A DNA stretch of 64,000 nucleotides from Meiothermus sp. Lineage in GTDB: Bacteria; Deinococcota; Deinococci; Deinococcales; Thermaceae. Where the stretch lies: the NCBI RefSeq assembly GCF_026004115.1, contig NZ_BPIM01000001.1, positions 806,001-870,000 on the forward strand, given 5' to 3'. Below the pieces are notes generated by a model, which saw only the letters and a list, made by a program, of their open reading frames with translations, searched no databases and was not told the DNA's origin. Made by a program: the position numbers and the translations under genes. This document shows positions 1-64,000 of the stretch, piece after piece; position 1 is the stretch's first letter, and every line of letters starts with the position of its first letter.

Positions 1-1
1 A

Positions 2-745
2 GCCCGCATTCTGGCGCTGTACCTCTCCGATGTACCGGGCGACGACCTCTCGGTGATAGCCTCGGGGCCTACCGTGCCGGACGAAAGCACCTTTGCCGAT
101 GCCCTCGAGGTGCTGGACAAGTACCGCCTGGAGTTTCCCGAGGTGCGGGCTCACCTCCGGCAGGGCCTGGGGGGCGAGCTACCCGAGTCACCCAAGCCGG
201 GGGATGCCCTCTTCGCACGGGTGGAAAATCGGCTGATTGGCAGCAATCAGACCCTGCTCGAGGCCGCCCAGAGCTACTGGCAGGCCCAGGGCTACCGTGC
301 AGTCATCCTCTCCGACCGCTTCCAGGGCGAGGCCCGCGAACTGGCCCGCTTTCACGCCAACCTGGTGCAGAGCATCCGCGCCCACGGGCAGCCCTTCCGC
401 CCTCCTGTGGTGTTGCTTTCTGGCGGTGAGGCCAGCGTCACGGTGCGCGGCTCGGGCCGGGGAGGGCGCAACCAGGAGTTTCTGGCCTGGCTGGGCTTTT
501 ATCTGGGACAGGCGGGCCTCTGGGCCCTGGCCGCCGACTCCGACGGGATTGACGGCAATACCCGCGCCGCAGGGGCCATCTGGCAACCGGACACCTGGGG
601 GCGGGCCCGGGGGCAGGGGCTGGATCTTAAAGCCCAATTGCAAAAAAACGATTCGCATGGCTTTTTTGCGGCCATGAACGACCTGCTCGTCACCGGCGAG
701 ACCGCCAACAACCTCAACGATTTTCGGGTGCTGGTGGTCGAATAG
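2..745 (+). CDS. Glycerate 2-kinase (MOFRL family), 3' part
   Basis: The reading frame is open from base 2 and ends at TAG 743-745, so only the last 247 residues are in the window; the family is usually 410-450 residues. The first residues carry the family motif SDVPGDDLSVIASGPT. The C-terminal MOFRL domain is clear, with VLLSGGEASVTVRG, RGGRNQEF and the acidic ADSDGIDG segment. Proteins of this family phosphorylate D-glycerate to 2-phosphoglycerate, linking glycerate or serine breakdown to glycolysis; some members were annotated as hydroxypyruvate reductase (TtuD). The C-terminus is complete. No functionally linked neighbour is visible; the next gene begins 60 bases downstream. Confidence 0.88.
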   Translation, partial: ARILALYLSDVPGDDLSVIASGPTVPDESTFADALEVLDKYRLEFPEVRAHLRQGLGGELPESPKPGDALFARVENRLIGSNQTLLEAAQSYWQAQGYRAVILSDRFQGEARELARFHANLVQSIRAHGQPFRPPVVLLSGGEASVTVRGSGRGGRNQEFLAWLGFYLGQAGLWALAADSDGIDGNTRAAGAIWQPDTWGRARGQGLDLKAQLQKNDSHGFFAAMNDLLVTGETANNLNDFRVLVVE

Positions 746-805
746 AAAGTCGTTTCTAAGGGCCAATTCACATATAAGCTGAGTACAAACTGTACACTAA
801 AGGCC

Positions 806-1666
806 GTGTATGCCCTCTCCCAGGCCTTGCGTTCGCTGCGCCAACACCTGACCAGTACGCTGGCAACCTTTTTTACCGCGTTGGTATCGTTTTCGCTGCT
901 CTTTTTGCTGGGATTGGTGCTGTGGAACTTAGACCGGGTGGTAGCCTCCCTCGAGCGCGAGCTGGAAGTAGCCGCTTTCCTCAAACCGGAAGCACAAGCA
1001 ACCGCCATTCTGAACGAGATCAAAGCCTGGCCGGAAGTCAGCGAGGCCAAACTGCAAACCAAGGAAGAAGCCCTGGCCACCCTCCAGCTCGACTACCCGT
1101 ACCTGGCCCAGGCTCGAGAGTTCATCCAGAACCCCCTCCCGGACACCATCCGGCTCAAGTTAAAAGACCCCCAGCAGGTGCGCGAGGTAGGCCGCCGGGT
1201 AGCACGAATCGAAGGTGTAGACGGCGTGGAGTACGGGGGCGCCCTGACCGAGCAACTGGTGCGGGTGCTGGCGGGCTTGCGGGTGGCGGTCAATATTCTG
1301 ATCGTGTTGCTGCTCCTGGACACCCTGTTTAGCGTGATGGGCACCATCCGGCTCTCCATCGAAAACCGCCGCGAGGAGCTACGGGTCATGCAACTTGTAG
1401 GGGCTACCCGGCGCTTTATCCAGGGGCCTTTCGTGGCCGAGGGTACGCTGCTCACCCTGGCTGCGGGCCTGGTGGCGCTCGGGCTGGGGGTGGTGTCCTA
1501 CCGCTTTCTGGCCGAAGCCCTGCAAAACCTGCTGCCCTTCGTACCGGTGCTGGCCGGGGGCGACCTGATCCGGGCCGCTCTGGCCATGCTGGTGCTGGCG
1601 GTGCTGTTGGGGGCCACCGGGGCCTACCTGGCCAGCCGGGCCAATTTGCGGGAGGCCGATTTATGA
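806..1666 (+). CDS. ftsX: FtsX, cell-division permease-like protein
   Basis: 286 residues with the FtsX plan: a short cytoplasmic N-terminus, TM1 at about residues 14-36, an extracytoplasmic domain of about 120 residues, then three TM helices (about 160-180, 210-230, 255-280) forming the FtsX/MacB-type permease fold. The start is GTG at 806, preceded by AAAGG. FtsX with the ATPase FtsE relays divisome state to a periplasmic murein hydrolase activator. The stop overlaps the next gene (EnvC-like) by ATGA, which fits that role well. FtsE is not the upstream gene here. The region just upstream contains a short palindrome, GTACAAACTGTAC, at 783-795, which may be a regulator site; nothing else supports that. 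Confidence 0.92.
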   Translation: MYALSQALRSLRQHLTSTLATFFTALVSFSLLFLLGLVLWNLDRVVASLERELEVAAFLKPEAQATAILNEIKAWPEVSEAKLQTKEEALATLQLDYPYLAQAREFIQNPLPDTIRLKLKDPQQVREVGRRVARIEGVDGVEYGGALTEQLVRVLAGLRVAVNILIVLLLLDTLFSVMGTIRLSIENRREELRVMQLVGATRRFIQGPFVAEGTLLTLAAGLVALGLGVVSYRFLAEALQNLLPFVPVLAGGDLIRAALAMLVLAVLLGATGAYLASRANLREADL

Positions 1667-3075
1667 AGCAGCGCTCTGGGATCGGGGGTCGGGGGTCAGG
1701 AAAGGGAGGGGTCGAAGCCGCTAGACGATTCCCAATAAACCTGCTTCTTATCCGCAAACATATCCAGCAAAGCCTCTGGATGCTGGTGCTCATGGGGGCT
1801 TTTGGCTTTCCGCCCTGGGCTCTGAGCCAGCCCAACCTGAACGAGCTGCAGCAGCAAGCCGAGCAGAACCGCCGGTTACAACAACTCCAGCAACAGCGCA
1901 TCGCCCAGCTCAACCGCGACCTGGCCAACCTTGATGCCGCGACCCGGCAGCAACTGGCCGAGCTGCGCCGCCTCGAGGCCGAGATTACCCGCCTCGAGCG
2001 CGAACGCGCCGAACTGACCCGGCAGATAGACCTGCTGGAAGGCCAGAAAAAACAGGCCGAGGCCCGCATTGCCAGCCTGCAAAAGGAGCTACAGGGCCTG
2101 CGAGAGCGTCTTTCGGCCCTGCTGCAGAGCCTGCACCGCGAACGGGCCGGGCGCTACCTGCCCCTTCTGCGAGCCGAATCCTTCACCGATTTGTCGGTAC
2201 GCAGCAAGTGGGTGGGGGTGCTGGGGCAGCACCAGACCGACCTGATGAACCGCATCAAGAACACCGTGCGCCAGCTCGACGAGGAACGCATACGGCTGGG
2301 GCTGCTGGTAGACACCCTTACCGAGCGCCGGGCCGAACGGCAGCAGCGCATCGCAGCCCTGGCGCAAAACCGCCAGACCGTGCAACTGACCGTGGCCAAC
2401 CTGCGCCAGCAGCAGGCTGGGCGGCAGGTCATCCTGCGCGAAACCCTGCAAGCCCAGGCCCAGCTTCGGGTGGAGCTACAAGTCTTGCAGGGCCGCATTG
2501 CGGCCGAGCTGCGCCGCATTGCCGAGGAGCGCCGCCGGGCCGAGGAGGAACGCCGCCGCCGCGAAGCCGAGGAGCGCCGCCAACGCGAGCTACAGGCCCA
2601 ACGCGAGCGAGAGCTACAAGCCCAACGCCAGCGCGAGGAGGCCGCCCGCCGCGAGCGCGAGACCGTGCGTGAACTCCCCTCGGTTCCCCGCGAGGTGGTG
2701 GGGGCCTTGCAGTTCCCGGTGCGGGGGGGCCGGGTAGCCGAGCCCTACGGGTTCCAGGGCAACGACTGGCAAACCCTACAGGGCGCAGAGGCTTCCAGCC
2801 CCATTGTGGCCGCTGCCAACGGGGTGGTGATTGATAGCCTGTTCATTGCCAACCTGGGCTATACCCTGACCATCCGCCACTCCGACCAGCTTGCCACCCA
2901 GTACGTGAATGTCCTCGAGCCCCGCGTCTCGGTGGGCCAGCGGGTGGGGCAGGGCCAGGTAATCGGTTTCACTGGAGGCGGCGTGCTGATTCCCAGCGAC
3001 CAGATGTGGTTCCGGGTGATTGTGATTGATAACAACGGCAACTTTCGCTACGTAGACCCATCGCGGTATTACTGA
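1663..3075 (+). CDS. EnvC-like murein hydrolase activator (coiled coil + degenerate LytM)
   Basis: 470 residues from ATG 1663, which overlaps the ftsX stop. A long Gln/Glu/Arg-rich coiled coil spans about residues 55-330 and a LytM/M23 domain occupies about 345-468. The M23 metal ligands look lost: the usual HxGxD position reads LQGAEA, the YxHL position reads YVNV, and HxH reads DQMWF. This is the state known for EnvC-type activators, which switch on amidases rather than cut peptidoglycan. A Gly/Arg-rich leader (residues 1-20) precedes the hydrophobic segment; an alternative ATG at 1780 would give a more normal signal peptide (MLVLMGAFGFPPWALS). Position directly after ftsX supports a FtsEX-EnvC module. 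Confidence 0.85.
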   Translation: MKQRSGIGGRGSGKGGVEAARRFPINLLLIRKHIQQSLWMLVLMGAFGFPPWALSQPNLNELQQQAEQNRRLQQLQQQRIAQLNRDLANLDAATRQQLAELRRLEAEITRLERERAELTRQIDLLEGQKKQAEARIASLQKELQGLRERLSALLQSLHRERAGRYLPLLRAESFTDLSVRSKWVGVLGQHQTDLMNRIKNTVRQLDEERIRLGLLVDTLTERRAERQQRIAALAQNRQTVQLTVANLRQQQAGRQVILRETLQAQAQLRVELQVLQGRIAAELRRIAEERRRAEEERRRREAEERRQRELQAQRERELQAQRQREEAARRERETVRELPSVPREVVGALQFPVRGGRVAEPYGFQGNDWQTLQGAEASSPIVAAANGVVIDSLFIANLGYTLTIRHSDQLATQYVNVLEPRVSVGQRVGQGQVIGFTGGGVLIPSDQMWFRVIVIDNNGNFRYVDPSRYY

Positions 3076-3128
3076 AATCCACGCTTTTCCCAACAGGCTT
3101 GTTGCGTGGGTTACCGATGTACCGATGG

Positions 3129-3149
3129 CTGATAGCTCATAGCGGATAG
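3129..3149 (+). repeat. Degenerate heptad tandem repeat (NNNATAG x3)
   Basis: Three consecutive 7-mers CTGATAG, CTCATAG and CGGATAG. The same heptad pattern occurs in reverse complement at 37061-37081. It is intergenic and non-coding, and resembles short tandemly repeated repetitive sequences known in other bacteria. Confidence 0.6.
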
Positions 3150-3224
3150 CTACATTTTGCAGCTTCCAAAGTCCACAACAACATAGGCCCCCGAACTTGG
3201 TCAGGGGCCCCTCGTCTACTCTTT

Positions 3225-3301
3225 TGGTGGGCGATCCGGGACTCGAACCCGGGACCTCACGCTTATCAGGCGTGTGCTCTAACCAGCTGAGCTAACCGCC
3301 C
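3225..3301 (-). tRNA. tRNA-Ile (GAT)
   Basis: Complete cloverleaf on the minus strand: the acceptor 5' GGGCGGT pairs with ATCGCCC with one G-U pair, the D loop contains AGCTCAGCTGG, the T arm contains GGTTCGAGTCC, and CCA is encoded. The anticodon loop reads CTGATAA, anticodon GAT. It stands alone rather than in an rRNA spacer, divergent from tRNA-Pro. Confidence 0.96.
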
Positions 3302-3316
3302 CCACAGCGAGTTATG

Positions 3317-3345
3317 AGTATAGCGGTGGCTTTGCTGGAGGTCAA
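3317..3345 (-). promoter_or_regulatory. Promoter of tRNA-Ile
   Basis: On the minus strand TTGACC (3345-3340), a 17-base spacer and TATACT (3322-3317), ending 15 bases before the mature tRNA. This is a near-consensus sigma-70 type promoter. Confidence 0.8.
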
Positions 3346-3354
3346 GCCAACGTG

Positions 3355-3383
3355 TTGACGATTCGGCCAAGGGTCGCTAGACT
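3355..3383 (+). promoter_or_regulatory. Promoter of tRNA-Pro
   Basis: TTGACG (3355-3360), 17-base spacer, TAGACT (3378-3383). It lies back to back with the tRNA-Ile promoter, with nine bases between the two -35 boxes. Confidence 0.75.
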
Positions 3384-3423
3384 TGACTGTGCGCCTGGGG
3401 TCTTGTCGCAGGCAAAGTTAGAT

Positions 3424-3500
3424 CGAGGCGTAGCGCAGCTTGGTAGCGCACACCCTTGGGGTGGGTGTGGTCGGAGGTTCAAATCCTCTCGCCTCGACCA
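3424..3500 (+). tRNA. tRNA-Pro (GGG)
   Basis: Acceptor CGAGGCG pairs perfectly with CGCCTCG; D arm GCGC/GCGC; anticodon stem CACCC/GGGTG with loop TTGGGGT giving anticodon GGG; T arm GGAGG TTCAAAT CCTCT; CCA encoded at 3498-3500. Confidence 0.95.
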
Positions 3501-3564
3501 AAATAAAGGCCGTTCGGGAAAAAACTTGCACCATGACAAGTTCAACCTGAATGGCTTTTTTCTA

Positions 3565-3692
3565 TTTAGTACAGCGTCGTAGAGATGGCTATACCTGGGG
3601 GTTTTGCCCTTCCATGGCAACCCCACCCTTGCCCTACCCTGCTAGGGGAGGGTAGGCAGTGTATGGGGGTCTATACGACGCTGCATTTAGTT
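3565..3692. mobile_element. MITE-like element, family 1, copy A
   Basis: About 114 bp bounded by imperfect terminal inverted repeats (ACAGCGTCGTAGAGA on the left, TCTATACGACGCTG on the right) and flanked by TTTAGT on each side (3565-3570 and 3687-3692). It carries no coding capacity. The interior contains a GC-rich hairpin (CCCTACCCTGCTAGGGGAGGG). A near-identical copy lies at 55240-55366. The remaining bases to the next gene (3693-4024) contain a hairpin CCTTCTCCC/GGGAGAAGG near 3822-3842 but no gene that I can support. Confidence 0.7.
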
Positions 3693-4024
3693 TGTTGCAC
3701 CGACTTTACCTAGGTAGTTAGCTTTGAGGGTCGTCCCAAGCTCCCTCATCCGGCGACACCCCAGGTGCAGTTAATCGTGTTCCTATCGATGTTTGTAAAT
3801 AGCGCGGTCGGGGTGTCACCACCTTCTCCCCCTAGGGAGAAGGCAAGGGGTTCATGTGGATTTGGTATTACACGACAACGAGTCAAGTGTCTTTTCCGAA
3901 AGAACAAAGGGTTTGCAGGCAACAAGCTCAGATACCTCTTTTTCCAGATAACTCACGCTTGCCCAAGCCCCGTGGTAATGCCCTGGTAACGACCCCACCC
4001 TACCCTTGATTGCAAGGGGGCCCT

Positions 4025-4471
4025 ATGACCACGCAGCTTGGGCGCTGGGAGCACTTTCACCACCAGGCCGACATAGGGGTGCGGGGGATCGGCCCGACCC
4101 TGGACAAGGCCTTTGAGCAGGCGGCCCTGGCCCTCACTGCCGTCATTACCGACCCCGCGCGGGTACGGCCCATCCAAGCCGTGGAGATTGAGTGTGAGGC
4201 CCCGCGGATCTCGCTTCTGCTGGTGGACTGGCTCAATCGGCTCATTTACGAGATGGCCACCCGGCGGATGATTTTTGCTCAGTTCGAGGTGCACCTGAGC
4301 CCGCCCGACCTGGGGGGGGCTTTGAGCCTTCACGCGCTGGCCTGGGGAGAGCCGGTAGACCCCCTGCGACACCAGCCCGCAGTGGAGGTAAAGGGGGCGA
4401 CCTACAGCGAGCTCGAGGTCAAACAAGACCCACAGGGCCACTGGGTTGTGCAGTGTGTGGTAGATGTCTGA
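4025..4471 (+). CDS. Archease, RtcB cofactor
   Basis: 148 residues of the archease (MTH1598-like) family: N-terminal [10 protein letters not shown], followed by the family's acidic pattern, the [13 protein letters not shown] helix, and a C-terminal domain ending in WVVQCVVDV. Archease speeds guanylylation and turnover of the RNA ligase RtcB. The ATG at 4025 is preceded by AAGGGGG; a TTG 15 bases upstream is less likely. The rtcB gene follows after nine bases, so the two form an operon. The essential metal-site Asp/Glu residues appear to be present (ADIG near the N-terminus, terminal VVDV). Confidence 0.88.
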
Positions 4472-4480
4472 GGAGGGTGC

Positions 4481-5908
4481 ATGGACACAACCCGTCTCAT
4501 TCAAAAATCCGAGTTTGAGTGGTGGCTAGAAGCCACCCCGCCCATGGGCGTACCGGGCATTCTGTACGCCAGCGAGGCCCTGCTACGCGAGATGGATGAC
4601 AAGGTACTGGAGCAGATGGCCAACGTAGCCAGCCTGCCGGGCATTGTGCAAGCCGTGTACGCCATGCCCGATGCCCACTGGGGGTATGGCTTTCCGATTG
4701 GGGGGGTGGCAGCCTTTCGGGAAGACGACGGGGTGGTCTCGGCGGGCGGGGTGGGGTTCGACATCTCCTGTGGGGTGCGCACCCTGCACACCGGCCTGAC
4801 GGTGGAAGACATCGCGCCCATCAAACAAGACCTGGCCCAGGGGCTATTTCGCCACGTCCCGGCAGGGGTGGGGAGCATCGGCAAGATTCACCTGGAGCCC
4901 GCCGAGATGGACACCATGCTGCAAGGCGGGGCCGAGTGGGCGGTGAAGCAGGGCTACGGCAGGCCCGAAGACCTCGAGCGCATCGAGGAGCATGGCCGCA
5001 TGGAAGGGGCCCGGCCCGAGCTGGTCTCCCTTCAGGCCAAACGCCGGCAGGCCGACGAGATGGGCACCCTGGGCTCGGGCAACCACTACCTCGAGGTGCA
5101 GCAGGTGACCGAGGTGTTTGACACCAGGGTCGCCGAGGCTTTTGGGGTGGCGGTGGGCGATGTGCTGGTCAGCATTCACAGCGGCTCGAGGGGGCTGGGC
5201 CACCAGGTCGCTACCGACTATAGCAGGCAAATGGTAGAGGCCGCCCACAAGTATGGCCTGGAGCTCGCCGACCTCGAGCTCGCCTGCGCCCCCATCCAGT
5301 CCGAGGAAGGCCAGGCCTACCTGGGGGCCATGCGGGCCGCCATCAACTGCGCCCTGGCCAACCGGCAGATCCTGACCCACCTGGCCCGCGAGGCCTTTGC
5401 CTACCTGCTACCCAGGGCCGATTTGCGCCTGATTTACGATGTCTCACACAACACCGCCAAGCTCGAGGAACACCTCATCGAGGGAAAGCCCCAGCGCCTG
5501 TATGTCCACCGCAAGGGGGCCACCCGGGCCTTTGGCCCCGGCCACCCGGCCCTACCCGAAGCCTTCAGGGCGGTGGGCCAGCCGGTCTTGATCGGGGGGA
5601 CGATGGGCACCGCCTCGTATATTCTGGTGGGCACGCCAGAGGGTGAAGCTCGGTCGCTAAGTTCCTCCTGCCACGGGGCCGGACGGGCCATGAGCCGCCA
5701 CCAGGCCCTCAAGCAGTGGCGCGGCAAGGAGCTGGTGCGGGAGCTGGGCCAGCGGGGCATCATCGTGCGCAGCCCTTCACCCCGGGGCGTGGCCGAGGAG
5801 GCCCCCGGCGCCTACAAGGATGTAACAGCCGTGGTGGACGCCGCCCACGCCGCAGGGCTCTCGCGCAAGGTAGCCCGGCTCGAGCCCCTCATCTGTATCA
5901 AGGGATAG
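4481..5908 (+). CDS. rtcB: RtcB, tRNA/RNA-splicing 3'-phosphate RNA ligase
   Basis: 475 residues, full length for RtcB. Visible motifs: MPDAHWGYGFPIGG (residues 62-75), the metal-binding DISCGVR (Asp94, Cys97), GSGNHYLEVQ, IHSGSRGLGHQ, DVSHNTAKLE, HRKGATRAFGPGHP, and SCHGAGRAMSR containing the His that is guanylylated. RtcB joins 2',3'-cyclic phosphate or 3'-phosphate ends to 5'-OH ends using GTP and Mn2+. In bacteria it is linked to RNA repair after damage or toxin cleavage. A Shine-Dalgarno GAGGAGG precedes the ATG. The gene is downstream of archease; no RtcR-like regulator or RtcA is next to it. Confidence 0.95.
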   Translation: MDTTRLIQKSEFEWWLEATPPMGVPGILYASEALLREMDDKVLEQMANVASLPGIVQAVYAMPDAHWGYGFPIGGVAAFREDDGVVSAGGVGFDISCGVRTLHTGLTVEDIAPIKQDLAQGLFRHVPAGVGSIGKIHLEPAEMDTMLQGGAEWAVKQGYGRPEDLERIEEHGRMEGARPELVSLQAKRRQADEMGTLGSGNHYLEVQQVTEVFDTRVAEAFGVAVGDVLVSIHSGSRGLGHQVATDYSRQMVEAAHKYGLELADLELACAPIQSEEGQAYLGAMRAAINCALANRQILTHLAREAFAYLLPRADLRLIYDVSHNTAKLEEHLIEGKPQRLYVHRKGATRAFGPGHPALPEAFRAVGQPVLIGGTMGTASYILVGTPEGEARSLSSSCHGAGRAMSRHQALKQWRGKELVRELGQRGIIVRSPSPRGVAEEAPGAYKDVTAVVDAAHAAGLSRKVARLEPLICIKG

Positions 5909-5958
5909 GGCCTAAGGCTTCGAATACCCAACCTGCCCCGAGCCGCATAACAGCTGTC

Positions 5959-6090
5959 CTATGGGTAAGAAGTGCCTATAGTAAGTTTGCTCATGGACTG
6001 TATGGCCATGCTGCCGTGTCCGGCGTGATCGGTCTGGGCCAGGCCCCCTGCAAGCAACAGCACCAAGAACATTCCCCACGCTTTTTGCAT
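5959..6090 (-). pseudogene. Truncated DUF305 gene (5' remnant)
   Basis: A 43-codon frame on the minus strand starts at ATG 6090 with GAGGAGG six bases upstream. It encodes a signal peptide (MQKAWGMFLVLLLAGGLA) followed by QTDHAGHGSMAIQSMSKL, then reaches TAG. The post-signal part closely matches the start of the intact DUF305 protein at 9307-9888 (QTDHSQHGGMAMQSMAAL). All of the His/Met-rich DUF305 domain is missing. It lies 14 bases beyond the copA stop, so it is a decayed last gene of the copper operon. Confidence 0.7.
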
Positions 6091-6103
6091 ATCCTCCTCG
6101 CTA

Positions 6104-8608
<2,505 letters not shown>

Positions 8609-8623
8609 AATGCCTCCCGACGC

Positions 8624-8643
8624 ACCCCTCCTGGGGAGGGGAT
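8624..8643 (-). promoter_or_regulatory. Operator-like GC-rich palindrome before copA
   Basis: ACCCCTCC-TG-GGGAGGGG, a near-perfect inverted repeat between csoR and copA. Nearly the same sequence stands before copZ at 9210-9229. A repeated palindrome in a CsoR-linked operon is best explained as a CsoR binding site, but this is inference. Confidence 0.5.
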
Positions 8644-8687
8644 AGCTGAGAAAAGGTGGCCCGACGGGCTCATCGGGCAACTCGAGG

Positions 8688-8978
8688 CTAACGGTACTTC
8701 AGCACTTCCATCAGCTCGGCCACCAGCTCGTCGGTGTCGCCGCGCTGGGCTGCGCTGGCCACGTGGTGCTCGAGGTGGCTCTTCAAGACCAGGTCGCCCA
8801 CCTTGTCCAAGGCCCCCTGCACGGCCTTGATCTGCTTGAGCACGTCCACACAGTAGGGCTCGCCCTCGAGCATCTTGAGGATGCCCTCGAGGTGCCCCTT
8901 GGCCGAGAGCAGCCGGTTGCGCGCCTCCTGCCGCACCTTGGGATCAAGGTGCAGGGTGTGCTCGGCGATGGGGTTCAC
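8688..8978 (-). CDS. csoR: CsoR-family copper-sensing repressor
   Basis: 96 residues, all-helical CsoR/RcnR family ([32 protein letters not shown]). With the GTG start at 8978 (GGGAGGG upstream) the metal ligands fall at Cys43, His68 and His72. The third ligand is His where most copper sensors have Cys. This C-H-H set is known from the Thermus thermophilus CsoR, which responds to several metals besides Cu(I). The gene lies between copZ and copA. Repression would be lifted when Cu(I) binds. Confidence 0.9.
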
Positions 8979-8994
8979 ATTCCCTCCCTCTGGG

Positions 8995-9198
8995 TCACGC
9001 ACGGACGGAGGCCGCATAGCCCTCTTCTTGCACCGCGTTGATAAGCCGCTCCACAGGAGCGTTGCCCTCGACGATGGCCCGGCCCTCCTGCAGGAAGACC
9101 TCCACCTTCTCCACCCCCAGCACACTCTTAAGGGCCTTCTCGACGCTCATCTTGCAGTGGCCGCAGCTCATGCCTTCGATTTTGAGTTCAATGCTCAT
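8995..9198 (-). CDS. copZ: CopZ-like copper chaperone
   Basis: 67 residues, a single HMA domain with GMSCGHC (Cys12, Cys15) and the usual beta-alpha-beta-beta-alpha-beta pattern. It delivers Cu(I) to CopA or to CsoR in the cytoplasm. The ATG at 9198 follows a GGAGGTG Shine-Dalgarno; csoR begins 16 bases after the stop. First gene of the copZ-csoR-copA transcript. Confidence 0.93.
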   Translation of the reverse strand: MSIELKIEGMSCGHCKMSVEKALKSVLGVEKVEVFLQEGRAIVEGNAPVERLINAVQEEGYAASVRA

Positions 9199-9209
9199 CT
9201 TTCACCTCC

Positions 9210-9266
9210 ACCCCCTCCAGGGGAGGGGTATATTCCCAGCTTAGGCTTCGCTGGAGATAAAGTCAA
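9210..9266 (-). promoter_or_regulatory. copZ promoter with CsoR operator candidate
   Basis: On the minus strand TTGACT (9266-9261), 17-base spacer, TAAGCT (9243-9238), then the palindrome ACCCCCTCC-AG-GGGAGGGGT at 9210-9229 just after the expected start of transcription. The same palindrome type precedes copA. Repressor binding here would block elongation or open-complex formation. Confidence 0.6.
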
Positions 9267-9290
9267 CCCCACCCAGGGAGGGGTGGGGTT
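9265..9290 (-). terminator. Hairpin between DUF305 gene and copZ
   Basis: Perfect 10-bp stem AACCCCACCC/GGGTGGGGTT beyond the DUF305 stop. The T-tract is poor, so it could be a weak terminator or a third copper-operator-like palindrome; it abuts the copZ -35 box. Confidence 0.4.
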
Positions 9291-9306
9291 AGCGCAACAC
9301 TCTGCT

Positions 9307-9888
9307 TCAAAGGGACTTTAGCCACTCCCGATACTGCTCGATCTCGCGGCGCTGCACGGCCATGACTTGCTGGGCGAACTCCTTGAGCTCAGGCTTGGTG
9401 GCCTTCTTCAGGGCCAGGTCGGACATGTCGATGGCGTCTTGGTGATGGGGGATCATCCCCTCTAAAAAAGCCCGGTCTACCGGCATGGAATGCCCCGGCA
9501 TGGCTTGCATGCTCATCATGGCCGTGTCCATCATGGGCTTCATATCGCTTTTCATCATGTCCATGTACATCCGGGAGGGCGCTACCCCGTACCAAGCTTT
9601 GAGCCAGGCCGTGAGCTGGCCAATCTCCTTGTTCTGCACGGCGATGATCTCCTGGGCTGCTTTGCGGATGCGGGCGTCCTTCGAGACCTTGAGCACCGCC
9701 TGGGCCATCTCCACCGCGCCCTTGTGGTGTTCGATCATCATCGACATGTAGGCGATGTCGAAGTCCTTGCCAGTGAGCTTTTCCAGCGCAGCCATGCTCT
9801 GCATGGCCATGCCCCCGTGTTGCGAGTGATCGGTCTGGGCCAGGGCCAAGCCGAGCGCGAGTGTAAGTGCCACGATCGTTCGAATCAT
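9307..9888 (-). CDS. Secreted DUF305 protein (copper-associated)
   Basis: 193 residues starting at ATG 9888 (GGTAGGAGAG upstream). The signal peptide ends LALA. The DUF305 domain is duplicated in pattern: FDIAYMSMMIEHHKGAVEMA and FLEGMIPHHQDAIDMS, both with His-His pairs, separated by a Met-rich stretch (MMDTAMMSMQAMPGHSMP). Family members bind metal; the His/Met-rich sequence fits periplasmic copper binding. It heads the minus-strand copper cluster, about 110 bases upstream of copZ. A truncated copy of the same gene is at 5959-6090 and another full paralog is at 45745-46356. Confidence 0.88.
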   Translation of the reverse strand: MIRTIVALTLALGLALAQTDHSQHGGMAMQSMAALEKLTGKDFDIAYMSMMIEHHKGAVEMAQAVLKVSKDARIRKAAQEIIAVQNKEIGQLTAWLKAWYGVAPSRMYMDMMKSDMKPMMDTAMMSMQAMPGHSMPVDRAFLEGMIPHHQDAIDMSDLALKKATKPELKEFAQQVMAVQRREIEQYREWLKSL

Positions 9889-9925
9889 CTCTCCTACCTC
9901 CGTGCAAGATAGTGGCGGATTTGTG

Positions 9926-10277
9926 TTAAGCCCATGTAAAGCGCTGCCGCGACCCCACCCCCAGCAGCAGGGCATTCACCGTCACGATCACGGTGGAAGC
10001 GCTCATCAGCAGCGCTGCCCACTCCGGCCGCAGCAGGATACCGTAGCTGTTGTAGAGCGCTCCCGCCGCAACGGGGATGGCCAGCACGTTGTAGATTGCG
10101 GCCCAGAAGAGGTTCTGCTTGATCTTCCCCCGCACCTTGCGGGCTAGTTGAATAGCCTTGGCGACATCGGCGGGGTCGTTCCTTACCAGCACCACGTCGG
10201 CGGCCTCCACGGCCACGTCGGTGCCGGCCCCGATAGCGATTCCCACCTCGGCCTCGGCCAGGGCGGGGCGACTAGGT
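9926..10277 (-). pseudogene. C-terminal stub of a metal-transporting P1B ATPase
   Basis: The frame carries RPALAEAEVGIAIGAGTD, the segment that follows the GDGxNDAP motif in P1B ATPases, then the last two transmembrane helices (QNLFWAAIYNVLAIPVAAG and a Met/Ser-containing final helix) to TAA at 9926. Everything upstream of ALAEAEVG is gone: the frame runs into a stop near 10285. The C-terminal helices differ from those of the intact copA, so this is a remnant of a different ATPase subtype, not a duplication of the neighbour. An internal GTG could still give a 100-residue product, but without the catalytic parts. Confidence 0.8.
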
Positions 10278-10318
10278 CACGGTCTCGACCTCGCGGTCGC
10301 GCCGGCACCCCGCTGCGG

Positions 10319-10729
10319 CTAAGCCCTGGGGCGTTCCTGCAACACCCAGCCGTTGCCGTCGGGATCGGTGAAGAAGACGAACGAGTTCCATTTCCCGCCT
10401 TTCCCCTCCAACCATACCCCCCCTTCGAGGTGCCGGACAGGGCTTACCCCCACCCCCCGCTCGAGCAATTCCCGCCGCGCGGCCTCGATGTCACCCACCA
10501 CGATCTGCAAGCCCTCCAGCGAGCCGGGCGGCATGCTGTGGATCCCGCGGCTGAGGTGGATCGAGCAGGCCGAGCCGGGGGGGGTCAGCTGCACGACGCG
10601 CACGGAGTCGCTGACCTGTGCGTCGAGGTCTACGGCGAAGCCGCACTGCTCGGCGTAGAAGTGCTTGGCACGGTCGATGTCGGAGACGGGAATCTGGACC
10701 ACCTCGAGCTTCCAATCCATCGCGCTCAC
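10319..10729 (-). CDS. VOC (glyoxalase/bleomycin-resistance fold) protein
   Basis: 136 residues from GTG 10729 (an ATG at 10720 is also possible). Two beta-alpha-beta-beta-beta modules are visible: VVQIPVSDIDRAKHFYAEQ at the N-terminus and VGDIEAARRELLERG, then FFTDPDGNGWVLQER at the C-terminus. The conserved DPDGN and the terminal Glu fit a metal-binding VOC protein of the small-molecule-modifying or dioxygenase-like type; substrate unknown. The GTGA start overlaps the stop of the shortened RibD-like frame upstream, so it was probably co-transcribed with it. Confidence 0.82.
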   Translation of the reverse strand: MSAMDWKLEVVQIPVSDIDRAKHFYAEQCGFAVDLDAQVSDSVRVVQLTPPGSACSIHLSRGIHSMPPGSLEGLQIVVGDIEAARRELLERGVGVSPVRHLEGGVWLEGKGGKWNSFVFFTDPDGNGWVLQERPRA

Positions 10730-10869
10730 GGCCGGCCCCCTGCCTGCGCGTAGCTCAGTAGCACCACGCCGGAGCCCAGGGTGGGGCTGCCGAAGTCGAA
10801 GATCCAGAGGTTGAGGGACTCCACTACCCCGTCGAGGGTCATAAGCAGCGAAGCCACGGTCTTGCGCAT
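10726..10869 (-). pseudogene. Internally deleted RibD/dihydrofolate-reductase-like gene
   Basis: 47 codons from ATG 10869 with AAGGAGG upstream. The first part, MRKTVASLLMTLDGVVES, is the typical N-terminus of the YyaP/RibD-C type reductase family. The last part, TLGSGVVLLSY, is typical of its C-terminus (FGSGVVLLTY in many members). About 120-140 residues that should lie between are missing and the join is in frame. It overlaps the VOC gene by GTGA. A functional reductase is very unlikely. Confidence 0.65.
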
Positions 10870-10973
10870 GCCGGTCCTCCTTTTCCCGCCCGCAGGCGGC
10901 TTATAACGCCCGTTGCCGATTCGCTAAAATGCAGATAACCATGTACATTCTGACTATAGCATATCCACTCCTA

Positions 10974-11283
10974 ATACCGGATTCAAAAAGATAATCATCC
11001 AAACCAAAGATCCCCCAGAGGCTATCTTTTTGAATCCTAGAGCACACCCCTCCCGAACAGTCGGCGAAGAAAGCGTCTGCCTTCCAAAGGGGCTTACGCC
11101 CTCCGCTACGCGGATAACTTCCAAAGGGGCTTACGCCCTCCGCTACGCGGATAACTTCCAAAGGGGCTTACGCCCTCCGCTACGCGGATAACTTCCAAGG
11201 GGCGGTATCGCCCTCCGCAACGCGGATAACTTCGGCCCTGTTAGTTCGCCGCCATCCGGCGCCGAACTAACCGAATCTGGTAT
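10974..11283. mobile_element. MITE-like element, family 3, copy A (with inserted tandem repeat)
   Basis: Ends are inverted: ATACCGGATTCAAAAAGAT on the left, CCGAATCTGGTAT on the right. The left third holds a second arm TCTTTTTGAATCC followed by AGAGCAC; the right part has GTTAGTTCG/CGAACTAAC. The same order of blocks occurs in the 126-bp copy B at 52600-52725. Copy A is longer because a 37-bp tandem array sits inside it. No coding capacity. Confidence 0.65.
11082..11230. repeat. 37-bp tandem repeat, four units, hairpin-forming
   Basis: Units begin at 11082, 11119, 11156 and 11193; the first three are identical, the fourth (38 bp) has a few changes. Each unit contains two small palindromes, GGGCTTACGCCC and CCGCTACGCGG, so the array can fold as a row of eight hairpins. 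In the fourth unit the changes keep the first stem (GGCGGTATCGCC). It is embedded in MITE-like element 3A. Confidence 0.85.
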
Positions 11284-11339
11284 AAATCACAAAAATAGGT
11301 CACGGGTTTGCTAGTTAGCGGACACAGGCGCCCGCTGCG

Positions 11340-11486
11340 GGCCCGGCGGAGGTGGGAATGTACGGATTGATCAGCAGGTTGAAGGCCGTGACGGGGCGGT
11401 GCTGAGCAACCTGGGGCTGGGGCCGGAGAACCCGGTTCGCTAGATAACCTGGAGAAGCCGGGGCGGCTCGAGCCCTTTATAACGCT
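11340..11486 (+). pseudogene. Debris: duplicated end of the DUF3105 gene and start of the regulator gene
   Basis: Bases 11419-11454 match, in inverted orientation and with one mismatch, 13258-13293: the last codons of the DUF3105 gene (GPENPVR-stop) and the following spacer. A weaker match continues over the start of the response-regulator gene (GGCTCG near 11466-11471). Just upstream a short frame, MYGLISRLKAVTG, resembles the N-terminus of YgiN-like monooxygenases and stops after 15 codons. No intact gene is present. Confidence 0.6.
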
Positions 11487-12584
11487 CTAAGGGGCCTCAG
11501 GGTGAGGGGGCTGGGGCAGCGTAAACCAGAAGGTGCTGCCGCGCCCGGCCTCGCTCCTCAGGCCCATCGTTCCCCCCATAGCCTCGACCAGGCCCTTGGC
11601 GATGGTCAGGCCTACCCCGCTTCCGCCGTCCTGCCGGCTGCGGGCCGAGTCCACGCGGTAGAAGCGCTCAAAGACCCGCGCCTGGTGCTCAGGGGGTATG
11701 CCCGGGCCGGTGTCGCGCACGCTGAAGCACACCCCGCTGGGCACTAGCCCGGCCTTGAGCACCACCTCCCCGCCGGACGGGGTGTGGCGCAGGGCGTTGG
11801 CGAGCAGGTTGGAAAGCACCTGTTGCAGGCGCTCGAGGTCGGCCCACACCGGGGGCAGACGTGGGGGCACGTCCAGGCGCAAAGCCACCCCCTGCTCGGC
11901 AAAGACCAGCTCGAAGCGCTCCGCGGCCTGCCTGAGGGCCTCGGCGGGATCGAGAGGCTGGGGGCGGATCTCTACCGCACCAGCTTCCACCCTCGAGACC
12001 AGCGAGAGGTCCTCGACTAGGCGGCGCATGGCCCGCACCTCGTGGGCGATGCGGTGGGCAGCCTGCTCGGGCGGTAGCACCCCGTCGGCCAGGGCCTCGG
12101 CGTAGCCCTGCAGCCCGGCCAGGGGGGTGCGCAGCTCGTGTGCCACCGAGCCGATGAGTTCGATGCGGCTGTGTTCGACCTTCTCCAGTGCCTCGGCCAT
12201 GCGGTTGAAATCCTGGGCCAGCCAGGCCAGCTCGTCGCGCCCCTGAACCTTCAGGCGGTTGCGGTAATGCCCCTGGGCGATCTCCCGGCTGCCGCGGGCC
12301 AGCAGCCGCACGCTCCGGCTGACCCGCCTCGAGACCACCCAGGCCGTGCCCGCCGCCAGCAACCCGGCCAGCGGCAGCGAGGCCAGCCAGGCGGTGGTGA
12401 GGGTCGAGCGCAGGCCCTGCTCGAGGTCGGCGTGGAGGTCGGGGCCTTGTGGCCCGATGGCTGCCGCCATTTGCTCGATGTGCTTTTGGTAAAAGCGCGG
12501 GGCCAGCCACTCCGCGAAGCCCAGCAGCGCCACCACCGCCACCAAGGCCGCCAGCAGGTGGGTCAGGAATAGCCGTGTGAACAT
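11487..12584 (-). CDS. Sensor histidine kinase (HAMP, HisKA, HATPase)
   Basis: 365 residues from ATG 12584. TM1 at about 6-26, a short periplasmic loop, TM2 at about 64-84, HAMP at about 85-137, HisKA with the phosphorylated His149 in SVAHELRTPL, and HATPase with N-box NLLANALRHTP, DTGPGIPPEH and GSGVGLTIAKGL. The ATG overlaps the response-regulator stop by one base (TGATG), so they form a tight operon. The periplasmic region is only about 38 residues, leaving room for a small sensor; the stimulus is not evident. Next to a copper cluster, a metal or envelope signal is possible but unproven. Confidence 0.93.
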   Translation of the reverse strand: MFTRLFLTHLLAALVAVVALLGFAEWLAPRFYQKHIEQMAAAIGPQGPDLHADLEQGLRSTLTTAWLASLPLAGLLAAGTAWVVSRRVSRSVRLLARGSREIAQGHYRNRLKVQGRDELAWLAQDFNRMAEALEKVEHSRIELIGSVAHELRTPLAGLQGYAEALADGVLPPEQAAHRIAHEVRAMRRLVEDLSLVSRVEAGAVEIRPQPLDPAEALRQAAERFELVFAEQGVALRLDVPPRLPPVWADLERLQQVLSNLLANALRHTPSGGEVVLKAGLVPSGVCFSVRDTGPGIPPEHQARVFERFYRVDSARSRQDGGSGVGLTIAKGLVEAMGGTMGLRSEAGRGSTFWFTLPQPPHPEAP

Positions 12585-13249
12585 CACTCCTCCCGGAAGC
12601 GGTAGCCCACCCCGCGCACCGTCTCGATGTAGCGGGGGTTGTCGCCGTCCTCGCCCAGCTTTTTGCGCAGCCCGGCGATATGCACATCCACTACCCGATC
12701 CACCCCGGGGAAGTCGCTTCCCCAGACCCGCTCCAACAGGCGCTCGCGGCTCCACACCAACCCGGGGTGCTGGGCTAGGGTCAGGAGTAGGTCGAACTCG
12801 AGCTTCGAGAGCGCCAGGGGTTCTCCGGCCAGGTAGGCTTCACGCTCGCGGGGTCGGATCACCAACTCGCCGAAGGCCAGTTCGGCCTTCAGCCCGCTGC
12901 GGCGCAGCAAAGCCCGCACTCGAGCTACCACCTCGCGCGGGCTGAAGGGCTTGACCACGTAGTCGTCGGCCCCCAGGTCAAGCCCTCGGATGCGCTCTTC
13001 CTCTTCCCCCTTGGCGGTGAGCATCAAAACGGGCAGCTCGGGGTAGTCGCGTCGGAGTTCGCGGGCCACCTCCCAGCCCGAAAGCCGGGGCAGCATCAGG
13101 TCGAGCACCACCAGGCTGGCCTGGGGGATCTTCGCCAGTGCTTCTAGCCCGTCTAGGGCCTCTACCACCTCGTAGCCTTCCTGGCGTAGGTAAACACCTA
13201 ATACCTCGCGGATCACCGGGTCATCATCGACCAGCAGCACACGAGCCAC
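12584..13249 (-). CDS. OmpR-family response regulator
   Basis: 221 residues from GTG 13249 (GGAGGTG upstream). The receiver domain has acidic pocket VDDD (Asp9/Asp10), phospho-acceptor Asp50 in VVLDLMLPRLSG, the conserved Thr in LMLTAKG and Lys in VVKPFSP. The C-terminal winged helix ends VDVHIAGLRKKLGED..IETVRGVGYRF, typical of OmpR/PhoB. It is transcribed with the downstream kinase and probably with the DUF3105 gene, which ends 19 bases upstream. Confidence 0.94.
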   Translation of the reverse strand: MARVLLVDDDPVIREVLGVYLRQEGYEVVEALDGLEALAKIPQASLVVLDLMLPRLSGWEVARELRRDYPELPVLMLTAKGEEEERIRGLDLGADDYVVKPFSPREVVARVRALLRRSGLKAELAFGELVIRPREREAYLAGEPLALSKLEFDLLLTLAQHPGLVWSRERLLERVWGSDFPGVDRVVDVHIAGLRKKLGEDGDNPRYIETVRGVGYRFREE

Positions 13250-13268
13250 CCCAGCACCTCCAGGTTAT

Positions 13269-13877
13269 CTAGCGAACCGGGTTTTCCGGCCCCCGTCCCC
13301 GGTAGGCATCTATAAAAGCCGCCGCCAACGCGGCATCCCAAGTCTCCAAGCGCAACAGCCTGTTCCAGGCAGTGAGCTCGAGGGCCTGACCTAGCCCTTG
13401 TCTGGGTACCACCACCAGCCCATCCCACTGGCCGGTAAATAGGCGCTGCCAGTTGCGAATCTGGTTCAAGGCCTCGGTAGGGGGTTGGTCGTAGTAGATC
13501 ACCACATTACCGTGCTCCAATGCATGCACCAGCTTTTCCTTGGGTTCAGGACGTTGGTAAAAACCAGGGTTTGTCCAGTTGGGCCAGTGCACCCCGGAGG
13601 TAGGAGGGTCGATGGCATACTGCACTGGTGAGCCTATATTGATATGGCCCCGCCCGGCATCGGTATGTGTGACCACTCGAGCCTGTAAACCCGGCTTGCC
13701 CTGGTCAACCAGCGCGTCAAAACCGGCTGCCGACTGTTGTCCCTGCCACCAAAAAAAACCCCCAAGCAACACCCCCAAGACACCCACCCCTCCCCAGAAC
13801 CAGAGCATGGGCGAGGGCTTGGGTTGAGCACCGTACCTGGATGCAGTTTTCTTTTTCTTTTTAGGTTGGGTTGCCAT
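13269..13877 (-). CDS. Membrane-anchored DUF3105 protein
   Basis: 202 residues: a Lys-rich cytoplasmic N-terminus, one TM helix at about 24-43, and an extracytoplasmic DUF3105 domain with PPTSGVHWPNWTNPGFY and the family hallmark LVHALEHGNVVIYYDQ. The function of DUF3105 is unknown. The conserved His residues suggest metal binding, which is inference. First gene of a likely DUF3105-regulator-kinase operon. The 3' end plus downstream spacer is duplicated in inverted orientation at 11419-11454. Confidence 0.82.
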   Translation of the reverse strand: MATQPKKKKKTASRYGAQPKPSPMLWFWGGVGVLGVLLGGFFWWQGQQSAAGFDALVDQGKPGLQARVVTHTDAGRGHINIGSPVQYAIDPPTSGVHWPNWTNPGFYQRPEPKEKLVHALEHGNVVIYYDQPPTEALNQIRNWQRLFTGQWDGLVVVPRQGLGQALELTAWNRLLRLETWDAALAAAFIDAYRGRGPENPVR

Positions 13878-13971
13878 CGGATCACCTTGGTTGATTAGCT
13901 TAGGGATACTTTAGAATCTCGAGTACCCCATCATCCCACATTTCCCTCAAGCAGCCCCCCATGTAACCTTT

Positions 13972-14030
13972 CCTTCAGCTTCGGTTAAGCATTCACCCCG
14001 CATCCCCTTCAGCTTGACGGAGCATTCTCT
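13972..14030 (+). repeat. Direct repeat upstream of the lipoprotein gene
   Basis: CCTTCAGCTT-CGGTTAAGCATTC and CCTTCAGCTT-GACGGAGCATTC, 34-35 bases apart, directly before the Shine-Dalgarno of the gene at 14049. Possibly a paired regulator site; low certainty. Confidence 0.4.
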
Positions 14031-14048
14031 AAAGCAGGAGGTAAAACT

Positions 14049-15035
14049 ATGAATCCTATCCTGCGCAACTTGGCCGGACTCGCCCTGGCGGGCGTGCTTG
14101 CCGCCTGCGGAACCCAGCCCCAAACCCAGGACTCCCTGACCCAGGCCGATGCCCAGGCCCTCTCCGAAGCAGCCCAGGGCGACCTGCAGCTTACCGGTGC
14201 CATGCTGGGGGATGCTAGCGCCGGCGCCTTGAACACCCAGGGTGGGGTGGATAGTCTGGAAGCCCAAGCCCAAGCCTGGGGCCTGCCCCGTCGCATTAGC
14301 CTGATTTTGCGCGCGGTGGGCGTTCTGCACCTGCCGCCATCCGGCAGTGGAAACTGCACCCTCAGCACCACCCCCGTTTCACCAACCGATGCCGACGATG
14401 ACGGCGTGCCGGCTGATGCCACCACCACCTACGATTGCAGCTATACCGGCCCCGGTGGAACCAGCTATAGCCTGAATGGCTCCATCCAGCTCCAGGATAC
14501 CAACGACAACCAGCCCTACAGCGGCTACAGCGTCATCTTCAACAGTTTCCGATCGCGGGTCAGCAGCAGCAGCCTTTCGGTAGAACGCAACCTGAACGGC
14601 AGCTACTCGATGGATAAGCAAGATGCTACCTTGTTCAAAATCAGCAAGAACTACACCCACAGCGTAACCAAGACGGCTCTTAATAACACCTATACCGGCT
14701 CACTGGTCTTCAATGTCAGCAAGACCTACGCCCCCGACAACGACGGCGACAGCAACCCCTGGAATGCCGGCACCATCACCGTGGACAAGGCCAGCCCCGG
14801 CAGTGCAACCTGGACCCGAAACGGCAACACCCGCAATCTCGTTTGGTACACCGACCCTACCCTGCACTGGAACCGCTCGGTTTGTCAGAATCCTTTAGGT
14901 CGGCTAATGAATTTCGACCGTGGGGCCAAGGAGTATGTCTACACCAATCCGGCAAACGAAAAATCAACCCTGCGCATCGAGTTCAGCGCTTGTGGTCAGT
15001 TCACCGTAACCCTCAACAGCCAGACCGTGCAGTAA
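14049..15035 (+). CDS. Secreted lipoprotein of unknown function
   Basis: 328 residues. The signal peptide ends in the lipobox LAAC (Cys20), preceded by GCAGGAGG before the ATG. The mature part begins with a Gln/Ala-rich linker, then about 230 residues rich in Ser, Thr, Asn and Gly with alternating hydrophobic residues, as expected of a beta-rich surface protein. A calcium-like loop DADDDGVPAD (about residues 116-125) and another Asp/Asn cluster (PDNDGDSNPW) are visible. I do not recognise a family. The last codons lie in a 31-bp tandem repeat that continues past the stop. Confidence 0.75.
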   Translation: MNPILRNLAGLALAGVLAACGTQPQTQDSLTQADAQALSEAAQGDLQLTGAMLGDASAGALNTQGGVDSLEAQAQAWGLPRRISLILRAVGVLHLPPSGSGNCTLSTTPVSPTDADDDGVPADATTTYDCSYTGPGGTSYSLNGSIQLQDTNDNQPYSGYSVIFNSFRSRVSSSSLSVERNLNGSYSMDKQDATLFKISKNYTHSVTKTALNNTYTGSLVFNVSKTYAPDNDGDSNPWNAGTITVDKASPGSATWTRNGNTRNLVWYTDPTLHWNRSVCQNPLGRLMNFDRGAKEYVYTNPANEKSTLRIEFSACGQFTVTLNSQTVQ

Positions 15036-15106
15036 AACGCCTTGCAACGGCCAGACCGCGCAGTAAAACGCCTTGCAACGGCCAGACCGTGCAGTAAAAC
15101 GCCTTG
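15019..15106 (+). repeat. 31-bp tandem repeat across the stop codon
   Basis: Three units of 31 bp (starts near 15019, 15050, 15081; the third is partial), each containing CAGACCG(T/C)GCAGTAAAACG. The first unit encodes the last residues QTVQ and the stop, so the array arose by tandem copying of the gene end. Confidence 0.85.
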
Positions 15107-15111
15107 GCTGC

Positions 15112-15147
15112 AACCACCCCGGCTCTCCTGGGGTGGTTCTTTTCGTT
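15112..15147 (+). terminator. Rho-independent terminator of the lipoprotein gene
   Basis: Nine-bp stem AACCACCCC/GGGGTGGTT with loop GGCTCTCCT, followed by CTTTTCGTT. Confidence 0.75.
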
Positions 15148-15279
15148 CTGATACTGCTTAGTGGTCAGGTAACCAGGAAATCGGTATGCACTACTATCCC
15201 CTTCAATAAGCCGCACATCGCAACTATGGGCAATCAATGTGCTTCAAAACGTACCGCAAAACAAGTTACCGGTGCACTT

Positions 15280-15385
15280 AGAGCGCTCTTCACAAAGATC
15301 GAACCTCCCAGGGTTAGAAGTCCTTTGTCCCAGACAGAACAGTTGCCGCCCATCCGGGCGGCAACGTCTGTGAAGGACGCGATAA
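15280..15385. mobile_element. MITE-like element, family 2, copy A
   Basis: Inverted ends AGCGCTCTTCACA and TGTGAAGGACGCG enclose a second stem, ACAGTTGCCGCC/GGCGGCAACGTCTG. The same pieces in the same order occur at 38364-38517. It ends about 50 bases before the start of the VIT1-like gene and so lies in its leader. Confidence 0.65.
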
Positions 15386-15437
15386 GAAGGTCTTTTTCCC
15401 GCCCCTGGAGTGATACCCTTGAGGCAGGAGGTACTTT

Positions 15438-16142
15438 ATGTATGCCCGAACCCATATCGAACAACACTTCACCGGCTCCGAGACCATCCGGGATGTGGTG
15501 ATCGGCATGTCCGACGGGCTCACGGTGCCGTTTGCGCTGGCAGCCGGGCTATCGGGCGCAGTGGATAATAGTTTTGTGGTCTTGATTGCCGGCATCGCCG
15601 AGGTAGCCGCGGGCTCCATTGCTATGGGGTTGGGCGGTTTTCTGGCAGCCCGCAGTGAGTCAGACCACTACAAAGCCGAGCTCGAGCGCGAGTGGCGCGA
15701 AGTGCGAGAGCTGCCCGAGAGCGAAACCGAGGAAGTGCGAGCAGTGTTCAGAAGATACGGGCTGGAAGGTGAGCCCCTGGAACAAGCCACCCGGGCCGTC
15801 ACGGCCAAACCCCAGGCCTGGGTGGATTTCATGATGAAAGAGGAACTGGGCCTGGAAAAACCCAATCCCAAAAGGGCCTTGAGCAGTGCGCTCACCATTG
15901 GCGGCGCGTACATTGTGGGGGGAGCCATTCCGCTGATACCGTATGCACTTCGGCTTCCGATGTCGAGTGCGCTCTTGTGGAGCGTGGCAGTAACCCTGGT
16001 GGCGCTGGCAGTGTTCGGGGCGGTCAAGGCTCGCTTTACCGGCATCAGTATGTTCAAAGGCGCCTGGCAGACGGCCCTGGTAGGTGGCCTGGCAGCAGGG
16101 GTAGCGTTTGCCATAGCGCGGCTGGTGAGCGGGCTCGAGTAG
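15438..16142 (+). CDS. VIT1/CCC1-family Fe/Mn transporter
   Basis: 234 residues. The N-terminal ETIRDVVIGMSDGLTVPFAL is the family signature containing metal-site residues of TM1. TM2 includes GIAEVAAGSIAMGLGGFLAARSE, followed by a charged cytoplasmic insert (about 75-135) with Glu residues typical of the metal-binding domain, then three more TM helices. Members move Fe2+ or Mn2+ across membranes, here presumably out of the cytoplasm. The ATG at 15438 follows GGCAGGAGG. Transcribed alone. Confidence 0.92.
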   Translation: MYARTHIEQHFTGSETIRDVVIGMSDGLTVPFALAAGLSGAVDNSFVVLIAGIAEVAAGSIAMGLGGFLAARSESDHYKAELEREWREVRELPESETEEVRAVFRRYGLEGEPLEQATRAVTAKPQAWVDFMMKEELGLEKPNPKRALSSALTIGGAYIVGGAIPLIPYALRLPMSSALLWSVAVTLVALAVFGAVKARFTGISMFKGAWQTALVGGLAAGVAFAIARLVSGLE

Positions 16143-16164
16143 ATCCAAAAGCCAAGGTTCACCC

Positions 16165-16647
16165 TTAAGAACGCCAGGTGCCCATGACCCGGCGCAGCAC
16201 AACAAGTTCGCCGGTATGGTAGGCGTTGTGAGCAGCGATGATGTGAATTTCGCGCAGAATGTTGTGCCGATACTGGCCGCTGTTCGGCAACGGTGCAAAC
16301 AGGTCCATAGCCGGATTCTGCACGATTTCGACCAGTGCTTGCCGGTCGGCCATGAACTGCCGGACACTTGCATTCCAGCCTGCAAGATCGGTTGTGGCCT
16401 GGGCATGGGGCCAGTAGTCGTCGGGAAAGTGGGGCCAGCGGTATTGATCAGAAGCAATGTAGTCCAGAATGTCTTTCTGGGCCAGGCGCAGGTGCTCGAC
16501 CAGGTGCCAGAAGGTGTAGGGGCATCCGGGAGGTCGGGTGTTGATGTGCTCCTCGGGAAAATCCGCTACCGCGTCCTCGAAGTCGGCGTGGGCTTGCCGG
16601 AGGGTGAGCAGGTTTACCAGTTGGCTGCGGAGTTCGGGGTTGCTCAT
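16165..16647 (-). CDS. DinB-like metal-binding protein
   Basis: 160 residues, four-helix DinB/YfiT-like fold. The three His ligands are plausible at HLVEHLR (about residue 48) and HNAYHTGEL (about 138-142), matching the family's H...HxxxH arrangement. Such proteins are thought to act as thiol-dependent transferases or hydrolases; substrate unknown. The start overlaps the HxlR regulator stop by ATGA, so it is second in a two-gene operon and the likely target of that regulator. Confidence 0.85.
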   Translation of the reverse strand: MSNPELRSQLVNLLTLRQAHADFEDAVADFPEEHINTRPPGCPYTFWHLVEHLRLAQKDILDYIASDQYRWPHFPDDYWPHAQATTDLAGWNASVRQFMADRQALVEIVQNPAMDLFAPLPNSGQYRHNILREIHIIAAHNAYHTGELVVLRRVMGTWRS

Positions 16648-17036
16648 GTGGGACTCCCATCCCCTTCTAAAACATATAACTCCCTTGCTTCAACCACACT
16701 CGCCCAATTATGCTCCGCCCAGCGGCACAGCGGTGCCAACACCTCATGCAGGCTATAGCCCAGAGGGGTGAGGGTATATTCGGTGTGTGGTGGTACTGCT
16801 GCATACACTTTGCGGGTGATAAGACCATTTTTCTGAAGATTCCGCAGGGTTTGAGTAAGCATTTTTTGCGAAATTCCCTCGATCAGGTGGAACAGCTCAC
16901 CGTGCCGCAAGGTTCCCCGTTTGAGGGTATAGATGACGAGTACACTCCATTTGTCGGCCACCATGTCCAGGACTTGGTTTGAAGGACAACGACGACTCAA
17001 TACATTGGCGATGGAGTTGGGGCGCTCGAGGCTCAT
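16644..17036 (-). CDS. HxlR-family transcriptional regulator
   Basis: 130 residues from ATG 17036; an ATG at 17072 would add twelve residues including another Cys. The HxlR core is clear: RRCPSNQVLDMVADKWSVLVIYTLKRGTLRHGELFHLIEGISQKMLTQTLRNLQKNGLI, a winged helix with the wing at EYTLTPLG. The Cys of CP at the start of the domain corresponds to the redox or electrophile-sensing Cys of several HxlR proteins. It probably controls the overlapping DinB-like gene. GC here is visibly lower than in the neighbours. Confidence 0.88.
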   Translation of the reverse strand: MSLERPNSIANVLSRRCPSNQVLDMVADKWSVLVIYTLKRGTLRHGELFHLIEGISQKMLTQTLRNLQKNGLITRKVYAAVPPHTEYTLTPLGYSLHEVLAPLCRWAEHNWASVVEARELYVLEGDGSPT

Positions 17037-17098
17037 ATCGATTTTATAGAACTTGCAAGCCCAGTTGTCCATTACGCACCAAATAGTGCCTATAAATC

Positions 17099-17874
17099 GG
17101 CGTTGTTGCAAAAATAAAGAGCTACGCACCCCGTGGTAGCTTGACAACTGATGAAGAAAACAAGCAAAGACCACTATAAGGTGCAGGATTACAGCATCCT
17201 GAGCCGTCGTAGGGCAGGTTTATCGGTGAAAATGGAAGTCCATGCCCAAGAACTTTCTGGCAAACGGACGATTGCGGTGGATTCGACGGGGTTGAAAGTC
17301 TATGGGGAGGGCGAGTGGAAGGTCAGGCAACATGGAGTGAGTAAACGGCGAACCTGGCGCAAGTTACACCTGGCTATAGACACCAAAACTCCATCAGTGA
17401 CGATCAGATGATGCCAATCCTGTTGGAGAATATCGAGCCAGAGATTGAAGTTGAGCAGGTCTGTGCCGATGGGGGATATGACCGAGGGGGCAGTTACCAA
17501 GCGATTGCTCGGCGCAAGGCTAAAGCCACCATCCCACCGCGAAAGGGAGCCCGAATCTGGCAGCATGGTAACGCTAAAGCCGAAAAGCTGGATCGAGACC
17601 AAAACCTCAGACGCATCCGTAAAGTCGGTAGAAAGCAATGGAAGAAGAAATCGGGCTATGATCAGCGAACTAAGGCTGAAACCGCTATGTTTCGCTACAA
17701 ACGAATCATTGGCCATCAACTCTCAAATCGTCTTTTACAAAACCAGATCGTCGAAATGAAGCTGGGAGCGAAAACCCTAAACACCATGAGCGCTGTGGGG
17801 ATGCCGGACAGCTTCAAAGTATCAGCCTGAACTTACGAACCTGGAGGACGGATACCTATTTATGCAACAAAGCC
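17099..17874 (+). mobile_element. IS5-family insertion sequence, decayed
   Basis: Inverted ends: GGCGTTGTTGCAAAAATAA at 17099 and, at 17856-17874, the complement of GGCTTTGTTGCATAAATAG. The 776-bp length is shorter than intact relatives, which fits internal deletions. The transposase is broken (see pseudogene). Target-site duplication is not clear. Confidence 0.8.
17118..17830 (+). pseudogene. IS5-family transposase, frameshifted and deleted
   Basis: Pieces in order: GSLTTDEE, resembling the N-terminal part, in one frame; VQDYSILSRRRAGL and the first DDE Asp in TIAVDSTGLKVYGEGEWK with RKLHLAID in a second frame that stops at 17411; and the rest, VCADGGYDRGG (second Asp), the Arg/Lys-rich segment and the terminal KAETAMFRYKRIIGH (DDE Glu), from about 17390 in a third frame. 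Around 80 N-terminal residues and about 10-15 residues between the first and second blocks are missing. Not functional on its own. Confidence 0.8.
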
Positions 17875-17885
17875 TTTGTAAACTG

Positions 17886-17904
17886 TCTTTTTTGAATCCG
17901 CTAT
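17886..17904. repeat. Solo end of MITE-like family 3
   Basis: TCTTTTTTGAATCCGCTAT matches the complement of the family 3 left end (TCTTTTTGAATCCGGTAT) with one extra T and one change. It lies 12 bases beyond the IS5 right end. The rest of 17905-18058 shows no gene. Confidence 0.5.
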
Positions 17905-18058
17905 AAGTGGTCGCGAACTTCCTACAGGCCTTCTCATGTCGGGCCATCTGACCCAGGATTACATTTTCTGTACGCAGACTCTGTTGGATTCACAAACAGG
18001 CGCAAACCCCTCGAGATCGCCTTGGTCATGGCGCTGACCGATGGTATCTATTTTGAGA

Positions 18059-19774
18059 CTACTTGAGCAAAATCCTTCCGTCCAGTGGTGGAATCGTTAT
18101 TCTGGTCACGGTAGCCCCATTATTCACGCCAGGATCCTGGGTGCCTTGAAGGGCTTTGAAGGTACCGCCTAAGTCTACGGTGATGGTTTGGGTTTTGCTC
18201 GAGTTGAGCAAGGCGATGCCGTTGTCAAAATCTCGTCGCCACACCGGCGAGCCGGAGGCAATGGGTGCTCCGGCTGTCCTTGGATAACCCAAATTGATGT
18301 CATATTCATCGAAGTAGGTGTAGTATTTCCAGCCCCCGTGCAGGAAGCTACCCCCAGACATTAGCGCAGCAGCCAATCCAAAGCGCATGGCCTGCAGGGT
18401 CTGGTAAGCTTTATCAGAATTAGGTGATTCGTCGGCGACAATTTTATTGGGCACCAGCGTAAAGCAGCCGGTATCCCGACACCAGGCCCGGTAGCGCTGC
18501 ACGAACTCTTCAAAGCTGAGCCAATACTCGCCCTGGCTGAGGGCCTCGAGGTCAGTTTCAAATTCCATGCCATCTATGCTCTCGAGGTAGGAATAAGCCT
18601 TACCCTGGCGGTCGCGCAAGGGGCCGGTATTTCCGTTGAGATGAAAGCGGTCCGGGTAACCAGCAACGGAATTGGCCGTCAATATAGCGTTGGGCATAAC
18701 TGCGCGCAGCTTTTGTAGAAACTCAATGCGGCCCATCTCAAAGGCCCGGTCGCGTTCTTGTACGGGATCCGCACGCCCATCGAGGTCGAGATCGAGCAGG
18801 TCTTTATCCGGCATGTAGGGCCCGTATACATAGCTGAAGCCGCGCCAGGTGCTATCCATGAAAGCCCCATCAAACAGCAGCAAATCTTCGCGCCAGACCC
18901 GGTAGTGCAGCTGCACCAGCAAGTCTACGGTGGCCGGATTGGCTAGGTTAAAGACCGGATAGTCACCAAAGGCATAGGCGATTTTACCGCTGGCGGTTCG
19001 CACGAAGACCTTACGGTAGAGTTGGGGATCGCTGGGATCATTATCGGCAGCCTCGAGGGCTGCACACATGCTCTGGGTACAACCATAGGTGCTGAAGTAC
19101 TGGGTAAGCAGCTTGAGGTGGGGATTGCGTTTACGGGCCTCGGTCAGCACCCTGGTGTCGAAAGGCACCCGGCCCTCACCCGGGTGGATATTCAGAATAA
19201 ACACACTGAGTTTCAAGAGCTTTTCGAGCGTCAGTTCACTCCAGTTGCCCCATCTGGGCCACCATAACGTAAATAGTCGCGGATAGGGAGGGTTGTAGGG
19301 CTGTAGCACCCGGTAGTTTACCTGACGGGTTAGCGCGTAGGGCTGGGTCGGATTACTTCGAGGAGCCGCCTTCACGAAAAAGCGGTGGGGTTGGTCGGGT
19401 TGTAACGCCACCGTGAAGCGATGGGTAAGGCCATCGCTGTAGCTGGCGGAAAGGCTCATTTCAGCAAAGGGTTTATCGCTGGTATCGGCGCGAACCAGCG
19501 CGGGTTCTTGGGTAGTGACACTAAAGGTGATGGAGTTGGCGCCTGCAGGTAGCAAGCGGCTGAAGGGGGTTATAGGGGAGAGCCTGGGATCGGCAGGCTC
19601 GGTCAGCGGCTCGGGGGCTATTGGAGGCGCTTCAGGGTTTGGGGCTTTGCATGCAGCTGTACCAAGCATAAACCCAGCAGCCAGCAATCCCATCGTGCTG
19701 ATTCGAATAAAACGCAGCAAACGCTGCAACTGGGTAAAAACAAGATAGCTCGTAACTTTTGCTCGTGTATACAT
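18059..19774 (-). CDS. Putative glycoside-hydrolase-like (GHL15-type) lipoprotein
   Basis: 571 residues. A lipobox-like GTAAC follows a hydrophobic stretch at about 28-41; the start may be ATG 19774 or the internal ATG near 19693, which would give a more usual lipoprotein signal. After a Pro-rich linker (PNPEAPPIAPEPLTEP) there is a beta-rich N-terminal domain (about 65-155), then a TIM-barrel-like part with NIHPGEG, TQYFSTYGC, LLFDGAFMDSTW, TANSVAGYP, IDGMEFE and LHGGWKYYTYFDE. The layout fits the hypothetical glycosyl hydrolase 15 group; Asp in FDGAFMD and Glu in DGMEFE are candidate acids. The C-terminal beta domain runs to the end. Substrate unknown. Confidence 0.6.
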   Translation of the reverse strand: MYTRAKVTSYLVFTQLQRLLRFIRISTMGLLAAGFMLGTAACKAPNPEAPPIAPEPLTEPADPRLSPITPFSRLLPAGANSITFSVTTQEPALVRADTSDKPFAEMSLSASYSDGLTHRFTVALQPDQPHRFFVKAAPRSNPTQPYALTRQVNYRVLQPYNPPYPRLFTLWWPRWGNWSELTLEKLLKLSVFILNIHPGEGRVPFDTRVLTEARKRNPHLKLLTQYFSTYGCTQSMCAALEAADNDPSDPQLYRKVFVRTASGKIAYAFGDYPVFNLANPATVDLLVQLHYRVWREDLLLFDGAFMDSTWRGFSYVYGPYMPDKDLLDLDLDGRADPVQERDRAFEMGRIEFLQKLRAVMPNAILTANSVAGYPDRFHLNGNTGPLRDRQGKAYSYLESIDGMEFETDLEALSQGEYWLSFEEFVQRYRAWCRDTGCFTLVPNKIVADESPNSDKAYQTLQAMRFGLAAALMSGGSFLHGGWKYYTYFDEYDINLGYPRTAGAPIASGSPVWRRDFDNGIALLNSSKTQTITVDLGGTFKALQGTQDPGVNNGATVTRITIPPLDGRILLK

Positions 19775-20601
19775 GATATTTATCGTCTAATTCTTCCTGG
19801 ATATTGCCTTTAGGGCTTAGAGCTTGGTTAATATCTTTTGAAGATATTCTAATTCCTGCTGCTCTGCTGCCTGGTCTTCTGGCTCGCCCGGACTACCCGC
19901 TTAGCCCGGCCCCACGGTTCGTCGCCCTCAAATTCCCTCCACACCGAAACGACGGTATCGGGCCAGGCGGCCCTAAACCCGTCCATCAAACCCACAGTCC
20001 ACCAGAATCAGGTAGCCCCCGCACTTAACATGAGCGCGAAACCTGCGTTTGAGCATTGATACATAGAAGAAGCCGCTGCTCGAGACCACTCTCAGGATGA
20101 TCTGGCTTTGTGTCTCCACCGCATAGCTCTATTCACCACGCTCCGAGAGGGTCGACCCAGCCGGGCTTGAAAGTGGGCGCTGGTTTGGATGAGGCGAAAT
20201 TCCGTGAGGTCTAAGTGCGCCCACATTAGATTTTTGTGGTGACGGTCTCGGTGAAAGAAGTGGCCGGTCTTTAAAGCGGCGCAGCTTATGGGCTCCCCTT
20301 TTCGGGTAGAGCAAATTCCTAACGTTGTTGTACTTATGTTGCGCCACATCCGGAAGATGCGCGAGACGACAACGCGGAGAGTGTTGGGTTGCTGCTCGAG
20401 GCGCAGTTGCCCAATCTCCTGGTGAGTACGCATGTCACAAAGCTATCGTGGAGATACTTGATACCACGGCCTCCTCCACCACCCCAGGCTCAGCGGTAAC
20501 CGCCGGTTCATCTCATTGAATCCGAAATTGGCGCAAAAAACGTGCCCAGCTTGGTTTTTGCTACCAATTCCTGCAGTAAAATATTGAGCAGACCGCGAAA
20601 G
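19775..20601. other. Long intergenic stretch, degenerate
   Basis: About 830 bases without a gene I can support. On the minus strand two adjacent pieces look like old coding sequence in different frames: MWAHLDLTEFRLIQTSAHF at about 20160-20225, and GFFYVSMLKRRFRAHVKCGG then YLILVDCGFDG at about 19985-20075. I cannot assign a family. Stops and frame changes argue for a relic. Confidence 0.4.
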
Positions 20602-21219
20602 CTATTTGCGGGGCCGCTTGATGGTCTCGATGTGGGCCCCGTTGTGCAGCACGGCGGTAAAAAGCTCCCACAGGGGTACAGCCAGCTCGGGCTCGGTGGT
20701 GAGTTCGCTAAAGCGAAAATAGGCTGCGTCGCCCGAAGGCAGCACAAAGGTGGGCGTGCCGAATACCCCCAGCTCCCCGGCCTGCTCCAGGTCGCGGGCG
20801 AGCTCGAGCCGCCGGTTTTCCTCGTCTTCCAGGTCGGCCATGAAGCGCTCCAGATCCAGGCCGGCCCGGTCTACGGCCTCCACAAAGGTTTGGTCGTCGC
20901 CCAGTGACCGCCGATCCTGGTGGCGCAGCCGAAACAGCTCGAGGGCAAAGCGCAGGTGGGCCGACTTCCCCTGTTGACGGGCCGCATGCGAGGCCAGAAA
21001 GGCCCGCAGGGACTTGGGGCCCTCCAGCGGCTGCTCGGCCAGCTTCCAGACCGGGGCGCTCTGCGGCAGACCCTGGTTTTCCGGGTGGTTGCCCTGCTCC
21101 AAGCTGTAGTGCCGCAGCTCCAGCTCCAGGCCCATTTGGGGGGCCACCACATGAATCAGCTCGAGGCCCCGCCAGGCGAAGGGGCACAGGTAGTCGAGGT
21201 ACAGCGTAACGGTCTGCAT
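20602..21219 (-). CDS. DsbA-family oxidoreductase (FrnE/HCCA isomerase-like)
   Basis: 205 residues. A thioredoxin-fold N-terminus VTLYLDYLCPFAW is followed by the helical insertion and the cis-Pro segment GVFGTPTFVL. The active-site position reads CPFAW, with a single Cys rather than CxxC. This is common in the 2-hydroxychromene-2-carboxylate isomerase/FrnE-like branch, so classic disulfide exchange is not certain. There is no signal peptide, so it is cytoplasmic. The ATG at 21219 is two bases after the argC stop; the two are probably co-transcribed. Confidence 0.85.
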   Translation of the reverse strand: MQTVTLYLDYLCPFAWRGLELIHVVAPQMGLELELRHYSLEQGNHPENQGLPQSAPVWKLAEQPLEGPKSLRAFLASHAARQQGKSAHLRFALELFRLRHQDRRSLGDDQTFVEAVDRAGLDLERFMADLEDEENRRLELARDLEQAGELGVFGTPTFVLPSGDAAYFRFSELTTEPELAVPLWELFTAVLHNGAHIETIKRPRK

Positions 21220-21221
21220 CG

Positions 21222-22187
21222 TCAATATCCAAAATACTCGTAGGTGTAGGGGCCCTCCAGGCCCAGCATCAGGTCGAGGTTCTGCACCGCGGCCCCCGAA
21301 GCGCCCTTGCCCAGGTTATCGAATCGAGCTACCAGGAGGGCCTGCTCGCGCGCGGGGTTCTCGAAGACGAAGAGCTCGAGCAGGTTGGTACCGTTGAGGG
21401 CCTGGGGGTCCAGTACCGGGTGGTGCGCCCCGTAGGTCTCCAAAGGCATCACCCGCACAAAGCGCTGACCGCGGTAGCGCTCAACCAGGGCCTCATGCAG
21501 CTCGGCCCCGCTGACTTTTTGGGGCAGGGCCCAAAGGTGGATGGGGATAAAGTCCAGCATGCCCTGCCGAAAGCGCCCCACTGCCGGTGTGAAGATGGGG
21601 GGGTGCTCGAGGCCCGAGTAGAGGGTCATCTCGGGGATGTGTTTGTGGGTCAGCTCGAGGCCATAGGCCCGGTAGTCGCCGGCCAGCCGGTGCTCTCCCC
21701 TTCCTTCCATGGCTTCTATCAGTTGCCGCCCACCCCCCGAGTACCCCGAGATGGCATTCACCGAGGCCGCAAAGCGCCTGGGCAACAGCCCAGCGTCTAT
21801 CAGGGGCCGCAACAGGGCAATCACGCCGGTGGGGTAGCAGCCGGGGTTGGAAACCAGGCGAGCCCGGCGAATATGTTCGGGTTGCGCAGGGGTTAGCTCC
21901 GGAAACCCATACACCCAGCCCTCGTCCACCCGGTGGGCCGAACTCGCGTCCAGAATGCGGGTCTCGGGGTTCTCCAGCATCCCCACCGCGGCTTTGGCCA
22001 GGTCGTCGTGCAAGCAGAGGATGGCCACATCCACCGCGTTTAATAGCCGCTTGCGCTCAGACTCATCCTTGCGCTTAGCAGGGTCAATGGAAACCAGTTC
22101 GATATCGCCGCGGCGCTGCAAGCGCGCCCGAATCTGTAGGCCGGTGGTGCCCGCTTCGCCATCAATAAACACGGTGGGTTTTTTCAT
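21222..22187 (-). CDS. argC: N-acetyl-gamma-glutamyl-phosphate reductase (short type)
   Basis: 321 residues, the short second form of ArgC. The N-terminal Rossmann part reads [13 protein letters not shown]; the active-site Cys117 sits in [11 protein letters not shown]; the later motifs [13 protein letters not shown] and [10 protein letters not shown] are present, with [15 protein letters not shown] at the C-terminus. It reduces N-acetylglutamyl phosphate to the semialdehyde, step three of arginine synthesis. The ATG at 22187 is preceded by GGCGGGAAAGA. argF lies about 240 bases upstream on the same strand. Confidence 0.93.
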
Positions 22188-22429
22188 GTTCTTTCCCGCC
22201 AAAAGTCAGCTATGTGAAATGTTCAACTTGACGTATGCCTCAGGTTTCAGGTCAACCGCGAACCCCGCCCTTATCGAAGGGCCAGCCGACTTTCGAAGGC
22301 AGGGGGGCTCATCGGGGTTTACACCCAGTTCCAAGAGCATGGCTCTCAGGCGAAAAACCACCGCCAGGGGCGATTCTTTTCGCGGCTAACCGACCAGCTT
22401 GCGAACAGAGTTCGAAAAGACCCACCTCT

Positions 22430-23371
22430 CTAGCTTAGCAAATGGTAAAGCAGCGCTTTCTGCGCGTGCAGGCGGTTTTCGGCCTGATCGAAGACGCGCG
22501 ATTTCTTGTGCAGGGTGGCCTCCTCCACCACCTCCTCGCCGTAGTGAGCAGGCAGGCAGTGCAAGAAGATGCCATCGGGGTCAATCAGGTCGAGCATGGC
22601 CGGGTTCACTTGAAAACCGGCGAAGTCTTTGATTTTGCGCTTCTGGCTGGCCTCGGCCTCCTGGCCCATCGAGACCCAGACGTCGGTGTAAAGCACCTGG
22701 GCCCCTTCGGCAGCAGCGCGGGGGTCGTGGGTCAGGGTGATATCGGCTCCTAGCTTGAGGGCCTCCATGTAGATAATCGCGTTGGGCTCATAGCCGCGCG
22801 GGGTCGCGATGGTGAGCTTGACCCCCGACAGCACCGCACACTGGATATGGGCGTTGGCCATGTTGTTGCCATCGCCGATGTAGGCCACCTTGAGCCCCCG
22901 CGTATCCGGGAAGGTTTCCTCGATGGTCTGGTAGTCGGCCAGCAGTTGTACAGGGTGCAGCAGGTCGGAAAGACCGTTGATGACGGGCTTGGAGGAGTAT
23001 CGGGCCAGCTCCTCGAGGGTGGAGTGCAGATAGACCCGGGCCATAATGCCCTCCACCCAGCGTTCCAAGTTCAGGGCAATATCGCGCACCGGCTCGCGGG
23101 TACCCAGGCCAATTTCGGCGTTGGTCAGGTTGACCGCGTGACCCCCCAGCTGGTTCATGGCCACCTCGAAGGTGGTTCGGGTGCGCAGGCTGGGCTTTTC
23201 GAAGATCATGGCTAAGGTCTGGCCCTCGAGGGGCCGCAACCCCTTGAACGCTCCCCGCTTCATGGCATGGGCCGTATCGAGCACTGCGCGGTATTCAGCC
23301 GGCGACAGGTCGAGATTCGAGAGAAAATCGCGGCCTTTCAGGCTGGAAACTGGCTTTATTGCTTCAACCAC
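22430..23371 (-). CDS. argF: Ornithine carbamoyltransferase
   Basis: 313 residues from GTG 23371, with CGGAGG six bases upstream; the in-frame ATG at 23401 lacks such a site. Carbamoyl-phosphate loop EKPSLRTRTTFE (SxRT-type), HPVQLLADYQTI, the ornithine-side residues DVWVSMGQE, and HCLPAHYGEE near the end. It makes citrulline from ornithine and carbamoyl phosphate. The SMG loop and HCLP identify an OTCase rather than an ATCase. Same strand as argC. Confidence 0.94.
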   Translation of the reverse strand: MVEAIKPVSSLKGRDFLSNLDLSPAEYRAVLDTAHAMKRGAFKGLRPLEGQTLAMIFEKPSLRTRTTFEVAMNQLGGHAVNLTNAEIGLGTREPVRDIALNLERWVEGIMARVYLHSTLEELARYSSKPVINGLSDLLHPVQLLADYQTIEETFPDTRGLKVAYIGDGNNMANAHIQCAVLSGVKLTIATPRGYEPNAIIYMEALKLGADITLTHDPRAAAEGAQVLYTDVWVSMGQEAEASQKRKIKDFAGFQVNPAMLDLIDPDGIFLHCLPAHYGEEVVEEATLHKKSRVFDQAENRLHAQKALLYHLLS

Positions 23372-23455
23372 AGGTTGCCTCCGGGAATGCCTGATGCGCA
23401 TAAAAACGCAGGCATGGGGTTTGATTATACAGGTTGGGAATATTCTGGCAAAAAA

Positions 23456-24154
23456 TCAGATGGTCTCGAGAGCCACCTCGACCATCTGATTGAAGGTCTC
23501 CTGTCTTTCTTGTGGCGTTGTTTTCTCACGGGTAATCAGATGGTCGCTGATGGTCAGGATACACAAAGCTTGCACCGCAAACTTGGCCGCCAGGGTGTAA
23601 AGCCCTGCGGCCTCCATTTCAACCGCCAGCACCCCAAATTGCGCCCAGATTTTGTAAGCGTCGGGCTGGTCGTGATAGAAGGTGTCGGTCGAAAGCACAT
23701 TGCCCACCCGCACCGACATCCCCCTGGCTTTTGCATGGTCGTAGGCTCGCCGCATGAGCTCAAAGTCGGCAATGGGGGCATAGTTCTGACCGGCAAAGCG
23801 CAGGTTGTTGATGGAGGAATCGGTGCTGGCCGCCTGGGCTATAACCAGATCCCGCAGTCTGAGGTGCTCCGTAATGGCCCCCGCCGTACCTACCCGAATG
23901 AGGGTCTTGCAACCATAAAACTGAATGAGCTCGTGGATGTAGATGCTGGCCGAGGGGATGCCCATTCCGGTGCCCTGTACGCTAACCCGTTTTCCCTTGT
24001 AGGTTCCGGTATAGCCAAACATGTTGCGTACCTGGTTATAGAGCACTGGATTTTCCAGAAAGTTCTCGGCAATGTACTTGGCCCGCAAGGGGTCTCCCGG
24101 CAGCAGGATGGCTTCGGCAATGGCACCGGACGGAGCGGAGATGTGTGGCGTCAT
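23456..24154 (-). CDS. deoD: Purine nucleoside phosphorylase, DeoD type
   Basis: 232 residues, hexameric-type [21 protein letters not shown] at the N-terminus, [41 protein letters not shown] (nucleoside-binding Glu-Met-Glu) and TISDHL with the catalytic Asp. It cleaves purine (deoxy)ribonucleosides with phosphate for salvage. It lies 85 bases downstream of the argF start on the same strand; no clear operon partner. Confidence 0.94.
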
Positions 24155-24246
24155 GTCTGTACTTTATCGTTTAGAGCAGATACCGTACATGGCTGCGGTT
24201 CGCCGGCTCGGAACCAAAGGTGGGCAAAGACCCCCGTATTTCCGCA

Positions 24247-25344
24247 TTATTCGTCGGCCCAGTCCCCAAAGCCCTGATTATCGGACTGGCGCAGGATGGC
24301 GAGTTCAAACTGGGTGGGGTTCTGAGCATACAGGCGGGCCGTCTGGTAGTCCACCCGGCCCTTGTTGTACAGGGAGAGCAGGTTTTCGTCGAAGCTCTGG
24401 TAGCCTTCCAGGCCCTGTTCGCGCAAAACCTCGCGCAGGCGGTCGGTCTGGCTGGGCTGCTTGAGGGCCTCGCGGATCCGGGGGGTCATGGTGATGACCT
24501 CGGTCACGGGCACCCGCTCGCCATCGGTGGTGGGTACCAGGCGTTGGTGGATGATGCCCAGGAGGCTTTCGGCCAGCAGCACCCGGTTGATGTTGCGCTC
24601 TCCCTGGCTGAAGAGCTCGAGCATCCGGTTCAGCACGCTGCTGCTGTCGCTGGACACAAAGGTCGAGAGCACCAGGTGGCCGGTATAGACCGCATTGAGC
24701 ACCGCCGAGGCAGTGGCCGGGTCGCGGATCTCGCCTATCACAATCACATCGGCATTCTGGCGCATGGCAGCCAGCAGGGCTTTTTCGTAGGAAACCGCAT
24801 CGGAACCAATTTCGCGCTGGATCACAGCCGAGCGCTTGGGGCGGTGCAGGTATTCGATGGGGTCCTCGACGGTGACGATGACACGGGTGTGGTGGGTATT
24901 AATCTCGTCTACCAGACGGGCCAGGGTAGTGGATTTGCCGGCACCTATGGGCCCCGTGACCAGCACCAGGCCCCGGCGCTGGTCGCGGAAGAACTCGAGG
25001 TACGCCGCGTCCAGGCTCACCTTGCTGAGGTCTTTGTCCTCGCTGCTCAGGGTATGCAGCACCGCACTGATAGAACCCCGCTGGTAAAAGAGGTTCACCC
25101 GTAGCCGGGTCAGGCCCGGCAGGCTATAAGCCACATCCACCTGACGAAAGGTGTGCAGGCGGGCTTGTTGTTGGGGTGTACACAGTTTCTCGACCAGGCT
25201 GGTGGTGAACTCCGGGGTGATGGCACTCTGGGTGATGGTTCTGAGTTCGCCCCCGATACGGGCCAGCACCGGCATTCCAGCATGCAGGTGGATGTCCGAG
25301 GCACCTTTATGCACAAGCAGGGTGAGCATTTCTTCAAAATGCAT
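24247..25344 (-). CDS. PilT/PilU-like secretion ATPase, divergent
   Basis: 365 residues from ATG 25344. An N-terminal PAS-like domain (ASDIHLHAGMPVLARIGGEL) leads to Walker A GPIGAGKST (131-139), Asp box TVEDPIEYLH, and Walker B VIVIGEIRDPATA. The Glu and Arg residues of the catalytic site look intact. The His box, normally LHTxSA-like, reads STFVSSDSSS, lacking the His. The C-terminus is like PilT. Such ATPases retract type IV pili; this may be an accessory (PilU-type) or specialised paralog. No pilus genes are nearby. Confidence 0.87.
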   Translation of the reverse strand: MHFEEMLTLLVHKGASDIHLHAGMPVLARIGGELRTITQSAITPEFTTSLVEKLCTPQQQARLHTFRQVDVAYSLPGLTRLRVNLFYQRGSISAVLHTLSSEDKDLSKVSLDAAYLEFFRDQRRGLVLVTGPIGAGKSTTLARLVDEINTHHTRVIVTVEDPIEYLHRPKRSAVIQREIGSDAVSYEKALLAAMRQNADVIVIGEIRDPATASAVLNAVYTGHLVLSTFVSSDSSSVLNRMLELFSQGERNINRVLLAESLLGIIHQRLVPTTDGERVPVTEVITMTPRIREALKQPSQTDRLREVLREQGLEGYQSFDENLLSLYNKGRVDYQTARLYAQNPTQFELAILRQSDNQGFGDWADE

Positions 25345-25487
25345 AGGCAATCAAGAGGAAGCCTATCATCTTTGCTGTCGCCCTGAGGCTGTTTGCAAAC
25401 CGTAGAGCGTTACGGATCTTGCTACCCTTTTTGTTTTGGGGCCATACACGCAGGTCTTTTGGGGCTTGATAAGGAGAGATAGCGCAT

Positions 25488-25511
25488 ATAAAAACTCCCC
25501 TTGCGGGGAGT
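25488..25511 (-). terminator. Terminator after the MoaB-like gene
   Basis: Minus-strand stem ACTCCCC/GGGGAGT with GCAA loop followed by TTTTATA, 20 bases past the stop. Confidence 0.8.
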
Positions 25512-25530
25512 GGATGGTTTTTTGAAAAGC

Positions 25531-26037
25531 TCAGTCGAAGGAAAGGGCATTGTCCAGCCGGGCCACCGGACGACCGGTGATACGCTGCACGGCCTCGGGG
25601 ATCAGGGGCAGGATGACCTCGAGCGAATCCTTGCACCCCTGGGGGCCACCCGGCAAGTTAACGATCAGGGTTTTGCCCCGCACACCGGCCACCCCTCTGG
25701 AAAGAGCAGCCAAGGGGTTTCTTTTGTAGGTCTCCATACGGATGAGTTCGGCAATGCCCGGAGCTTCTTTTTCCAGCATGTCGCGGGTGGCCTCGGGCAC
25801 GTGGTCGCGGCTGCTCAGGCGGATGCTGCCGCTAGTCAGGATCAAATCCAGGCCGTCCCGGTCTGTCCACAAGCGCAGCATGCGCTTGATCTGGGCAGGC
25901 TCGTCGGGGATAATCTCATAGTTGGTAATTTCGTAGGGGCCAAAGGCTAGGGTTTCGCGCATCACCGCGTAGGCGCGGTCTTCGACCTCGCCACGGGCCT
26001 CGCGGTCGGATATGGTGAGGATGCCGACTCGAATCAT
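25531..26037 (-). CDS. MogA/MoaB-family protein, altered motif
   Basis: 168 residues with the molybdopterin-binding fold: RVGILTISDREARGEVEDR at the start, NLPGGPQGC and the helix EVILPLIPEAVQRITG at the end. The family's signature TTGGTG(x)xxRDxTPEA reads LTSGSIRLSSRDHVPEA here, so the Gly-rich loop that holds the pterin is changed while RD and PEA stay. Canonical members adenylylate molybdopterin. Whether this one still does is doubtful. A start ATG at 26037; it is divergent from the acetyltransferase gene. Confidence 0.8.
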   Translation of the reverse strand: MIRVGILTISDREARGEVEDRAYAVMRETLAFGPYEITNYEIIPDEPAQIKRMLRLWTDRDGLDLILTSGSIRLSSRDHVPEATRDMLEKEAPGIAELIRMETYKRNPLAALSRGVAGVRGKTLIVNLPGGPQGCKDSLEVILPLIPEAVQRITGRPVARLDNALSFD

Positions 26038-26080
26038 TTGCCATCCAGTTTAGACCACAAAAATGATAGTTTTAGGTTAT

Positions 26081-26659
26081 ATGTGGCACGAGAGCGTTAT
26101 ACTGGAGGGCCGCTTTATTAAACTCGAGCCCCTGAGCCTGGAGCACGCCCCCGCCCTGCTCGAGCACTTCGACGCGGAGATGGTGCAGTACCTGAGCAAT
26201 GCCCCTCGGGAAGCCACCCTGGAGGCCATGCAAAACTACGTCCGGTCGCTGCTTTCGGCCAAAGACCGAGTCAATTGGGCCATCTTCGACAAAGCCAGCG
26301 GCCAGATGGCGGGGCGTACCGGCTATGTGCGGGTCAACCCTGAGTACCGCTCGCTGGAAACCACCACCTGGATTTTCACCCCTTTTCAAGGGGGTTATAC
26401 CAATATCGAAAGCAAATATCTGCTCCTCTGCCATGCTTTCGAGCAACTCAAAGTCATCCGGGTACAGTTTCGGGCCGATGCCCGCAACAGCCGCAGCTGC
26501 AAAGCCATCGAAAAGCTGGGGGCCACCTTCGAGGGTATCCTGCGCAAAGACCAGATTTATCCCAACGGCGTCATCCGCAACACGGCGGTTTACTCCATCA
26601 TTGACGACGAGTGGCCTCAGGTCAAAAAGGGGCTCGAGGCCAGGCTTTACCGACTATAG
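26081..26659 (+). CDS. GNAT acetyltransferase (RimJ/RimL type)
   Basis: 192 residues from ATG 26081 (26063 is possible; neither has a strong Shine-Dalgarno). The fold begins LEGRFIKLEPLSLEHAPALLEHF, continues with the YVRVNPEYRSLETTTWIFTPFQGG region and the acetyl-CoA part YLLLCHAFEQL..RVQFRADARNSRSCKAIEKLGATFEG. This matches the RimJ-like group that modifies N-termini of ribosomal proteins or small amines. Substrate is not predictable. Gene stands alone. Confidence 0.85.
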   Translation: MWHESVILEGRFIKLEPLSLEHAPALLEHFDAEMVQYLSNAPREATLEAMQNYVRSLLSAKDRVNWAIFDKASGQMAGRTGYVRVNPEYRSLETTTWIFTPFQGGYTNIESKYLLLCHAFEQLKVIRVQFRADARNSRSCKAIEKLGATFEGILRKDQIYPNGVIRNTAVYSIIDDEWPQVKKGLEARLYRL

Positions 26660-27024
26660 GCGAAAAGATACCCATTTAGAATGACCCTTGAGGATGGCCG
26701 CCGTATGGGGATGGATTCCTTCTCGAAAAAAACTGCCTGTTGCATTCCATTTCCCCTTGGGGAAAACCCCCTTTTCCTCCCCCAGCGGGGGAGGTCAGGT
26801 GGCGGGCCGTGCCCATCCGAAGAGGAATCTCTAGCAAGATCTTTTCTTTCGAGCAGCATTTTGGGCGATTGTTAGGAAAATTGGGAACGAAATAAACGGA
26901 TTTCTTATCAACTCCAAGCTGTTCAGTTTCAACGGTATACAATAAAATGCAAGCAAGCGTCGGCCGTTTGAGCAGTGCGGGTCTTTGATAGTAAATCTGC
27001 CTGACGTCTGCAATTGGGGGGCGC
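26660..27024. other. Intergenic region, no gene seen
   Basis: 365 bases, lower GC in the right half. It contains hairpins CCCCTTGGGG (26753-26762) and CCTCCCCCAGCGGGGGAGG (about 26776-26794), which could end the acetyltransferase transcript, but a T-tract is absent. No supported reading frame. Confidence 0.5.
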
Positions 27025-28182
27025 ATGCACCTAACCAGCATTCCCATTTACGATCACCACGCGTATTCGTTGTTCAAAGAGGAACGCTGGCGGGCCGAAC
27101 CGCTCGAGCGCTACTTCACCCAGAACCCAAGCCCCGAGATGCGCCCCTTTATGCGGGACAGCCTTTTTTTTCGTCGCAGCCTGCGCGACCTGGCCGAGTT
27201 TTTTGGCTGTGAACCCAGCCTGGAGGCCCTCGAGGAGGCTCGTCGGCAGCACAACTACCCCGAACTGGCCCGCTGGCTCTTTGCCGAGGCCAACATCTCT
27301 CACCTGCTCATTGAGGACAGCCAGGACAGCGAAAACCTGTGGCATGCGGAGACCTATGCCCCACACCTGGCCTTGGGGGTAGGGCGGATTGTGCAGCTCG
27401 AGACCGAGCTGGAGAAATTGCTGGATCATCACGACAGCGCGAGCCGACTCCTACAGGCCTTTGAAGCCCACCTGCGCGGGCTGGCTCCCTCGGTGGCTGC
27501 CTTTAAGAGCGTGGTGGCCTATCGCAGCGGCCTGGATGTCGGGCGGCACAATCTGGTCGAACTCGAGCGGGCCTACAGCGAATTGCGCCGCAGCCCGACC
27601 TCCAGTCAAACCCCGCGCATCACCAGCAAGCCCCTGCTGGATTCCATGTTGTGGATGGCCCTCAAGATAGCCAGCGAAACAGGCAAGGTAGTGCAGTTTC
27701 ACACGGGCTATGGCGATCCCACCCTGGATATGCGCCTGGCCAATCCCCTCGGGCTACGCACGGTGCTGGAGGCCCCCGAACTGCATGGGCTGAAAATCGT
27801 CCTGCTACATGGCTATCCCTACGTGCGGGAAGCAGGCTATCTGGCCAGCAGCTACCCTGGCGTTTACCTGGACCTGGGGCTCACCATCCCCGCCGGAAGC
27901 GTACATGCCATGCGCACCGCCCTGCATGAGGCTACCCACCTGGCACCCATCAGCAAGGTGCTCTTCTCCACCAGCGCCCGCCACAGCCCCGAAATGTTCT
28001 GGATTGCGGCTCGTTGGGGACGGCGCATTGTGGCGCAGGTACTGGAGCAAGCCGTCTACAACGGCGACCTCACCAACGAGGAAGCCGAATGGGCCGCCCA
28101 GCGCATCCTCTCCCTCAATGCGGCCGAACTCTACGGCACCTTTGCCAGCCCTCCTACCGAGCCGGTGGTGTCGTTGTCTTAG
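27025..28182 (+). CDS. Amidohydrolase-family protein (FluG N-terminal-like)
   Basis: 385 residues of the amidohydrolase 2 type TIM barrel. The metal motif near the N-terminus reads IYDHHAY (usually DxHxH), then FHTGYGDPTLDMR with metal-binding His, LLHGYPYVREAGYLA, YLDLGLTIP and FSTSARHSPEMFW for the last Asp-like position. This combination resembles the amidohydrolase domain of FluG/glutamine-synthetase-like fusions. Reaction unknown. GTCTGCAATTGGGGGGCGC lies upstream of ATG 27025. Confidence 0.8.
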   Translation: MHLTSIPIYDHHAYSLFKEERWRAEPLERYFTQNPSPEMRPFMRDSLFFRRSLRDLAEFFGCEPSLEALEEARRQHNYPELARWLFAEANISHLLIEDSQDSENLWHAETYAPHLALGVGRIVQLETELEKLLDHHDSASRLLQAFEAHLRGLAPSVAAFKSVVAYRSGLDVGRHNLVELERAYSELRRSPTSSQTPRITSKPLLDSMLWMALKIASETGKVVQFHTGYGDPTLDMRLANPLGLRTVLEAPELHGLKIVLLHGYPYVREAGYLASSYPGVYLDLGLTIPAGSVHAMRTALHEATHLAPISKVLFSTSARHSPEMFWIAARWGRRIVAQVLEQAVYNGDLTNEEAEWAAQRILSLNAAELYGTFASPPTEPVVSLS

Positions 28183-28258
28183 TTCTATCGAGAACGGTCT
28201 AGTTGAGCTAAGCTACCGTGCATTTGCCGAGGGCTTCCCCCGAATAGTCGTGTAACAA

Positions 28259-28786
28259 CTACTGGCTACCCTCAGGCAGTCTCACGCTGACCAGCGCGCC
28301 GGGTTCCACCTGGTTCTGGGCAAACCATCCCCGGGGCACCTCGAGCGCTTGCCGGTAGACCACCCCTGGATCGTAACTGCGACAGCCTTTGCCCTGGAGG
28401 GGTGTCGGGCAGGGCTCGACATCCAGAATAGTCAGGATTTTCCCCTGGCTGTCCAGAAAAGCCACCGACGCTGCGGTTTTGAAGCCCAGGCCCGTCCAGC
28501 CATCGTCGCGAGCCTGTGGAAAGCGATACAGAATGCCCTGGTTCGCTTTCAGGTTTTGCCGGGCAAAGGCCTCGAGTTGCCGGGGGTTGCTTATTTTGTA
28601 GACCGGTAGTTCCAGGGAACCTCTGGCGCTCGAGATGCTGACCACGGTTCGGGTTACCAGTGGCATGCGTTGTTGCGCTGGGCGGTTGAGGATCTGGCCT
28701 GCCAAAAAATAGCCTGTGGTAGATAGGGCTACCGCCAGGGCAATCAGCCCCAGGCCATAGCCGCGAATACGTCCGAAGCGGTTCAT
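28259..28786 (-). CDS. Secreted DUF192 protein
   Basis: 175 residues: N-terminal signal or membrane anchor (about 10-30), then a DUF192 domain with LELPVYKISNPRQLEAFARQ, GILYRFP, LDSQGKILTILDVEPC and YRQALEVPRGWFAQN, ending in SVRLP. The domain's role is unknown; family proteins are small secreted beta-barrels. It overlaps the upstream cyclotransferase gene by four bases and so is in one operon with it. Confidence 0.85.
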   Translation of the reverse strand: MNRFGRIRGYGLGLIALAVALSTTGYFLAGQILNRPAQQRMPLVTRTVVSISSARGSLELPVYKISNPRQLEAFARQNLKANQGILYRFPQARDDGWTGLGFKTAASVAFLDSQGKILTILDVEPCPTPLQGKGCRSYDPGVVYRQALEVPRGWFAQNQVEPGALVSVRLPEGSQ

Positions 28787-29544
28787 GGGTTGGGCACAAC
28801 TTCAATCTCGAACAAGAAGGGCCAGAGTTTCCCGGTCACGAACACGCGGCGGTTCTGGCTGTCGTAGGCGATGCCGTTGAGCACGGCGTCGGGGTCGGGG
28901 TTGCGGGCCAGGGCCAGCAAGGCGAGGCCGGTCAGGTCGAGCCAGGCTTCCACGTTGCCGCTCTGGGGGTTAATGATGGCAATGCGGTTGGTCTGCCAGA
29001 CATTGGCCCAGATGCGCCCCTGGATGTACTCGAGCTCGTTGAGCCGCGTCACCGGCTGCCCCCCTACCCGTACCGTAAGGGTACGCTCGGGCCGCAGGGT
29101 ACGCGGGTTGAGAAAGAAGAGCTGTGCGGAGCCATCCGACATAATGAGCCGAGCCCCGTCGTGGGTCAGGCCCCAGCCTTCGGTCTGATAGGTAAAGCGC
29201 CCCACCGGACTAAAGTTCAGGTCGTAGATGAAACCCTCCTGGTTCTGCCAGGTGAGTTGGTAAAAGCGGTTCTGAAACAAAGTAATGCCCTCCCCGAAAT
29301 ATTTCTGGGCCAGCGAACGGCTTTGCAGCACCCGCCCGGTCTTAAGCTCCACCTTACGGATGCTGGACTGGCCGTAAAGGCCGGTGCCTTCATACAAAAA
29401 GCCGTTGTGGTAGATGAGCCCCTGGGTAAAGGCGGTGGGGTCGTGGGGGTAGGTACTCACCACCCGGAAGCCCCACACCGGCACCTGGGGCTGGGCCAGG
29501 GCCATACCCAGCAGAAGCCAAAGGAATAAAAAGGTGCGAAGCAC
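28783..29544 (-). CDS. Glutaminyl-peptide cyclotransferase (beta-propeller type)
   Basis: 253 residues with a signal peptide ending ALAQ. The propeller follows the plant/bacterial glutamine cyclotransferase pattern: HDPTAFTQGLIYHNGFLYEGTGLYGQSSIR, YFGEGIT, WQNQEGFIYD, EGWGLTHDG, LNELEYIQGRIWANVW and VLNGIAYD. The catalytic Glu residues in EGTG and EGWG are kept. Converts N-terminal Gln of secreted peptides to pyroglutamate, protecting them from aminopeptidases. First of a two-gene operon with the DUF192 gene. Confidence 0.9.
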   Translation of the reverse strand: MLRTFLFLWLLLGMALAQPQVPVWGFRVVSTYPHDPTAFTQGLIYHNGFLYEGTGLYGQSSIRKVELKTGRVLQSRSLAQKYFGEGITLFQNRFYQLTWQNQEGFIYDLNFSPVGRFTYQTEGWGLTHDGARLIMSDGSAQLFFLNPRTLRPERTLTVRVGGQPVTRLNELEYIQGRIWANVWQTNRIAIINPQSGNVEAWLDLTGLALLALARNPDPDAVLNGIAYDSQNRRVFVTGKLWPFLFEIEVVPNP

Positions 29545-29588
29545 GCCTTTACCTTACCGCAAGGCCCCAAAGATGAATGAGACCTGGG

Positions 29589-30215
29589 TCAAGCCATTCC
29601 TCTTTCCTCCAGGTAGCGGCGCAATTTTGCTTGAACTTCGTTAGCATATGGCTTCTCTACATCCAAAACAACGAACCGATCGCTTTCTTGCCGGGCAAGC
29701 TCCAGGAAGCCATCTAAAACCTTTTGATGAAATGCCAGTTCCTCGGCTTCAAACCGATCAGGTTCGTTGGACACCCGCCGATGTTTTGCCCGCCAAAGCC
29801 CAAGCCGGGGCGAAATCTTAAAGAGGAACGTAAGGTTTGGCTTCAGCTCTCCTAAGAAACCACTAGAAACGGCTCGGAGCCAGTCCAAAGAAAGCCCCCG
29901 GCCATACCCCTGATAAGCCAGCGAAGAGTCTAGCCAGCGGTCACAAAGCACCACCGCCCCCCGGGCAAGGGCTGGACGTATGACCGTTACGGCGTGCTCG
30001 GCGCGGTCAGCGCTATACAGCAAGAATTCCGTCTCTGGCTGCATGGGTCTCGTAAGAATCAACTTGCGCAGCTCAGTGCCCAACTCGGTACCGCCCGGTT
30101 CTCGAGTTAGCACAACCTCACGGCCTTTTTGCCTGTACCAGTCAGCCAAAAGCTGCGCTTGGGTAGACTTTCCGGCACCCTCGGGGCCTTCAAAAGTAAG
30201 GAAGAGGCCCTTCAC
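29589..30215 (-). CDS. tmk: Thymidylate kinase
   Basis: 208 residues from GTG 30215 with GGGGAGGG six bases upstream. P-loop FEGPEGAGKSTQ at the start, DR(E/Y)-like TREPGGTELG, RSSLAYQG-like CDRWLDSSLAYQGYGRG, and the lid region RAKHRRVSNEPDRFEAE. It phosphorylates dTMP to dTDP. The length and motifs are normal. The Nif3-like gene ends 28 bases upstream on the same strand. Confidence 0.93.
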   Translation of the reverse strand: MKGLFLTFEGPEGAGKSTQAQLLADWYRQKGREVVLTREPGGTELGTELRKLILTRPMQPETEFLLYSADRAEHAVTVIRPALARGAVVLCDRWLDSSLAYQGYGRGLSLDWLRAVSSGFLGELKPNLTFLFKISPRLGLWRAKHRRVSNEPDRFEAEELAFHQKVLDGFLELARQESDRFVVLDVEKPYANEVQAKLRRYLEERGMA

Positions 30216-30243
30216 CAACCCTCCCCAATAAGAGTACCCATCT

Positions 30244-30996
30244 TCATAACCCCGTCGGGTGGGCCAAAAACACCCAGGGCAGGCCAAACTCCTCTTCCAG
30301 CCGGGCGGCCAGGGCCTTGACCCCGAAGGTCTCGCTATCGTAGTGGCCGGCATAAATCACGCTGAGGCCCAGTTCGAAGGGTTCGTGGTAGTGGGCGTGC
30401 GAAGGCTCGCCGGTGATGTATAGGTCGCAGCCGAGGGCATTGGCCAGGCCCACGTCGCCCGCCCCACCCCCAGAGACAACCCCCACCCGCCGTATCTCAT
30501 CCGGCCCCCCCTGGTGCAGAAGCGGCTGCATTCCGGTTAGCTCACCGATGCGGTCCATCACCTCGGCCAGGGGTTTTGCCGTTGCAAAATGCCCCACAAA
30601 GCCAATGGGGCCGTACCTGGGGTGCGGGAAAGGCTCCAACCCCTGCAAGCCCAGCTCGCGGGCCAGCACCGCATTGTTCCCCACCTCGGGATGGGCGTCG
30701 AGCGGTAGATGGGCCGTATAAAGGCTAATACCTGCAGAAAAAAGCCGCTCCAGCCGCCTCTTCTGGTAGCCCACAATGGCAAAGGGCTGCCCCCAGAAAA
30801 GCCCATGATGGGTAATCAGAAAGTCTACCTGGGCCTCTGCCGCCTGGTCGAAGATCACCTGGGCCGCGTCCACCGAGACCCCAATTTTTCGCACTTCGGT
30901 TTTCCCCTCCACCTGCAAGCCGTTGAGCGAGGGATCTTTGAACTCGCGTATTTTGAGGTAGTCGTCCAGCCAACGAACCAGCACGTCGCGTTGCAT
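30244..30996 (-). CDS. Nif3-like dinuclear metal centre protein
   Basis: 250 residues of the Nif3/YbgI/YqfO family. Metal ligands appear in DFLITHHGLFWG, YTAHLPLDAHPEVG and the C-terminal GHYDSETFGVKALAARLEE. GGGAGDVGLANALGCDLYITGEPSHA is the family's central motif. The protein forms a hexameric toroid; some members have been reported as GTP cyclohydrolase I type 2, but the role is not settled. Same strand and near tmk, likely co-transcribed. Confidence 0.9.
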   Translation of the reverse strand: MQRDVLVRWLDDYLKIREFKDPSLNGLQVEGKTEVRKIGVSVDAAQVIFDQAAEAQVDFLITHHGLFWGQPFAIVGYQKRRLERLFSAGISLYTAHLPLDAHPEVGNNAVLARELGLQGLEPFPHPRYGPIGFVGHFATAKPLAEVMDRIGELTGMQPLLHQGGPDEIRRVGVVSGGGAGDVGLANALGCDLYITGEPSHAHYHEPFELGLSVIYAGHYDSETFGVKALAARLEEEFGLPWVFLAHPTGL

Positions 30997-31141
30997 GGCT
31001 CTAGTCTAAGTCACCCAGTCTTCACCCCGTCTTAGGCCCGGTGAAGGACTTGAGCTTGGTGAGGGCTTTCGTGATGCCCCAAGCACACCCTCAGGCCCAA
31101 TCAACAACTTCTCGAGCCAGACAAACCCATGTTTTTTGCCT

Positions 31142-32596
31142 TCATATTTCAGCTTTTATCTTGCGTTCCTCCAGCGCCAGGCGCACCTCCTCTACCTCGT
31201 TCCAGGGCAGTATCTCGGTGCCCCGCTCGAGCGTCCGCTCGTGGCCTTTGCCGCTAAAGAGCAGGGTGTCGCCAGGCTGGGCCAACCAGACCGCATAGCG
31301 GATGGCCTCGCGCCGGTCGGACACCAGGGCGTAGCGGCGGGGTTCACCGTGAGCCCGGGCCATGGTCTCCAGGATTGCCTCCAGGGGCTCGGTGCGGTGG
31401 TCTTCTTCGGTAAAGATGGCAAAGTCGGCCAGCCGACCGGCCACCTGGCCGATGCCCGTACGCCGGGTGGGATCCTGATTCCCGGCAGCCCCAATCACCA
31501 CCACCAGGCGGTTTCGGGTGGTAGGGCGCAGGGTTCGGAGGGCCGCTTCCAGGCTGGCCCCGGTGTGGGCAAAGTCCACCACCACTCGGAAGGGCTCGCT
31601 TTGGAGTAGCTGCATCCGACCCGGCACACCCGGAAAGCAGGCCAGTCCAGCCTGGAGTTGGGCCACCGAGAGGCCCATCCGGCTCGCAGCGGCCAGGGCC
31701 GCCAGGGCGTTCTCGGCGTTGAAGCGCCCCACCATGGGCAACTGCACCGGGAACGACCCGATGGGCGAGATGACCTCAAACCCCAGCCCGCTGCTACTTT
31801 CCACCAGGTGCTGTAGCCGCCAGTCGCCCTGGGCGCCATAGGTCCAGGTCTGGGGGCGCTTGGCCAGGGTTTGCGTCCAGGGGTTGTCGCTATTCACAAT
31901 GGCAAACCTCGAGCGCTCCAAAAGCTTCTTCTTCTCGGCGAAATAATTTTCCATGCTGCCGTGCAGGTCGAGGTGGTCTTCGTACAGGTTGGTAAAGATG
32001 CCCACTTCGTACAAAAGCCCCCGCACCCGCTCCAAAGCCAGCGCATGGCTGCTCACCTCCAGCACCGCCTGCTGGCAGCCTGCCGACACAAAGCGCTGCA
32101 ACATCTCCTGCACCTGCGGGGCCTCGGGGGTGGTGAAGTGGCCGGGTAGAAAAAGCTCCTCATCCCCTATTCTGACCCCCACTGTGGAGAGCCGACCCAC
32201 CGGCGGAGCGGCCGATTGCAACAGGTGATGGAGCAGCACCGCAACGGTGGTCTTGCCCTTGGAGCCGGTCACGCCGAGCAGCCTCAACTTTTGCGCTGGA
32301 TAACCCCAGAAGGCTGCCGAAAGGTCGGCCAGGGCGGCCCGCGCATCGGAAACCCGCAGGTAGGGTACGTCCAGGTTCAGCTCACGCATCCCCACCACCG
32401 CCACTGCCCCTTTTTCGATGGCCTGGGGAATGTAGTCGTGGCCATCAAAAGGCTGGCGGCTGGGCAGGGGTACACCCGGTATGGCCACGAATACAAAACC
32501 GGGTTGCACCAAGCGCGAGTCGTGGGTTATACCCGCCACGGCCAGGGCGGGGGCGTTCTGACCAAACAGGGAAAACAGCTCTGCCAGCGTCGGCAT
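31142..32596 (-). CDS. murE: UDP-N-acetylmuramoyl-tripeptide synthetase
   Basis: 484 residues with the three Mur domains: N-terminal UDP-binding part (ITHDSRLVQPGFVFVA), ATP-binding VTGSKGKTTVAVLL, carbamylated-Lys region, and the C-terminal domain with VIGAAGNQDPTRR. The amino-acid-selecting motif, DNPR in diaminopimelate enzymes, reads EEDHRTEP. Thermus-Deinococcus cell walls carry L-ornithine at position 3, so an ornithine-type MurE is expected. Adds the third residue to UDP-MurNAc-dipeptide. No other mur genes are in the window. Confidence 0.93.
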   Translation of the reverse strand: MPTLAELFSLFGQNAPALAVAGITHDSRLVQPGFVFVAIPGVPLPSRQPFDGHDYIPQAIEKGAVAVVGMRELNLDVPYLRVSDARAALADLSAAFWGYPAQKLRLLGVTGSKGKTTVAVLLHHLLQSAAPPVGRLSTVGVRIGDEELFLPGHFTTPEAPQVQEMLQRFVSAGCQQAVLEVSSHALALERVRGLLYEVGIFTNLYEDHLDLHGSMENYFAEKKKLLERSRFAIVNSDNPWTQTLAKRPQTWTYGAQGDWRLQHLVESSSGLGFEVISPIGSFPVQLPMVGRFNAENALAALAAASRMGLSVAQLQAGLACFPGVPGRMQLLQSEPFRVVVDFAHTGASLEAALRTLRPTTRNRLVVVIGAAGNQDPTRRTGIGQVAGRLADFAIFTEEDHRTEPLEAILETMARAHGEPRRYALVSDRREAIRYAVWLAQPGDTLLFSGKGHERTLERGTEILPWNEVEEVRLALEERKIKAEI

Positions 32597-32617
32597 GGGG
32601 TTTAGTTTAGCGCCCGT

Positions 32618-33010
32618 TTACCGCTCCTCCAGCCGTTCTACGGCTCCACCTATCCGCACCCACTCGGCAAAACCGCCCTCGATGTGACATACAGGCTCCA
32701 GACCCATCCGCTGTACCGTCTGGGCCGCCAGGGCCGAGCGCCAGCCTCCCGCGCAGTAGAAGATAAACTTCTTGCCTGAAGCGAAGATGGGCTTGTGGTA
32801 AGGGCTTTCGGGGTCTACCCAGAACTCCAGCATGCCCCGTGGGGCGTGGAAGGCCCCGGGAATCTTGCCCTCGCGCTTGAGCTCGCGGATATCGCGCAAA
32901 TCCACGAACACGCAGTCGGGGTCGCCCAGGTAAGCCCTGGCTTCCTCGGCTTTGATGGTCTCGATCTCGGCCAGGGCTGCCTCGAGCAGCGCTTGGTAGC
33001 CGATTTTCAT
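32618..33010 (-). CDS. Rhodanese-domain protein
   Basis: 130 residues, one rhodanese domain. Active-site loop FYCAGGWRSALAA with catalytic Cys; CDC25-like LGDPDCVFVDLRDIRELKREGKIPGAFHAPRG. The Arg in the loop end suggests sulfurtransferase activity. The ATG at 33010 fits GGGG spacing better than ATG 33016. It ends 22 bases upstream of murE's start, so the two may share a transcript, though functional linkage is not obvious. Confidence 0.88.
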   Translation of the reverse strand: MKIGYQALLEAALAEIETIKAEEARAYLGDPDCVFVDLRDIRELKREGKIPGAFHAPRGMLEFWVDPESPYHKPIFASGKKFIFYCAGGWRSALAAQTVQRMGLEPVCHIEGGFAEWVRIGGAVERLEER

Positions 33011-33057
33011 ACCCATACCCCAATTTACTCATCTGGGCCATTTAAGCTAGGTGGGCT

Positions 33058-33465
33058 ATGCGAATGCTTTTGTGGCTTTTGCCCTTGCTGTTCTCGGCCT
33101 GTGTGTTCGTGCGGCCCGAGCCCACCCCACCCCCACCGGTGCGGCCCGTACCCGCACCGCAGCCTACAGGCTTTGTGCTCAACGCGCGGCTGGGTTTGCC
33201 ACCCTACCCTGGCAGCATTGCCCTCAAGCGCGAGGAGCGGGGCGGCTCGAGCAAGGCCGAGTTCGAAACCCGCGACCCCCTGGAGCAGGTCTATGCCTTC
33301 TTCCACAACTGGCTCACCAGCCGGGGCTGGGTACGCACCCGCCTCGAGTACAAAAGCCCTGCCACCAAGCTGGAGGCGGTGTACCAGCGGGGCGCCGAAC
33401 GCTTCCAGCTCGAGCTCGACCAGCAGGGCCGCAGCGGGCGGTACAAGCTCGAGATAGATTTTTAG
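33058..33465 (+). CDS. Small lipoprotein with a shared envelope domain
   Basis: 135 residues: lipobox FSAC (Cys15), a Pro-rich linker (PEPTPPPPVRPVPAPQP), then an alpha-beta domain of about 90 residues (PYPGSIALKREE..DPLEQVYAFFHNWLTSRGW..EAVYQRGAERFQLEL). The second half matches the C-terminus of the DUF4384 protein at 38567-39445 in pattern (VEQIFSYYHRDLLSKGW, YRRGGDKLEVSV). No named family recognised. Divergent from the rhodanese gene with 47 bases between starts. Confidence 0.75.
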   Translation: MRMLLWLLPLLFSACVFVRPEPTPPPPVRPVPAPQPTGFVLNARLGLPPYPGSIALKREERGGSSKAEFETRDPLEQVYAFFHNWLTSRGWVRTRLEYKSPATKLEAVYQRGAERFQLELDQQGRSGRYKLEIDF

Positions 33466-33801
33466 GATTCGCCCAGGCACAGGTTGCCACGATAGCCGTG
33501 CCCAGGTAGCCTGGAAGCCTCGATACCTCCTGGAGGCGTATTTACAAAGTTCCCTTGGAGCCCATCTCGCCCTGGGTAAGATCGAGGATACCGGTGCTTT
33601 GCCGGAGGTTCCTGGCGCGGTTCAATAAACCTCCACAACGCAATTCCCCGTCATCGGGATGCGGGGCGATCGCCAATACATCCAGACCCATAACCCCAGG
33701 GTTATATCACAGGGGCAGGGGTTGGCGGTTGGGGTAAATTGGGGTAGCTCGAGTACCCATGCTTGTTTGCACGGTCTCGTGAGTCATTAGGGGGAACCCA
33801 C
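33466..33801. other. Intergenic region, no gene seen
   Basis: 336 bases. Short hairpins such as CCTCCTGGAGG (33526-33536) occur, but no T-run, no tRNA-like fold and no frame with a Shine-Dalgarno until the gene at 33802. Confidence 0.5.
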
Positions 33802-34428
33802 ATGGTAATTACATCATTGGAAGATTTGGACGGAATGACCGATGTTATGGGCCTATTGGACGAGGGACAGCGTCTACAAAGCCGCCTGGGGGAATTGGGT
33901 GGGGTATTGCGCCAGGTGGCCAGCCAACTGGACAAGGGCAGCCCCCCCTCCCCTGGTATGGCCGCCAGCGTGATTGAAGTCTCCAAAGCCTTTGAAGGCT
34001 GGCACGAGCGAGCCCAGCGCATTCTGGGGGGTACCCCGGTTGAACCGGTATTACCCAGGGTATTGGAAGCCCTCGAGGCCCACCGCAAGGCCCTGGAAGA
34101 AGCTGCCCTTCGCCAAAAAGCCATGAACGTACTCGAGCAGGTCAGCAGCCTGGTGTACCGGGGGGCCGACGAGTTCCTACCGCTCTCCACAATACAGTTC
34201 GACGCCCTGGGCATGATCCGCAAATTTAAGGACATGATCGGCCTCAACGATGTCATCCTCTCCCTGGCCGGCGGCAACCACCCCTACAATCTGCTGCTTA
34301 AGCTGGTGCTGGACAAAGAAATGAGCAACGACGAGTGGATGAGCGTCTATCAAAAAGTAGGTCAGGAAATCGGCCAAGACCTGGCAGTAGCTGCCGCGCG
34401 CGGGCGGGTCTATTTGCCCGAGCATTAA
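33802..34428 (+). CDS. Hypothetical protein, mostly helical
   Basis: 208 residues from ATG 33802, preceded by TAGGGGG. I do not recognise a family. There is no signal peptide or TM segment. Long amphipathic helices (DEGQRLQSRLGELGGVLRQV, VLEALEAHRKALEEAALRQK) suggest a helical bundle or coiled coil, and the C-terminal third (MIRKFKDMIGLNDVILSL, KEMSNDEWMSVYQKVGQEIG) is also helical. Codon use and the terminator downstream support a real, single-gene transcript. Confidence 0.7.
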   Translation: MVITSLEDLDGMTDVMGLLDEGQRLQSRLGELGGVLRQVASQLDKGSPPSPGMAASVIEVSKAFEGWHERAQRILGGTPVEPVLPRVLEALEAHRKALEEAALRQKAMNVLEQVSSLVYRGADEFLPLSTIQFDALGMIRKFKDMIGLNDVILSLAGGNHPYNLLLKLVLDKEMSNDEWMSVYQKVGQEIGQDLAVAAARGRVYLPEH

Positions 34429-34474
34429 ACAACGGGCCGTAAGCCAAAAGCCAAAAGCTAAAAACAACAAAGTA

Positions 34475-34508
34475 GCAGCGGGCCACAAGTCCGCTGCCCT
34501 TTGTTTGG
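34475..34508 (+). terminator. Terminator of the helical-protein gene
   Basis: Stem GCAGCGG/CCGCTGC with loop GCCACAAGT followed by CCTTTGTTT. The rest of the gap to hisD (to 34773) shows no gene. Confidence 0.7.
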
Positions 34509-34773
34509 TTGAGAACCCTACCCCTACCTTGGTAGGCAAGCACGGTTAATAGTGTTGCCGAGCGTAGCAGTTGAGTTAACAACTGTACCGAGGCCCATAT
34601 TTGCTGCTTTCCCCAACAGAAGCAGCCCCACCTTGGCTCGCGCCGTCTCTCCCTATGACATAGAGAGGGGGCTCCAAGTCAACCCGCCCCTTGCCCGTCT
34701 GGTGGGTGCTATAGAGGTGTCTGAACACCTGGGTAACAGCTTACTAACAACAAATACAACGTGCGTAATCAAG

Positions 34774-36021
34774 CTAATCCTTCATTCTGCGATCCAGGGC
34801 CCGAGCATGGGCTTCCAGACCCTCTTCGCGGGCCATGCGGGCTCCCAGTACCGAGAGCCTGCTGGCGGCTTCCTGGGTAAGGCCCACCAGCGGAATCACC
34901 TTGAGAAAATCGCGCAGCGAAAGCCCGCCGCCAAAGCGGGCCGTGCCAGAGGTGGGCATCACGTGGCTGGGGCCTGCGATGTAGTCGCCAAGTGCTTCGC
35001 AAGAATGTTCTCCCAGGAACACACCCCCGGCGTTGCGTACCATTCCCAAGACGGCCAGGGGGTCGTGAATGGAGAGGCACAGGTGCTCGGGGGCGTATAG
35101 GTTGGCCAGTTCCAGGGCTTGCTCCAGATGCTCCACCAGCACCAGACCGCTACGTTCCAGGGCCTGACGAGCGATGGGGGCTCTGGGCAGGTCGGCTAGC
35201 TGGCGCTCGAGTTCCTCCATCACCCGCTCCAATAGCTCGCGGTAGGCCGAAAGCAACCAGGCTTCCGAGTCCGGGCCGTGCTCGGCCTGGGCCAAAAGGT
35301 CGGCGGCCAGTAGCTTGGGGTCGGCGGAGGCATCGGCAATAATGAGGGTCTCGGTAGGCCCCGGCAGGCCCTCCATCCCCACCACCCCATACACCTCGCG
35401 CTTGGCCAGCACCACGTAGCGGTTACCCGGCCCCATGATTTTGTCCACCCGGGGCACCGTCTCGGTACCGTAGGCCAGTGCGGCAATGGCCTGCGCCCCG
35501 CCCATGCCGAACAAGCGGTCGGCCCCCGCAACCCAGGCGGCAGCCAGAATGCCGGGGTGTACCCTGGGCGGCGAAGCCAGCACAATCTCGCCCACCCCCG
35601 CAACTTTGGCCGGAACTGCCGTCATGAGCACAGTGGAGAGCAGGGGGGCCGACCCCCCGGGCACATACACCCCCACCCGATCCAGCGGGCGCACCAGCTG
35701 GCCCAGCACCCCTTCCGGCCCGGCCTCCAGAAAACCCCCCATCGGTTCACGCCGGTAGAAGGTTTCTATGCGTTCCTTGGCGGTCTCGAGGGCATCGCGC
35801 AGGTCGGCATCCAGGCTCTCGTAAGCCTCCCGCCAGACCCGCTTGGGTATTTCCTCTACCGGATGCCCGTCTATTTCCTGACTAATCCGTTGTAAAGCAA
35901 CATCGCCCTCGAGTTCAATCTGGTGCAGAATGTGCCGCACCGTTTCGAGTGCATCGCCATACTCCACCGTCAGGCGGCGGCTTTTGAAGTGCTCTCGGAT
36001 TTGCTCTGGGGTTTTGATCAT
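34774..36021 (-). CDS. hisD: Histidinol dehydrogenase
   Basis: 415 residues from ATG 36021. [91 protein letters not shown] and the C-terminal [19 protein letters not shown] are all typical. Zn ligands Gln/His (AQAEHG), Asp and His of the usual set are in place. Oxidises histidinol to histidine in two NAD+ steps. It stands without other his genes here, as is common in this lineage. Confidence 0.95.
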
Positions 36022-36164
36022 AAACAAGGCCCTTCAGCAGCACAAACAAGGTCACGTGTCGCAAGTTGCAGGTCAAAAGGTTTTAGGTCAAGAGACAGCG
36101 ATCAAGCACAAGAGGCAGGAACTTTTTCTTGCTGTCGGTTATTGAGCATAACTATCGCCTCCCC

Positions 36165-36968
36165 CTAGCTATACCGTCTGCGGCGGCGACGGCGGCGGCT
36201 GGGGCTCTCCCCTTCACGTTCTTTTTCTTTGGGGGGTTCACCGGCAACCACCCTGGGTTTGCCCGGCTCTCCCGCCACGATGCGGGGATGGCCGTTGCGC
36301 TGAGCATTGGAACGTTGGGCCGGTTCCTGGCGGCCCTGCATGGGCGGTAGTCGTTGTCCGGCCTCGAGGCGCTGTACCTGCGTCAGCTCGGCCTCAAAAA
36401 TGTGCTCCCCTACCTTCTGCGTGAGGCGCACCGGATAGCCGTCTTCATCGAAGTAAAGCAGGCTCAAACCGGGTCGCAGACGGTAGACACGCATATTGCG
36501 AGGGGTCTTCTCGCCTGCAGTGTCCCCCTCGAGGGTCTGGTCGGGCAGGCGTTCGACATAAACCCTGCCACCGACCAGCGCAAATTTTTCGACCTCCCCC
36601 ACCTCGAGTTTGAGCCTCCCCACCGCCAGAATCAGCGAGAGCGGGTCGTGCATCTCGGCCAGATAGGGAATGGCAAAGTCGTCCTTACCCTGGCTCACCG
36701 TTACCAACCCGTCTTCACGGGAAAAATCCACCTCCATCACCCGGGCCCCGTTGCCCTCCACCCGCTCGCGGTAGCGGCGGGGCAGGCCCAGGGGGTCTAC
36801 CTCGCTCTCCCAGCGCTGCCGGGTTTTGGGCGGCGGAAGCTCCACATTGGCTTCCAGGGTCAGGCGCAACCCATCCCGGCGCGGCTCCACGGTCAGGCGC
36901 TGCTCGCCTGCCGGAAGACCGGCGTACCGGAGGCTATACCATAGCGACTGCGGAATCGCCCAATCCAT
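36165..36968 (-). CDS. DUF3108-like protein with Arg-rich tail
   Basis: 267 residues from ATG 36968. There is no signal peptide. The first 190 residues follow a DUF3108-like beta pattern: IPQSLWYSLRYAGLPAGEQRLTVE, MEVDFSREDGLVTV, MHDPLSLILAVGRLKL, LLYFDEDGYPVRLTQK. The remainder is low complexity: a repeated (P)R(I/V)VAGEP motif, Glu/Lys-rich stretch, then SRRRRRRRRYS at the end. Such a tail may bind nucleic acid or acidic surfaces. The DUF3108 assignment is moderate; function unknown. Confidence 0.65.
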   Translation of the reverse strand: MDWAIPQSLWYSLRYAGLPAGEQRLTVEPRRDGLRLTLEANVELPPPKTRQRWESEVDPLGLPRRYRERVEGNGARVMEVDFSREDGLVTVSQGKDDFAIPYLAEMHDPLSLILAVGRLKLEVGEVEKFALVGGRVYVERLPDQTLEGDTAGEKTPRNMRVYRLRPGLSLLYFDEDGYPVRLTQKVGEHIFEAELTQVQRLEAGQRLPPMQGRQEPAQRSNAQRNGHPRIVAGEPGKPRVVAGEPPKEKEREGESPSRRRRRRRRYS

Positions 36969-37060
36969 GCCCACCATCCTACCAGCCCTGGGTCAGAAGC
37001 AAGTCCAGGCTCGAGGGTCCAGCGTCAAAGCGCTCATCTGTTACATTACCCCGCTTTCAG

Positions 37061-37081
37061 CTATCGGCTATGGACTATAGG
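37061..37081 (-). repeat. Degenerate heptad repeat (reverse of 3129-3149)
   Basis: CTATCGG CTATGGA CTATAGG: in reverse complement CCTATAG TCCATAG CCGATAG, the same NNNATAG heptads as at 3129-3149. Confidence 0.6.
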
Positions 37082-37104
37082 CTTGTGGACGATAGACTCC
37101 CCAC

Positions 37105-38193
37105 CTACCCCAAGGCCTCCGCCAACAGCCGGTGAAAATGATGCACCCCCTGCTCCCGCGCCACGCTGAAGCGTCCCCGGTCATAGAAGCGCGACTTAAC
37201 CCCCTTCTGCACGGCCTCCACCACCACTTCGTCCTCTCGCTCCACCCGGTCGAGGGCAGCCCCAGCCCCCGCCTCGAGCTTGCCGGCATCCCAGATGTAG
37301 GGCAGAAACGAGACCTTGGTCAGCTCCGGCCCCAACGGACGCACCACATTAACCGACAGGCCCCAAGGGTAAAAGTTCAGCATCAGGTTGGGGAACACCC
37401 AGTAGTAGTAGGCCGCAATGCGCTGGCCGTAGTCGGGGGAGTCCTTGGGCAGGTCGAAACAAGGCTCGCCGGGGGGCGCAATGCCCAGTTGCAGGTTGCA
37501 CCAGTCGTAGACCTCGGTGGTGTAGCTGCCGTAGTCAATGGCGGTGTTGAGGGAGGCATGGATAAAGGGAATGTGGAAGCCCTCGAGGTAGTTGTCGCAG
37601 TAAAGCGCCCAGTTGGCCCGCACCAGGTAGTCCCGCGCACGGGCAGGCTCAAAATAAAACTGCCGCAAGGGCATCCAGCCGATGCGCTCCTGGATGGGCC
37701 GCAGCACCTCTTGCAGCAACACGGTGGGGTTCAGGCTGGCCCACAGAAACTTCCCCTGGCCCCAGGTCTCGAAAGCCACCTTGGGCAGGTCGTCTTTGGG
37801 GCTGGGGAAGCCTTGCACGCCCTCGAACTCCGGCATGGCCTGAAAACAGCCATCCAGGCCAAAGCGCCGCCCGTGATAGCGGCAACGCAGGTAGCGGGCG
37901 TTGTCACCGGTCTCGGCCACCAGCATCCCCCGGTGGGTGCACACATTGGAGAGCAGGTGCAGTTGGTCGTCAAAGTCGCGGGTGATAACCAGCGGCTCGT
38001 CGAGGCAACCCTCCAGCAAAGTAAAGGGCTTGACTGTACCGGGGGCCTTCAAGTCGTCGGTATCGCCCACCCACTGCCAGCTCCGGGCAAAGACCTTCTC
38101 TTTGGTTTCCTCGTAAATGGCGGGGTCTTGGTAGAAGCTCGAGGGCAGGGTGGCGGCCTGGGCAATATCGGGGTGAACTTCCAGTTTCTTCAT
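37105..38193 (-). CDS. Rieske non-haem iron oxygenase, alpha-subunit type
   Basis: 362 residues from ATG 38193 (AAGGAGC upstream). Rieske ligands CTHRG and CRYHG (about residues 85-105). The mononuclear iron site reads DNYLEGFHIPFIH with two His, the Asp expected later in the C-terminal domain. It is of the ring-hydroxylating/choline or carnitine monooxygenase (CntA-like) class. Reductase partner is not adjacent, so the substrate is open; phylogenetically diverse members act on quaternary amines or aromatics. Single gene. Confidence 0.88.
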   Translation of the reverse strand: MKKLEVHPDIAQAATLPSSFYQDPAIYEETKEKVFARSWQWVGDTDDLKAPGTVKPFTLLEGCLDEPLVITRDFDDQLHLLSNVCTHRGMLVAETGDNARYLRCRYHGRRFGLDGCFQAMPEFEGVQGFPSPKDDLPKVAFETWGQGKFLWASLNPTVLLQEVLRPIQERIGWMPLRQFYFEPARARDYLVRANWALYCDNYLEGFHIPFIHASLNTAIDYGSYTTEVYDWCNLQLGIAPPGEPCFDLPKDSPDYGQRIAAYYYWVFPNLMLNFYPWGLSVNVVRPLGPELTKVSFLPYIWDAGKLEAGAGAALDRVEREDEVVVEAVQKGVKSRFYDRGRFSVAREQGVHHFHRLLAEALG

Positions 38194-38363
38194 GGTTGCT
38201 CCTTGGGCGAGGGGGCAGGGTTTTTGAGCCAACAAACCAGGTCGGTACAGCCAGGCTTCGACTGTACGAGGGCGGCTGGGGTCTTATTTACCAGCAGCAA
38301 TAATGTCCCTGGCAAAGCGCAATAATTTGGTCTGAATATCGAGCCAGGAGCGCATGGCTCCCA

Positions 38364-38517
38364 TTATAGAGCGCTCTTCACATAAAGTGAGCCTTCCTGG
38401 CATTAGGAATCCTCTGCCCCAGTCAGAACAGTTGCCGCCCGGAAACTCGAAAACATGCGCCTGGGCCCAGACGCATTCTCGTTTTCGCAGGCGGCAACGT
38501 CTGTGAAGGGCGCTATT
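38364..38517. mobile_element. MITE-like element, family 2, copy B
   Basis: Inverted ends TATAGAGCGCTCTTCACA and TGTGAAGGGCGCTATTA. The inner stem ACAGTTGCCGCC/GGCGGCAACGTCTG is shared with copy A at 15280-15385. Between these arms copy B carries an extra nested hairpin: GAAAAC/GTTTTC, ATGCG/CGCAT and the palindrome CTGGGCCCAG. The whole could form a cruciform. Confidence 0.65.
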
Positions 38518-38525
38518 AAAGCAAA

Positions 38526-38550
38526 GGCCCCCCGCGCCTCCAGCGGGGGG
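38526..38550 (-). terminator. Terminator of the DUF4384 gene
   Basis: Minus-strand stem CCCCCCGC/GCGCGGGGGG with TGGAG loop, followed by CCTTTGCTTT. Confidence 0.7.
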
Positions 38551-38566
38551 GAGAGGGGGTGGGGAC

Positions 38567-39445
38567 TTACTTACCCCACTCGAGCTTGACCACCATCTCG
38601 CCGCCTCTGGGGCTTACGCTCACCTCGAGCTTATCCCCTCCCCGGCGGTACTCCGCTTCGTAGGCCGGGTTCTTCTTGCCCCCCTTAGACTTGAAGTTCA
38701 CCTTCACCCAGCCCTTCGAGAGCAGGTCGCGGTGGTAATAGCTAAAAATCTGCTCCACATCGCCCCCCCGGTAGGCCACGCGGTACTCGGTGTCCTCGCG
38801 GTCTTCCCACAGCACCCCGTAACCCGGTATGGGGGTAATGAAGAAGATGGGCGGCCTGGGCGCCACTAGCACGGGCGGCTCGGGGTTGCTGGCCCAGCGG
38901 GGCTGCACGTTGTAGCGCACCACGTCGCTCACCCAGTCGCGGTCGGGCAGAGGGGTGACCACAATCGAGAGAGCCCGGGCCAGGTTGCTGGCCCCCTGCA
39001 CCCGCATCTGCCCGCTTTTGATGTCGGCCACCTGGGCGAGCGAGAGCGGCGTGCGGCTGGCCACCGCTAGCACCTGGTCTACGCCGGCAGGCCCGCCGAT
39101 GGTGAAGTCGTAGCGAGCGCCCGGCTCGGGGAAAACCCGGGTCTCGCCGGCACGCAGGTAGTTGTACTGGTTGAAGGCGTTGGGCAGGATCAGGTCAATC
39201 TGGCCGTCGGCGTTGATGTTGAACAGGTAGACATAGGCGTTCTGGTTGACGCGGGTGTAAATCCTGATTTTGTCGCCAAAGAAGTAGGTGGCGTTGCCCA
39301 GCCCCGAAGGGTCGCGGTCGAGCCAGGTCTGCACGTCCAGGTCGGTGGGCACCGGGTTGACGATGATGCCCTGGGGGCTCAGCACCGGCGCCGCAGAGGC
39401 CATCAGGCCCAACAGCCCCACCATGCTTGCAATCAGTCGCTTCAT
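38567..39445 (-). CDS. Secreted DUF4384-domain protein
   Basis: 292 residues. Signal peptide ends ASAAP. A DUF4384 domain covers about 40-130: TWLDRDPSGLGNATYFFGDKIRIYTRVNQNAYVYLFNINADG..ILPNAFNQYNYLRAGETRVFPEP. A middle segment of unknown type follows. The last 70 residues (VEQIFSYYHRDLLSKGWVKV..EYRRGGDKLEVSVSPRGG) resemble the C-terminal domain of the lipoprotein at 33058-33465. DUF4384 is often linked to surface layers or sensing; role unknown. Strong GGAGGAA before ATG 39445; own terminator. Confidence 0.85.
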   Translation of the reverse strand: MKRLIASMVGLLGLMASAAPVLSPQGIIVNPVPTDLDVQTWLDRDPSGLGNATYFFGDKIRIYTRVNQNAYVYLFNINADGQIDLILPNAFNQYNYLRAGETRVFPEPGARYDFTIGGPAGVDQVLAVASRTPLSLAQVADIKSGQMRVQGASNLARALSIVVTPLPDRDWVSDVVRYNVQPRWASNPEPPVLVAPRPPIFFITPIPGYGVLWEDREDTEYRVAYRGGDVEQIFSYYHRDLLSKGWVKVNFKSKGGKKNPAYEAEYRRGGDKLEVSVSPRGGEMVVKLEWGK

Positions 39446-39550
39446 CTGGTTCCTCCTGAACCCAGGGTAGGAAACCAGAAGCCCCCTGCCATGAAGCCTG
39501 CATCAGCAAAACTTAACCTTGGCTTTGAGCGATTCTTTAGTCGCCAGACA

Positions 39551-39590
39551 ACAAAACCCCCTCGAGCGAAACAGCATGAAGGGGTTTTGG
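39551..39590 (-). terminator. Terminator after the tRNA-Glu/tRNA-Val pair
   Basis: Minus-strand stem AAAACCCC/GGGGTTTT with a 20-base loop and TTTTGTTG downstream, just past tRNA-Val. Confidence 0.6.
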
Positions 39591-39601
39591 TATTTTGGGC
39601 T

Positions 39602-39677
39602 TGGTGGGCGACGAGGGACTCGAACCCCCGACTTCATCCTTGTAAGGGATGCACTCTACCAACTGAGTTAGTCGCCC
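39602..39677 (-). tRNA. tRNA-Val (TAC)
   Basis: Minus strand: GGGCGAC/GTCGCCC acceptor, D arm CTCAGTTGGTAGAG, anticodon stem CATCC/GGATG with loop CTTACAA giving TAC, T arm GGGGGTTCGAGTCCC, CCA encoded. Confidence 0.95.
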
Positions 39678-39680
39678 GTG

Positions 39681-39756
39681 TGGTGACCCCAAGGGGATTC
39701 GAACCCCTGTTACCGCCGTGAGAGGGCGGCGTCCTAGGCCACTAGACGATGGGGCC
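39681..39756 (-). tRNA. tRNA-Glu (CTC)
   Basis: Minus strand: GGCCCCA/TGGGGTC acceptor, anticodon stem CCGCC/GGCGG with loop CTCTCAC giving CTC, T arm AGGGGTTCGAATCCCC, CCA encoded. Only three bases separate it from tRNA-Val, so the two are co-transcribed. Confidence 0.95.
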
Positions 39757-39843
39757 GCTGGAGTCTTTTTTTGGGTCTGCGGGGATAGGCCCGCAAACAA
39801 GACCGTCCATCAGGGTAACACAGGCCCGCCGGTTCGTAAAGCC

Positions 39844-39870
39844 AAACCCCCGGCTCGCGCCGGGGGCCTT
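39844..39870 (-). terminator. Terminator after tRNA-Lys
   Basis: Minus-strand stem CCCCCGGC/GCCGGGGG, followed by TTTGGCTTT; lies directly beyond the tRNA-Lys 3' end. Confidence 0.7.
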
Positions 39871-39871
39871 T

Positions 39872-39947
39872 TGGTGGACCGCACAGGACTTGAACCTGTG
39901 ACCAACCGATTAAAAGTCGGTTGCTCTACCAACTGAGCTAGCGGTCC
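39872..39947 (-). tRNA. tRNA-Lys (TTT)
   Basis: Minus strand: GGACCGC/GCGGTCC acceptor, D arm CTCAGTTGGTAGAG, anticodon loop CTTTTAA giving TTT, T arm CAGGTTCAAGTCCTG, CCA encoded. Confidence 0.96.
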
Positions 39948-39991
39948 GGTTTTGCAGCATGTGGAGCAAAAAGCTTCCTACAGCCTTAGAG

Positions 39992-40020
39992 ATTATAGGC
40001 AAAGGGCCCACAGTTGTCTA
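39992..40020 (-). promoter_or_regulatory. Promoter of tRNA-Lys
   Basis: Minus-strand TAGACA (40020-40015), 17-base spacer, perfect TATAAT (39997-39992). Confidence 0.75.
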
Positions 40021-40033
40021 TAGCGTGGCGCGC

Positions 40034-40076
40034 ATAAAAAAAGCCGAGGGCCGGTGCTTTACCGACCCTCGAGCCT
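40034..40076 (-). terminator. Terminator of the caa3 oxidase operon
   Basis: Minus-strand stem GCTCGAGGGTCGGT/ACCGGCCCTCGGC with AAAGC loop, then TTTTTTT; eight bases beyond the caaA stop. Confidence 0.88.
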
Positions 40077-40083
40077 TCCCAAA

Positions 40084-42540
<2,457 letters not shown>

Positions 42541-42556
42541 TTATTCAATCCTCCCG

Positions 42557-43624
42557 TTAGAACTTCTCCAGTTTGCTAAAGTCGAGACCATCCACTTTGT
42601 GGCTCATCAGGTAAGCCGCAATGGCCTTCACGTCGTCGTCGGAAAGGTTGAGGAAGGCAGGCATCTTGATGCCAGGCTTCATGCCGGGGGAGTTTTTGAT
42701 CCAGGGCTCGAGGTACTCCGGCTTGTTCGGCCACATCCCGGCGCCCACCGTGGTACGGTTACCAAAGAAGGTGAGGTCGGGGTTGCTGGGAAGCCCCTGC
42801 GAAACACCTTTCAGGGCGTGGCAGGCCGCGCATTGCTGTTTGTACAAGGTCTCGCCCCGCACCAGGGTTGGGTCGCTCGGAGCGGCGGCCTGGTAGGCTT
42901 TGGCCCCCTCAATCCAGCGGTCGAACTCTTCCTGGGGCACCACCTTGACCCTAAAGCGCATGTTGGCATGCGAAGCCCCACATAGCTCCACGCACTGGCC
43001 GTAGTAAGTACCGATTTTCTCCGGGGTCACTTCGATATGCGTAACGACCCCCGGTATGGCGTCTCGAGCCCCCACCATGCTGGTGATGCGGAAGGAGTGG
43101 ATGACATCGTAGTTGGTGCCGTCGCCGCCCGTAATCTCAAAGCGCACCGGCTTGCCTACCGGCAAAATGAGTTCGTTGGAGTTGCGAACCCCCTGCTCTT
43201 TGTAGTTGAAGTCCCACCAGAACTGCCACGCGCGTACCTCCACCACCATAGCGCCTGGGGTGGGACGATCGAGCTTGAACATGCTCTGGGCGGTAAGGCC
43301 AAAAATGATCAAGACGATGACGGTAGGAATGACCGTCCAGGCCACCTCGAGGCGGTCGTTGCCGTGGGTCTGCTCGGGCTCGGCGGTCTCCTGGCCGGTG
43401 CGGCGGAACTTAACGGTCACGTAGACCAGCGCCCCCGTAACCACCACGAACACCAGGGCCGCAAAACCCATCACCCAAGCCAACAAGCCCCAAACTTCCC
43501 GGTTGAACGCCGAAGCATCCCGATCCAGGATGTTGAGGGTGTGTCCCCCTGCTTGACCCGGCTCAGCCGCCAGCACCAGGCCCAGCATTAGAAGAACTAT
43601 CAAACTTATACTTCGTTGTAGCAT
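42557..43624 (-). CDS. caaB: Cytochrome caa3 oxidase subunit II with haem c
   Basis: 355 residues from ATG 43624; GGAGG lies nine bases upstream. Signal-like N-terminus, two TM helices (about 45-66, 88-110), a cupredoxin domain with the CuA set CVELCGASHANM and the aromatic WQFWWDF loop, then a cytochrome c domain with CAACH and axial Met in KMPAFLNLSDDDV. Takes electrons from cytochrome c and passes them to subunit I. The 19-base gap to caaA is typical of an operon. Confidence 0.96.
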   Translation of the reverse strand: MLQRSISLIVLLMLGLVLAAEPGQAGGHTLNILDRDASAFNREVWGLLAWVMGFAALVFVVVTGALVYVTVKFRRTGQETAEPEQTHGNDRLEVAWTVIPTVIVLIIFGLTAQSMFKLDRPTPGAMVVEVRAWQFWWDFNYKEQGVRNSNELILPVGKPVRFEITGGDGTNYDVIHSFRITSMVGARDAIPGVVTHIEVTPEKIGTYYGQCVELCGASHANMRFRVKVVPQEEFDRWIEGAKAYQAAAPSDPTLVRGETLYKQQCAACHALKGVSQGLPSNPDLTFFGNRTTVGAGMWPNKPEYLEPWIKNSPGMKPGIKMPAFLNLSDDDVKAIAAYLMSHKVDGLDFSKLEKF

Positions 43625-43746
43625 TCCTAGCATCCTCCGTTGGTTGTACTCGGTCATTCTAGCGCATATTATTTGGAAACATTTATTATTTGGAAACATT
43701 CCGGGATTTTGCCGAGGGCGTATCTTACCCCGCTAGGGTATTGTAA

Positions 43747-44637
43747 CTACATCCACAAGGCACGGTCTATGGCCATCGCAACAAAAAGTAATGCCAGGTA
43801 TAACATGGAGTATTTGTAAAGCGAGAGCGTCCAGGCGCGCTCGAGGGTCTGGTATAGGCGTAAGCTCCGCACCAAAAGCAACCCATTCAGCACCAGCGCT
43901 GCCACCAGATAAAACCAGCGCAGCTCGCCCATCAAAACCGGAATCAGGGCAATAACCACGGTCAGAATGGCGTAGAGCCCGATCTGATAGGCCGTTTCTC
44001 GCTCCCCCCGCACCACCGGCAGCATGGGAATGCCCACCGCGGCGTAGTCGTCTTTGATCATGAGGGCCAGCGCCCAAAAGTGCACAGGTGTCCAGAAGAA
44101 AACGAGCAGAAACAGATACCAGGCAAATAGGTTCAGCTCGCCCGTTACCGCAGCCCAACCCACCAGAGGCGGGAAAGCACCGGCAGCGCCGCCAATCACA
44201 ATGTTGCTCCAGAAGCGGCGCTTCATGTAGAGGGTGTAGATAAGCACATACCAACCCAACCCCGCCATAGCCAGCAGCGCGGTGGTCAGGTTAGCGCCCC
44301 ACCACAGCAGCAGAAAAGAGAGCACCATCAGGGCCGTGGCAAAAAGGGCGGCATCGCGGGTACTAATCTTGTGGGTGACGGTAGGGCGCTGGGCGGTGCG
44401 CTTCATGCGGCCGTCAATGTCACGGTCAATGACCATGTTGAAGGCGTTGGCTGAACCCGCGGCCATGTATCCGCCCAACAACACCACCACAAACAAGCCC
44501 AGACCCGGCCAGCCACCCGCCGCAATGAACATGGCCATCAGGGTGGTGAAAAGGAGCAAGCTAATTACGCGGGGCTTGGTCAACCAGAAATAATCGCGCC
44601 AGGTTGCGCGTTCGGGATTGGCAACAGAAACCACCAT
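43747..44637 (-). CDS. ctaB: Protohaem IX farnesyltransferase (haem O synthase)
   Basis: 296 residues of the UbiA superfamily with about nine TM helices. Asp-rich motif [22 protein letters not shown] near residue 70 and the second loop [50 protein letters not shown]. Adds a farnesyl group to haem b to make haem O. It follows ctaA after six bases and precedes the oxidase genes. Confidence 0.94.
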
Positions 44638-44643
44638 ATCAGT

Positions 44644-45597
44644 TTACCTTGCTTCAGGTGTAGGAACCCTGGCCGGAGTAGCACGATAGCCCAGGCTCAG
44701 CGCCGAAACCGTAAGCAACAACCAGGTAAGCCAGACCGCATCGGAAAGCAAAAGATGGGGCAACTGGGTGTAAAGCGGCGCCGCCTGGTGCACGTTGAGG
44801 TAGCCCATGCCCAGTTGCAAAATGAACACCACCCCGGCCATCCGAGCAAACAATTTGGTGTAGGTGCTGGGTCGAAGAGTCGCCACCAAATTGGCAACCA
44901 AGACCACATACACACTCACCATCACCGCAATGAAAGGATGGTAGATGCGAAGTTGCACCAGAAAGTGCTCGCCAGGGGTGAGCGCGCGGCCCACCGCCTC
45001 GGCGGTGTTGCGCACCGGAAACAGGGCATCGCCCAACGAGGTCAGCGCCCCCGAGGCCGCTACCCCCAGAATCCCCACAAAGCCCAAACCCAACGCCCAG
45101 CCCAACACGCCCTGCCCTTTCCAGACTGGCCGGTGCTCTGGATGAATCGACCACCACGCCGCAAGGGTTAGGGAGCCAATCAGAAAAAGGGTGTTGATGA
45201 GGTGAATGGGGGCAATGACGGCCCGGGCAATGCTAGCATCCTGCCCTACCAGTCGAAAGAGCACCAGTCCCGCTCCCACCAGGCTTTCGGTAATCATGAA
45301 AAGCATGGCCAGACCGGCCCCCAAGCGGGCCAGGTGGCCTTTGGGAAAAGCCCGGCGCGACCAGACCAGAAGCCCAATTGTCAGGAGCAGCGAGAGGCCA
45401 CTGGTGATCCGGTGGAAAAACTCGATGAAGGTCTCGAGGCCCCGAAAAGCGGGCAGCACTTCACCATTACAGGTTGGCCAGTGCGCCCCACAGCCATCTC
45501 CGGAGCCGGTGGCCTGCACCACATCGCCCCACAGGATGACCACCAGGGTAAAAATCACCAAACCCCAGGCGTAAGCAGTAAAGCGTCGGTTGGTCAT
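44644..45597 (-). CDS. ctaA: Haem A synthase
   Basis: 317 residues, about eight TM helices in two related halves. N-terminal half contains GSGDGCGAHWPTCNGE (conserved Cys pair) and FIEFFHRITSGL with the haem-binding His; the second half has RIYHPFIAVMVSVYV and LNVHQAAPL. Hydroxylates haem O to haem A. First gene of the oxidase operon; the 5' flank shows TACCCCATAGGGGGG, possibly a weak hairpin in the leader. Confidence 0.93.
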   Translation of the reverse strand: MTNRRFTAYAWGLVIFTLVVILWGDVVQATGSGDGCGAHWPTCNGEVLPAFRGLETFIEFFHRITSGLSLLLTIGLLVWSRRAFPKGHLARLGAGLAMLFMITESLVGAGLVLFRLVGQDASIARAVIAPIHLINTLFLIGSLTLAAWWSIHPEHRPVWKGQGVLGWALGLGFVGILGVAASGALTSLGDALFPVRNTAEAVGRALTPGEHFLVQLRIYHPFIAVMVSVYVVLVANLVATLRPSTYTKLFARMAGVVFILQLGMGYLNVHQAAPLYTQLPHLLLSDAVWLTWLLLTVSALSLGYRATPARVPTPEAR

Positions 45598-45744
45598 AAG
45601 AAAAAGTCCCCCCTATGGGGTATGAACTTTATTCTGCCAGAATCACTCCAGAACCTCCATAAGGACAATTGTCCCTAATTGCGGGCTGAAAAACAAAAGC
45701 CGTATGCCGAAAGATCAAACAAGCGGACGGCTCGCACGATTGTC

Positions 45745-46356
45745 TCAGTGCCCGTGGCCGGGCATGGCGCTTGGGTCAAAGGGCAGTTTCTCTTCCCCAC
45801 GCTCGGTGAGCCAGCGTTCCATGGTCTGAATTTCGCCAACCTGGCTTTGGCCCATGGCTTCAATCAGGTCTCGTGGGAGGCCCCCTGTTTTAACCTCGGC
45901 CAGGCCCTGCTCGATCATGGGCAAAGCGCCCTGGTGGTGGCGAATCATCAGTTGCAGAAACCGGGTCTCGGCAGCGCGGCCTTGTAGGGCCAGCAGTTCG
46001 GCAATCTCTTGCGGAGACGCCATGCCCATTGCGGCGGCGGCTTGGGCACTGGGGCGCTCAAAGCTAACCGTGAGTTGTCGCCACCAGGGTAGCCAGCCTC
46101 GCATCTGGGCCATCTGGGCCTGCTGGGTCTGGGCCACATCCAGGGCAAAGTAGCGCAGGTTTTCGTCGGCGGTTCGACGCTCAAAAATCCTGGCCAGCTC
46201 TACCGCCTGGGCATGGTGGGGAATCATCTTCAGGGCAAAGCGACCCTCGGGGCCGAGGGGTTGGGCCAGCAGGAGGCCCATCACAATAAGGACCAGTCCC
46301 CAAATGCCCCAAAGGGGCAAGGGGTATCGGCGTGGTGTGGGCGCGGGTCGTTGCAT
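45745..46356 (-). CDS. Membrane-anchored DUF305 protein
   Basis: 203 residues: one N-terminal TM (about 15-34), then two DUF305-type repeats, FALKMIPHHAQAVELARIF and FLQLMIRHHQGALPMIEQG, and a Met/His end AMPGHGH. His-His pairs and the terminal HGH suggest copper binding. Unlike the paralog at 9307-9888, it is anchored and lies near the caa3 oxidase genes, so a role in supplying copper to the CuA/CuB sites is possible but unproven. Confidence 0.87.
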   Translation of the reverse strand: MQRPAPTPRRYPLPLWGIWGLVLIVMGLLLAQPLGPEGRFALKMIPHHAQAVELARIFERRTADENLRYFALDVAQTQQAQMAQMRGWLPWWRQLTVSFERPSAQAAAAMGMASPQEIAELLALQGRAAETRFLQLMIRHHQGALPMIEQGLAEVKTGGLPRDLIEAMGQSQVGEIQTMERWLTERGEEKLPFDPSAMPGHGH

Positions 46357-46428
46357 GGGTTTGTTTTAGCCAGGTGAGGCTTATCTGGTTTCAGCAAAGT
46401 TAGAGAAAAGGCTATGCTGGAGGCGCGA

Positions 46429-46671
46429 TTATAGCTCCTCTCCAGATTCAGGAGTCAATACTACACTAACAAGCTCTATTTCTCCGGCTGCTGCCTCAAA
46501 ACCTACCCGTTTGTGGCTGCCATCGCAAAAGGGCTTGTTTTCTGAGTGACCACAGCGGCACAGGGCTAGTTTAGCGCGCTCGAGCACCCGTTCTTCCCCA
46601 TTGAGGACAAATTTTGTGCCTTCAGGCAAATCCAGCACCAGCGACCCATTCTCCCGCAAGCGGATTTTCAT
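46429..46671 (-). CDS. CDGSH-type iron-sulfur protein
   Basis: 80 residues. The CDGSH motif CRCGHSENKPFCDGSHKRVGF provides three Cys and one His for a [2Fe-2S] cluster. The N-terminus lacks a TM helix, so it is a soluble, small single-domain member with the start ATG 46671. Redox or cluster-transfer role; partner unknown. Confidence 0.93.
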   Translation of the reverse strand: MKIRLRENGSLVLDLPEGTKFVLNGEERVLERAKLALCRCGHSENKPFCDGSHKRVGFEAAAGEIELVSVVLTPESGEEL

Positions 46672-46854
46672 GAACTTAGTTTAGGCCCTGCCGGTTGGCT
46701 CAAACCGGGGCGATTGCCCCTACTGGGTTGAGGGCGCTTAGTAGAGACTGATTGCGAAGGCCAGTGAGAGATTTATCAAAGTCGCCAGCCTGCCCGAGGA
46801 GGAATCCAAATTCCCGTGAAATATCCAGGAACTACCGTTAGAGTTAAGGGCAAT

Positions 46855-48708
46855 ATGCCAAACCTCGAGTTCCCCCCTTACATCAAGAGCGAACGCGTCA
46901 GGAACTGGATCGCTGAGGCAGTTGCTTTGTGCAAGCCCGATGCTGTTCACTTCTGCGACGGCTCCGAGGAAGAGTACAACGCCTTGTGCGACCAGCTAGT
47001 CGAAGCCGGAACATTCATCCGCCTCAACCCTCAGTTGCGCCCCAACAGCTTCCTGGCCCGCTCCGATCCCAGCGACGTCGCACGGGTGGAAGATCGCACC
47101 TTTATTTGCTCCATCAACAAAGAAGACGCCGGTCCTACCAACAACTGGGTCAATCCCAAAGAAATGCACGCCACCTTGCAGGGCTTGTTCGATGGCTGCA
47201 TGCGGGGCCGTACCATGTATGTAATCCCCTTCAGCATGGGACCGCTGGGTTCTCCCATTAGCTATATCGGCATCGAGATCACCGACTCGGCCTATGTGGT
47301 GGTCAACATGAAGATCATGACCCGCATGGGCAAGGCTGTTTACGACGTGCTGGGCGAGGATGGCGACTTTGTACCCTGCATGCATACCGTAGGAATGCCT
47401 CTGGAACCCGGTCAGAAGGACATCCCCTGGCCCTGCAACCCCAAGGTCAAATACATCGTGCACTTCCCCGAGGAGCGCAGCATCTGGAGCTATGGCTCGG
47501 GGTACGGTGGGAATGCCCTCTTGGGCAAAAAATGCCTGGCCTTGCGCATTGCCAGCGTGATTGGACGTGACGAGGGCTGGTTGGCCGAACACATGCTGAT
47601 CCTGGGGGTCGAAGACCCCAAAGGCCAGAAGACCTATGTGGCCGCTGCCTTCCCCTCGGCCTGCGGCAAGACCAACTTCGCCATGCTAATCCCGCCCAAG
47701 CCCTTCCAGGAAGAGGGTTGGAAGGTCACGACCGTGGGCGACGATATCGCCTGGATCAAACCCGGCCCCGATGGGCGCCTTTATGCCATCAACCCCGAAG
47801 CGGGCTACTTTGGCGTGGCCCCCGGCACCTCCTATGCCACCAACCCCAACGCCATGGAGTCAATCAAGGCCAACACCATCTTCACCAATGTGGCCCTGAC
47901 GCCAGAGGGCGATGTGTGGTGGGAAGGCATGGACGGCCCACCCCCGGCCAAGGCCATTGACTGGCAGGGCAACGAGTGGACCCCCGATTGTGGCCGCAAG
48001 GCCGCCCACCCCAACGCCCGCTTTACCGCCCCGGCCAGCCAGAACCCGGTTATTGATCCCGAGTGGGAAAATCCCAGGGGCGTTCCCATCAAAGCCTTTA
48101 TCTTCGGCGGGCGCCGCGCCACGGTGGTACCGCTGGTCTATCAGAGCTTCAACTGGTCGTTTGGGGTCTACCTGGGAGCCACCATGGGCTCGGAAATGAC
48201 CGCCGCCGCCTTTGGGCAGATCGGTGAGGTGCGCCGCGACCCCTTCGCCATGCTGCCTTTTATCGGCTACCACATGGCCAGCTATTTCAACCACTGGCTG
48301 GATATGGGCCGCCGGGTGGTAGACCCACCCCGCATCTTCAGCGTGAACTGGTTCCGCAAGGATAAGGATGGCAACTACCTGTGGCCCGGCTATGGCGAAA
48401 ATATGCGCGTGCTGAAGTGGATTGTGGATCGCGCAAACGGGCGCGGCTACGCTACCGAGAGCCCTTTGGGCTACGTGCCTCATTACGAAAGCCTGGACTG
48501 GCGCGGCCTGGACTTCAGCAAGGAGCAGTTCCAGGAGCTAATGGCCATTGATCGCGACCTGTGGCTCAAGGAAATCCTCTCCCACGAAGAACTCTTCATC
48601 AAGCTCTACGAGCGGATGCCCAAAGAATTCCTGGCCATGCGCGAGCTCCTGATTTCCAACCTCTGGCGCTCGCCCGAGCACTGGGATGTGGGGGGATTGG
48701 AAGGGTGA
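46855..48708 (+). CDS. pckG: Phosphoenolpyruvate carboxykinase (GTP)
   Basis: 617 residues from ATG 46855 (TTAAGGGC upstream); a GTG at 46816 would add 13 residues and has GGAGGAAT farther away. [30 protein letters not shown], the P-loop [13 protein letters not shown] with the active-site Cys of GTP-type enzymes, [13 protein letters not shown], and [15 protein letters not shown]. Converts oxaloacetate and GTP to PEP, CO2 and GDP for gluconeogenesis. An IS200/IS605 element is inserted immediately after its stop; the likely terminator lies beyond it at 50468. Confidence 0.94.
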
Positions 48709-48860
48709 CGACTCCCCGCTCTGAAGAGCGGGGCTTCGCGGTTCTCACGGGACGGCCCTTGCCGTACCCATCCCCGCAGGCTCCGTCCGAGCCCATCTGC
48801 GGTCGGGTGCACGCCCCAACCGTGCCAGGACGTTGATGGCCGCAGCCACATCCCGGTGAA
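48709..48860 (-). ncRNA. Predicted omega/reRNA of TnpB
   Basis: Overlaps the tnpB 3' end and runs through the right-end hairpin CCCCGCTC-TGAA-GAGCGGGG (48714-48733) into flanking DNA. In IS200/IS605 elements this region encodes the guide RNA of TnpB; the guide is read from the host flank, here the complement of the last bases of pckG (about 48689-48708). Position is inferred from the family; no transcript evidence. Confidence 0.4.
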
Positions 48861-49905
48861 GAGAGGCCCCACAAGCGGGGCAGGTGAACTCCCTGACCCA
48901 CAAGGGCCTCTTCTCCCGGTGCCCACACACCGGGCAGTCCTGGCTGGTGTGTTTGGGATCAACCCCCACGACCCGCCTACCAGCTTCTTCCGCTTTGTAG
49001 GCGAGGATTGCAAGAAACTGCGCCCACCCCGCGTCCTGCACCCCTTTGGCAGTGCGGGAGCGGGCCAGGCCGATGACGTTCAGGTCTTCGTGGACGACGG
49101 TGCCATACCGGTTGACCAGGTTCCGGGCCAGCTTGTGGTGGAAGTCTTTGCGCTGGTTGGCTACTTTGCGGTGCAGCCGGGCCAGGCGCATTTTGAGCTT
49201 CCTGCGTCGGTTGGAACCCCGCCGCTTCTTCGTCACGAACCGCTGGGTGCGGGCTAGTTTGGCCTGCGCCTTCTGGAAGTACCGAGGGGCCTCGACCATC
49301 TCCCCCTCCGAGGTGACGAGGAAGTGGGGGTTGGTGCCCAGGTCTATCCCGATGGCCTCTTGGTTTTCAGGAAGCGGTTGAGGGTCTACTTCGCAACTGA
49401 AAACGATGTACCAATGTTCGCCTTCCCGCTTCAGCGTGGCGGTCTTCAGTTTCCCCTCAAGGGGCCGGTGCAGCTTGACCTTCACCGAGCCGATGCCGTG
49501 GAGGAGCACCCGCTTCCCGCCCTCCTGAAGCTTTACCCCGGTGGTGCTGGCCTGGGGGAAGGTGAACGAGTCGTAGCGCCCCTGCCCCTTGAAGCGGGGG
49601 TATCCCGCTTTCTGTCCCGCCTTAACCCTACGGAAGAAGCCCTGGAAGGCTTTGTCCACCCGCTCAATGACGTTCTGCAAGACCTGGGAATGAATGTGCT
49701 TGTACTCCGGCAGGTCAGCCCGTATCTCTGGCAAGGAGCGCTTCTGTTCGTAGAAGCCCACCGTCCTCCCGGCCTTCTTGTAGGCATCCCTACGCTCTTG
49801 CAAAGCCGCGTTGTAGAGGTGGCGGCACAGCGCGAGGGTGCGCTCCAGGTCGCGGGCCTGGGGCTGGGTGGGGTACAGGCGGTACTTGAACGCCTTTCTA
49901 GTCAT
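48745..49905 (-). CDS. tnpB: TnpB, RNA-guided nuclease of IS605 family
   Basis: 386 residues. N-terminal KYRLYPTQPQARDLERTLALCRHLYNAAL, wedge/REC part, then the RuvC-like domain: Asp in GIDLGTNPHFLV, Glu in VVHEDLNVIGLARS, Asp in LHRDVAAAINVLARL. The zinc-finger pairs are CPVCG and CPACG. All catalytic acids are present, so the protein could be active. TnpB cuts DNA matched by its omega RNA next to a TAM, restoring the element after excision. Its ATG overlaps the tnpA stop by eight bases. Confidence 0.93.
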   Translation of the reverse strand: MTRKAFKYRLYPTQPQARDLERTLALCRHLYNAALQERRDAYKKAGRTVGFYEQKRSLPEIRADLPEYKHIHSQVLQNVIERVDKAFQGFFRRVKAGQKAGYPRFKGQGRYDSFTFPQASTTGVKLQEGGKRVLLHGIGSVKVKLHRPLEGKLKTATLKREGEHWYIVFSCEVDPQPLPENQEAIGIDLGTNPHFLVTSEGEMVEAPRYFQKAQAKLARTQRFVTKKRRGSNRRRKLKMRLARLHRKVANQRKDFHHKLARNLVNRYGTVVHEDLNVIGLARSRTAKGVQDAGWAQFLAILAYKAEEAGRRVVGVDPKHTSQDCPVCGHREKRPLWVREFTCPACGASLHRDVAAAINVLARLGRAPDRRWARTEPAGMGTARAVP

Positions 49906-50314
49906 CGTCCACCTGATGCTTGCGTTGCAACTCGATGTAGCGCTGAATAGTCTGGGCTGAGATATTCCCGGCGCTGCCCACGTAGAAGGAGGGCGTCCAC
50001 AAATGACCGCCGCCCTTGCCCCGCCGTAGCTTCGGGAACTCTTGCAGGATGCGCCGAGCCGATACGCCTTTCAGAATCTTCGCCACGTCCGAGGGCGGCC
50101 ACTTGGGCGGCACGGAGAGGAACAAATGCACGTGGTCAGGCATGACCTCCATCCCCAGCACTACCCAGTCCCTCATCAAGCACGTCTCCCGCAACACCTG
50201 CATCAGCCGTTCGCGCACCTCGCCAAAGAAGGCATGTCTGCGGTACTTGGGGGTGAACACCAGATGGTAATTCAGGTTGTAATAGCTGTGACGTGTGGTG
50301 CGCTCTTCAAGCAC
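49898..50314 (-). CDS. tnpA: TnpA, IS200-type tyrosine (HUH) transposase
   Basis: 138 residues from GTG 50314 (GTG 50320 also possible). YNLNYHLVFTPKYRRHAFF, the HUH motif in MPDHVHLFLSVPP, and catalytic Tyr in IQRYIELQRKHQ. Length and motifs are those of active Y1 transposases that act on single-stranded ends through the subterminal hairpins. Overlaps tnpB. Confidence 0.92.
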   Translation of the reverse strand: MLEERTTRHSYYNLNYHLVFTPKYRRHAFFGEVRERLMQVLRETCLMRDWVVLGMEVMPDHVHLFLSVPPKWPPSDVAKILKGVSARRILQEFPKLRRGKGGGHLWTPSFYVGSAGNISAQTIQRYIELQRKHQVDDD

Positions 50315-50467
50315 ATGCACATGATACCACAAAATGACCACCCACCATGCTATGTGCTCCTTCGGAGCACGTGGGGGAGTCCATGTATCCCCGCTCTGAA
50401 GAGGCGGGGGATTATAGCTCCCCCACACCCCCTCTTTCCTCTAAACCTCAGGTGTAACGCTTCATAG

Positions 50468-50495
50468 CCTCCCCTGGGTCAAGGGGAGGTTTTTG
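50468..50495 (+). terminator. Probable original terminator of pckG
   Basis: Stem CCTCCCC/GGGGAGG with TGGGTCAA loop and TTTTTG. The nearest upstream plus-strand gene is pckG, now separated from it by the inserted IS element. Confidence 0.75.
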
Positions 50496-50580
50496 CCACA
50501 CACCCTGTATCAGTTATCTTGTCGCTATCAACATTATCCAGGTATTCAATCGGTCGGACCAGGGCGGGGCGCATCCTATA

Positions 50581-51000
50581 TTGGATACCGTGAACCGCTC
50601 CGATTTTTCCTTCTTCCACCGCTTGCGCGTCCGCTGGGCCGAGACGGACCCACAGGGCATCGTGTTCAACGGACACTACCTAACCTACTTCGATGTAGGT
50701 ATTACCGAATACTGGCGGGCCTTAGGCATCCCCTACCCCAGCACGATAGGGCGCTTTGGGGTGGACTTGTTCGTGGTCAAGGCTACCGTGGAGTACCATG
50801 CCCCTGCCCGCTACGATGATGAACTCGATATTGGCGTGCGTGTGGGGCGTATTGGCAACAGCAGCATGCAGTTTGTGCTGGGCATCTTTCGGGGCGAGGA
50901 GCATCTTATCAGTGGTGAGGTGATATATGTGGCCGCCGATGCCCAAACCCGCAAGCCGCAGACCGTTCCACAAGCCATGCGCGAACTTCTCGGTCACTAG
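50581..51000 (+). CDS. 4-hydroxybenzoyl-CoA thioesterase-like (YbgC-type) hotdog protein
   Basis: About 139 residues. HRLRVRWAETDPQGIVFNGHYLTYFDVGITEYWRALG has the catalytic Asp of the 4HBT/YbgC group (TDPQG) and the N-terminal hotdog helix. The remaining strands follow. It hydrolyses acyl-CoA thioesters; chain length preference unknown. Start is unclear: TTG 50581 or GTG 50590, neither with a Shine-Dalgarno; a leaderless or weakly translated gene is possible. Confidence 0.85.
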   Translation: MDTVNRSDFSFFHRLRVRWAETDPQGIVFNGHYLTYFDVGITEYWRALGIPYPSTIGRFGVDLFVVKATVEYHAPARYDDELDIGVRVGRIGNSSMQFVLGIFRGEEHLISGEVIYVAADAQTRKPQTVPQAMRELLGH

Positions 51001-51230
51001 ATTGAGAACTTGCAGTTATTCATTCGAATTGTTTCCGTCGTATAAAAAATGCCCTTTTATTCCGAAAAGGTGTACCCAACGAGGAATCTGATGCACTCGC
51101 GGACTAAGAAGGAATTGTTATCGCATCAGATTTCTCGCTTCGCTCAGAATGAGCATTGCGGGGTTGAAATCTGTGCGTTAATTGCAAAGAAGCAGGTTCA
51201 CAGCAGTACAATTTCCAAAAAAAAGCTCGG
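51001..51230. other. Intergenic region, no gene seen
   Basis: 230 bases of clearly lower GC than the surroundings. No supported gene; no hairpin with T-run. Confidence 0.5.
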
Positions 51231-52565
51231 TTACTCCACGCCCTCGGCTTTCAGTTCTTGGGCCAGGGTCTCCCAGCCCTTACGGCCCATCAGGGCGTAG
51301 GTGTATTCCTTGCCCAACTCCACCCCCGGCTGATCGAAAGCATTGATGTTCCAGAGTTCACCCAAGAAAGCGGTCTGCCACATCAGGTGTTGCAGCAGCC
51401 AGCCCAGGTTATAGGCATCGAGTTTTTCCAGGGCGAGGGTGTAGTTGGGCTGTCCAGCTTTGGCCAGGGCATGGGCAGTGGCCTTGGCCTCGGCATCCAG
51501 GAGTTCGAAAAAGCTCTTGCCGAAGAGGTACTCGAGCCCCTCCAGGCCCTTCACCGCCGGGATTTCCAGGTTCTCACTGGGGGCCAGGAGCCGCACAAAG
51601 GTGGTGAGCTTATCGCGGGGGCCCTCGCGGAAAAGCTGCACCTGGGCGTGCTGGTCAGTGGTGCCGATGGCCCGCACGGCGGTGGTGCCGGTGCGGACTT
51701 CATTCCCCTGACGGTCGCGCATCTTGCCCAGCGATTCGTCGTGGAGTTGCACAAACCAGTCGGGCAGATAGCGCAGGCGGGTCGAGTAGGGCATGAAAAC
51801 CACGATGTTCTTGCCCCTCTGGCTAAAGAGGTGGTTGACCAGAGCGGTCTGGGCCGGGAGGTTATGTTCCAGGGCCCCCCTGGCCTGCTCGTTGGACTTG
51901 CGCGCTCCGGCCAGCAGGCTTTCCAGGTCTACCCCGGCAAAGGCCAGCGGCAGGGTGCCGACCGGACAGGTCACGCTGAAGCGCCCACCTACTGCAGGGG
52001 GCACCTCGAAGGCCGTCAGGCCCTCGGCCTCTGCATAGGGCCGCAGGATACCCTTGGCAGGATCGGTGGTGACCACCACGTGTTTTTTCCAATCGGTCAC
52101 GGCCAGCTCGAGCCACTGCCTGAACACCAGAAAAGCCGCCATGGTCTCGGCCGTAGAACCCGATTTGGAAATCACATTGACCAGGGTTTTGTGGGGCTCG
52201 AGGGTGCGGAGCAGCCCAATGATGGGCTCAGGCTCCACATTGTCCACAAAATGCAGCCGCACCGAGCCATTCCCCAGGGCGGCATTCACCGCCTGCGCCC
52301 CTAACGCAGAGCCCCCAATACCCAGCACCACCAGGTCTTCGACCCAGCCGTTGGCCTGGCGGTAGCGCAGCACCCGGCGCACGGTTTCGGTGTCTTCGGG
52401 CACGTCAATCCAGCCCAAAAAAGCTTCGGGGTTGGATTTGCGCTCCCACAGCGCATCACGCGCCGTTTCCAGGCTATGCCCATGGACAGCCAGCATCGCT
52501 GGCCAGTCAATCCCCTCGGGGCCGATGCGTTCAGAAAACAGGTTGTTAAGGTCCAGGCGAAGCAT
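51231..52565 (-). CDS. pgi: Glucose-6-phosphate isomerase
   Basis: 444 residues, bacterial-type length. GIGGSALGAQAVNAAL, VISKSGSTAETMAAFLVF (sugar-phosphate binding), VTCPVGTLPLAFAGVD, MPYSTRLRYLPDWFVQLHDESLGKM with catalytic Glu, GTTDQHAQVQLF, and the C-terminal NINAFDQPGVELGK with Lys. Interconverts glucose 6-phosphate and fructose 6-phosphate. Single gene; a MITE-like element lies 35 bases upstream. Confidence 0.95.
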   Translation of the reverse strand: MLRLDLNNLFSERIGPEGIDWPAMLAVHGHSLETARDALWERKSNPEAFLGWIDVPEDTETVRRVLRYRQANGWVEDLVVLGIGGSALGAQAVNAALGNGSVRLHFVDNVEPEPIIGLLRTLEPHKTLVNVISKSGSTAETMAAFLVFRQWLELAVTDWKKHVVVTTDPAKGILRPYAEAEGLTAFEVPPAVGGRFSVTCPVGTLPLAFAGVDLESLLAGARKSNEQARGALEHNLPAQTALVNHLFSQRGKNIVVFMPYSTRLRYLPDWFVQLHDESLGKMRDRQGNEVRTGTTAVRAIGTTDQHAQVQLFREGPRDKLTTFVRLLAPSENLEIPAVKGLEGLEYLFGKSFFELLDAEAKATAHALAKAGQPNYTLALEKLDAYNLGWLLQHLMWQTAFLGELWNINAFDQPGVELGKEYTYALMGRKGWETLAQELKAEGVE

Positions 52566-52599
52566 GGGGTCAGTCTACCAGCCCGCAGCAAGTCTCTCG

Positions 52600-52725
52600 A
52601 TATCGGATTCAAAAAGACAGCTTACAAAACCAAAAACTCCAAAGGCCGTCTCTTTGAATCCAGAGCACTCCCTTAAATCGGGTTAGTTCGTTACCGTTCG
52701 GCAACCACGCAACCGAATCTGGTAT
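52600..52725. mobile_element. MITE-like element, family 3, copy B
   Basis: 126 bp: left ATATCGGATTCAAAAAGACA, inner TCTCTTTGAATCCAGAGCAC, GTTAGTTCG, right CCGAATCTGGTAT. Same block order as copy A at 10974-11283 but without the 37-bp array. It lies between the divergent pgi and relA genes, so it may carry or alter promoters there. Confidence 0.65.
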
Positions 52726-52921
52726 GCGGCGGGGCTGCCCTCACCTGCCTTTGTGCAAGCGGGTTTGTATACCCTTTGCCCAGTCCAGCCCAGGTATGCA
52801 TGGCTGATTTATGGAGTTTCTCTTGAGATTTACATTTCCAGCATTGGTTAGACTCCGAGCGAAGTGCTAGACTTAGTAAAGTGTCTTTTGGGGCTAACCG
52901 AAGGCAAAGCCCACAACCGCT

Positions 52922-55177
52922 ATGACCAAACATTCCCATGAACCCGTGGTGACCCCTCTATCGCCCGCAGAGCGTTCGGCGGTGGAGGCCCTGTGGCATG
53001 ACCTAGAACCTCATCTACACTATCTCTCTGCCCACGCCAGGTCGCAAGTACGCGCCGCCCTCGAGTTCGCCCACGTGGCCCACGAAGGCCAGAAGCGCAA
53101 GAGTGGGGATCCCTACATCATTCACCCGGTCGCAGTCGCGCAAATCCTGGCCGAGCTAGGTCTGGACGCCGAGACGCTCATGGCCGGGCTCCTGCACGAC
53201 ACCATTGAGGATACCGAGGTGCGCCCCGAGGAGATCGAGGAGCGCTTTGGGGCGGCAGTACGCAAAATCGTGGAGGGCGAGACCAAGGTTTCTAAGCTCT
53301 ACAAGCTGGCCCATGCCGCCCAGGAAGACAAACCCGCCGAGGAAAAGCACGCCGAAGACCTGCGTCAGATGTTCATCGCCATGGCTGAGGATGTGCGGAT
53401 CATCATCGTCAAACTAGCCGACCGGTTACACAATTTGCGTACCCTGGAGTTCATGCCCCCCCACAAACAACAGCGCATCGCCCGCGAAACCCTGGAAATT
53501 TATGCCCCGCTGGCCCACCGGCTGGGCATTGGTCAGGTCAAGCTCGAGCTCGAAGACCTTTCTTTCCGCTACCTCGACCCCGAGAATTACCAGGCCTTAG
53601 AGGCCCGCCTCAAAAGCCACCGAGCCGAGCGCGAGGCCGCCGTACAGGCCGCCAAGGAGAAGCTCGAGCAGGCCCTCTCGCGCGACTTCATCCTCAAGCA
53701 GTCCATCAAGAACATCGAGGTCACGGGCCGCACAAAACACCTTTTTTCCATCTGGAAAAAGATGGAACGGGAGGGTAAAGCCATCGAGCAAATCTACGAC
53801 CTGCTGGCCCTGCGGGTAATCCTGGAGCCACGTCAGGGCAAAGACCCCGAAGAGAACGCCCTGCGCGAGAAACAGGTCTGCTACCACGTGCTGGGGCTGG
53901 TACATGCCCTCTGGCAACCCATTCCGGGCCGGGTCAAGGACTACATTGCGGTGCCCAAGCCCAATGGCTACCAGTCGCTGCACACCACCGTCATTGCGGT
54001 GAATGGCCTGCCGCTGGAGGTGCAGATTCGCACCAAGGAGATGCACCAGGTCGCCGAGTTTGGGATTGCCGCCCACTGGCTCTACAAGGAGGGTGTCACC
54101 GACCCCGAAGGCCTCAAGCGGCGGGTAGGCTGGCTCAAGAGTATTCAGGACTGGCAACAGGAGTACAGCAGCTCGCGTGATTTTGTCGAGGCCGTCACCA
54201 AAGAACTGCTGGGCGGGCGGGTGTTTGTCTTCACCCCCAGGGGCAAGATCATCAACCTGCCCAAGGGCTCGACGCCGGTGGATTTTGCCTACCACATTCA
54301 CACCGAGGTGGGGCACCACATGGTGGGGGCCAAGGTCAACGGACGCATCGTACCCCTCAGCTACGAGCTGCAAAACGGCGAGATCATCGAGATTCTCACC
54401 GCCAAAACCGCCCATCCTTCCAAAGACTGGGTGGACTATGCCAAAACCCGCTCGGCCAAGCAAAAAGTGCGGATGTTCTTCCGCGCCTTCGAGCGGGCCG
54501 AGACCCTGGAAAAGGGTGCGCGGATGCTGGAAAAATACTTCAAGCGACGGGGGCTCCCCAAACCCCTGGAAAGCCAGCTCGAGGAGGTGGGGCGCAAGCT
54601 CATCAAGAGCGCCTCGCCAGAGGATTTGTATGCCGCCATTGCGGGGGGTCGGGTGGCACCCCAGCAGGTTGCCCGCATCCTGGCACCCAAAACAGAAACG
54701 GTCGCTCCCAAAACCAAGCCGGTCAGGAACGAGCTGGGCATCCGCCTCGAGTCCAACCTGAACGTCCCCATCAAGCTGGCCAGTTGCTGCGAGCCCGCCA
54801 AGGGCGATGCCATCCTGGGCTACATCACTCGGGGGCGGGGGGTCACGATTCACAAGGCGGGCTGTCCCAACATGCGTCGCCTGATGGAGCAAGACTCGGG
54901 GCGGGTGGTGCTGGCCTACTGGGAAGGGCTGGGCCGGGTGATGCAGATTGAAGTCCTGGCCGACGACCGGGCCGGCCTGCTGCGCGACATCATGGACGCC
55001 ATTGCCTCGATGGGCAAGAGTGCCATGGGCGTGAACTCGAACCCCACCTCCCCCCTCTCCTCGCTGTTTCGCATCAGCACCCGGGTAGACCTCACGGAAG
55101 GCGAACAGAAGGTGCTGGATGAGCGTCTGCGCAGCGTGCCCAACGTGCGCACAGTGAACTGGTCGCAGGTATTGTAG
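52922..55177 (+). CDS. relA: Bifunctional (p)ppGpp synthetase/hydrolase
   Basis: 751 residues. HD hydrolase domain (HPVAVAQILAELGLDAETLMAGLLHDTIEDTEV; LADRLHNLRTLEFM), synthetase domain with IYDLLALRVI, GRVKDYIAVPKPNGYQSLHTTVI and the TGRTKHLFSIWKKM loop (RxKH type, matching bifunctional enzymes), a TGS domain (VFVFTPRGKIINLPKGSTPVDFAYHIHTEVGH), and a C-terminal ACT domain. With both the HD and synthetase motifs intact it should make and degrade (p)ppGpp. Bracketed by two MITE-like elements. Confidence 0.95.
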   Translation: MTKHSHEPVVTPLSPAERSAVEALWHDLEPHLHYLSAHARSQVRAALEFAHVAHEGQKRKSGDPYIIHPVAVAQILAELGLDAETLMAGLLHDTIEDTEVRPEEIEERFGAAVRKIVEGETKVSKLYKLAHAAQEDKPAEEKHAEDLRQMFIAMAEDVRIIIVKLADRLHNLRTLEFMPPHKQQRIARETLEIYAPLAHRLGIGQVKLELEDLSFRYLDPENYQALEARLKSHRAEREAAVQAAKEKLEQALSRDFILKQSIKNIEVTGRTKHLFSIWKKMEREGKAIEQIYDLLALRVILEPRQGKDPEENALREKQVCYHVLGLVHALWQPIPGRVKDYIAVPKPNGYQSLHTTVIAVNGLPLEVQIRTKEMHQVAEFGIAAHWLYKEGVTDPEGLKRRVGWLKSIQDWQQEYSSSRDFVEAVTKELLGGRVFVFTPRGKIINLPKGSTPVDFAYHIHTEVGHHMVGAKVNGRIVPLSYELQNGEIIEILTAKTAHPSKDWVDYAKTRSAKQKVRMFFRAFERAETLEKGARMLEKYFKRRGLPKPLESQLEEVGRKLIKSASPEDLYAAIAGGRVAPQQVARILAPKTETVAPKTKPVRNELGIRLESNLNVPIKLASCCEPAKGDAILGYITRGRGVTIHKAGCPNMRRLMEQDSGRVVLAYWEGLGRVMQIEVLADDRAGLLRDIMDAIASMGKSAMGVNSNPTSPLSSLFRISTRVDLTEGEQKVLDERLRSVPNVRTVNWSQVL

Positions 55178-55239
55178 GCGTCGAGGGTCCAGAGTCGAGG
55201 AATAAAAGTGCGAAGGGCCTTGTGTACCTGGCTATGGGC

Positions 55240-55366
55240 TTTAGTACAGCGTCGTAGAGATGGCTATACCTGGGGATTTGCCCTTCCATGGCAAACCCAC
55301 CCTTGCCCTCCCCTGCTAGGGGGAGGGTAGGCAGTGTATGGGGGTCTCTACAACGCTGCATTTAGT
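55240..55366. mobile_element. MITE-like element, family 1, copy B
   Basis: Nearly identical to copy A at 3565-3692: TTTAGT, ACAGCGTCGTAGAGATGGC at the left, TCTCTACAACGCTGCA and TTTAGT at the right, with the same inner CTCCCCTGCTAGGGGGAGGG hairpin. It ends 28 bases before the DUF92 start codon. Confidence 0.7.
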
Positions 55367-55393
55367 CCCTCAACCATCGGCGACTTCCCCCTT

Positions 55394-56026
55394 ATGAACC
55401 TGCTTTTAGCCCTGCTCATCGCCTTTGTTGTGGCTGTACTGACCGAACGCATGGGCTGGCTCGGGCCCAAGACTGCCTGGGCTGCGGCACTGGTGGGTGG
55501 GCTGCCGCTGTGGGCCGGGGGCTTTAGCGCCGCCCTGGCGGTCATTTTTTTTGTGGCGCTGGGCAGTATCGCCAGTCGGCTCAACCCGGGGAGCCATGAC
55601 CGCACCGGTCGCAGGGCTTTTCAAGTGCTGGCCAACGGACTTCCGGCTGCGCTGGGTATGGCACTGGGGTCGCCCATCTTCTTTGCGGCTGCACTGGCCA
55701 CCGCCGCCGCCGACACGCTGGCCACCGAAATAGGCAGTCGAAGCCGGTGGGCCTGGCACCCGCTCAAAGGGCGGGTGGAGAGCGGAACCAACGCGGCGGT
55801 AAGTGCGCCCGGAACCCTTGCGCTGGTGCTGGGCGCGGGGATGTTTGCGCCCTGGGCCTGGTGGCTGGATGTGCCCGCTGGGGCTGTGGTGTTTGGTGGC
55901 ATTGCTGGGGCTTTGGCCGACACGCTGCTGGGGTTGTTTGAAGACCGCTTTGAATGGTGGAGCAACGACCTGACCAATCTGCTGGCCACCACCACAGGCG
56001 GTTTGGTGGCGCTGTGGCTTGCTTGA
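55394..56026 (+). CDS. DUF92 integral membrane protein
   Basis: 210 residues, six or more TM helices. DUF92 family (TMEM19/VTE6-like): LTERMGWLGPKTAWAAALVGG, then the conserved GRRAFQVLANGLPA, ADTLATEIGSRSR, GTNAAVSAPGTLA and WWSNDLTNLLATTTGG. Plant VTE6 in this family phosphorylates phytyl phosphate; the bacterial role is not established, and a polyprenyl or related lipid phosphate is plausible. ATG 55394 lacks a clear Shine-Dalgarno; the frame extends upstream into the MITE. Confidence 0.85.
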   Translation: MNLLLALLIAFVVAVLTERMGWLGPKTAWAAALVGGLPLWAGGFSAALAVIFFVALGSIASRLNPGSHDRTGRRAFQVLANGLPAALGMALGSPIFFAAALATAAADTLATEIGSRSRWAWHPLKGRVESGTNAAVSAPGTLALVLGAGMFAPWAWWLDVPAGAVVFGGIAGALADTLLGLFEDRFEWWSNDLTNLLATTTGGLVALWLA

Positions 56027-56315
56027 AGGGCTGGCATCGGTTCAGGAGCAATCCCCTGACTCAAACCTAGGGTCGGTGCGTGAACCCTCGCAAACCTTAG
56101 CCAGGGGCGTTTCAAACGCCTGATATTGCAAAACATGCTCGTAGGTAGGCGACCCGGCTGGGTGTTATGCCCCCACCGGGCCTCCGCCGTTGGGGAAGAA
56201 GAAATGTTACTCTATGCACCAGCCCTGGACTCAAACCTTGCTTCCATCAGGGCAGTATATGCTGATGGTGGAAGGGCATTATCATCTAAATGGCTTGCCC
56301 TTTTGAGGAGGTCAG
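56027..56315. other. Leader region before the ArgH-like gene
   Basis: 289 bases. Hairpins GGCGTTT-C-AAACGCC (56106-56120) and a long one with CCCGG...CCGGG arms (56153-56180, extra TGGG/CCCA pairs) could be a terminator remnant or a regulatory leader. No known riboswitch class recognised. Confidence 0.4.
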
Positions 56316-57779
56316 GTGCGCTGGCACAATCTATACCGTCGCTGGGTCTTACAAAGGCACTTCCGCTTTGCCAAAGAGCACCTGGGCGATTATTTTTTTG
56401 ATGCCCTTACGGCCTATGCCCTGGGCCTAGGCAAGCTCAACATTGCCGAGGCCAAAGAGGCCGCCTGGGCTTTGAGCGAGCTGCGCAAAGACCCCATTCC
56501 AGGTTTTACTGGTCAGCTCGAGGATATTTTTTTTACCATAGACTTTCATCTGCGCGAGCGCTACGGTCACGAAATTGCAGGGGCCCTGCGGCGCGGCCTC
56601 TCCCGCAACGACCTCGACCTCACCGTGTTTCGGGCCTACGCCTGTGAGCGGCTGCTGCGGGTGCTAACGGCTTTGTCCGACCTGCGGCGGGAGTTGCTGG
56701 GTTTAGGACAGACCCACCGGCAAACCCTTTTGACCGCCTACACCCACCACCGCCCGGCCCAACCCACCACCCTGGGGCACTATCTGACCGGGGTGGAAAA
56801 CCTGCTCTCGCGCGACTATCAGCGCCTGCGCTCGGCCTTCCAGACCACCGACAAGTGCCCCCTGGGCGCTTCGACCCTGGCGGGCAGCCCCTATCCGGTA
56901 GACCGCAAGGCCCTGGCCCAGTGGTTGGGGTTTGGGGGCACCTTAGAACACACCTACGACGCCATCGCCGCAGGCGACTGGGCCCTGGAAATTGCCTATG
57001 CCCTGGCGGGTATGGCCACCAGTTTGTCGCGTCTGGTGGCCGACCTCTTATTCTGGGCGGAGCAGGGTGGCTTCCTGGTGGCCGAAAAAATCAGCCAGGG
57101 GTCTTCCATCATGCCGCAGAAGGTAAACCCGGTGGTGCTGGAGCACGTGCGGGGTTTCCTGGCCGAACTGATGGGCGGCCCCACCACCCTGGGTCATCTC
57201 AACTACAGCACCCCGTTTGGCGATGTGAACGACCACGGGCCAGCGGTACTCGAGCCCCTATACAACCTGTTTTACGCTGCCGAAGGGGCTGTAGCACTTC
57301 TGCGGGTGGCCCTACAAGAAAGCCGCTTTGTACCCGAGGTGCTGGCCCAGGGCCTGCGCGACCGCAGCGTGCTGGCCTCCGAGCTGGTAGATGTGCTGGT
57401 CTCGGGTAGGCATCTCTCGTTGGCCGAGGCCTACCCCAAGGTACAGGGCATGTTGCGCGAGCTGAGCAGCAAGGGGCGCACGGTGGCCGAGCTGGGCCTG
57501 GACGACCTGCAAAGCCACCTGGGGTTTGGCGACCCCGAGCTGCTGCAAGCCCTGGAGCCCGAGCGCTTTATCGCCCGTCGGCGGGTGCTGGGCGGGGCCG
57601 CTCCGGAGGCCCAGGCGATTTACCTGGACTACGCCCTGAACCGGCTGAAGCTCGAGCGGCTAGAGCTAAAGGAACTCAAAAGCCGACGCCGCAAAGCCCT
57701 TCGAACCCTGGCCCAGGAGCCTTTGAGCCTGCTGGGTGAGCCCTCTCGAACCGGCCAGACCCTGAAGGCCGCCCCGTAG
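56316..57779 (+). CDS. ArgH-like lyase (fumarase/aspartase superfamily)
   Basis: 487 residues from GTG 56316 (GAGGAGG upstream, four bases away). Superfamily signature GSSIMPQKVNPVVLEHVRG is intact; AYTHHRPAQPTTLGHYL and PLGASTLAGSPYPVDRKAL are like argininosuccinate lyase. The N-terminus departs from ArgH: it lacks the WGGRF start and opens NLYRRWVLQRHFRFAKE. It may be a divergent argininosuccinate lyase or another lyase; a separate true argH elsewhere would support the latter. Confidence 0.75.
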   Translation: MRWHNLYRRWVLQRHFRFAKEHLGDYFFDALTAYALGLGKLNIAEAKEAAWALSELRKDPIPGFTGQLEDIFFTIDFHLRERYGHEIAGALRRGLSRNDLDLTVFRAYACERLLRVLTALSDLRRELLGLGQTHRQTLLTAYTHHRPAQPTTLGHYLTGVENLLSRDYQRLRSAFQTTDKCPLGASTLAGSPYPVDRKALAQWLGFGGTLEHTYDAIAAGDWALEIAYALAGMATSLSRLVADLLFWAEQGGFLVAEKISQGSSIMPQKVNPVVLEHVRGFLAELMGGPTTLGHLNYSTPFGDVNDHGPAVLEPLYNLFYAAEGAVALLRVALQESRFVPEVLAQGLRDRSVLASELVDVLVSGRHLSLAEAYPKVQGMLRELSSKGRTVAELGLDDLQSHLGFGDPELLQALEPERFIARRRVLGGAAPEAQAIYLDYALNRLKLERLELKELKSRRRKALRTLAQEPLSLLGEPSRTGQTLKAAP

Positions 57780-58058
57780 TTCAGTTTGGCGAGTCGCATA
57801 CCCCACCGCAAGCCGACTTAGAAAAGCAAAAGTTGGTGGGGCGCTCAGTTGGTGGGGCGCTCAAGGGATAGGCCTACCCGCTGGCCAAATGTGAGTGGCT
57901 CATGCGGAAAAGGAATGCGGCAGCGCCCAAGCGCTTAAGCTACAATCGTTTTTGAATGCGCTCGTATTGGACACCTTCCTGGACATCCGGCCCCTGTGGA
58001 ACCTGCCCCGCTTGGTTAGGCCTGCTCACCCAACTGCATAGCAGCGTATAGGAGATTT
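57780..58058. other. Intergenic region with 16-bp direct repeat
   Basis: 279 bases upstream of the VWA operon. GTTGGTGGGGCGCTCA is repeated twice in tandem at about 57834-57865. No convincing gene; the stretch CAATCGTTTTTGAATGCG near 57942 may hold promoter elements, but none is near consensus. Confidence 0.5.
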
Positions 58059-59459
58059 ATGCTCGAGACCCGTCTGCAACCTCACCGCGAATACCTGCTG
58101 GCCAACATGCCCGGCCAGAAGATGTTTTTGGCCCTCAAGGTGCGCCCCGAGGCCCAGGCCGCGGGCGCTCGGCCCCAACTGGCCATTGCCTTTGTGGTGG
58201 ATACCTCCGGCTCCATGCGCGAGGTGGTGACCGAACCCAAAGAGCGCACCGGCCAGAGCGTGCGGGTGGATGGCAAGGAGTATGAGGTCGTACGCGGCGC
58301 CAAGAGCAAGATGGATCTGGTGGTAGAGGCGCTGCAAAACCTGCTCCATAGCCGCGAGCTAAAACCCTCCGACCGCCTGGCGCTCATCAAGTTCGACGAC
58401 CACGCCAGCGTGGTACAGCCCTTTACCGACGCCGCCCACAAGGCCCGCCTGATCGCAGCCGTGGAGCAACTGCCCCAGTTCTCCGGCGGAACCCACATGG
58501 GTGCGGGAATGCTGGAAGCCCTGAAGCAACTGCAAAAAGAGGCGGGCAGCCGCCGCATGATTCTGCTGACCGACGGGCAGGCTTTCGACGAGCCCCTCGT
58601 CGAGCAGGCCGCCCAAGCGTTGGCCGAGGCCCACATCCCCGTGACCGCCATTGGTGTGGGCGACGACTGGAACGACGATCTTCTTACCGACATCACCGAC
58701 CGCACCCAGGGCAGGCCCTTCCACATAGTGCCCGATACCCAGAACCCGCTGCCCCCCAGCCTCAGGGCCACCGAGCTACCCAGGGCCATTTTGGGCGAGC
58801 TGGAAAACGCCGCCAGCGAGGTGATTACCCACATTGGACTATCGGTGCGAACCGTAAAGGACGTGACCCTGGATCGGGTCACGCGGGTCTACCCCACCCA
58901 GGCCGAGGTAGACCTGAAGGCCAAGCCCTACCCCCTGGGCAACGCGGCCAAGGGCGACTGGACGGTGTTTATCCTCGAGTTCACCCTACCCGCCCGGCCC
59001 CCGGCCCGCATTCGCATCGCCCAGATGGGCCTGACCTACGAAGTGCCCGGCCAGGGCTACCGAGGCGAGGTGCCCCCCATGGACGTGGTGGTGGAGTTTA
59101 CCACCGACGAAACCCTGGCGGCCCGCATTGACCCCGAGGTGATGCAATGGGTGCAGCAGCGCAACATTGAGCAGCTAATCAAGCAGGCCACGGTGGAGGC
59201 CCGCACCGACCCCAGCAAGGCCGCCAAGACGCTGGAACTGGCCCGCAACCTGACCGTCAAGCTGGGCAACACCGCCATGACCCGCGCCCTCGACCAGGCC
59301 GTAGGCGAGCTTAAGAGCAGCAAGACCATCAGCATCGGCACCGCCAAGACCATCAAGATTGGGGCCAAGACCCAGGTGCTCAAACAAGGGCCCGAGGCCG
59401 CGCCGGGTAGGGAGGATCTGCCCTCCGACGAAGAAATTCGCAAGATGACCGGCGCCTAA
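58059..59459 (+). CDS. VWA-domain protein (TerY-like)
   Basis: 466 residues, soluble, no signal peptide. A VWA domain spans about 40-240 with MIDAS DTSGSM, Thr in SGGTHMGAG and Asp in LLTDGQAFD. An all-beta domain (about 250-360, LPARPPARIRIAQMG) and a helical end follow. GAGATTTATG shows a Shine-Dalgarno-like GGAG seven bases before the ATG. First gene of the kinase/FHA/phosphatase operon. In Ter-type systems a similar VWA protein (TerY) joins a kinase and a PP2C phosphatase. Confidence 0.85.
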   Translation: MLETRLQPHREYLLANMPGQKMFLALKVRPEAQAAGARPQLAIAFVVDTSGSMREVVTEPKERTGQSVRVDGKEYEVVRGAKSKMDLVVEALQNLLHSRELKPSDRLALIKFDDHASVVQPFTDAAHKARLIAAVEQLPQFSGGTHMGAGMLEALKQLQKEAGSRRMILLTDGQAFDEPLVEQAAQALAEAHIPVTAIGVGDDWNDDLLTDITDRTQGRPFHIVPDTQNPLPPSLRATELPRAILGELENAASEVITHIGLSVRTVKDVTLDRVTRVYPTQAEVDLKAKPYPLGNAAKGDWTVFILEFTLPARPPARIRIAQMGLTYEVPGQGYRGEVPPMDVVVEFTTDETLAARIDPEVMQWVQQRNIEQLIKQATVEARTDPSKAAKTLELARNLTVKLGNTAMTRALDQAVGELKSSKTISIGTAKTIKIGAKTQVLKQGPEAAPGREDLPSDEEIRKMTGA

Positions 59460-59500
59460 CTTGGAGCGGAGGCGCTCTGCCAAGCCCCTCTGCTTTGGAT

Positions 59501-61387
59501 ATGGAACGTTGTCCCTACTGCGCTAGCCCCGTACCTACTAATGCCGCAATCTGTCCGACCTGTGGCATGAGCATTGCCATGCCGGGTGAACAACATCTGC
59601 CCGTAGGAACCCGGCTCAAAGGTGGGCGCTACACCCTGGGCAAGGTGTTGGGGCAGGGTGGTTTTGGGATTACCTACCTGGGAGCCGATACCCAGGAAAA
59701 CCGCCCCGTGGCCATTAAGGAACTGTTTCCCGAGGGGTCGTCACGCCGCGCCAACTCGCGCAATGTAGTACCGCCTACCAGCCTGCTGGGGGGCGGTTTT
59801 ACCGAAACCATGGAGAAGTTTGAGGACGAGGCCCGCGTGATGAGCAAGTTCAACCATCCGGGTATCGTGCGCGTATTCGATATTTTCGAGGAAAACGGAA
59901 CCGCGTATCTGGTGATGGAGTTTCTGAAAGGCCAGACTTTGGGCAAGCGGATCGAGAAGCAGGGCAAGCTGCCAGCCCGCGAGGTGCAGGATATTGCCCT
60001 CAAGCTGCTGGATGCCCTGGAGGTGGTACATGGCGCGGGGATGCTCCACCGCGACATCAAGCCCGACAACGTATTCTTGCACCAGGATGGCCGGGTGGTG
60101 CTGATCGACTTTGGCTCGGCAAGGCAGTTTGCCCAGGGCAAAACCCTCCAGCACACCCGGCTGGTTACACCGGGCTACGCGCCTTTGGAGCAGTACGGCA
60201 CCGCCGGCAAGTTTGGCCCCTATACCGACCTCTACGCGCTGGGCGCTACGCTTTACCATGCGCTGATGGGCGTGGTGCCCCCTGCCGCTACCGACCGGGT
60301 GCAGAGCAATCAGCCCCTGCGGCTGCCACGCGAAACCCCCGATGGCCTCGAGCAGGCCGTCAACCGGGCCCTGGAAATCCGGGTGGACCGGCGCCCCCAG
60401 AGCGTGGCCGAGTTTCGGGCTATCTTGCTGGGCCAGCGGCAGCCCACCTCCACCGCACGGCCCACCTCCACCGCCCCGTCTGCAACCGGCAATCTTTCGA
60501 TCCGGGTCAGCCCACCCCAGACCGCCGTGCGGGTGCAAGGCCCCAACAATTTTCAGCAGGTCGTGCAGGGCAATACCGACCTGGAAGGGCTCCCCTCGGG
60601 CACCTATACCCTCTATGCCGACGCCCAGGGTTTTCAGCCCCAGCAGGTCAAGGTACAGCTCCGGGCCGGGAGCGTCCTCGAGGCCCGCTTCACCCTGGCC
60701 CCCGTGCGGCGCCCGGCCCCAGCCCCTCGACCAGCGCCCCAGCCCACCCCCGCACCCCAACCCATCCCAACGCCCATGCCTGGGCCCCAGCCCAGCCCCA
60801 CCCCCAGTCCTGCACCTGCACCACTGGCTAGTAGGCTCTACAACCTGAGGCTCAACCTGCTCACGCTGGCAGCGTTTCTAGCCTTGTTTTATGTGTTCTT
60901 CGAGGTGCGCCCTGCCACCTTGCAAACCTTCTTGCAGCCCCTCGACGAACAGCTCCAGCGCGACTTCAACACCTGGGTGCCGGGTTATCCTGGGGTCTTT
61001 GCCTGGCTGCGGGCGGGGTTTTATAGCGCGATTGTGCTGGGGGTTTTCTACACCCTGAGTTTTCTGGTGACCCAGGTGGTCTGGCTTTTGCCGCTGCTGG
61101 TGTTGGGGGGGGCAGGCTTGCTCTTGTACAGAAAACTGATCTCGCTCGAGCAGGGCGTCCTTGCCGCGGTTGTTCTGGGCGCGGTGTATCTGGGGGTGCT
61201 GCTCCTGGAGCGTCTGAGCATCCCCCTGGCGGTGGTGCTGGGCCTGGTGGCGGCTTTTCGCTGGGCCGACCCCGCCCGGGGAGAAATTATGGGGCCCGGT
61301 GGTCTGGCGGTCGCCGTGCTGATTCTAAGTTTTGGTGGTATCGTTCGCTTGACCCGCGAGCGGCAAAGAGAGGAGCGTAATCCATGA
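59501..61387 (+). CDS. Zinc-ribbon Ser/Thr protein kinase with PEGA and TM regions
   Basis: 628 residues from ATG 59501 (TTG 59495 possible). N-terminal zinc ribbon CPYC...CPTC, kinase domain about 40-300: Gly loop GQGGFGITYLG, VAIKELF with the catalytic Lys, HRDIKPDN, LIDFGSARQF, GYAPLEQYG. After a Ser/Thr/Pro linker comes a PEGA-like domain (SIRVSPPQTAVRVQG..SGTYTLYADAQGFQPQQVKV), a long Pro-rich linker and about four C-terminal TM helices. All catalytic motifs are intact. Probably phosphorylates itself, the FHA protein or VWA proteins. Confidence 0.9.
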   Translation: MERCPYCASPVPTNAAICPTCGMSIAMPGEQHLPVGTRLKGGRYTLGKVLGQGGFGITYLGADTQENRPVAIKELFPEGSSRRANSRNVVPPTSLLGGGFTETMEKFEDEARVMSKFNHPGIVRVFDIFEENGTAYLVMEFLKGQTLGKRIEKQGKLPAREVQDIALKLLDALEVVHGAGMLHRDIKPDNVFLHQDGRVVLIDFGSARQFAQGKTLQHTRLVTPGYAPLEQYGTAGKFGPYTDLYALGATLYHALMGVVPPAATDRVQSNQPLRLPRETPDGLEQAVNRALEIRVDRRPQSVAEFRAILLGQRQPTSTARPTSTAPSATGNLSIRVSPPQTAVRVQGPNNFQQVVQGNTDLEGLPSGTYTLYADAQGFQPQQVKVQLRAGSVLEARFTLAPVRRPAPAPRPAPQPTPAPQPIPTPMPGPQPSPTPSPAPAPLASRLYNLRLNLLTLAAFLALFYVFFEVRPATLQTFLQPLDEQLQRDFNTWVPGYPGVFAWLRAGFYSAIVLGVFYTLSFLVTQVVWLLPLLVLGGAGLLLYRKLISLEQGVLAAVVLGAVYLGVLLLERLSIPLAVVLGLVAAFRWADPARGEIMGPGGLAVAVLILSFGGIVRLTRERQREERNP

Positions 61388-61971
61388 TCGTGTGTAAGGT
61401 ATGCGGAACCGAGAATCCCGATGGAACCCAGTATTGCGAAAGCTGCGGGGTCGAACTCACCCCAGCAGCCACCCCAGAACCTGGGGTAACTGAAGCTCAG
61501 GCGCCCGAGCCCGTGGTAAACGAAGCTCAGTCGCCTGAGCCCGTGGTAACCGAAACACCGGCTGCACCCGAAGTACCCACCGAACCCGCGCAGCCCGAGG
61601 CTCCCACCGCCCCGCCGCCCGCCCCCCTCTTCCGCCCGGCCAAACTGGTCTTCAAGCGCTTTGGCGCCCTTACCAACGAAAGCATTCCCCTGCAAGGCCC
61701 GCGCCTGGTGGTGGGTCGTTTTGATGCCTCCACCGGGCCGGTGGAGATTGACCTAACCGGCGTGCCGGGCGCCGAGAACATCTCGCGTCGCCATGCCGAA
61801 CTGTTTTTTGAGGGGGTCTGGAAGGTACGCGACCTGGGCTCCACCAACGGCGTGTTCATCAAGCGGGCCGGTCAGGAGGCCTACTCCCCCCGCCTGGTGG
61901 AACCCGCCGAACTCAAGGACGGCGACGAGATTGCCTTTGGCAATGTAATTGTGGTCTTCCAGGAGGGCTAG
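61384..61971 (+). CDS. Zinc-ribbon FHA-domain protein
   Basis: 195 residues. N-terminal zinc ribbon CKVCGTENPDGTQYCESCG; an acidic Pro/Glu linker with repeated EPVV(N/T)E; FHA domain about 95-195 with LVVGRFDAS, SRRHAEL and LGSTNGVF, so the phospho-threonine-binding loop residues (Arg, Ser-Arg-Arg-His, Ser/Asn) are all present. The start overlaps the kinase stop by ATGA. It would read the kinase's phosphorylated threonine. Confidence 0.92.
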   Translation: MIVCKVCGTENPDGTQYCESCGVELTPAATPEPGVTEAQAPEPVVNEAQSPEPVVTETPAAPEVPTEPAQPEAPTAPPPAPLFRPAKLVFKRFGALTNESIPLQGPRLVVGRFDASTGPVEIDLTGVPGAENISRRHAELFFEGVWKVRDLGSTNGVFIKRAGQEAYSPRLVEPAELKDGDEIAFGNVIVVFQEG

Positions 61972-61973
61972 CC

Positions 61974-63758
61974 ATGCCGGACGAACGCTCCGGGTCGGAG
62001 CAGGGCACTCCCAGGGCTTACGACGCGGAGGATATCCAGGAAGTGGGTCGGGCCGAGGAAGAGGGCATGGGACCCCCCTCGAGCCAGCCTCCCCCTGCGT
62101 CAGAGGTGCCGCTGGATACGCTGGATTTGCAGGAAATTGCCCAGGCCGAAGCCGAAGGCATGACCCACGCCGATATGGGCCTGCCCCCCGAGGAAGAGCT
62201 GGCAGACCCCGCTAAAGAAGCCCCCCTTTCTGGGCTCGAGGGAGACTACCTCGAGGAAACCGTACTACCCTCCACCGTGGAAAACTACGCACTTACCCCC
62301 GGCTCCACTCACACCTGGGGCTCCCTGACCCTTCAGGTGGAAAGCCCCTACCGGGCAAGCTGGATGTGGGCAACCGAGGGGGGCCAGAGGCTTCTGGTAG
62401 GGCCCAAACAAGATGGCCGTCTGCTGGCTGGGCTGGACAACCACCGCCTGCTGCCCCGGCTGATCTATGCGGGCCCCGAAGGCATGGCCGTCGAGGCGGT
62501 AGAGGGCGAGCCGATAGGCCGCAAACTCTCGCTGCCGGCGGCCCTGGGGGTGGTGCAGCCGTTGGCCCAGCTGGTGTACTTCCTCGAGCTCAAGGGCTTG
62601 GCACTGGTAGACCTCGAGCCCCAGGCGCTCTGCCAGACCAACCAGGGGCTGCGGCTGGCCTTGCCGCCACGGCTGGCCCGCTTGGGCGAGCCAGCGCCCC
62701 AGGTCTGGCGGCAGGGCTACACCCCCCCCGAGGTTCTGGCCGAAGCAACCGTGAGCAGCAAGACCGGGGTGTACCTGCTGGGGGCTTTGTTGTTCGAACT
62801 TCTCACCGGCACGGCGCTGCCGGTGGAGGGGCCCAGCGAGTTGCTGCTCTCGAGCATCCCCATCCCGGGCGTGCCCCAGGCGCTGGCCCAGATGCTGGCC
62901 CCCCCCGGGGAGCGGGCAACCCCCAAGCAGGCTTTGGCCCTGCTCAAAAAGCTTTCGCACCCCAGCGAGGTGGAGGTGGTGCTCGAGCTCGGCGAGGCCA
63001 CCAGCGTGGGCCTTAATCCCAGCCGCCATTACAACCAGGATGCCTATGCCTACCGCCTCGAGCGCGTCCAGTCGGAGTTTGGTCGCACCCTCTTACTCCG
63101 CGCCTGCGTAAGTGACGGCATGGGCGGCATGGCCGCCGGCGAGCGGGCCAGCCAGGCCGCCGTCGAGACCTTCATTGCGGGCCACCCGCCCCATCCCATT
63201 GACGACCCCCAGGCCCAGTCCGACTGGGGGGTGCGGCTGGTCTGGGCTGCCAATCAGGCCGTGCTCGAGACCCTGGCGGGCCTGGACGGGGGCTGCACCC
63301 TGAGCGGGGTGATGCTCTGGGGAGCCCGCTACACCGTGGCCCACGTGGGTGATACCCGCGTTTATCTCTGGCGTCAGGGCCAGCTCCAGCAGCTTACCCG
63401 CGACCATTCGTTGGTAGCCGCCCTGGTGGCCAGCCAGATGATTACCCGTGAGGAGGCCATGCGGCACCCCGACCGCAACCAGGTTTTGCGTTCGCTGGGC
63501 AACCTGCGCCAGCCGCAGGGGGGCTATGTGGAAACCCTCGAGGCCACCACCGGGCAGGTTTCAGGGGTGCTCGAGCCCGGCGAAGCCCTGGTGCTTGTCT
63601 CCGATGGGGTCTGGGGCGAGGTAACCGAGGCCCAAATGGCCGAGATTTTGAGTCAGGCAGGTAGCTTCCAGGCCGCCGCCGAAGCCCTGGTGCAGCAAGC
63701 GCTGGCCGCAGGCGCCCCCGACAACGCCACCGCGCTCATCGTCTGCCGCCGGGCTTAG
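61974..63758 (+). CDS. Pseudokinase-PP2C phosphatase fusion
   Basis: 594 residues. A Glu/Ala-rich N-terminus with two similar segments (DAEDIQEVGRAEEEGM and DLQEIAQAEAEGM) is followed by a degenerate kinase-like domain, about 130-340: LVDLEPQALCQT takes the place of HRDxxxxN and there is no DFG, yet GYTPPEVL and GVYLLGALLFELLTG match the APE region and the F helix. The PP2C domain, about 340-594, is complete: NQDAY, VSDGMGGMAAGERAS, AHVGDTRVYLW, LVSDGVWG, PDNATALIV. Only two bases after the FHA gene. It likely removes the kinase's phosphates. Confidence 0.88.
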   Translation: MPDERSGSEQGTPRAYDAEDIQEVGRAEEEGMGPPSSQPPPASEVPLDTLDLQEIAQAEAEGMTHADMGLPPEEELADPAKEAPLSGLEGDYLEETVLPSTVENYALTPGSTHTWGSLTLQVESPYRASWMWATEGGQRLLVGPKQDGRLLAGLDNHRLLPRLIYAGPEGMAVEAVEGEPIGRKLSLPAALGVVQPLAQLVYFLELKGLALVDLEPQALCQTNQGLRLALPPRLARLGEPAPQVWRQGYTPPEVLAEATVSSKTGVYLLGALLFELLTGTALPVEGPSELLLSSIPIPGVPQALAQMLAPPGERATPKQALALLKKLSHPSEVEVVLELGEATSVGLNPSRHYNQDAYAYRLERVQSEFGRTLLLRACVSDGMGGMAAGERASQAAVETFIAGHPPHPIDDPQAQSDWGVRLVWAANQAVLETLAGLDGGCTLSGVMLWGARYTVAHVGDTRVYLWRQGQLQQLTRDHSLVAALVASQMITREEAMRHPDRNQVLRSLGNLRQPQGGYVETLEATTGQVSGVLEPGEALVLVSDGVWGEVTEAQMAEILSQAGSFQAAAEALVQQALAAGAPDNATALIVCRRA

Positions 63759-63769
63759 TCCGATTTGAG

Positions 63770-64000
63770 ATGAGACCCACCCCCCGCACCTTTGCCCTCC
63801 TGGGTGCTGCCGGCGCACTGCTGGGCGGCCTCCTGGGGGAGTTGCTGATTCCCCGGCCCAACCCCCAGGCAGCCACTTCCCAGCCAGCAGCCATTGCTCT
63901 GGTAATCGATGCCTCGGGCAGCATGAACGAGCAGAACAAACTGGCCGAGGTCAAGCGGGCCGCGCGGGACTTTGTGCTCCGGCAAGACCTGCAGGTCACC
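63770..64000 (+). CDS. Second VWA-domain protein, 5' part
   Basis: ATG 63770 opens a frame to the end of the window (77 codons). N-terminal hydrophobic segment (FALLGAAGALLGGLLGELLI), then VIDASGSMNEQNKLAEVKRAA, the MIDAS motif of a VWA domain. So it is membrane-anchored and faces outside or inside depending on orientation. It continues the operon begun at 58059. Confidence 0.85.
   Translation, partial: MRPTPRTFALLGAAGALLGGLLGELLIPRPNPQAATSQPAAIALVIDASGSMNEQNKLAEVKRAARDFVLRQDLQVT

Follow-up and report, generated by a model that had tools for sequence, protein, structure and literature searches.

The stretch of Meiothermus DNA analysed here (the window, 64,000 nucleotides) ends in an operon encoding a first VWA protein (VWA1), a kinase, a zinc-ribbon FHA protein, a PP2C phosphatase with a putative pseudokinase part and a second, membrane VWA protein (VWA2). 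Its features are as follows:

58059..59459, plus strand: VWA1, 466 aa, ArnB-like, with a vWA domain bearing a MIDAS, flanking beta-strands, a four-helix bundle and a Thr-bearing tail
59331..59375, plus strand: VWA1 residues 425-439 (T428, T431, T438), putative phosphorylation and FHA-docking segment
59418..59456, plus strand: VWA1 residues 454-466, the conserved C-terminal end LPSDEEIRKMTGA
59501..61387, plus strand: Ser/Thr kinase, 628 aa, with N-terminal CxxC/CxxC, a Hanks kinase domain, a CarboxypepD_reg/PEGA-like stretch and a hydrophobic C-terminal part
61384..61971, plus strand: zinc ribbon-linker-FHA protein, 195 aa, ArnA-like
61974..63758, plus strand: pseudokinase-PP2C phosphatase, 594 aa, with a low-confidence N-terminus
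63770..64000, plus strand: start of VWA2, 572 aa, with a TM-like stretch, a vWA domain, more TM-like stretches and two FHA-like domains

The gene coordinates agree with the initial annotation, which had described five adjacent plus-strand genes with overlaps or short gaps and 41 bases between VWA1 and the kinase. The kinase starts at the ATG at 59501, with an in-frame TTG at 59495, and its gene overlaps that of the FHA protein by 4 bp; 2 bp separate the latter from the PP2C gene and 11 bp the PP2C gene from VWA2, which is cut by the end of the window and stops at window-equivalent position 65488 (572 aa). Pfam recovered the predicted kinase, FHA and PP2C domains (Pkinase 3.4e-41, FHA 1.7e-11, PP2C 1.4e-10), VWA1 matches the VWA model (2.5e-23), and the two MIDAS motifs that had been noted (DTSGS and DASGS) are present. 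The N-terminal zinc ribbons ascribed to the FHA protein and the kinase were also recovered, at 27.2 bits against a Pfam cut-off of 25 for the former and at 19 against 25 for the latter, in which both CxxC pairs (residues 4 and 18) are present.

In the kinase the motifs GQGGFG, VAIKE, HRDIKPDN and IDFGSA are all intact, the linker is rich in Thr, and hydrophobic stretches past residue 448 bear out the proposed membrane anchoring. The C-terminal kinase parts vary among the phyla tested: the window protein combines a hydrophobic region with the CarboxypepD_reg/PEGA-like stretch, which lies under the Pfam cut-off, and has no OB or TPR match in Pfam, while other loci carry TPR (L065) or a cytochrome-c-like part, also under the cut-off (L057). 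The N-terminal part of the PP2C protein is, judged from its sequence, probably a pseudokinase: in the window protein it matches Pkinase weakly (E 0.0092), the kinase HMM matches the same part in four other loci (L062, L064, L068 and L074; 31-41 bits over about 150-180 residues), and the residues of its catalytic loop and DFG motif have degenerated in all 38 of the 38 proteins compared. The conserved Asp residues of the PP2C domain are retained in all 38, and this domain filled the match list when the model of the protein was searched with VIA. VWA2, whose hydrophobic TM-like stretches and two C-terminal FHA-like domains are additions to the initial annotation, lies near the core genes in some relatives only.

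The gene order, which the initial annotation had proposed to compare among relatives, is conserved in these and far beyond them. In 33 of 49 loci the four core genes lie contiguously on a single strand, which is more linkage than chance would give, and the loci come from Deinococcota, Cyanobacteria, Chloroflexota, one Rubrobacter MAG and further MAGs. The 49 loci were counted from 55 after leaving out five duplicates and the weak locus L091, and include three pairs whose members are fragments of a single genome (L040/L051, L042/L054 and L043/L053). In the first of these pairs, VWA1 and the kinase start of Meiothermus hypogaeus lie in L051, and contig identity assigns its kinase end, FHA, PP2C and VWA2 to L040. 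In two loci (L060 and L090) VWA1, PP2C and the kinase are present and no FHA gene was seen. Occurrence is patchy, with the module in 14/111 genomes of the window's phylum, 10/146 of the phylum of a cyanobacterium and 2/151 of the phylum of a Chloroflexia MAG.

The relevant precedent is archaeal. ArnA and ArnB, a pair that controls swimming, belong to the archaellum regulatory network of Sulfolobus (PDB 8s05, 5a8i and 5a8j), and the archaellum is itself related to pili. According to the available text of three papers (PMC6509490, PMC12852372, PMC7472852), this pair is acted on by a Hanks kinase and a phosphatase: unphosphorylated ArnB is bound by the ArnA zinc finger, one ArnB segment holds the ArnC sites, of which T353 and T363 are phosphorylated within 5 min, the ArnA FHA domain binds this phosphosite-bearing segment, and PP2A reverses the complex. 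The accessible part of a JBC paper adds that single pairs of ArnB Thr-to-Ala changes left motility unaltered, and the available text of PMC12852372 names a Catenulispora vWA protein (4fx5) and YfbK as prokaryotic proteins of ArnB shape, a shape mostly unlinked there to multi-phosphorylation.

VWA1 is predicted to have the ArnB architecture. Its predicted model (pLDDT 90.8) contains a vWA domain with MIDAS in a split beta-sandwich and a bundle of four C-terminal helices within residues 359-438, and superposes over its whole length on ArnB (Z 32.1, rmsd 2.8, 367 residues) and on the ArnB paralog 5a8j (Z 28.5, rmsd 3.1). The top structural match is 4fx5, from Catenulispora acidiphila (Z 36.3, rmsd 2.4, 388 aligned), which both Foldseek and VIA placed above ArnB. 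The next rows stand at Z 23.3 and include ITIH1, which covers VWA1 residues 3-430 but at an rmsd of 6.3; Sec23/Sec24, like ITIH1, match much of the length in Foldseek and VIA, less closely. Searched against the PDB, the VWA1 profile found ArnB (8s05, E 6.5e-18) and its paralog (5a8j, E 1.1e-13), both outranked by a mussel protein that carries two VWA domains. The Pfam model ArnB_C (PF18677) had no match at VWA1 in 11 genomes, where its four sub-cut-off matches all lay away from VWA1; among 14 control genomes, one gave a match over the cut-off.

In its last helix VWA1 bears a conserved Thr motif, in the putative counterpart of the phosphorylated ArnB segment, and this motif was found in the tails of 45 of 46 VWA1s. 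With the full VWA1 profile, ArnB residues 325-376 fall gap-free on the tail; T431 is aligned with ArnB T354 and thereby misses the early site T353 by one residue, and the position equivalent to T363 (440) is Val in the window protein and in 7/7 Meiothermus VWA1s and lacks Thr in 8 of the 46. Nothing in the ArnB segment compared (337-377) corresponds to the conserved VWA1 end. In favour of the correspondence between the two tails, the tail HMM scored 9.8 bits against ArnB, a value reached by 1 of 2000 shuffles. Taken alone it is weak: the tail part of the full-length match amounts to 2.0 bits, and a tail-only profile had no PDB match at E<=10, so that the tail argument draws on its place in the full-length match and on the shuffles. 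As for its conservation, the tail segments were picked after the alignment had been seen, the helices at 359-421 are also rich in invariant residues (31 of 63), and one locus search relied on a tail peptide pattern and was biased accordingly. Ten VWA1s were not selected by their tails, since they came from loci found with PP2C, and the searches in the phyla of the cyanobacterium and the Chloroflexia MAG used VWA1 residues 1-370 only. The Thr motif was found in all 12 loci recovered without use of the tail, which do not represent 12 new genomes because they overlap with earlier loci (L103 lies in the L076 genome, L106 in the L064 genome, and perhaps others).

The FHA protein resembles the other archaeal partner. 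Its profile has ArnA as top PDB match (E 7.8e-16), in an alignment that takes in the zinc ribbon and extends into the FHA domain, and the window protein has the same layout of an N-terminal four-Cys ribbon, a linker and a C-terminal FHA domain. The CxxC..CxxC pattern is present in 32/39 FHA proteins. In nine of the 39, all cyanobacterial (9/13 of those from cyanobacteria), GR is replaced by GI or GV, which argues against canonical pThr binding in these proteins.

This likeness to the ArnA-ArnB pair suggests a concrete mechanism, and we consider it probable (roughly 70%) that the operon is a self-contained bacterial phosphothreonine switch of the ArnA-ArnB kind, equipped with its own kinase and PP2C. 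The zinc-ribbon FHA protein and VWA1 would form a loose complex until the membrane-anchored kinase phosphorylates VWA1 in its last helix and tail, at T431, probably together with T428 and T438, and in most other genera sampled perhaps also at T440. The helix bundle would then open, the FHA domain would bind the phosphorylated tail, and the resulting tight complex would signal downstream until the PP2C removes the phosphates from VWA1 and resets the switch. The pseudokinase may dock the PP2C to the complex, and VWA2 may be the membrane receiver of the signal. Gene content, conserved linkage, domain make-up, the fold of the model and the conservation of the tail are observations or predictions made here, while phosphorylation, FHA binding, reversal by PP2C and the output are inferred. 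Several results speak against this switch: the weakness of the tail match by itself, the Val at the T363 position in Meiothermus, the loss of GR in most cyanobacterial FHA proteins, the lack of an ArnB_C match, the two loci in which no FHA gene was seen, the different make-up of ArnC and PP2A, and the unaltered motility of the ArnB Thr-to-Ala pairs. The kinase and the FHA protein could also have partners other than VWA1.

Mycobacterial FHA proteins dock on the autophosphorylated kinase itself; the FHA protein of the operon could do likewise, with VWA1 as a separate scaffold or sensor. Weak, sub-cut-off matches of the FHA protein to FhaB and OdhI models, the GarA and OdhI structures among its PDB matches and the Thr-rich kinase linker would fit such docking, but its top match is ArnA with zinc ribbon included, VWA1 has the conserved Thr tail and in 35 of 49 loci lies next to the FHA gene or is separated from it by the kinase gene alone, and the C-terminal kinase parts differ between phyla; we regard this arrangement as improbable. 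A similarly low likelihood attaches to the module being the regulatory part of a conflict system (anti-phage or kin), like TerY-P or GTPase-centric systems. The patchy distribution speaks for it, as do DO-GTPase genes over the Pfam cut-off near the module in three cyanobacterial loci (L073, L076 and L079), kinase matches to the PADLOC models mad6 and PD-T4-6, and the available text of an eLife 2020 paper (PMC7159879), in which some GAP1-N2 systems are linked to a ZnR kinase, a PP2C and a vWA. The PADLOC matches, however, sit in the kinase domain and, weakly, in the PP2C protein, and at E<=0.01 there are none in VWA1, FHA or VWA2; Pfam named no GAP1 domain in the cyanobacterial neighbours c0, c2 and c3. 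A DO-GTPase link in this genome was rejected (DO-GTPase2, 0/1), and TerD, whose search the initial annotation had proposed, was also absent here (0/1; matches in 2/14 control genomes). The eight downstream proteins tested with Pfam include no Ter, MoxR or secretion proteins and nothing effector-like; they comprise a hydrolase, parts of ABC transporters, dehydrogenases and a Na/Ca exchanger.

The T6SS threonine phosphorylation pathway uses a kinase, PP2C and FHA, and in PpkA a VWA is fused to the kinase. Besides this shared part list, a weak, sub-cut-off match of the FHA protein to TagH and a structural match of the PP2C domain to T6SS PppA would suit a pathway gating a secretion system, but the sheath protein VipB was not found in this genome (0/1; control 1/14 genomes), on which the T6SS link was rejected, the eight downstream proteins tested offer no secretion component, and VWA1 is like ArnB and unlike the VWA fused to the PpkA kinase, making this reading very unlikely indeed. 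The related but distinct circuit of the initial annotation stands as distinct, with the FHA protein rightly cast as adaptor, but its nearest kin are ArnA-ArnB and not TerY-P or T6SS.

To our knowledge, many bacterial FHA, VWA, PP2C and zinc-ribbon kinase genes are without assigned partners, and among the matches listed for the literature searched, which covers a minority of subscription papers, none describes the bacterial cassette. If the proposed switch is right, one cassette found across several phyla would supply writer, reader, substrate and eraser with key residues named, and could therefore be rebuilt from four purified proteins; ArnA-ArnB, so far studied in Sulfolobales, would become part of a bacterial-archaeal family. 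A speculative extension, which we think unlikely, is that the pair represents one case of a pThr switch common to Archaea and Bacteria and that its bacterial form, with kinase and phosphatase in one cassette, controls surface machinery of the type IV pilus class, in parallel to ArnAB and the pilus-related archaellum.

Among known systems, the T6SS pathway shares the kinase/PP2C/FHA logic and differs in its VWA. TerY-P, in the available text of PMC11090510 a triad of VWA, PP2C and a Ser/Thr kinase with a C-terminal zinc ribbon that can occur without tellurite-resistance genes, has these three parts in common with the operon, which adds an FHA protein, fuses its PP2C to the pseudokinase and places the kinase ribbon N-terminally; on this position and the lack of TerD, TerY-P identity was rejected. 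The third GAP1-N2 theme, actinobacterial and sitting with DO-GTPase/GAP1, shares linked ZnR kinase, PP2C and standalone vWA, whereas the available text (PMC7159879) names no FHA, which the cassette has. For VWA1 by itself the best full-length structural match is the Catenulispora protein 4fx5. ArnA-ArnB offers the same zinc ribbon-linker-FHA partner and, in ArnB as in the predicted VWA1 model, a vWA domain in a split beta-sandwich, a four-helix bundle and a Thr-bearing last helix. The two differ in that only in the bacterial cassette do kinase and phosphatase share the partners' operon, in the phosphatase (PP2C with pseudokinase versus archaeal PP2A), in the kinase (a zinc-ribbon membrane kinase versus ArnC with its OB and TPR-like parts, as given in the available text of PMC12852372), and in VWA2, which the bacterial cassette has in addition.

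The five adjacent plus-strand genes described in the initial annotation are indeed arranged nearly end to end, with VWA2 finishing outside the window (806001-870000 of a 3.27-Mb contig):

58059-59459, plus strand: VWA1
59501-61387, plus strand: kinase
61384-61971, plus strand: FHA protein
61974-63758, plus strand: PP2C (pseudokinase-PP2C)
63770 to window-equivalent 65488, past the window end, plus strand: VWA2

In the sequence downstream of 64000, which had been singled out for checking, an alpha/beta hydrolase gene starts 31 bases after VWA2, and is followed on the opposite strand by a glycine-betaine-type ABC transporter set. Upstream of VWA1 lies a Lyase_1 family gene (56316-57779), which is probably outside the module since it holds this position in no more than a few close relatives (cluster c4, of whose six loci one is a duplicate). 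An IS200/IS605 transposon pair (48745-50428, minus strand, equivalent to L007:8745-10428) encodes Y1_Tnp and OrfB_IS605 proteins, the latter carrying a Cas12f1-like TNB domain.

PP2C orthologues, defined by a threshold of >200 bits, were present in 14 of the 111 genomes in the phylum and 7 of the 18 in the genus. A scan using the VWA1 alignment picked up 41 loci, strong with the single exception of L091; they come from Meiothermus, Calidithermus, Deinococcales, cyanobacteria, Chloroflexi/Chloroflexia, Thermomicrobiales, Thermobaculum, one Rubrobacter MAG and other bacterial MAGs. From a total of 55 loci we counted 49, leaving out five duplicates and L091; among these 49, three pairs are two pieces of one genome each. 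Gene order, which the initial annotation had left to be compared in relatives, proved to be conserved, with the four-gene core (VWA1, kinase, FHA and PP2C) contiguous and on the same strand in 33/49 loci. Some of the remaining 16 are truncated by a contig end, some have VWA1 set apart (for example L066), and in two, L060 and L090, an FHA gene was not detected. The commonest core order is VWA1-FHA-PP2C-kinase (20 loci), kinase-VWA1-FHA-PP2C and VWA1-kinase-FHA-PP2C also being found, and VWA2-like genes lie close to the core in some loci only. With VWA1 residues 1-370 as the query (E<=1e-30), matches were obtained in 10/146 genomes from the phylum of a cyanobacterium (G112, carrying L076) and 2/151 from that of a Chloroflexia MAG (G111, carrying L064), both sets being samples of larger groups. 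Because of these linkage counts and genome matches (14/111, 10/146 and 2/151), we conclude that the module is widespread yet patchy in distribution. In G001 it is enlarged (L045:334-17167), with four kinase genes plus VWA1, FHA, PP2C and VWA2 on one strand over ~17 kb, and an opposite-strand ORF of 526 aa sits inside it.

The kinase, previously described as intact, retains all its motifs in the window. Among 47 kinases the catalytic loop reads HRD in 38 and HQD in nine, and 43 have the N-terminal CxxC..CxxC. PP2C residues D356, D381, D544 and D583, which we take to be metal-binding, are invariant in 38/38 proteins, and in the same 38 the catalytic loop and DFG are gone from the kinase-like part; this pseudokinase may dock the phosphatase. 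The PP2C N-terminus, mostly of low confidence in the model, carries the motif DxQExxxAExEGM twice (window 62031-62162; residues 20-32 and 51-63). The FHA reader motif GR..SRxH..NG fits 30 of 39 FHA proteins, including that of the window. The nine without GR are all cyanobacterial (9/13 cyanobacterial FHA proteins), eight having GI and one GV, and their reader may work differently.

The best match of the FHA-family profile among PDB sequences was ArnA, the archaeal zinc ribbon-FHA protein (E 7.8e-16), with an alignment spanning the zinc ribbon into the FHA domain. The VWA1 profile matched its vWA partner ArnB (6.5e-18) and the ArnB paralog vWA2 (1.1e-13), both ranking below a mussel protein that carries two VWA domains. 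In its AlphaFold2 model (pLDDT 90.8), VWA1 has beta-strands on both sides of the VWA and helices at 359-383, 385-402, 405-421 and 426-438. Its closest structural matches were a Catenulispora acidiphila vWA protein (4fx5; Z 36.3, 388 residues, rmsd 2.4), ArnB (Z 32.1, 367 residues, rmsd 2.8) and the ArnB paralog 5a8j (Z 28.5, 347 residues, rmsd 3.1), each spanning model residues 1 to at least 440. Next, both at Z 23.3, came a TFIIH subunit (185 residues) and ITIH1 (324 residues, 3-430, rmsd 6.3).

The likeness may extend to the VWA1 tail, its last helix and C-terminus, parts of which are well conserved. In ten VWA1s found through PP2C, residues 425-439 are invariant at 10/15 positions (hypergeometric 0.0064) and residues 454-466 at 10/13 (0.0012), against 152/466 for the whole protein, both segments having been picked after viewing the alignment. 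The motif KT[ILV][KR][ILMV]G, searched with K or T allowed as first residue, is present in 45/46 VWA1s, and a looser pattern in 12/12 loci found without use of the tail. The sole exception is a second VWA1-like gene (L060:7166-8539) that has lost the KT, recalling ArnE, an archaeal ArnB paralog without T353 and T363. ArnB 325-376 aligns gap-free on the tail in the full-profile match, with 2.0 bits for the tail stretch alone; against a tail HMM the segment scores 9.8 bits (1/2000 shuffles as high), and a tail-only search of the PDB gave no match. In this alignment VWA1 T431 pairs with ArnB T354, and position 440, Val in the window genus, with T363; the second Thr pattern is missing in 8/46 VWA1s, namely seven from Meiothermus and the L060 paralog.

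According to PMC6509490, the aligned ArnB segment contains phosphosites. PMC12852372 reports that phosphorylation of T353, T363 and T375 is almost complete in 5 min, that T353A/T354A or T359A/T363A weakens early ArnA binding, and that the ArnA zinc ribbon holds unphosphorylated ArnB loosely, phosphorylation then loosening the helical bundle so that the FHA domain binds tightly; PP2A takes the complex apart (PMC7472852). By analogy, the VWA1 tail would be the target of the kinase, the FHA protein would read its phosphorylated form and PP2C would remove the phosphates.

Regarding possible output, the module sits next to genes for type IV pili in 7/8 loci of other bacterial MAGs, although these are not seven independent events since the loci look related. 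A gene of the PilB-type ATPase cluster is divergent beside VWA1 in L056, L057, L058, L060 and L090, and prepilin-like genes follow the kinase on the same strand in L071 and L088, the calls being made by Pfam for the L057 ATPase and L071 prepilins and by clustering elsewhere. A conserved ~175 aa protein (c5) is likewise encoded beside the module, in six loci; the two copies tested had no Pfam match. In cyanobacteria, the proteins encoded nearby comprise, among others, DO-GTPases, ARC6-IMS proteins and a VWA protein. DO-GTPase1/2 proteins scored above the Pfam cut-off at L073:2027-3731, L076:459-1385 and L079:2574-4287, in contrast to the near-complete absence of such systems from cyanobacteria stated in PMC7159879. 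In archaea, ArnA and ArnB are reported to repress archaellum genes, and in S. islandicus DNA-damage genes as well.

When tested for the features that define ArnA-ArnB membership, VWA1 did not contain Pfam ArnB_C, and neither an ArnC-type kinase nor PP2A was found in the module, which we therefore do not class as a member. The module is thus ArnA-ArnB-like but kept apart from ArnA-ArnB proper and, by analogy, likely works in the same way as that archaeal pair.
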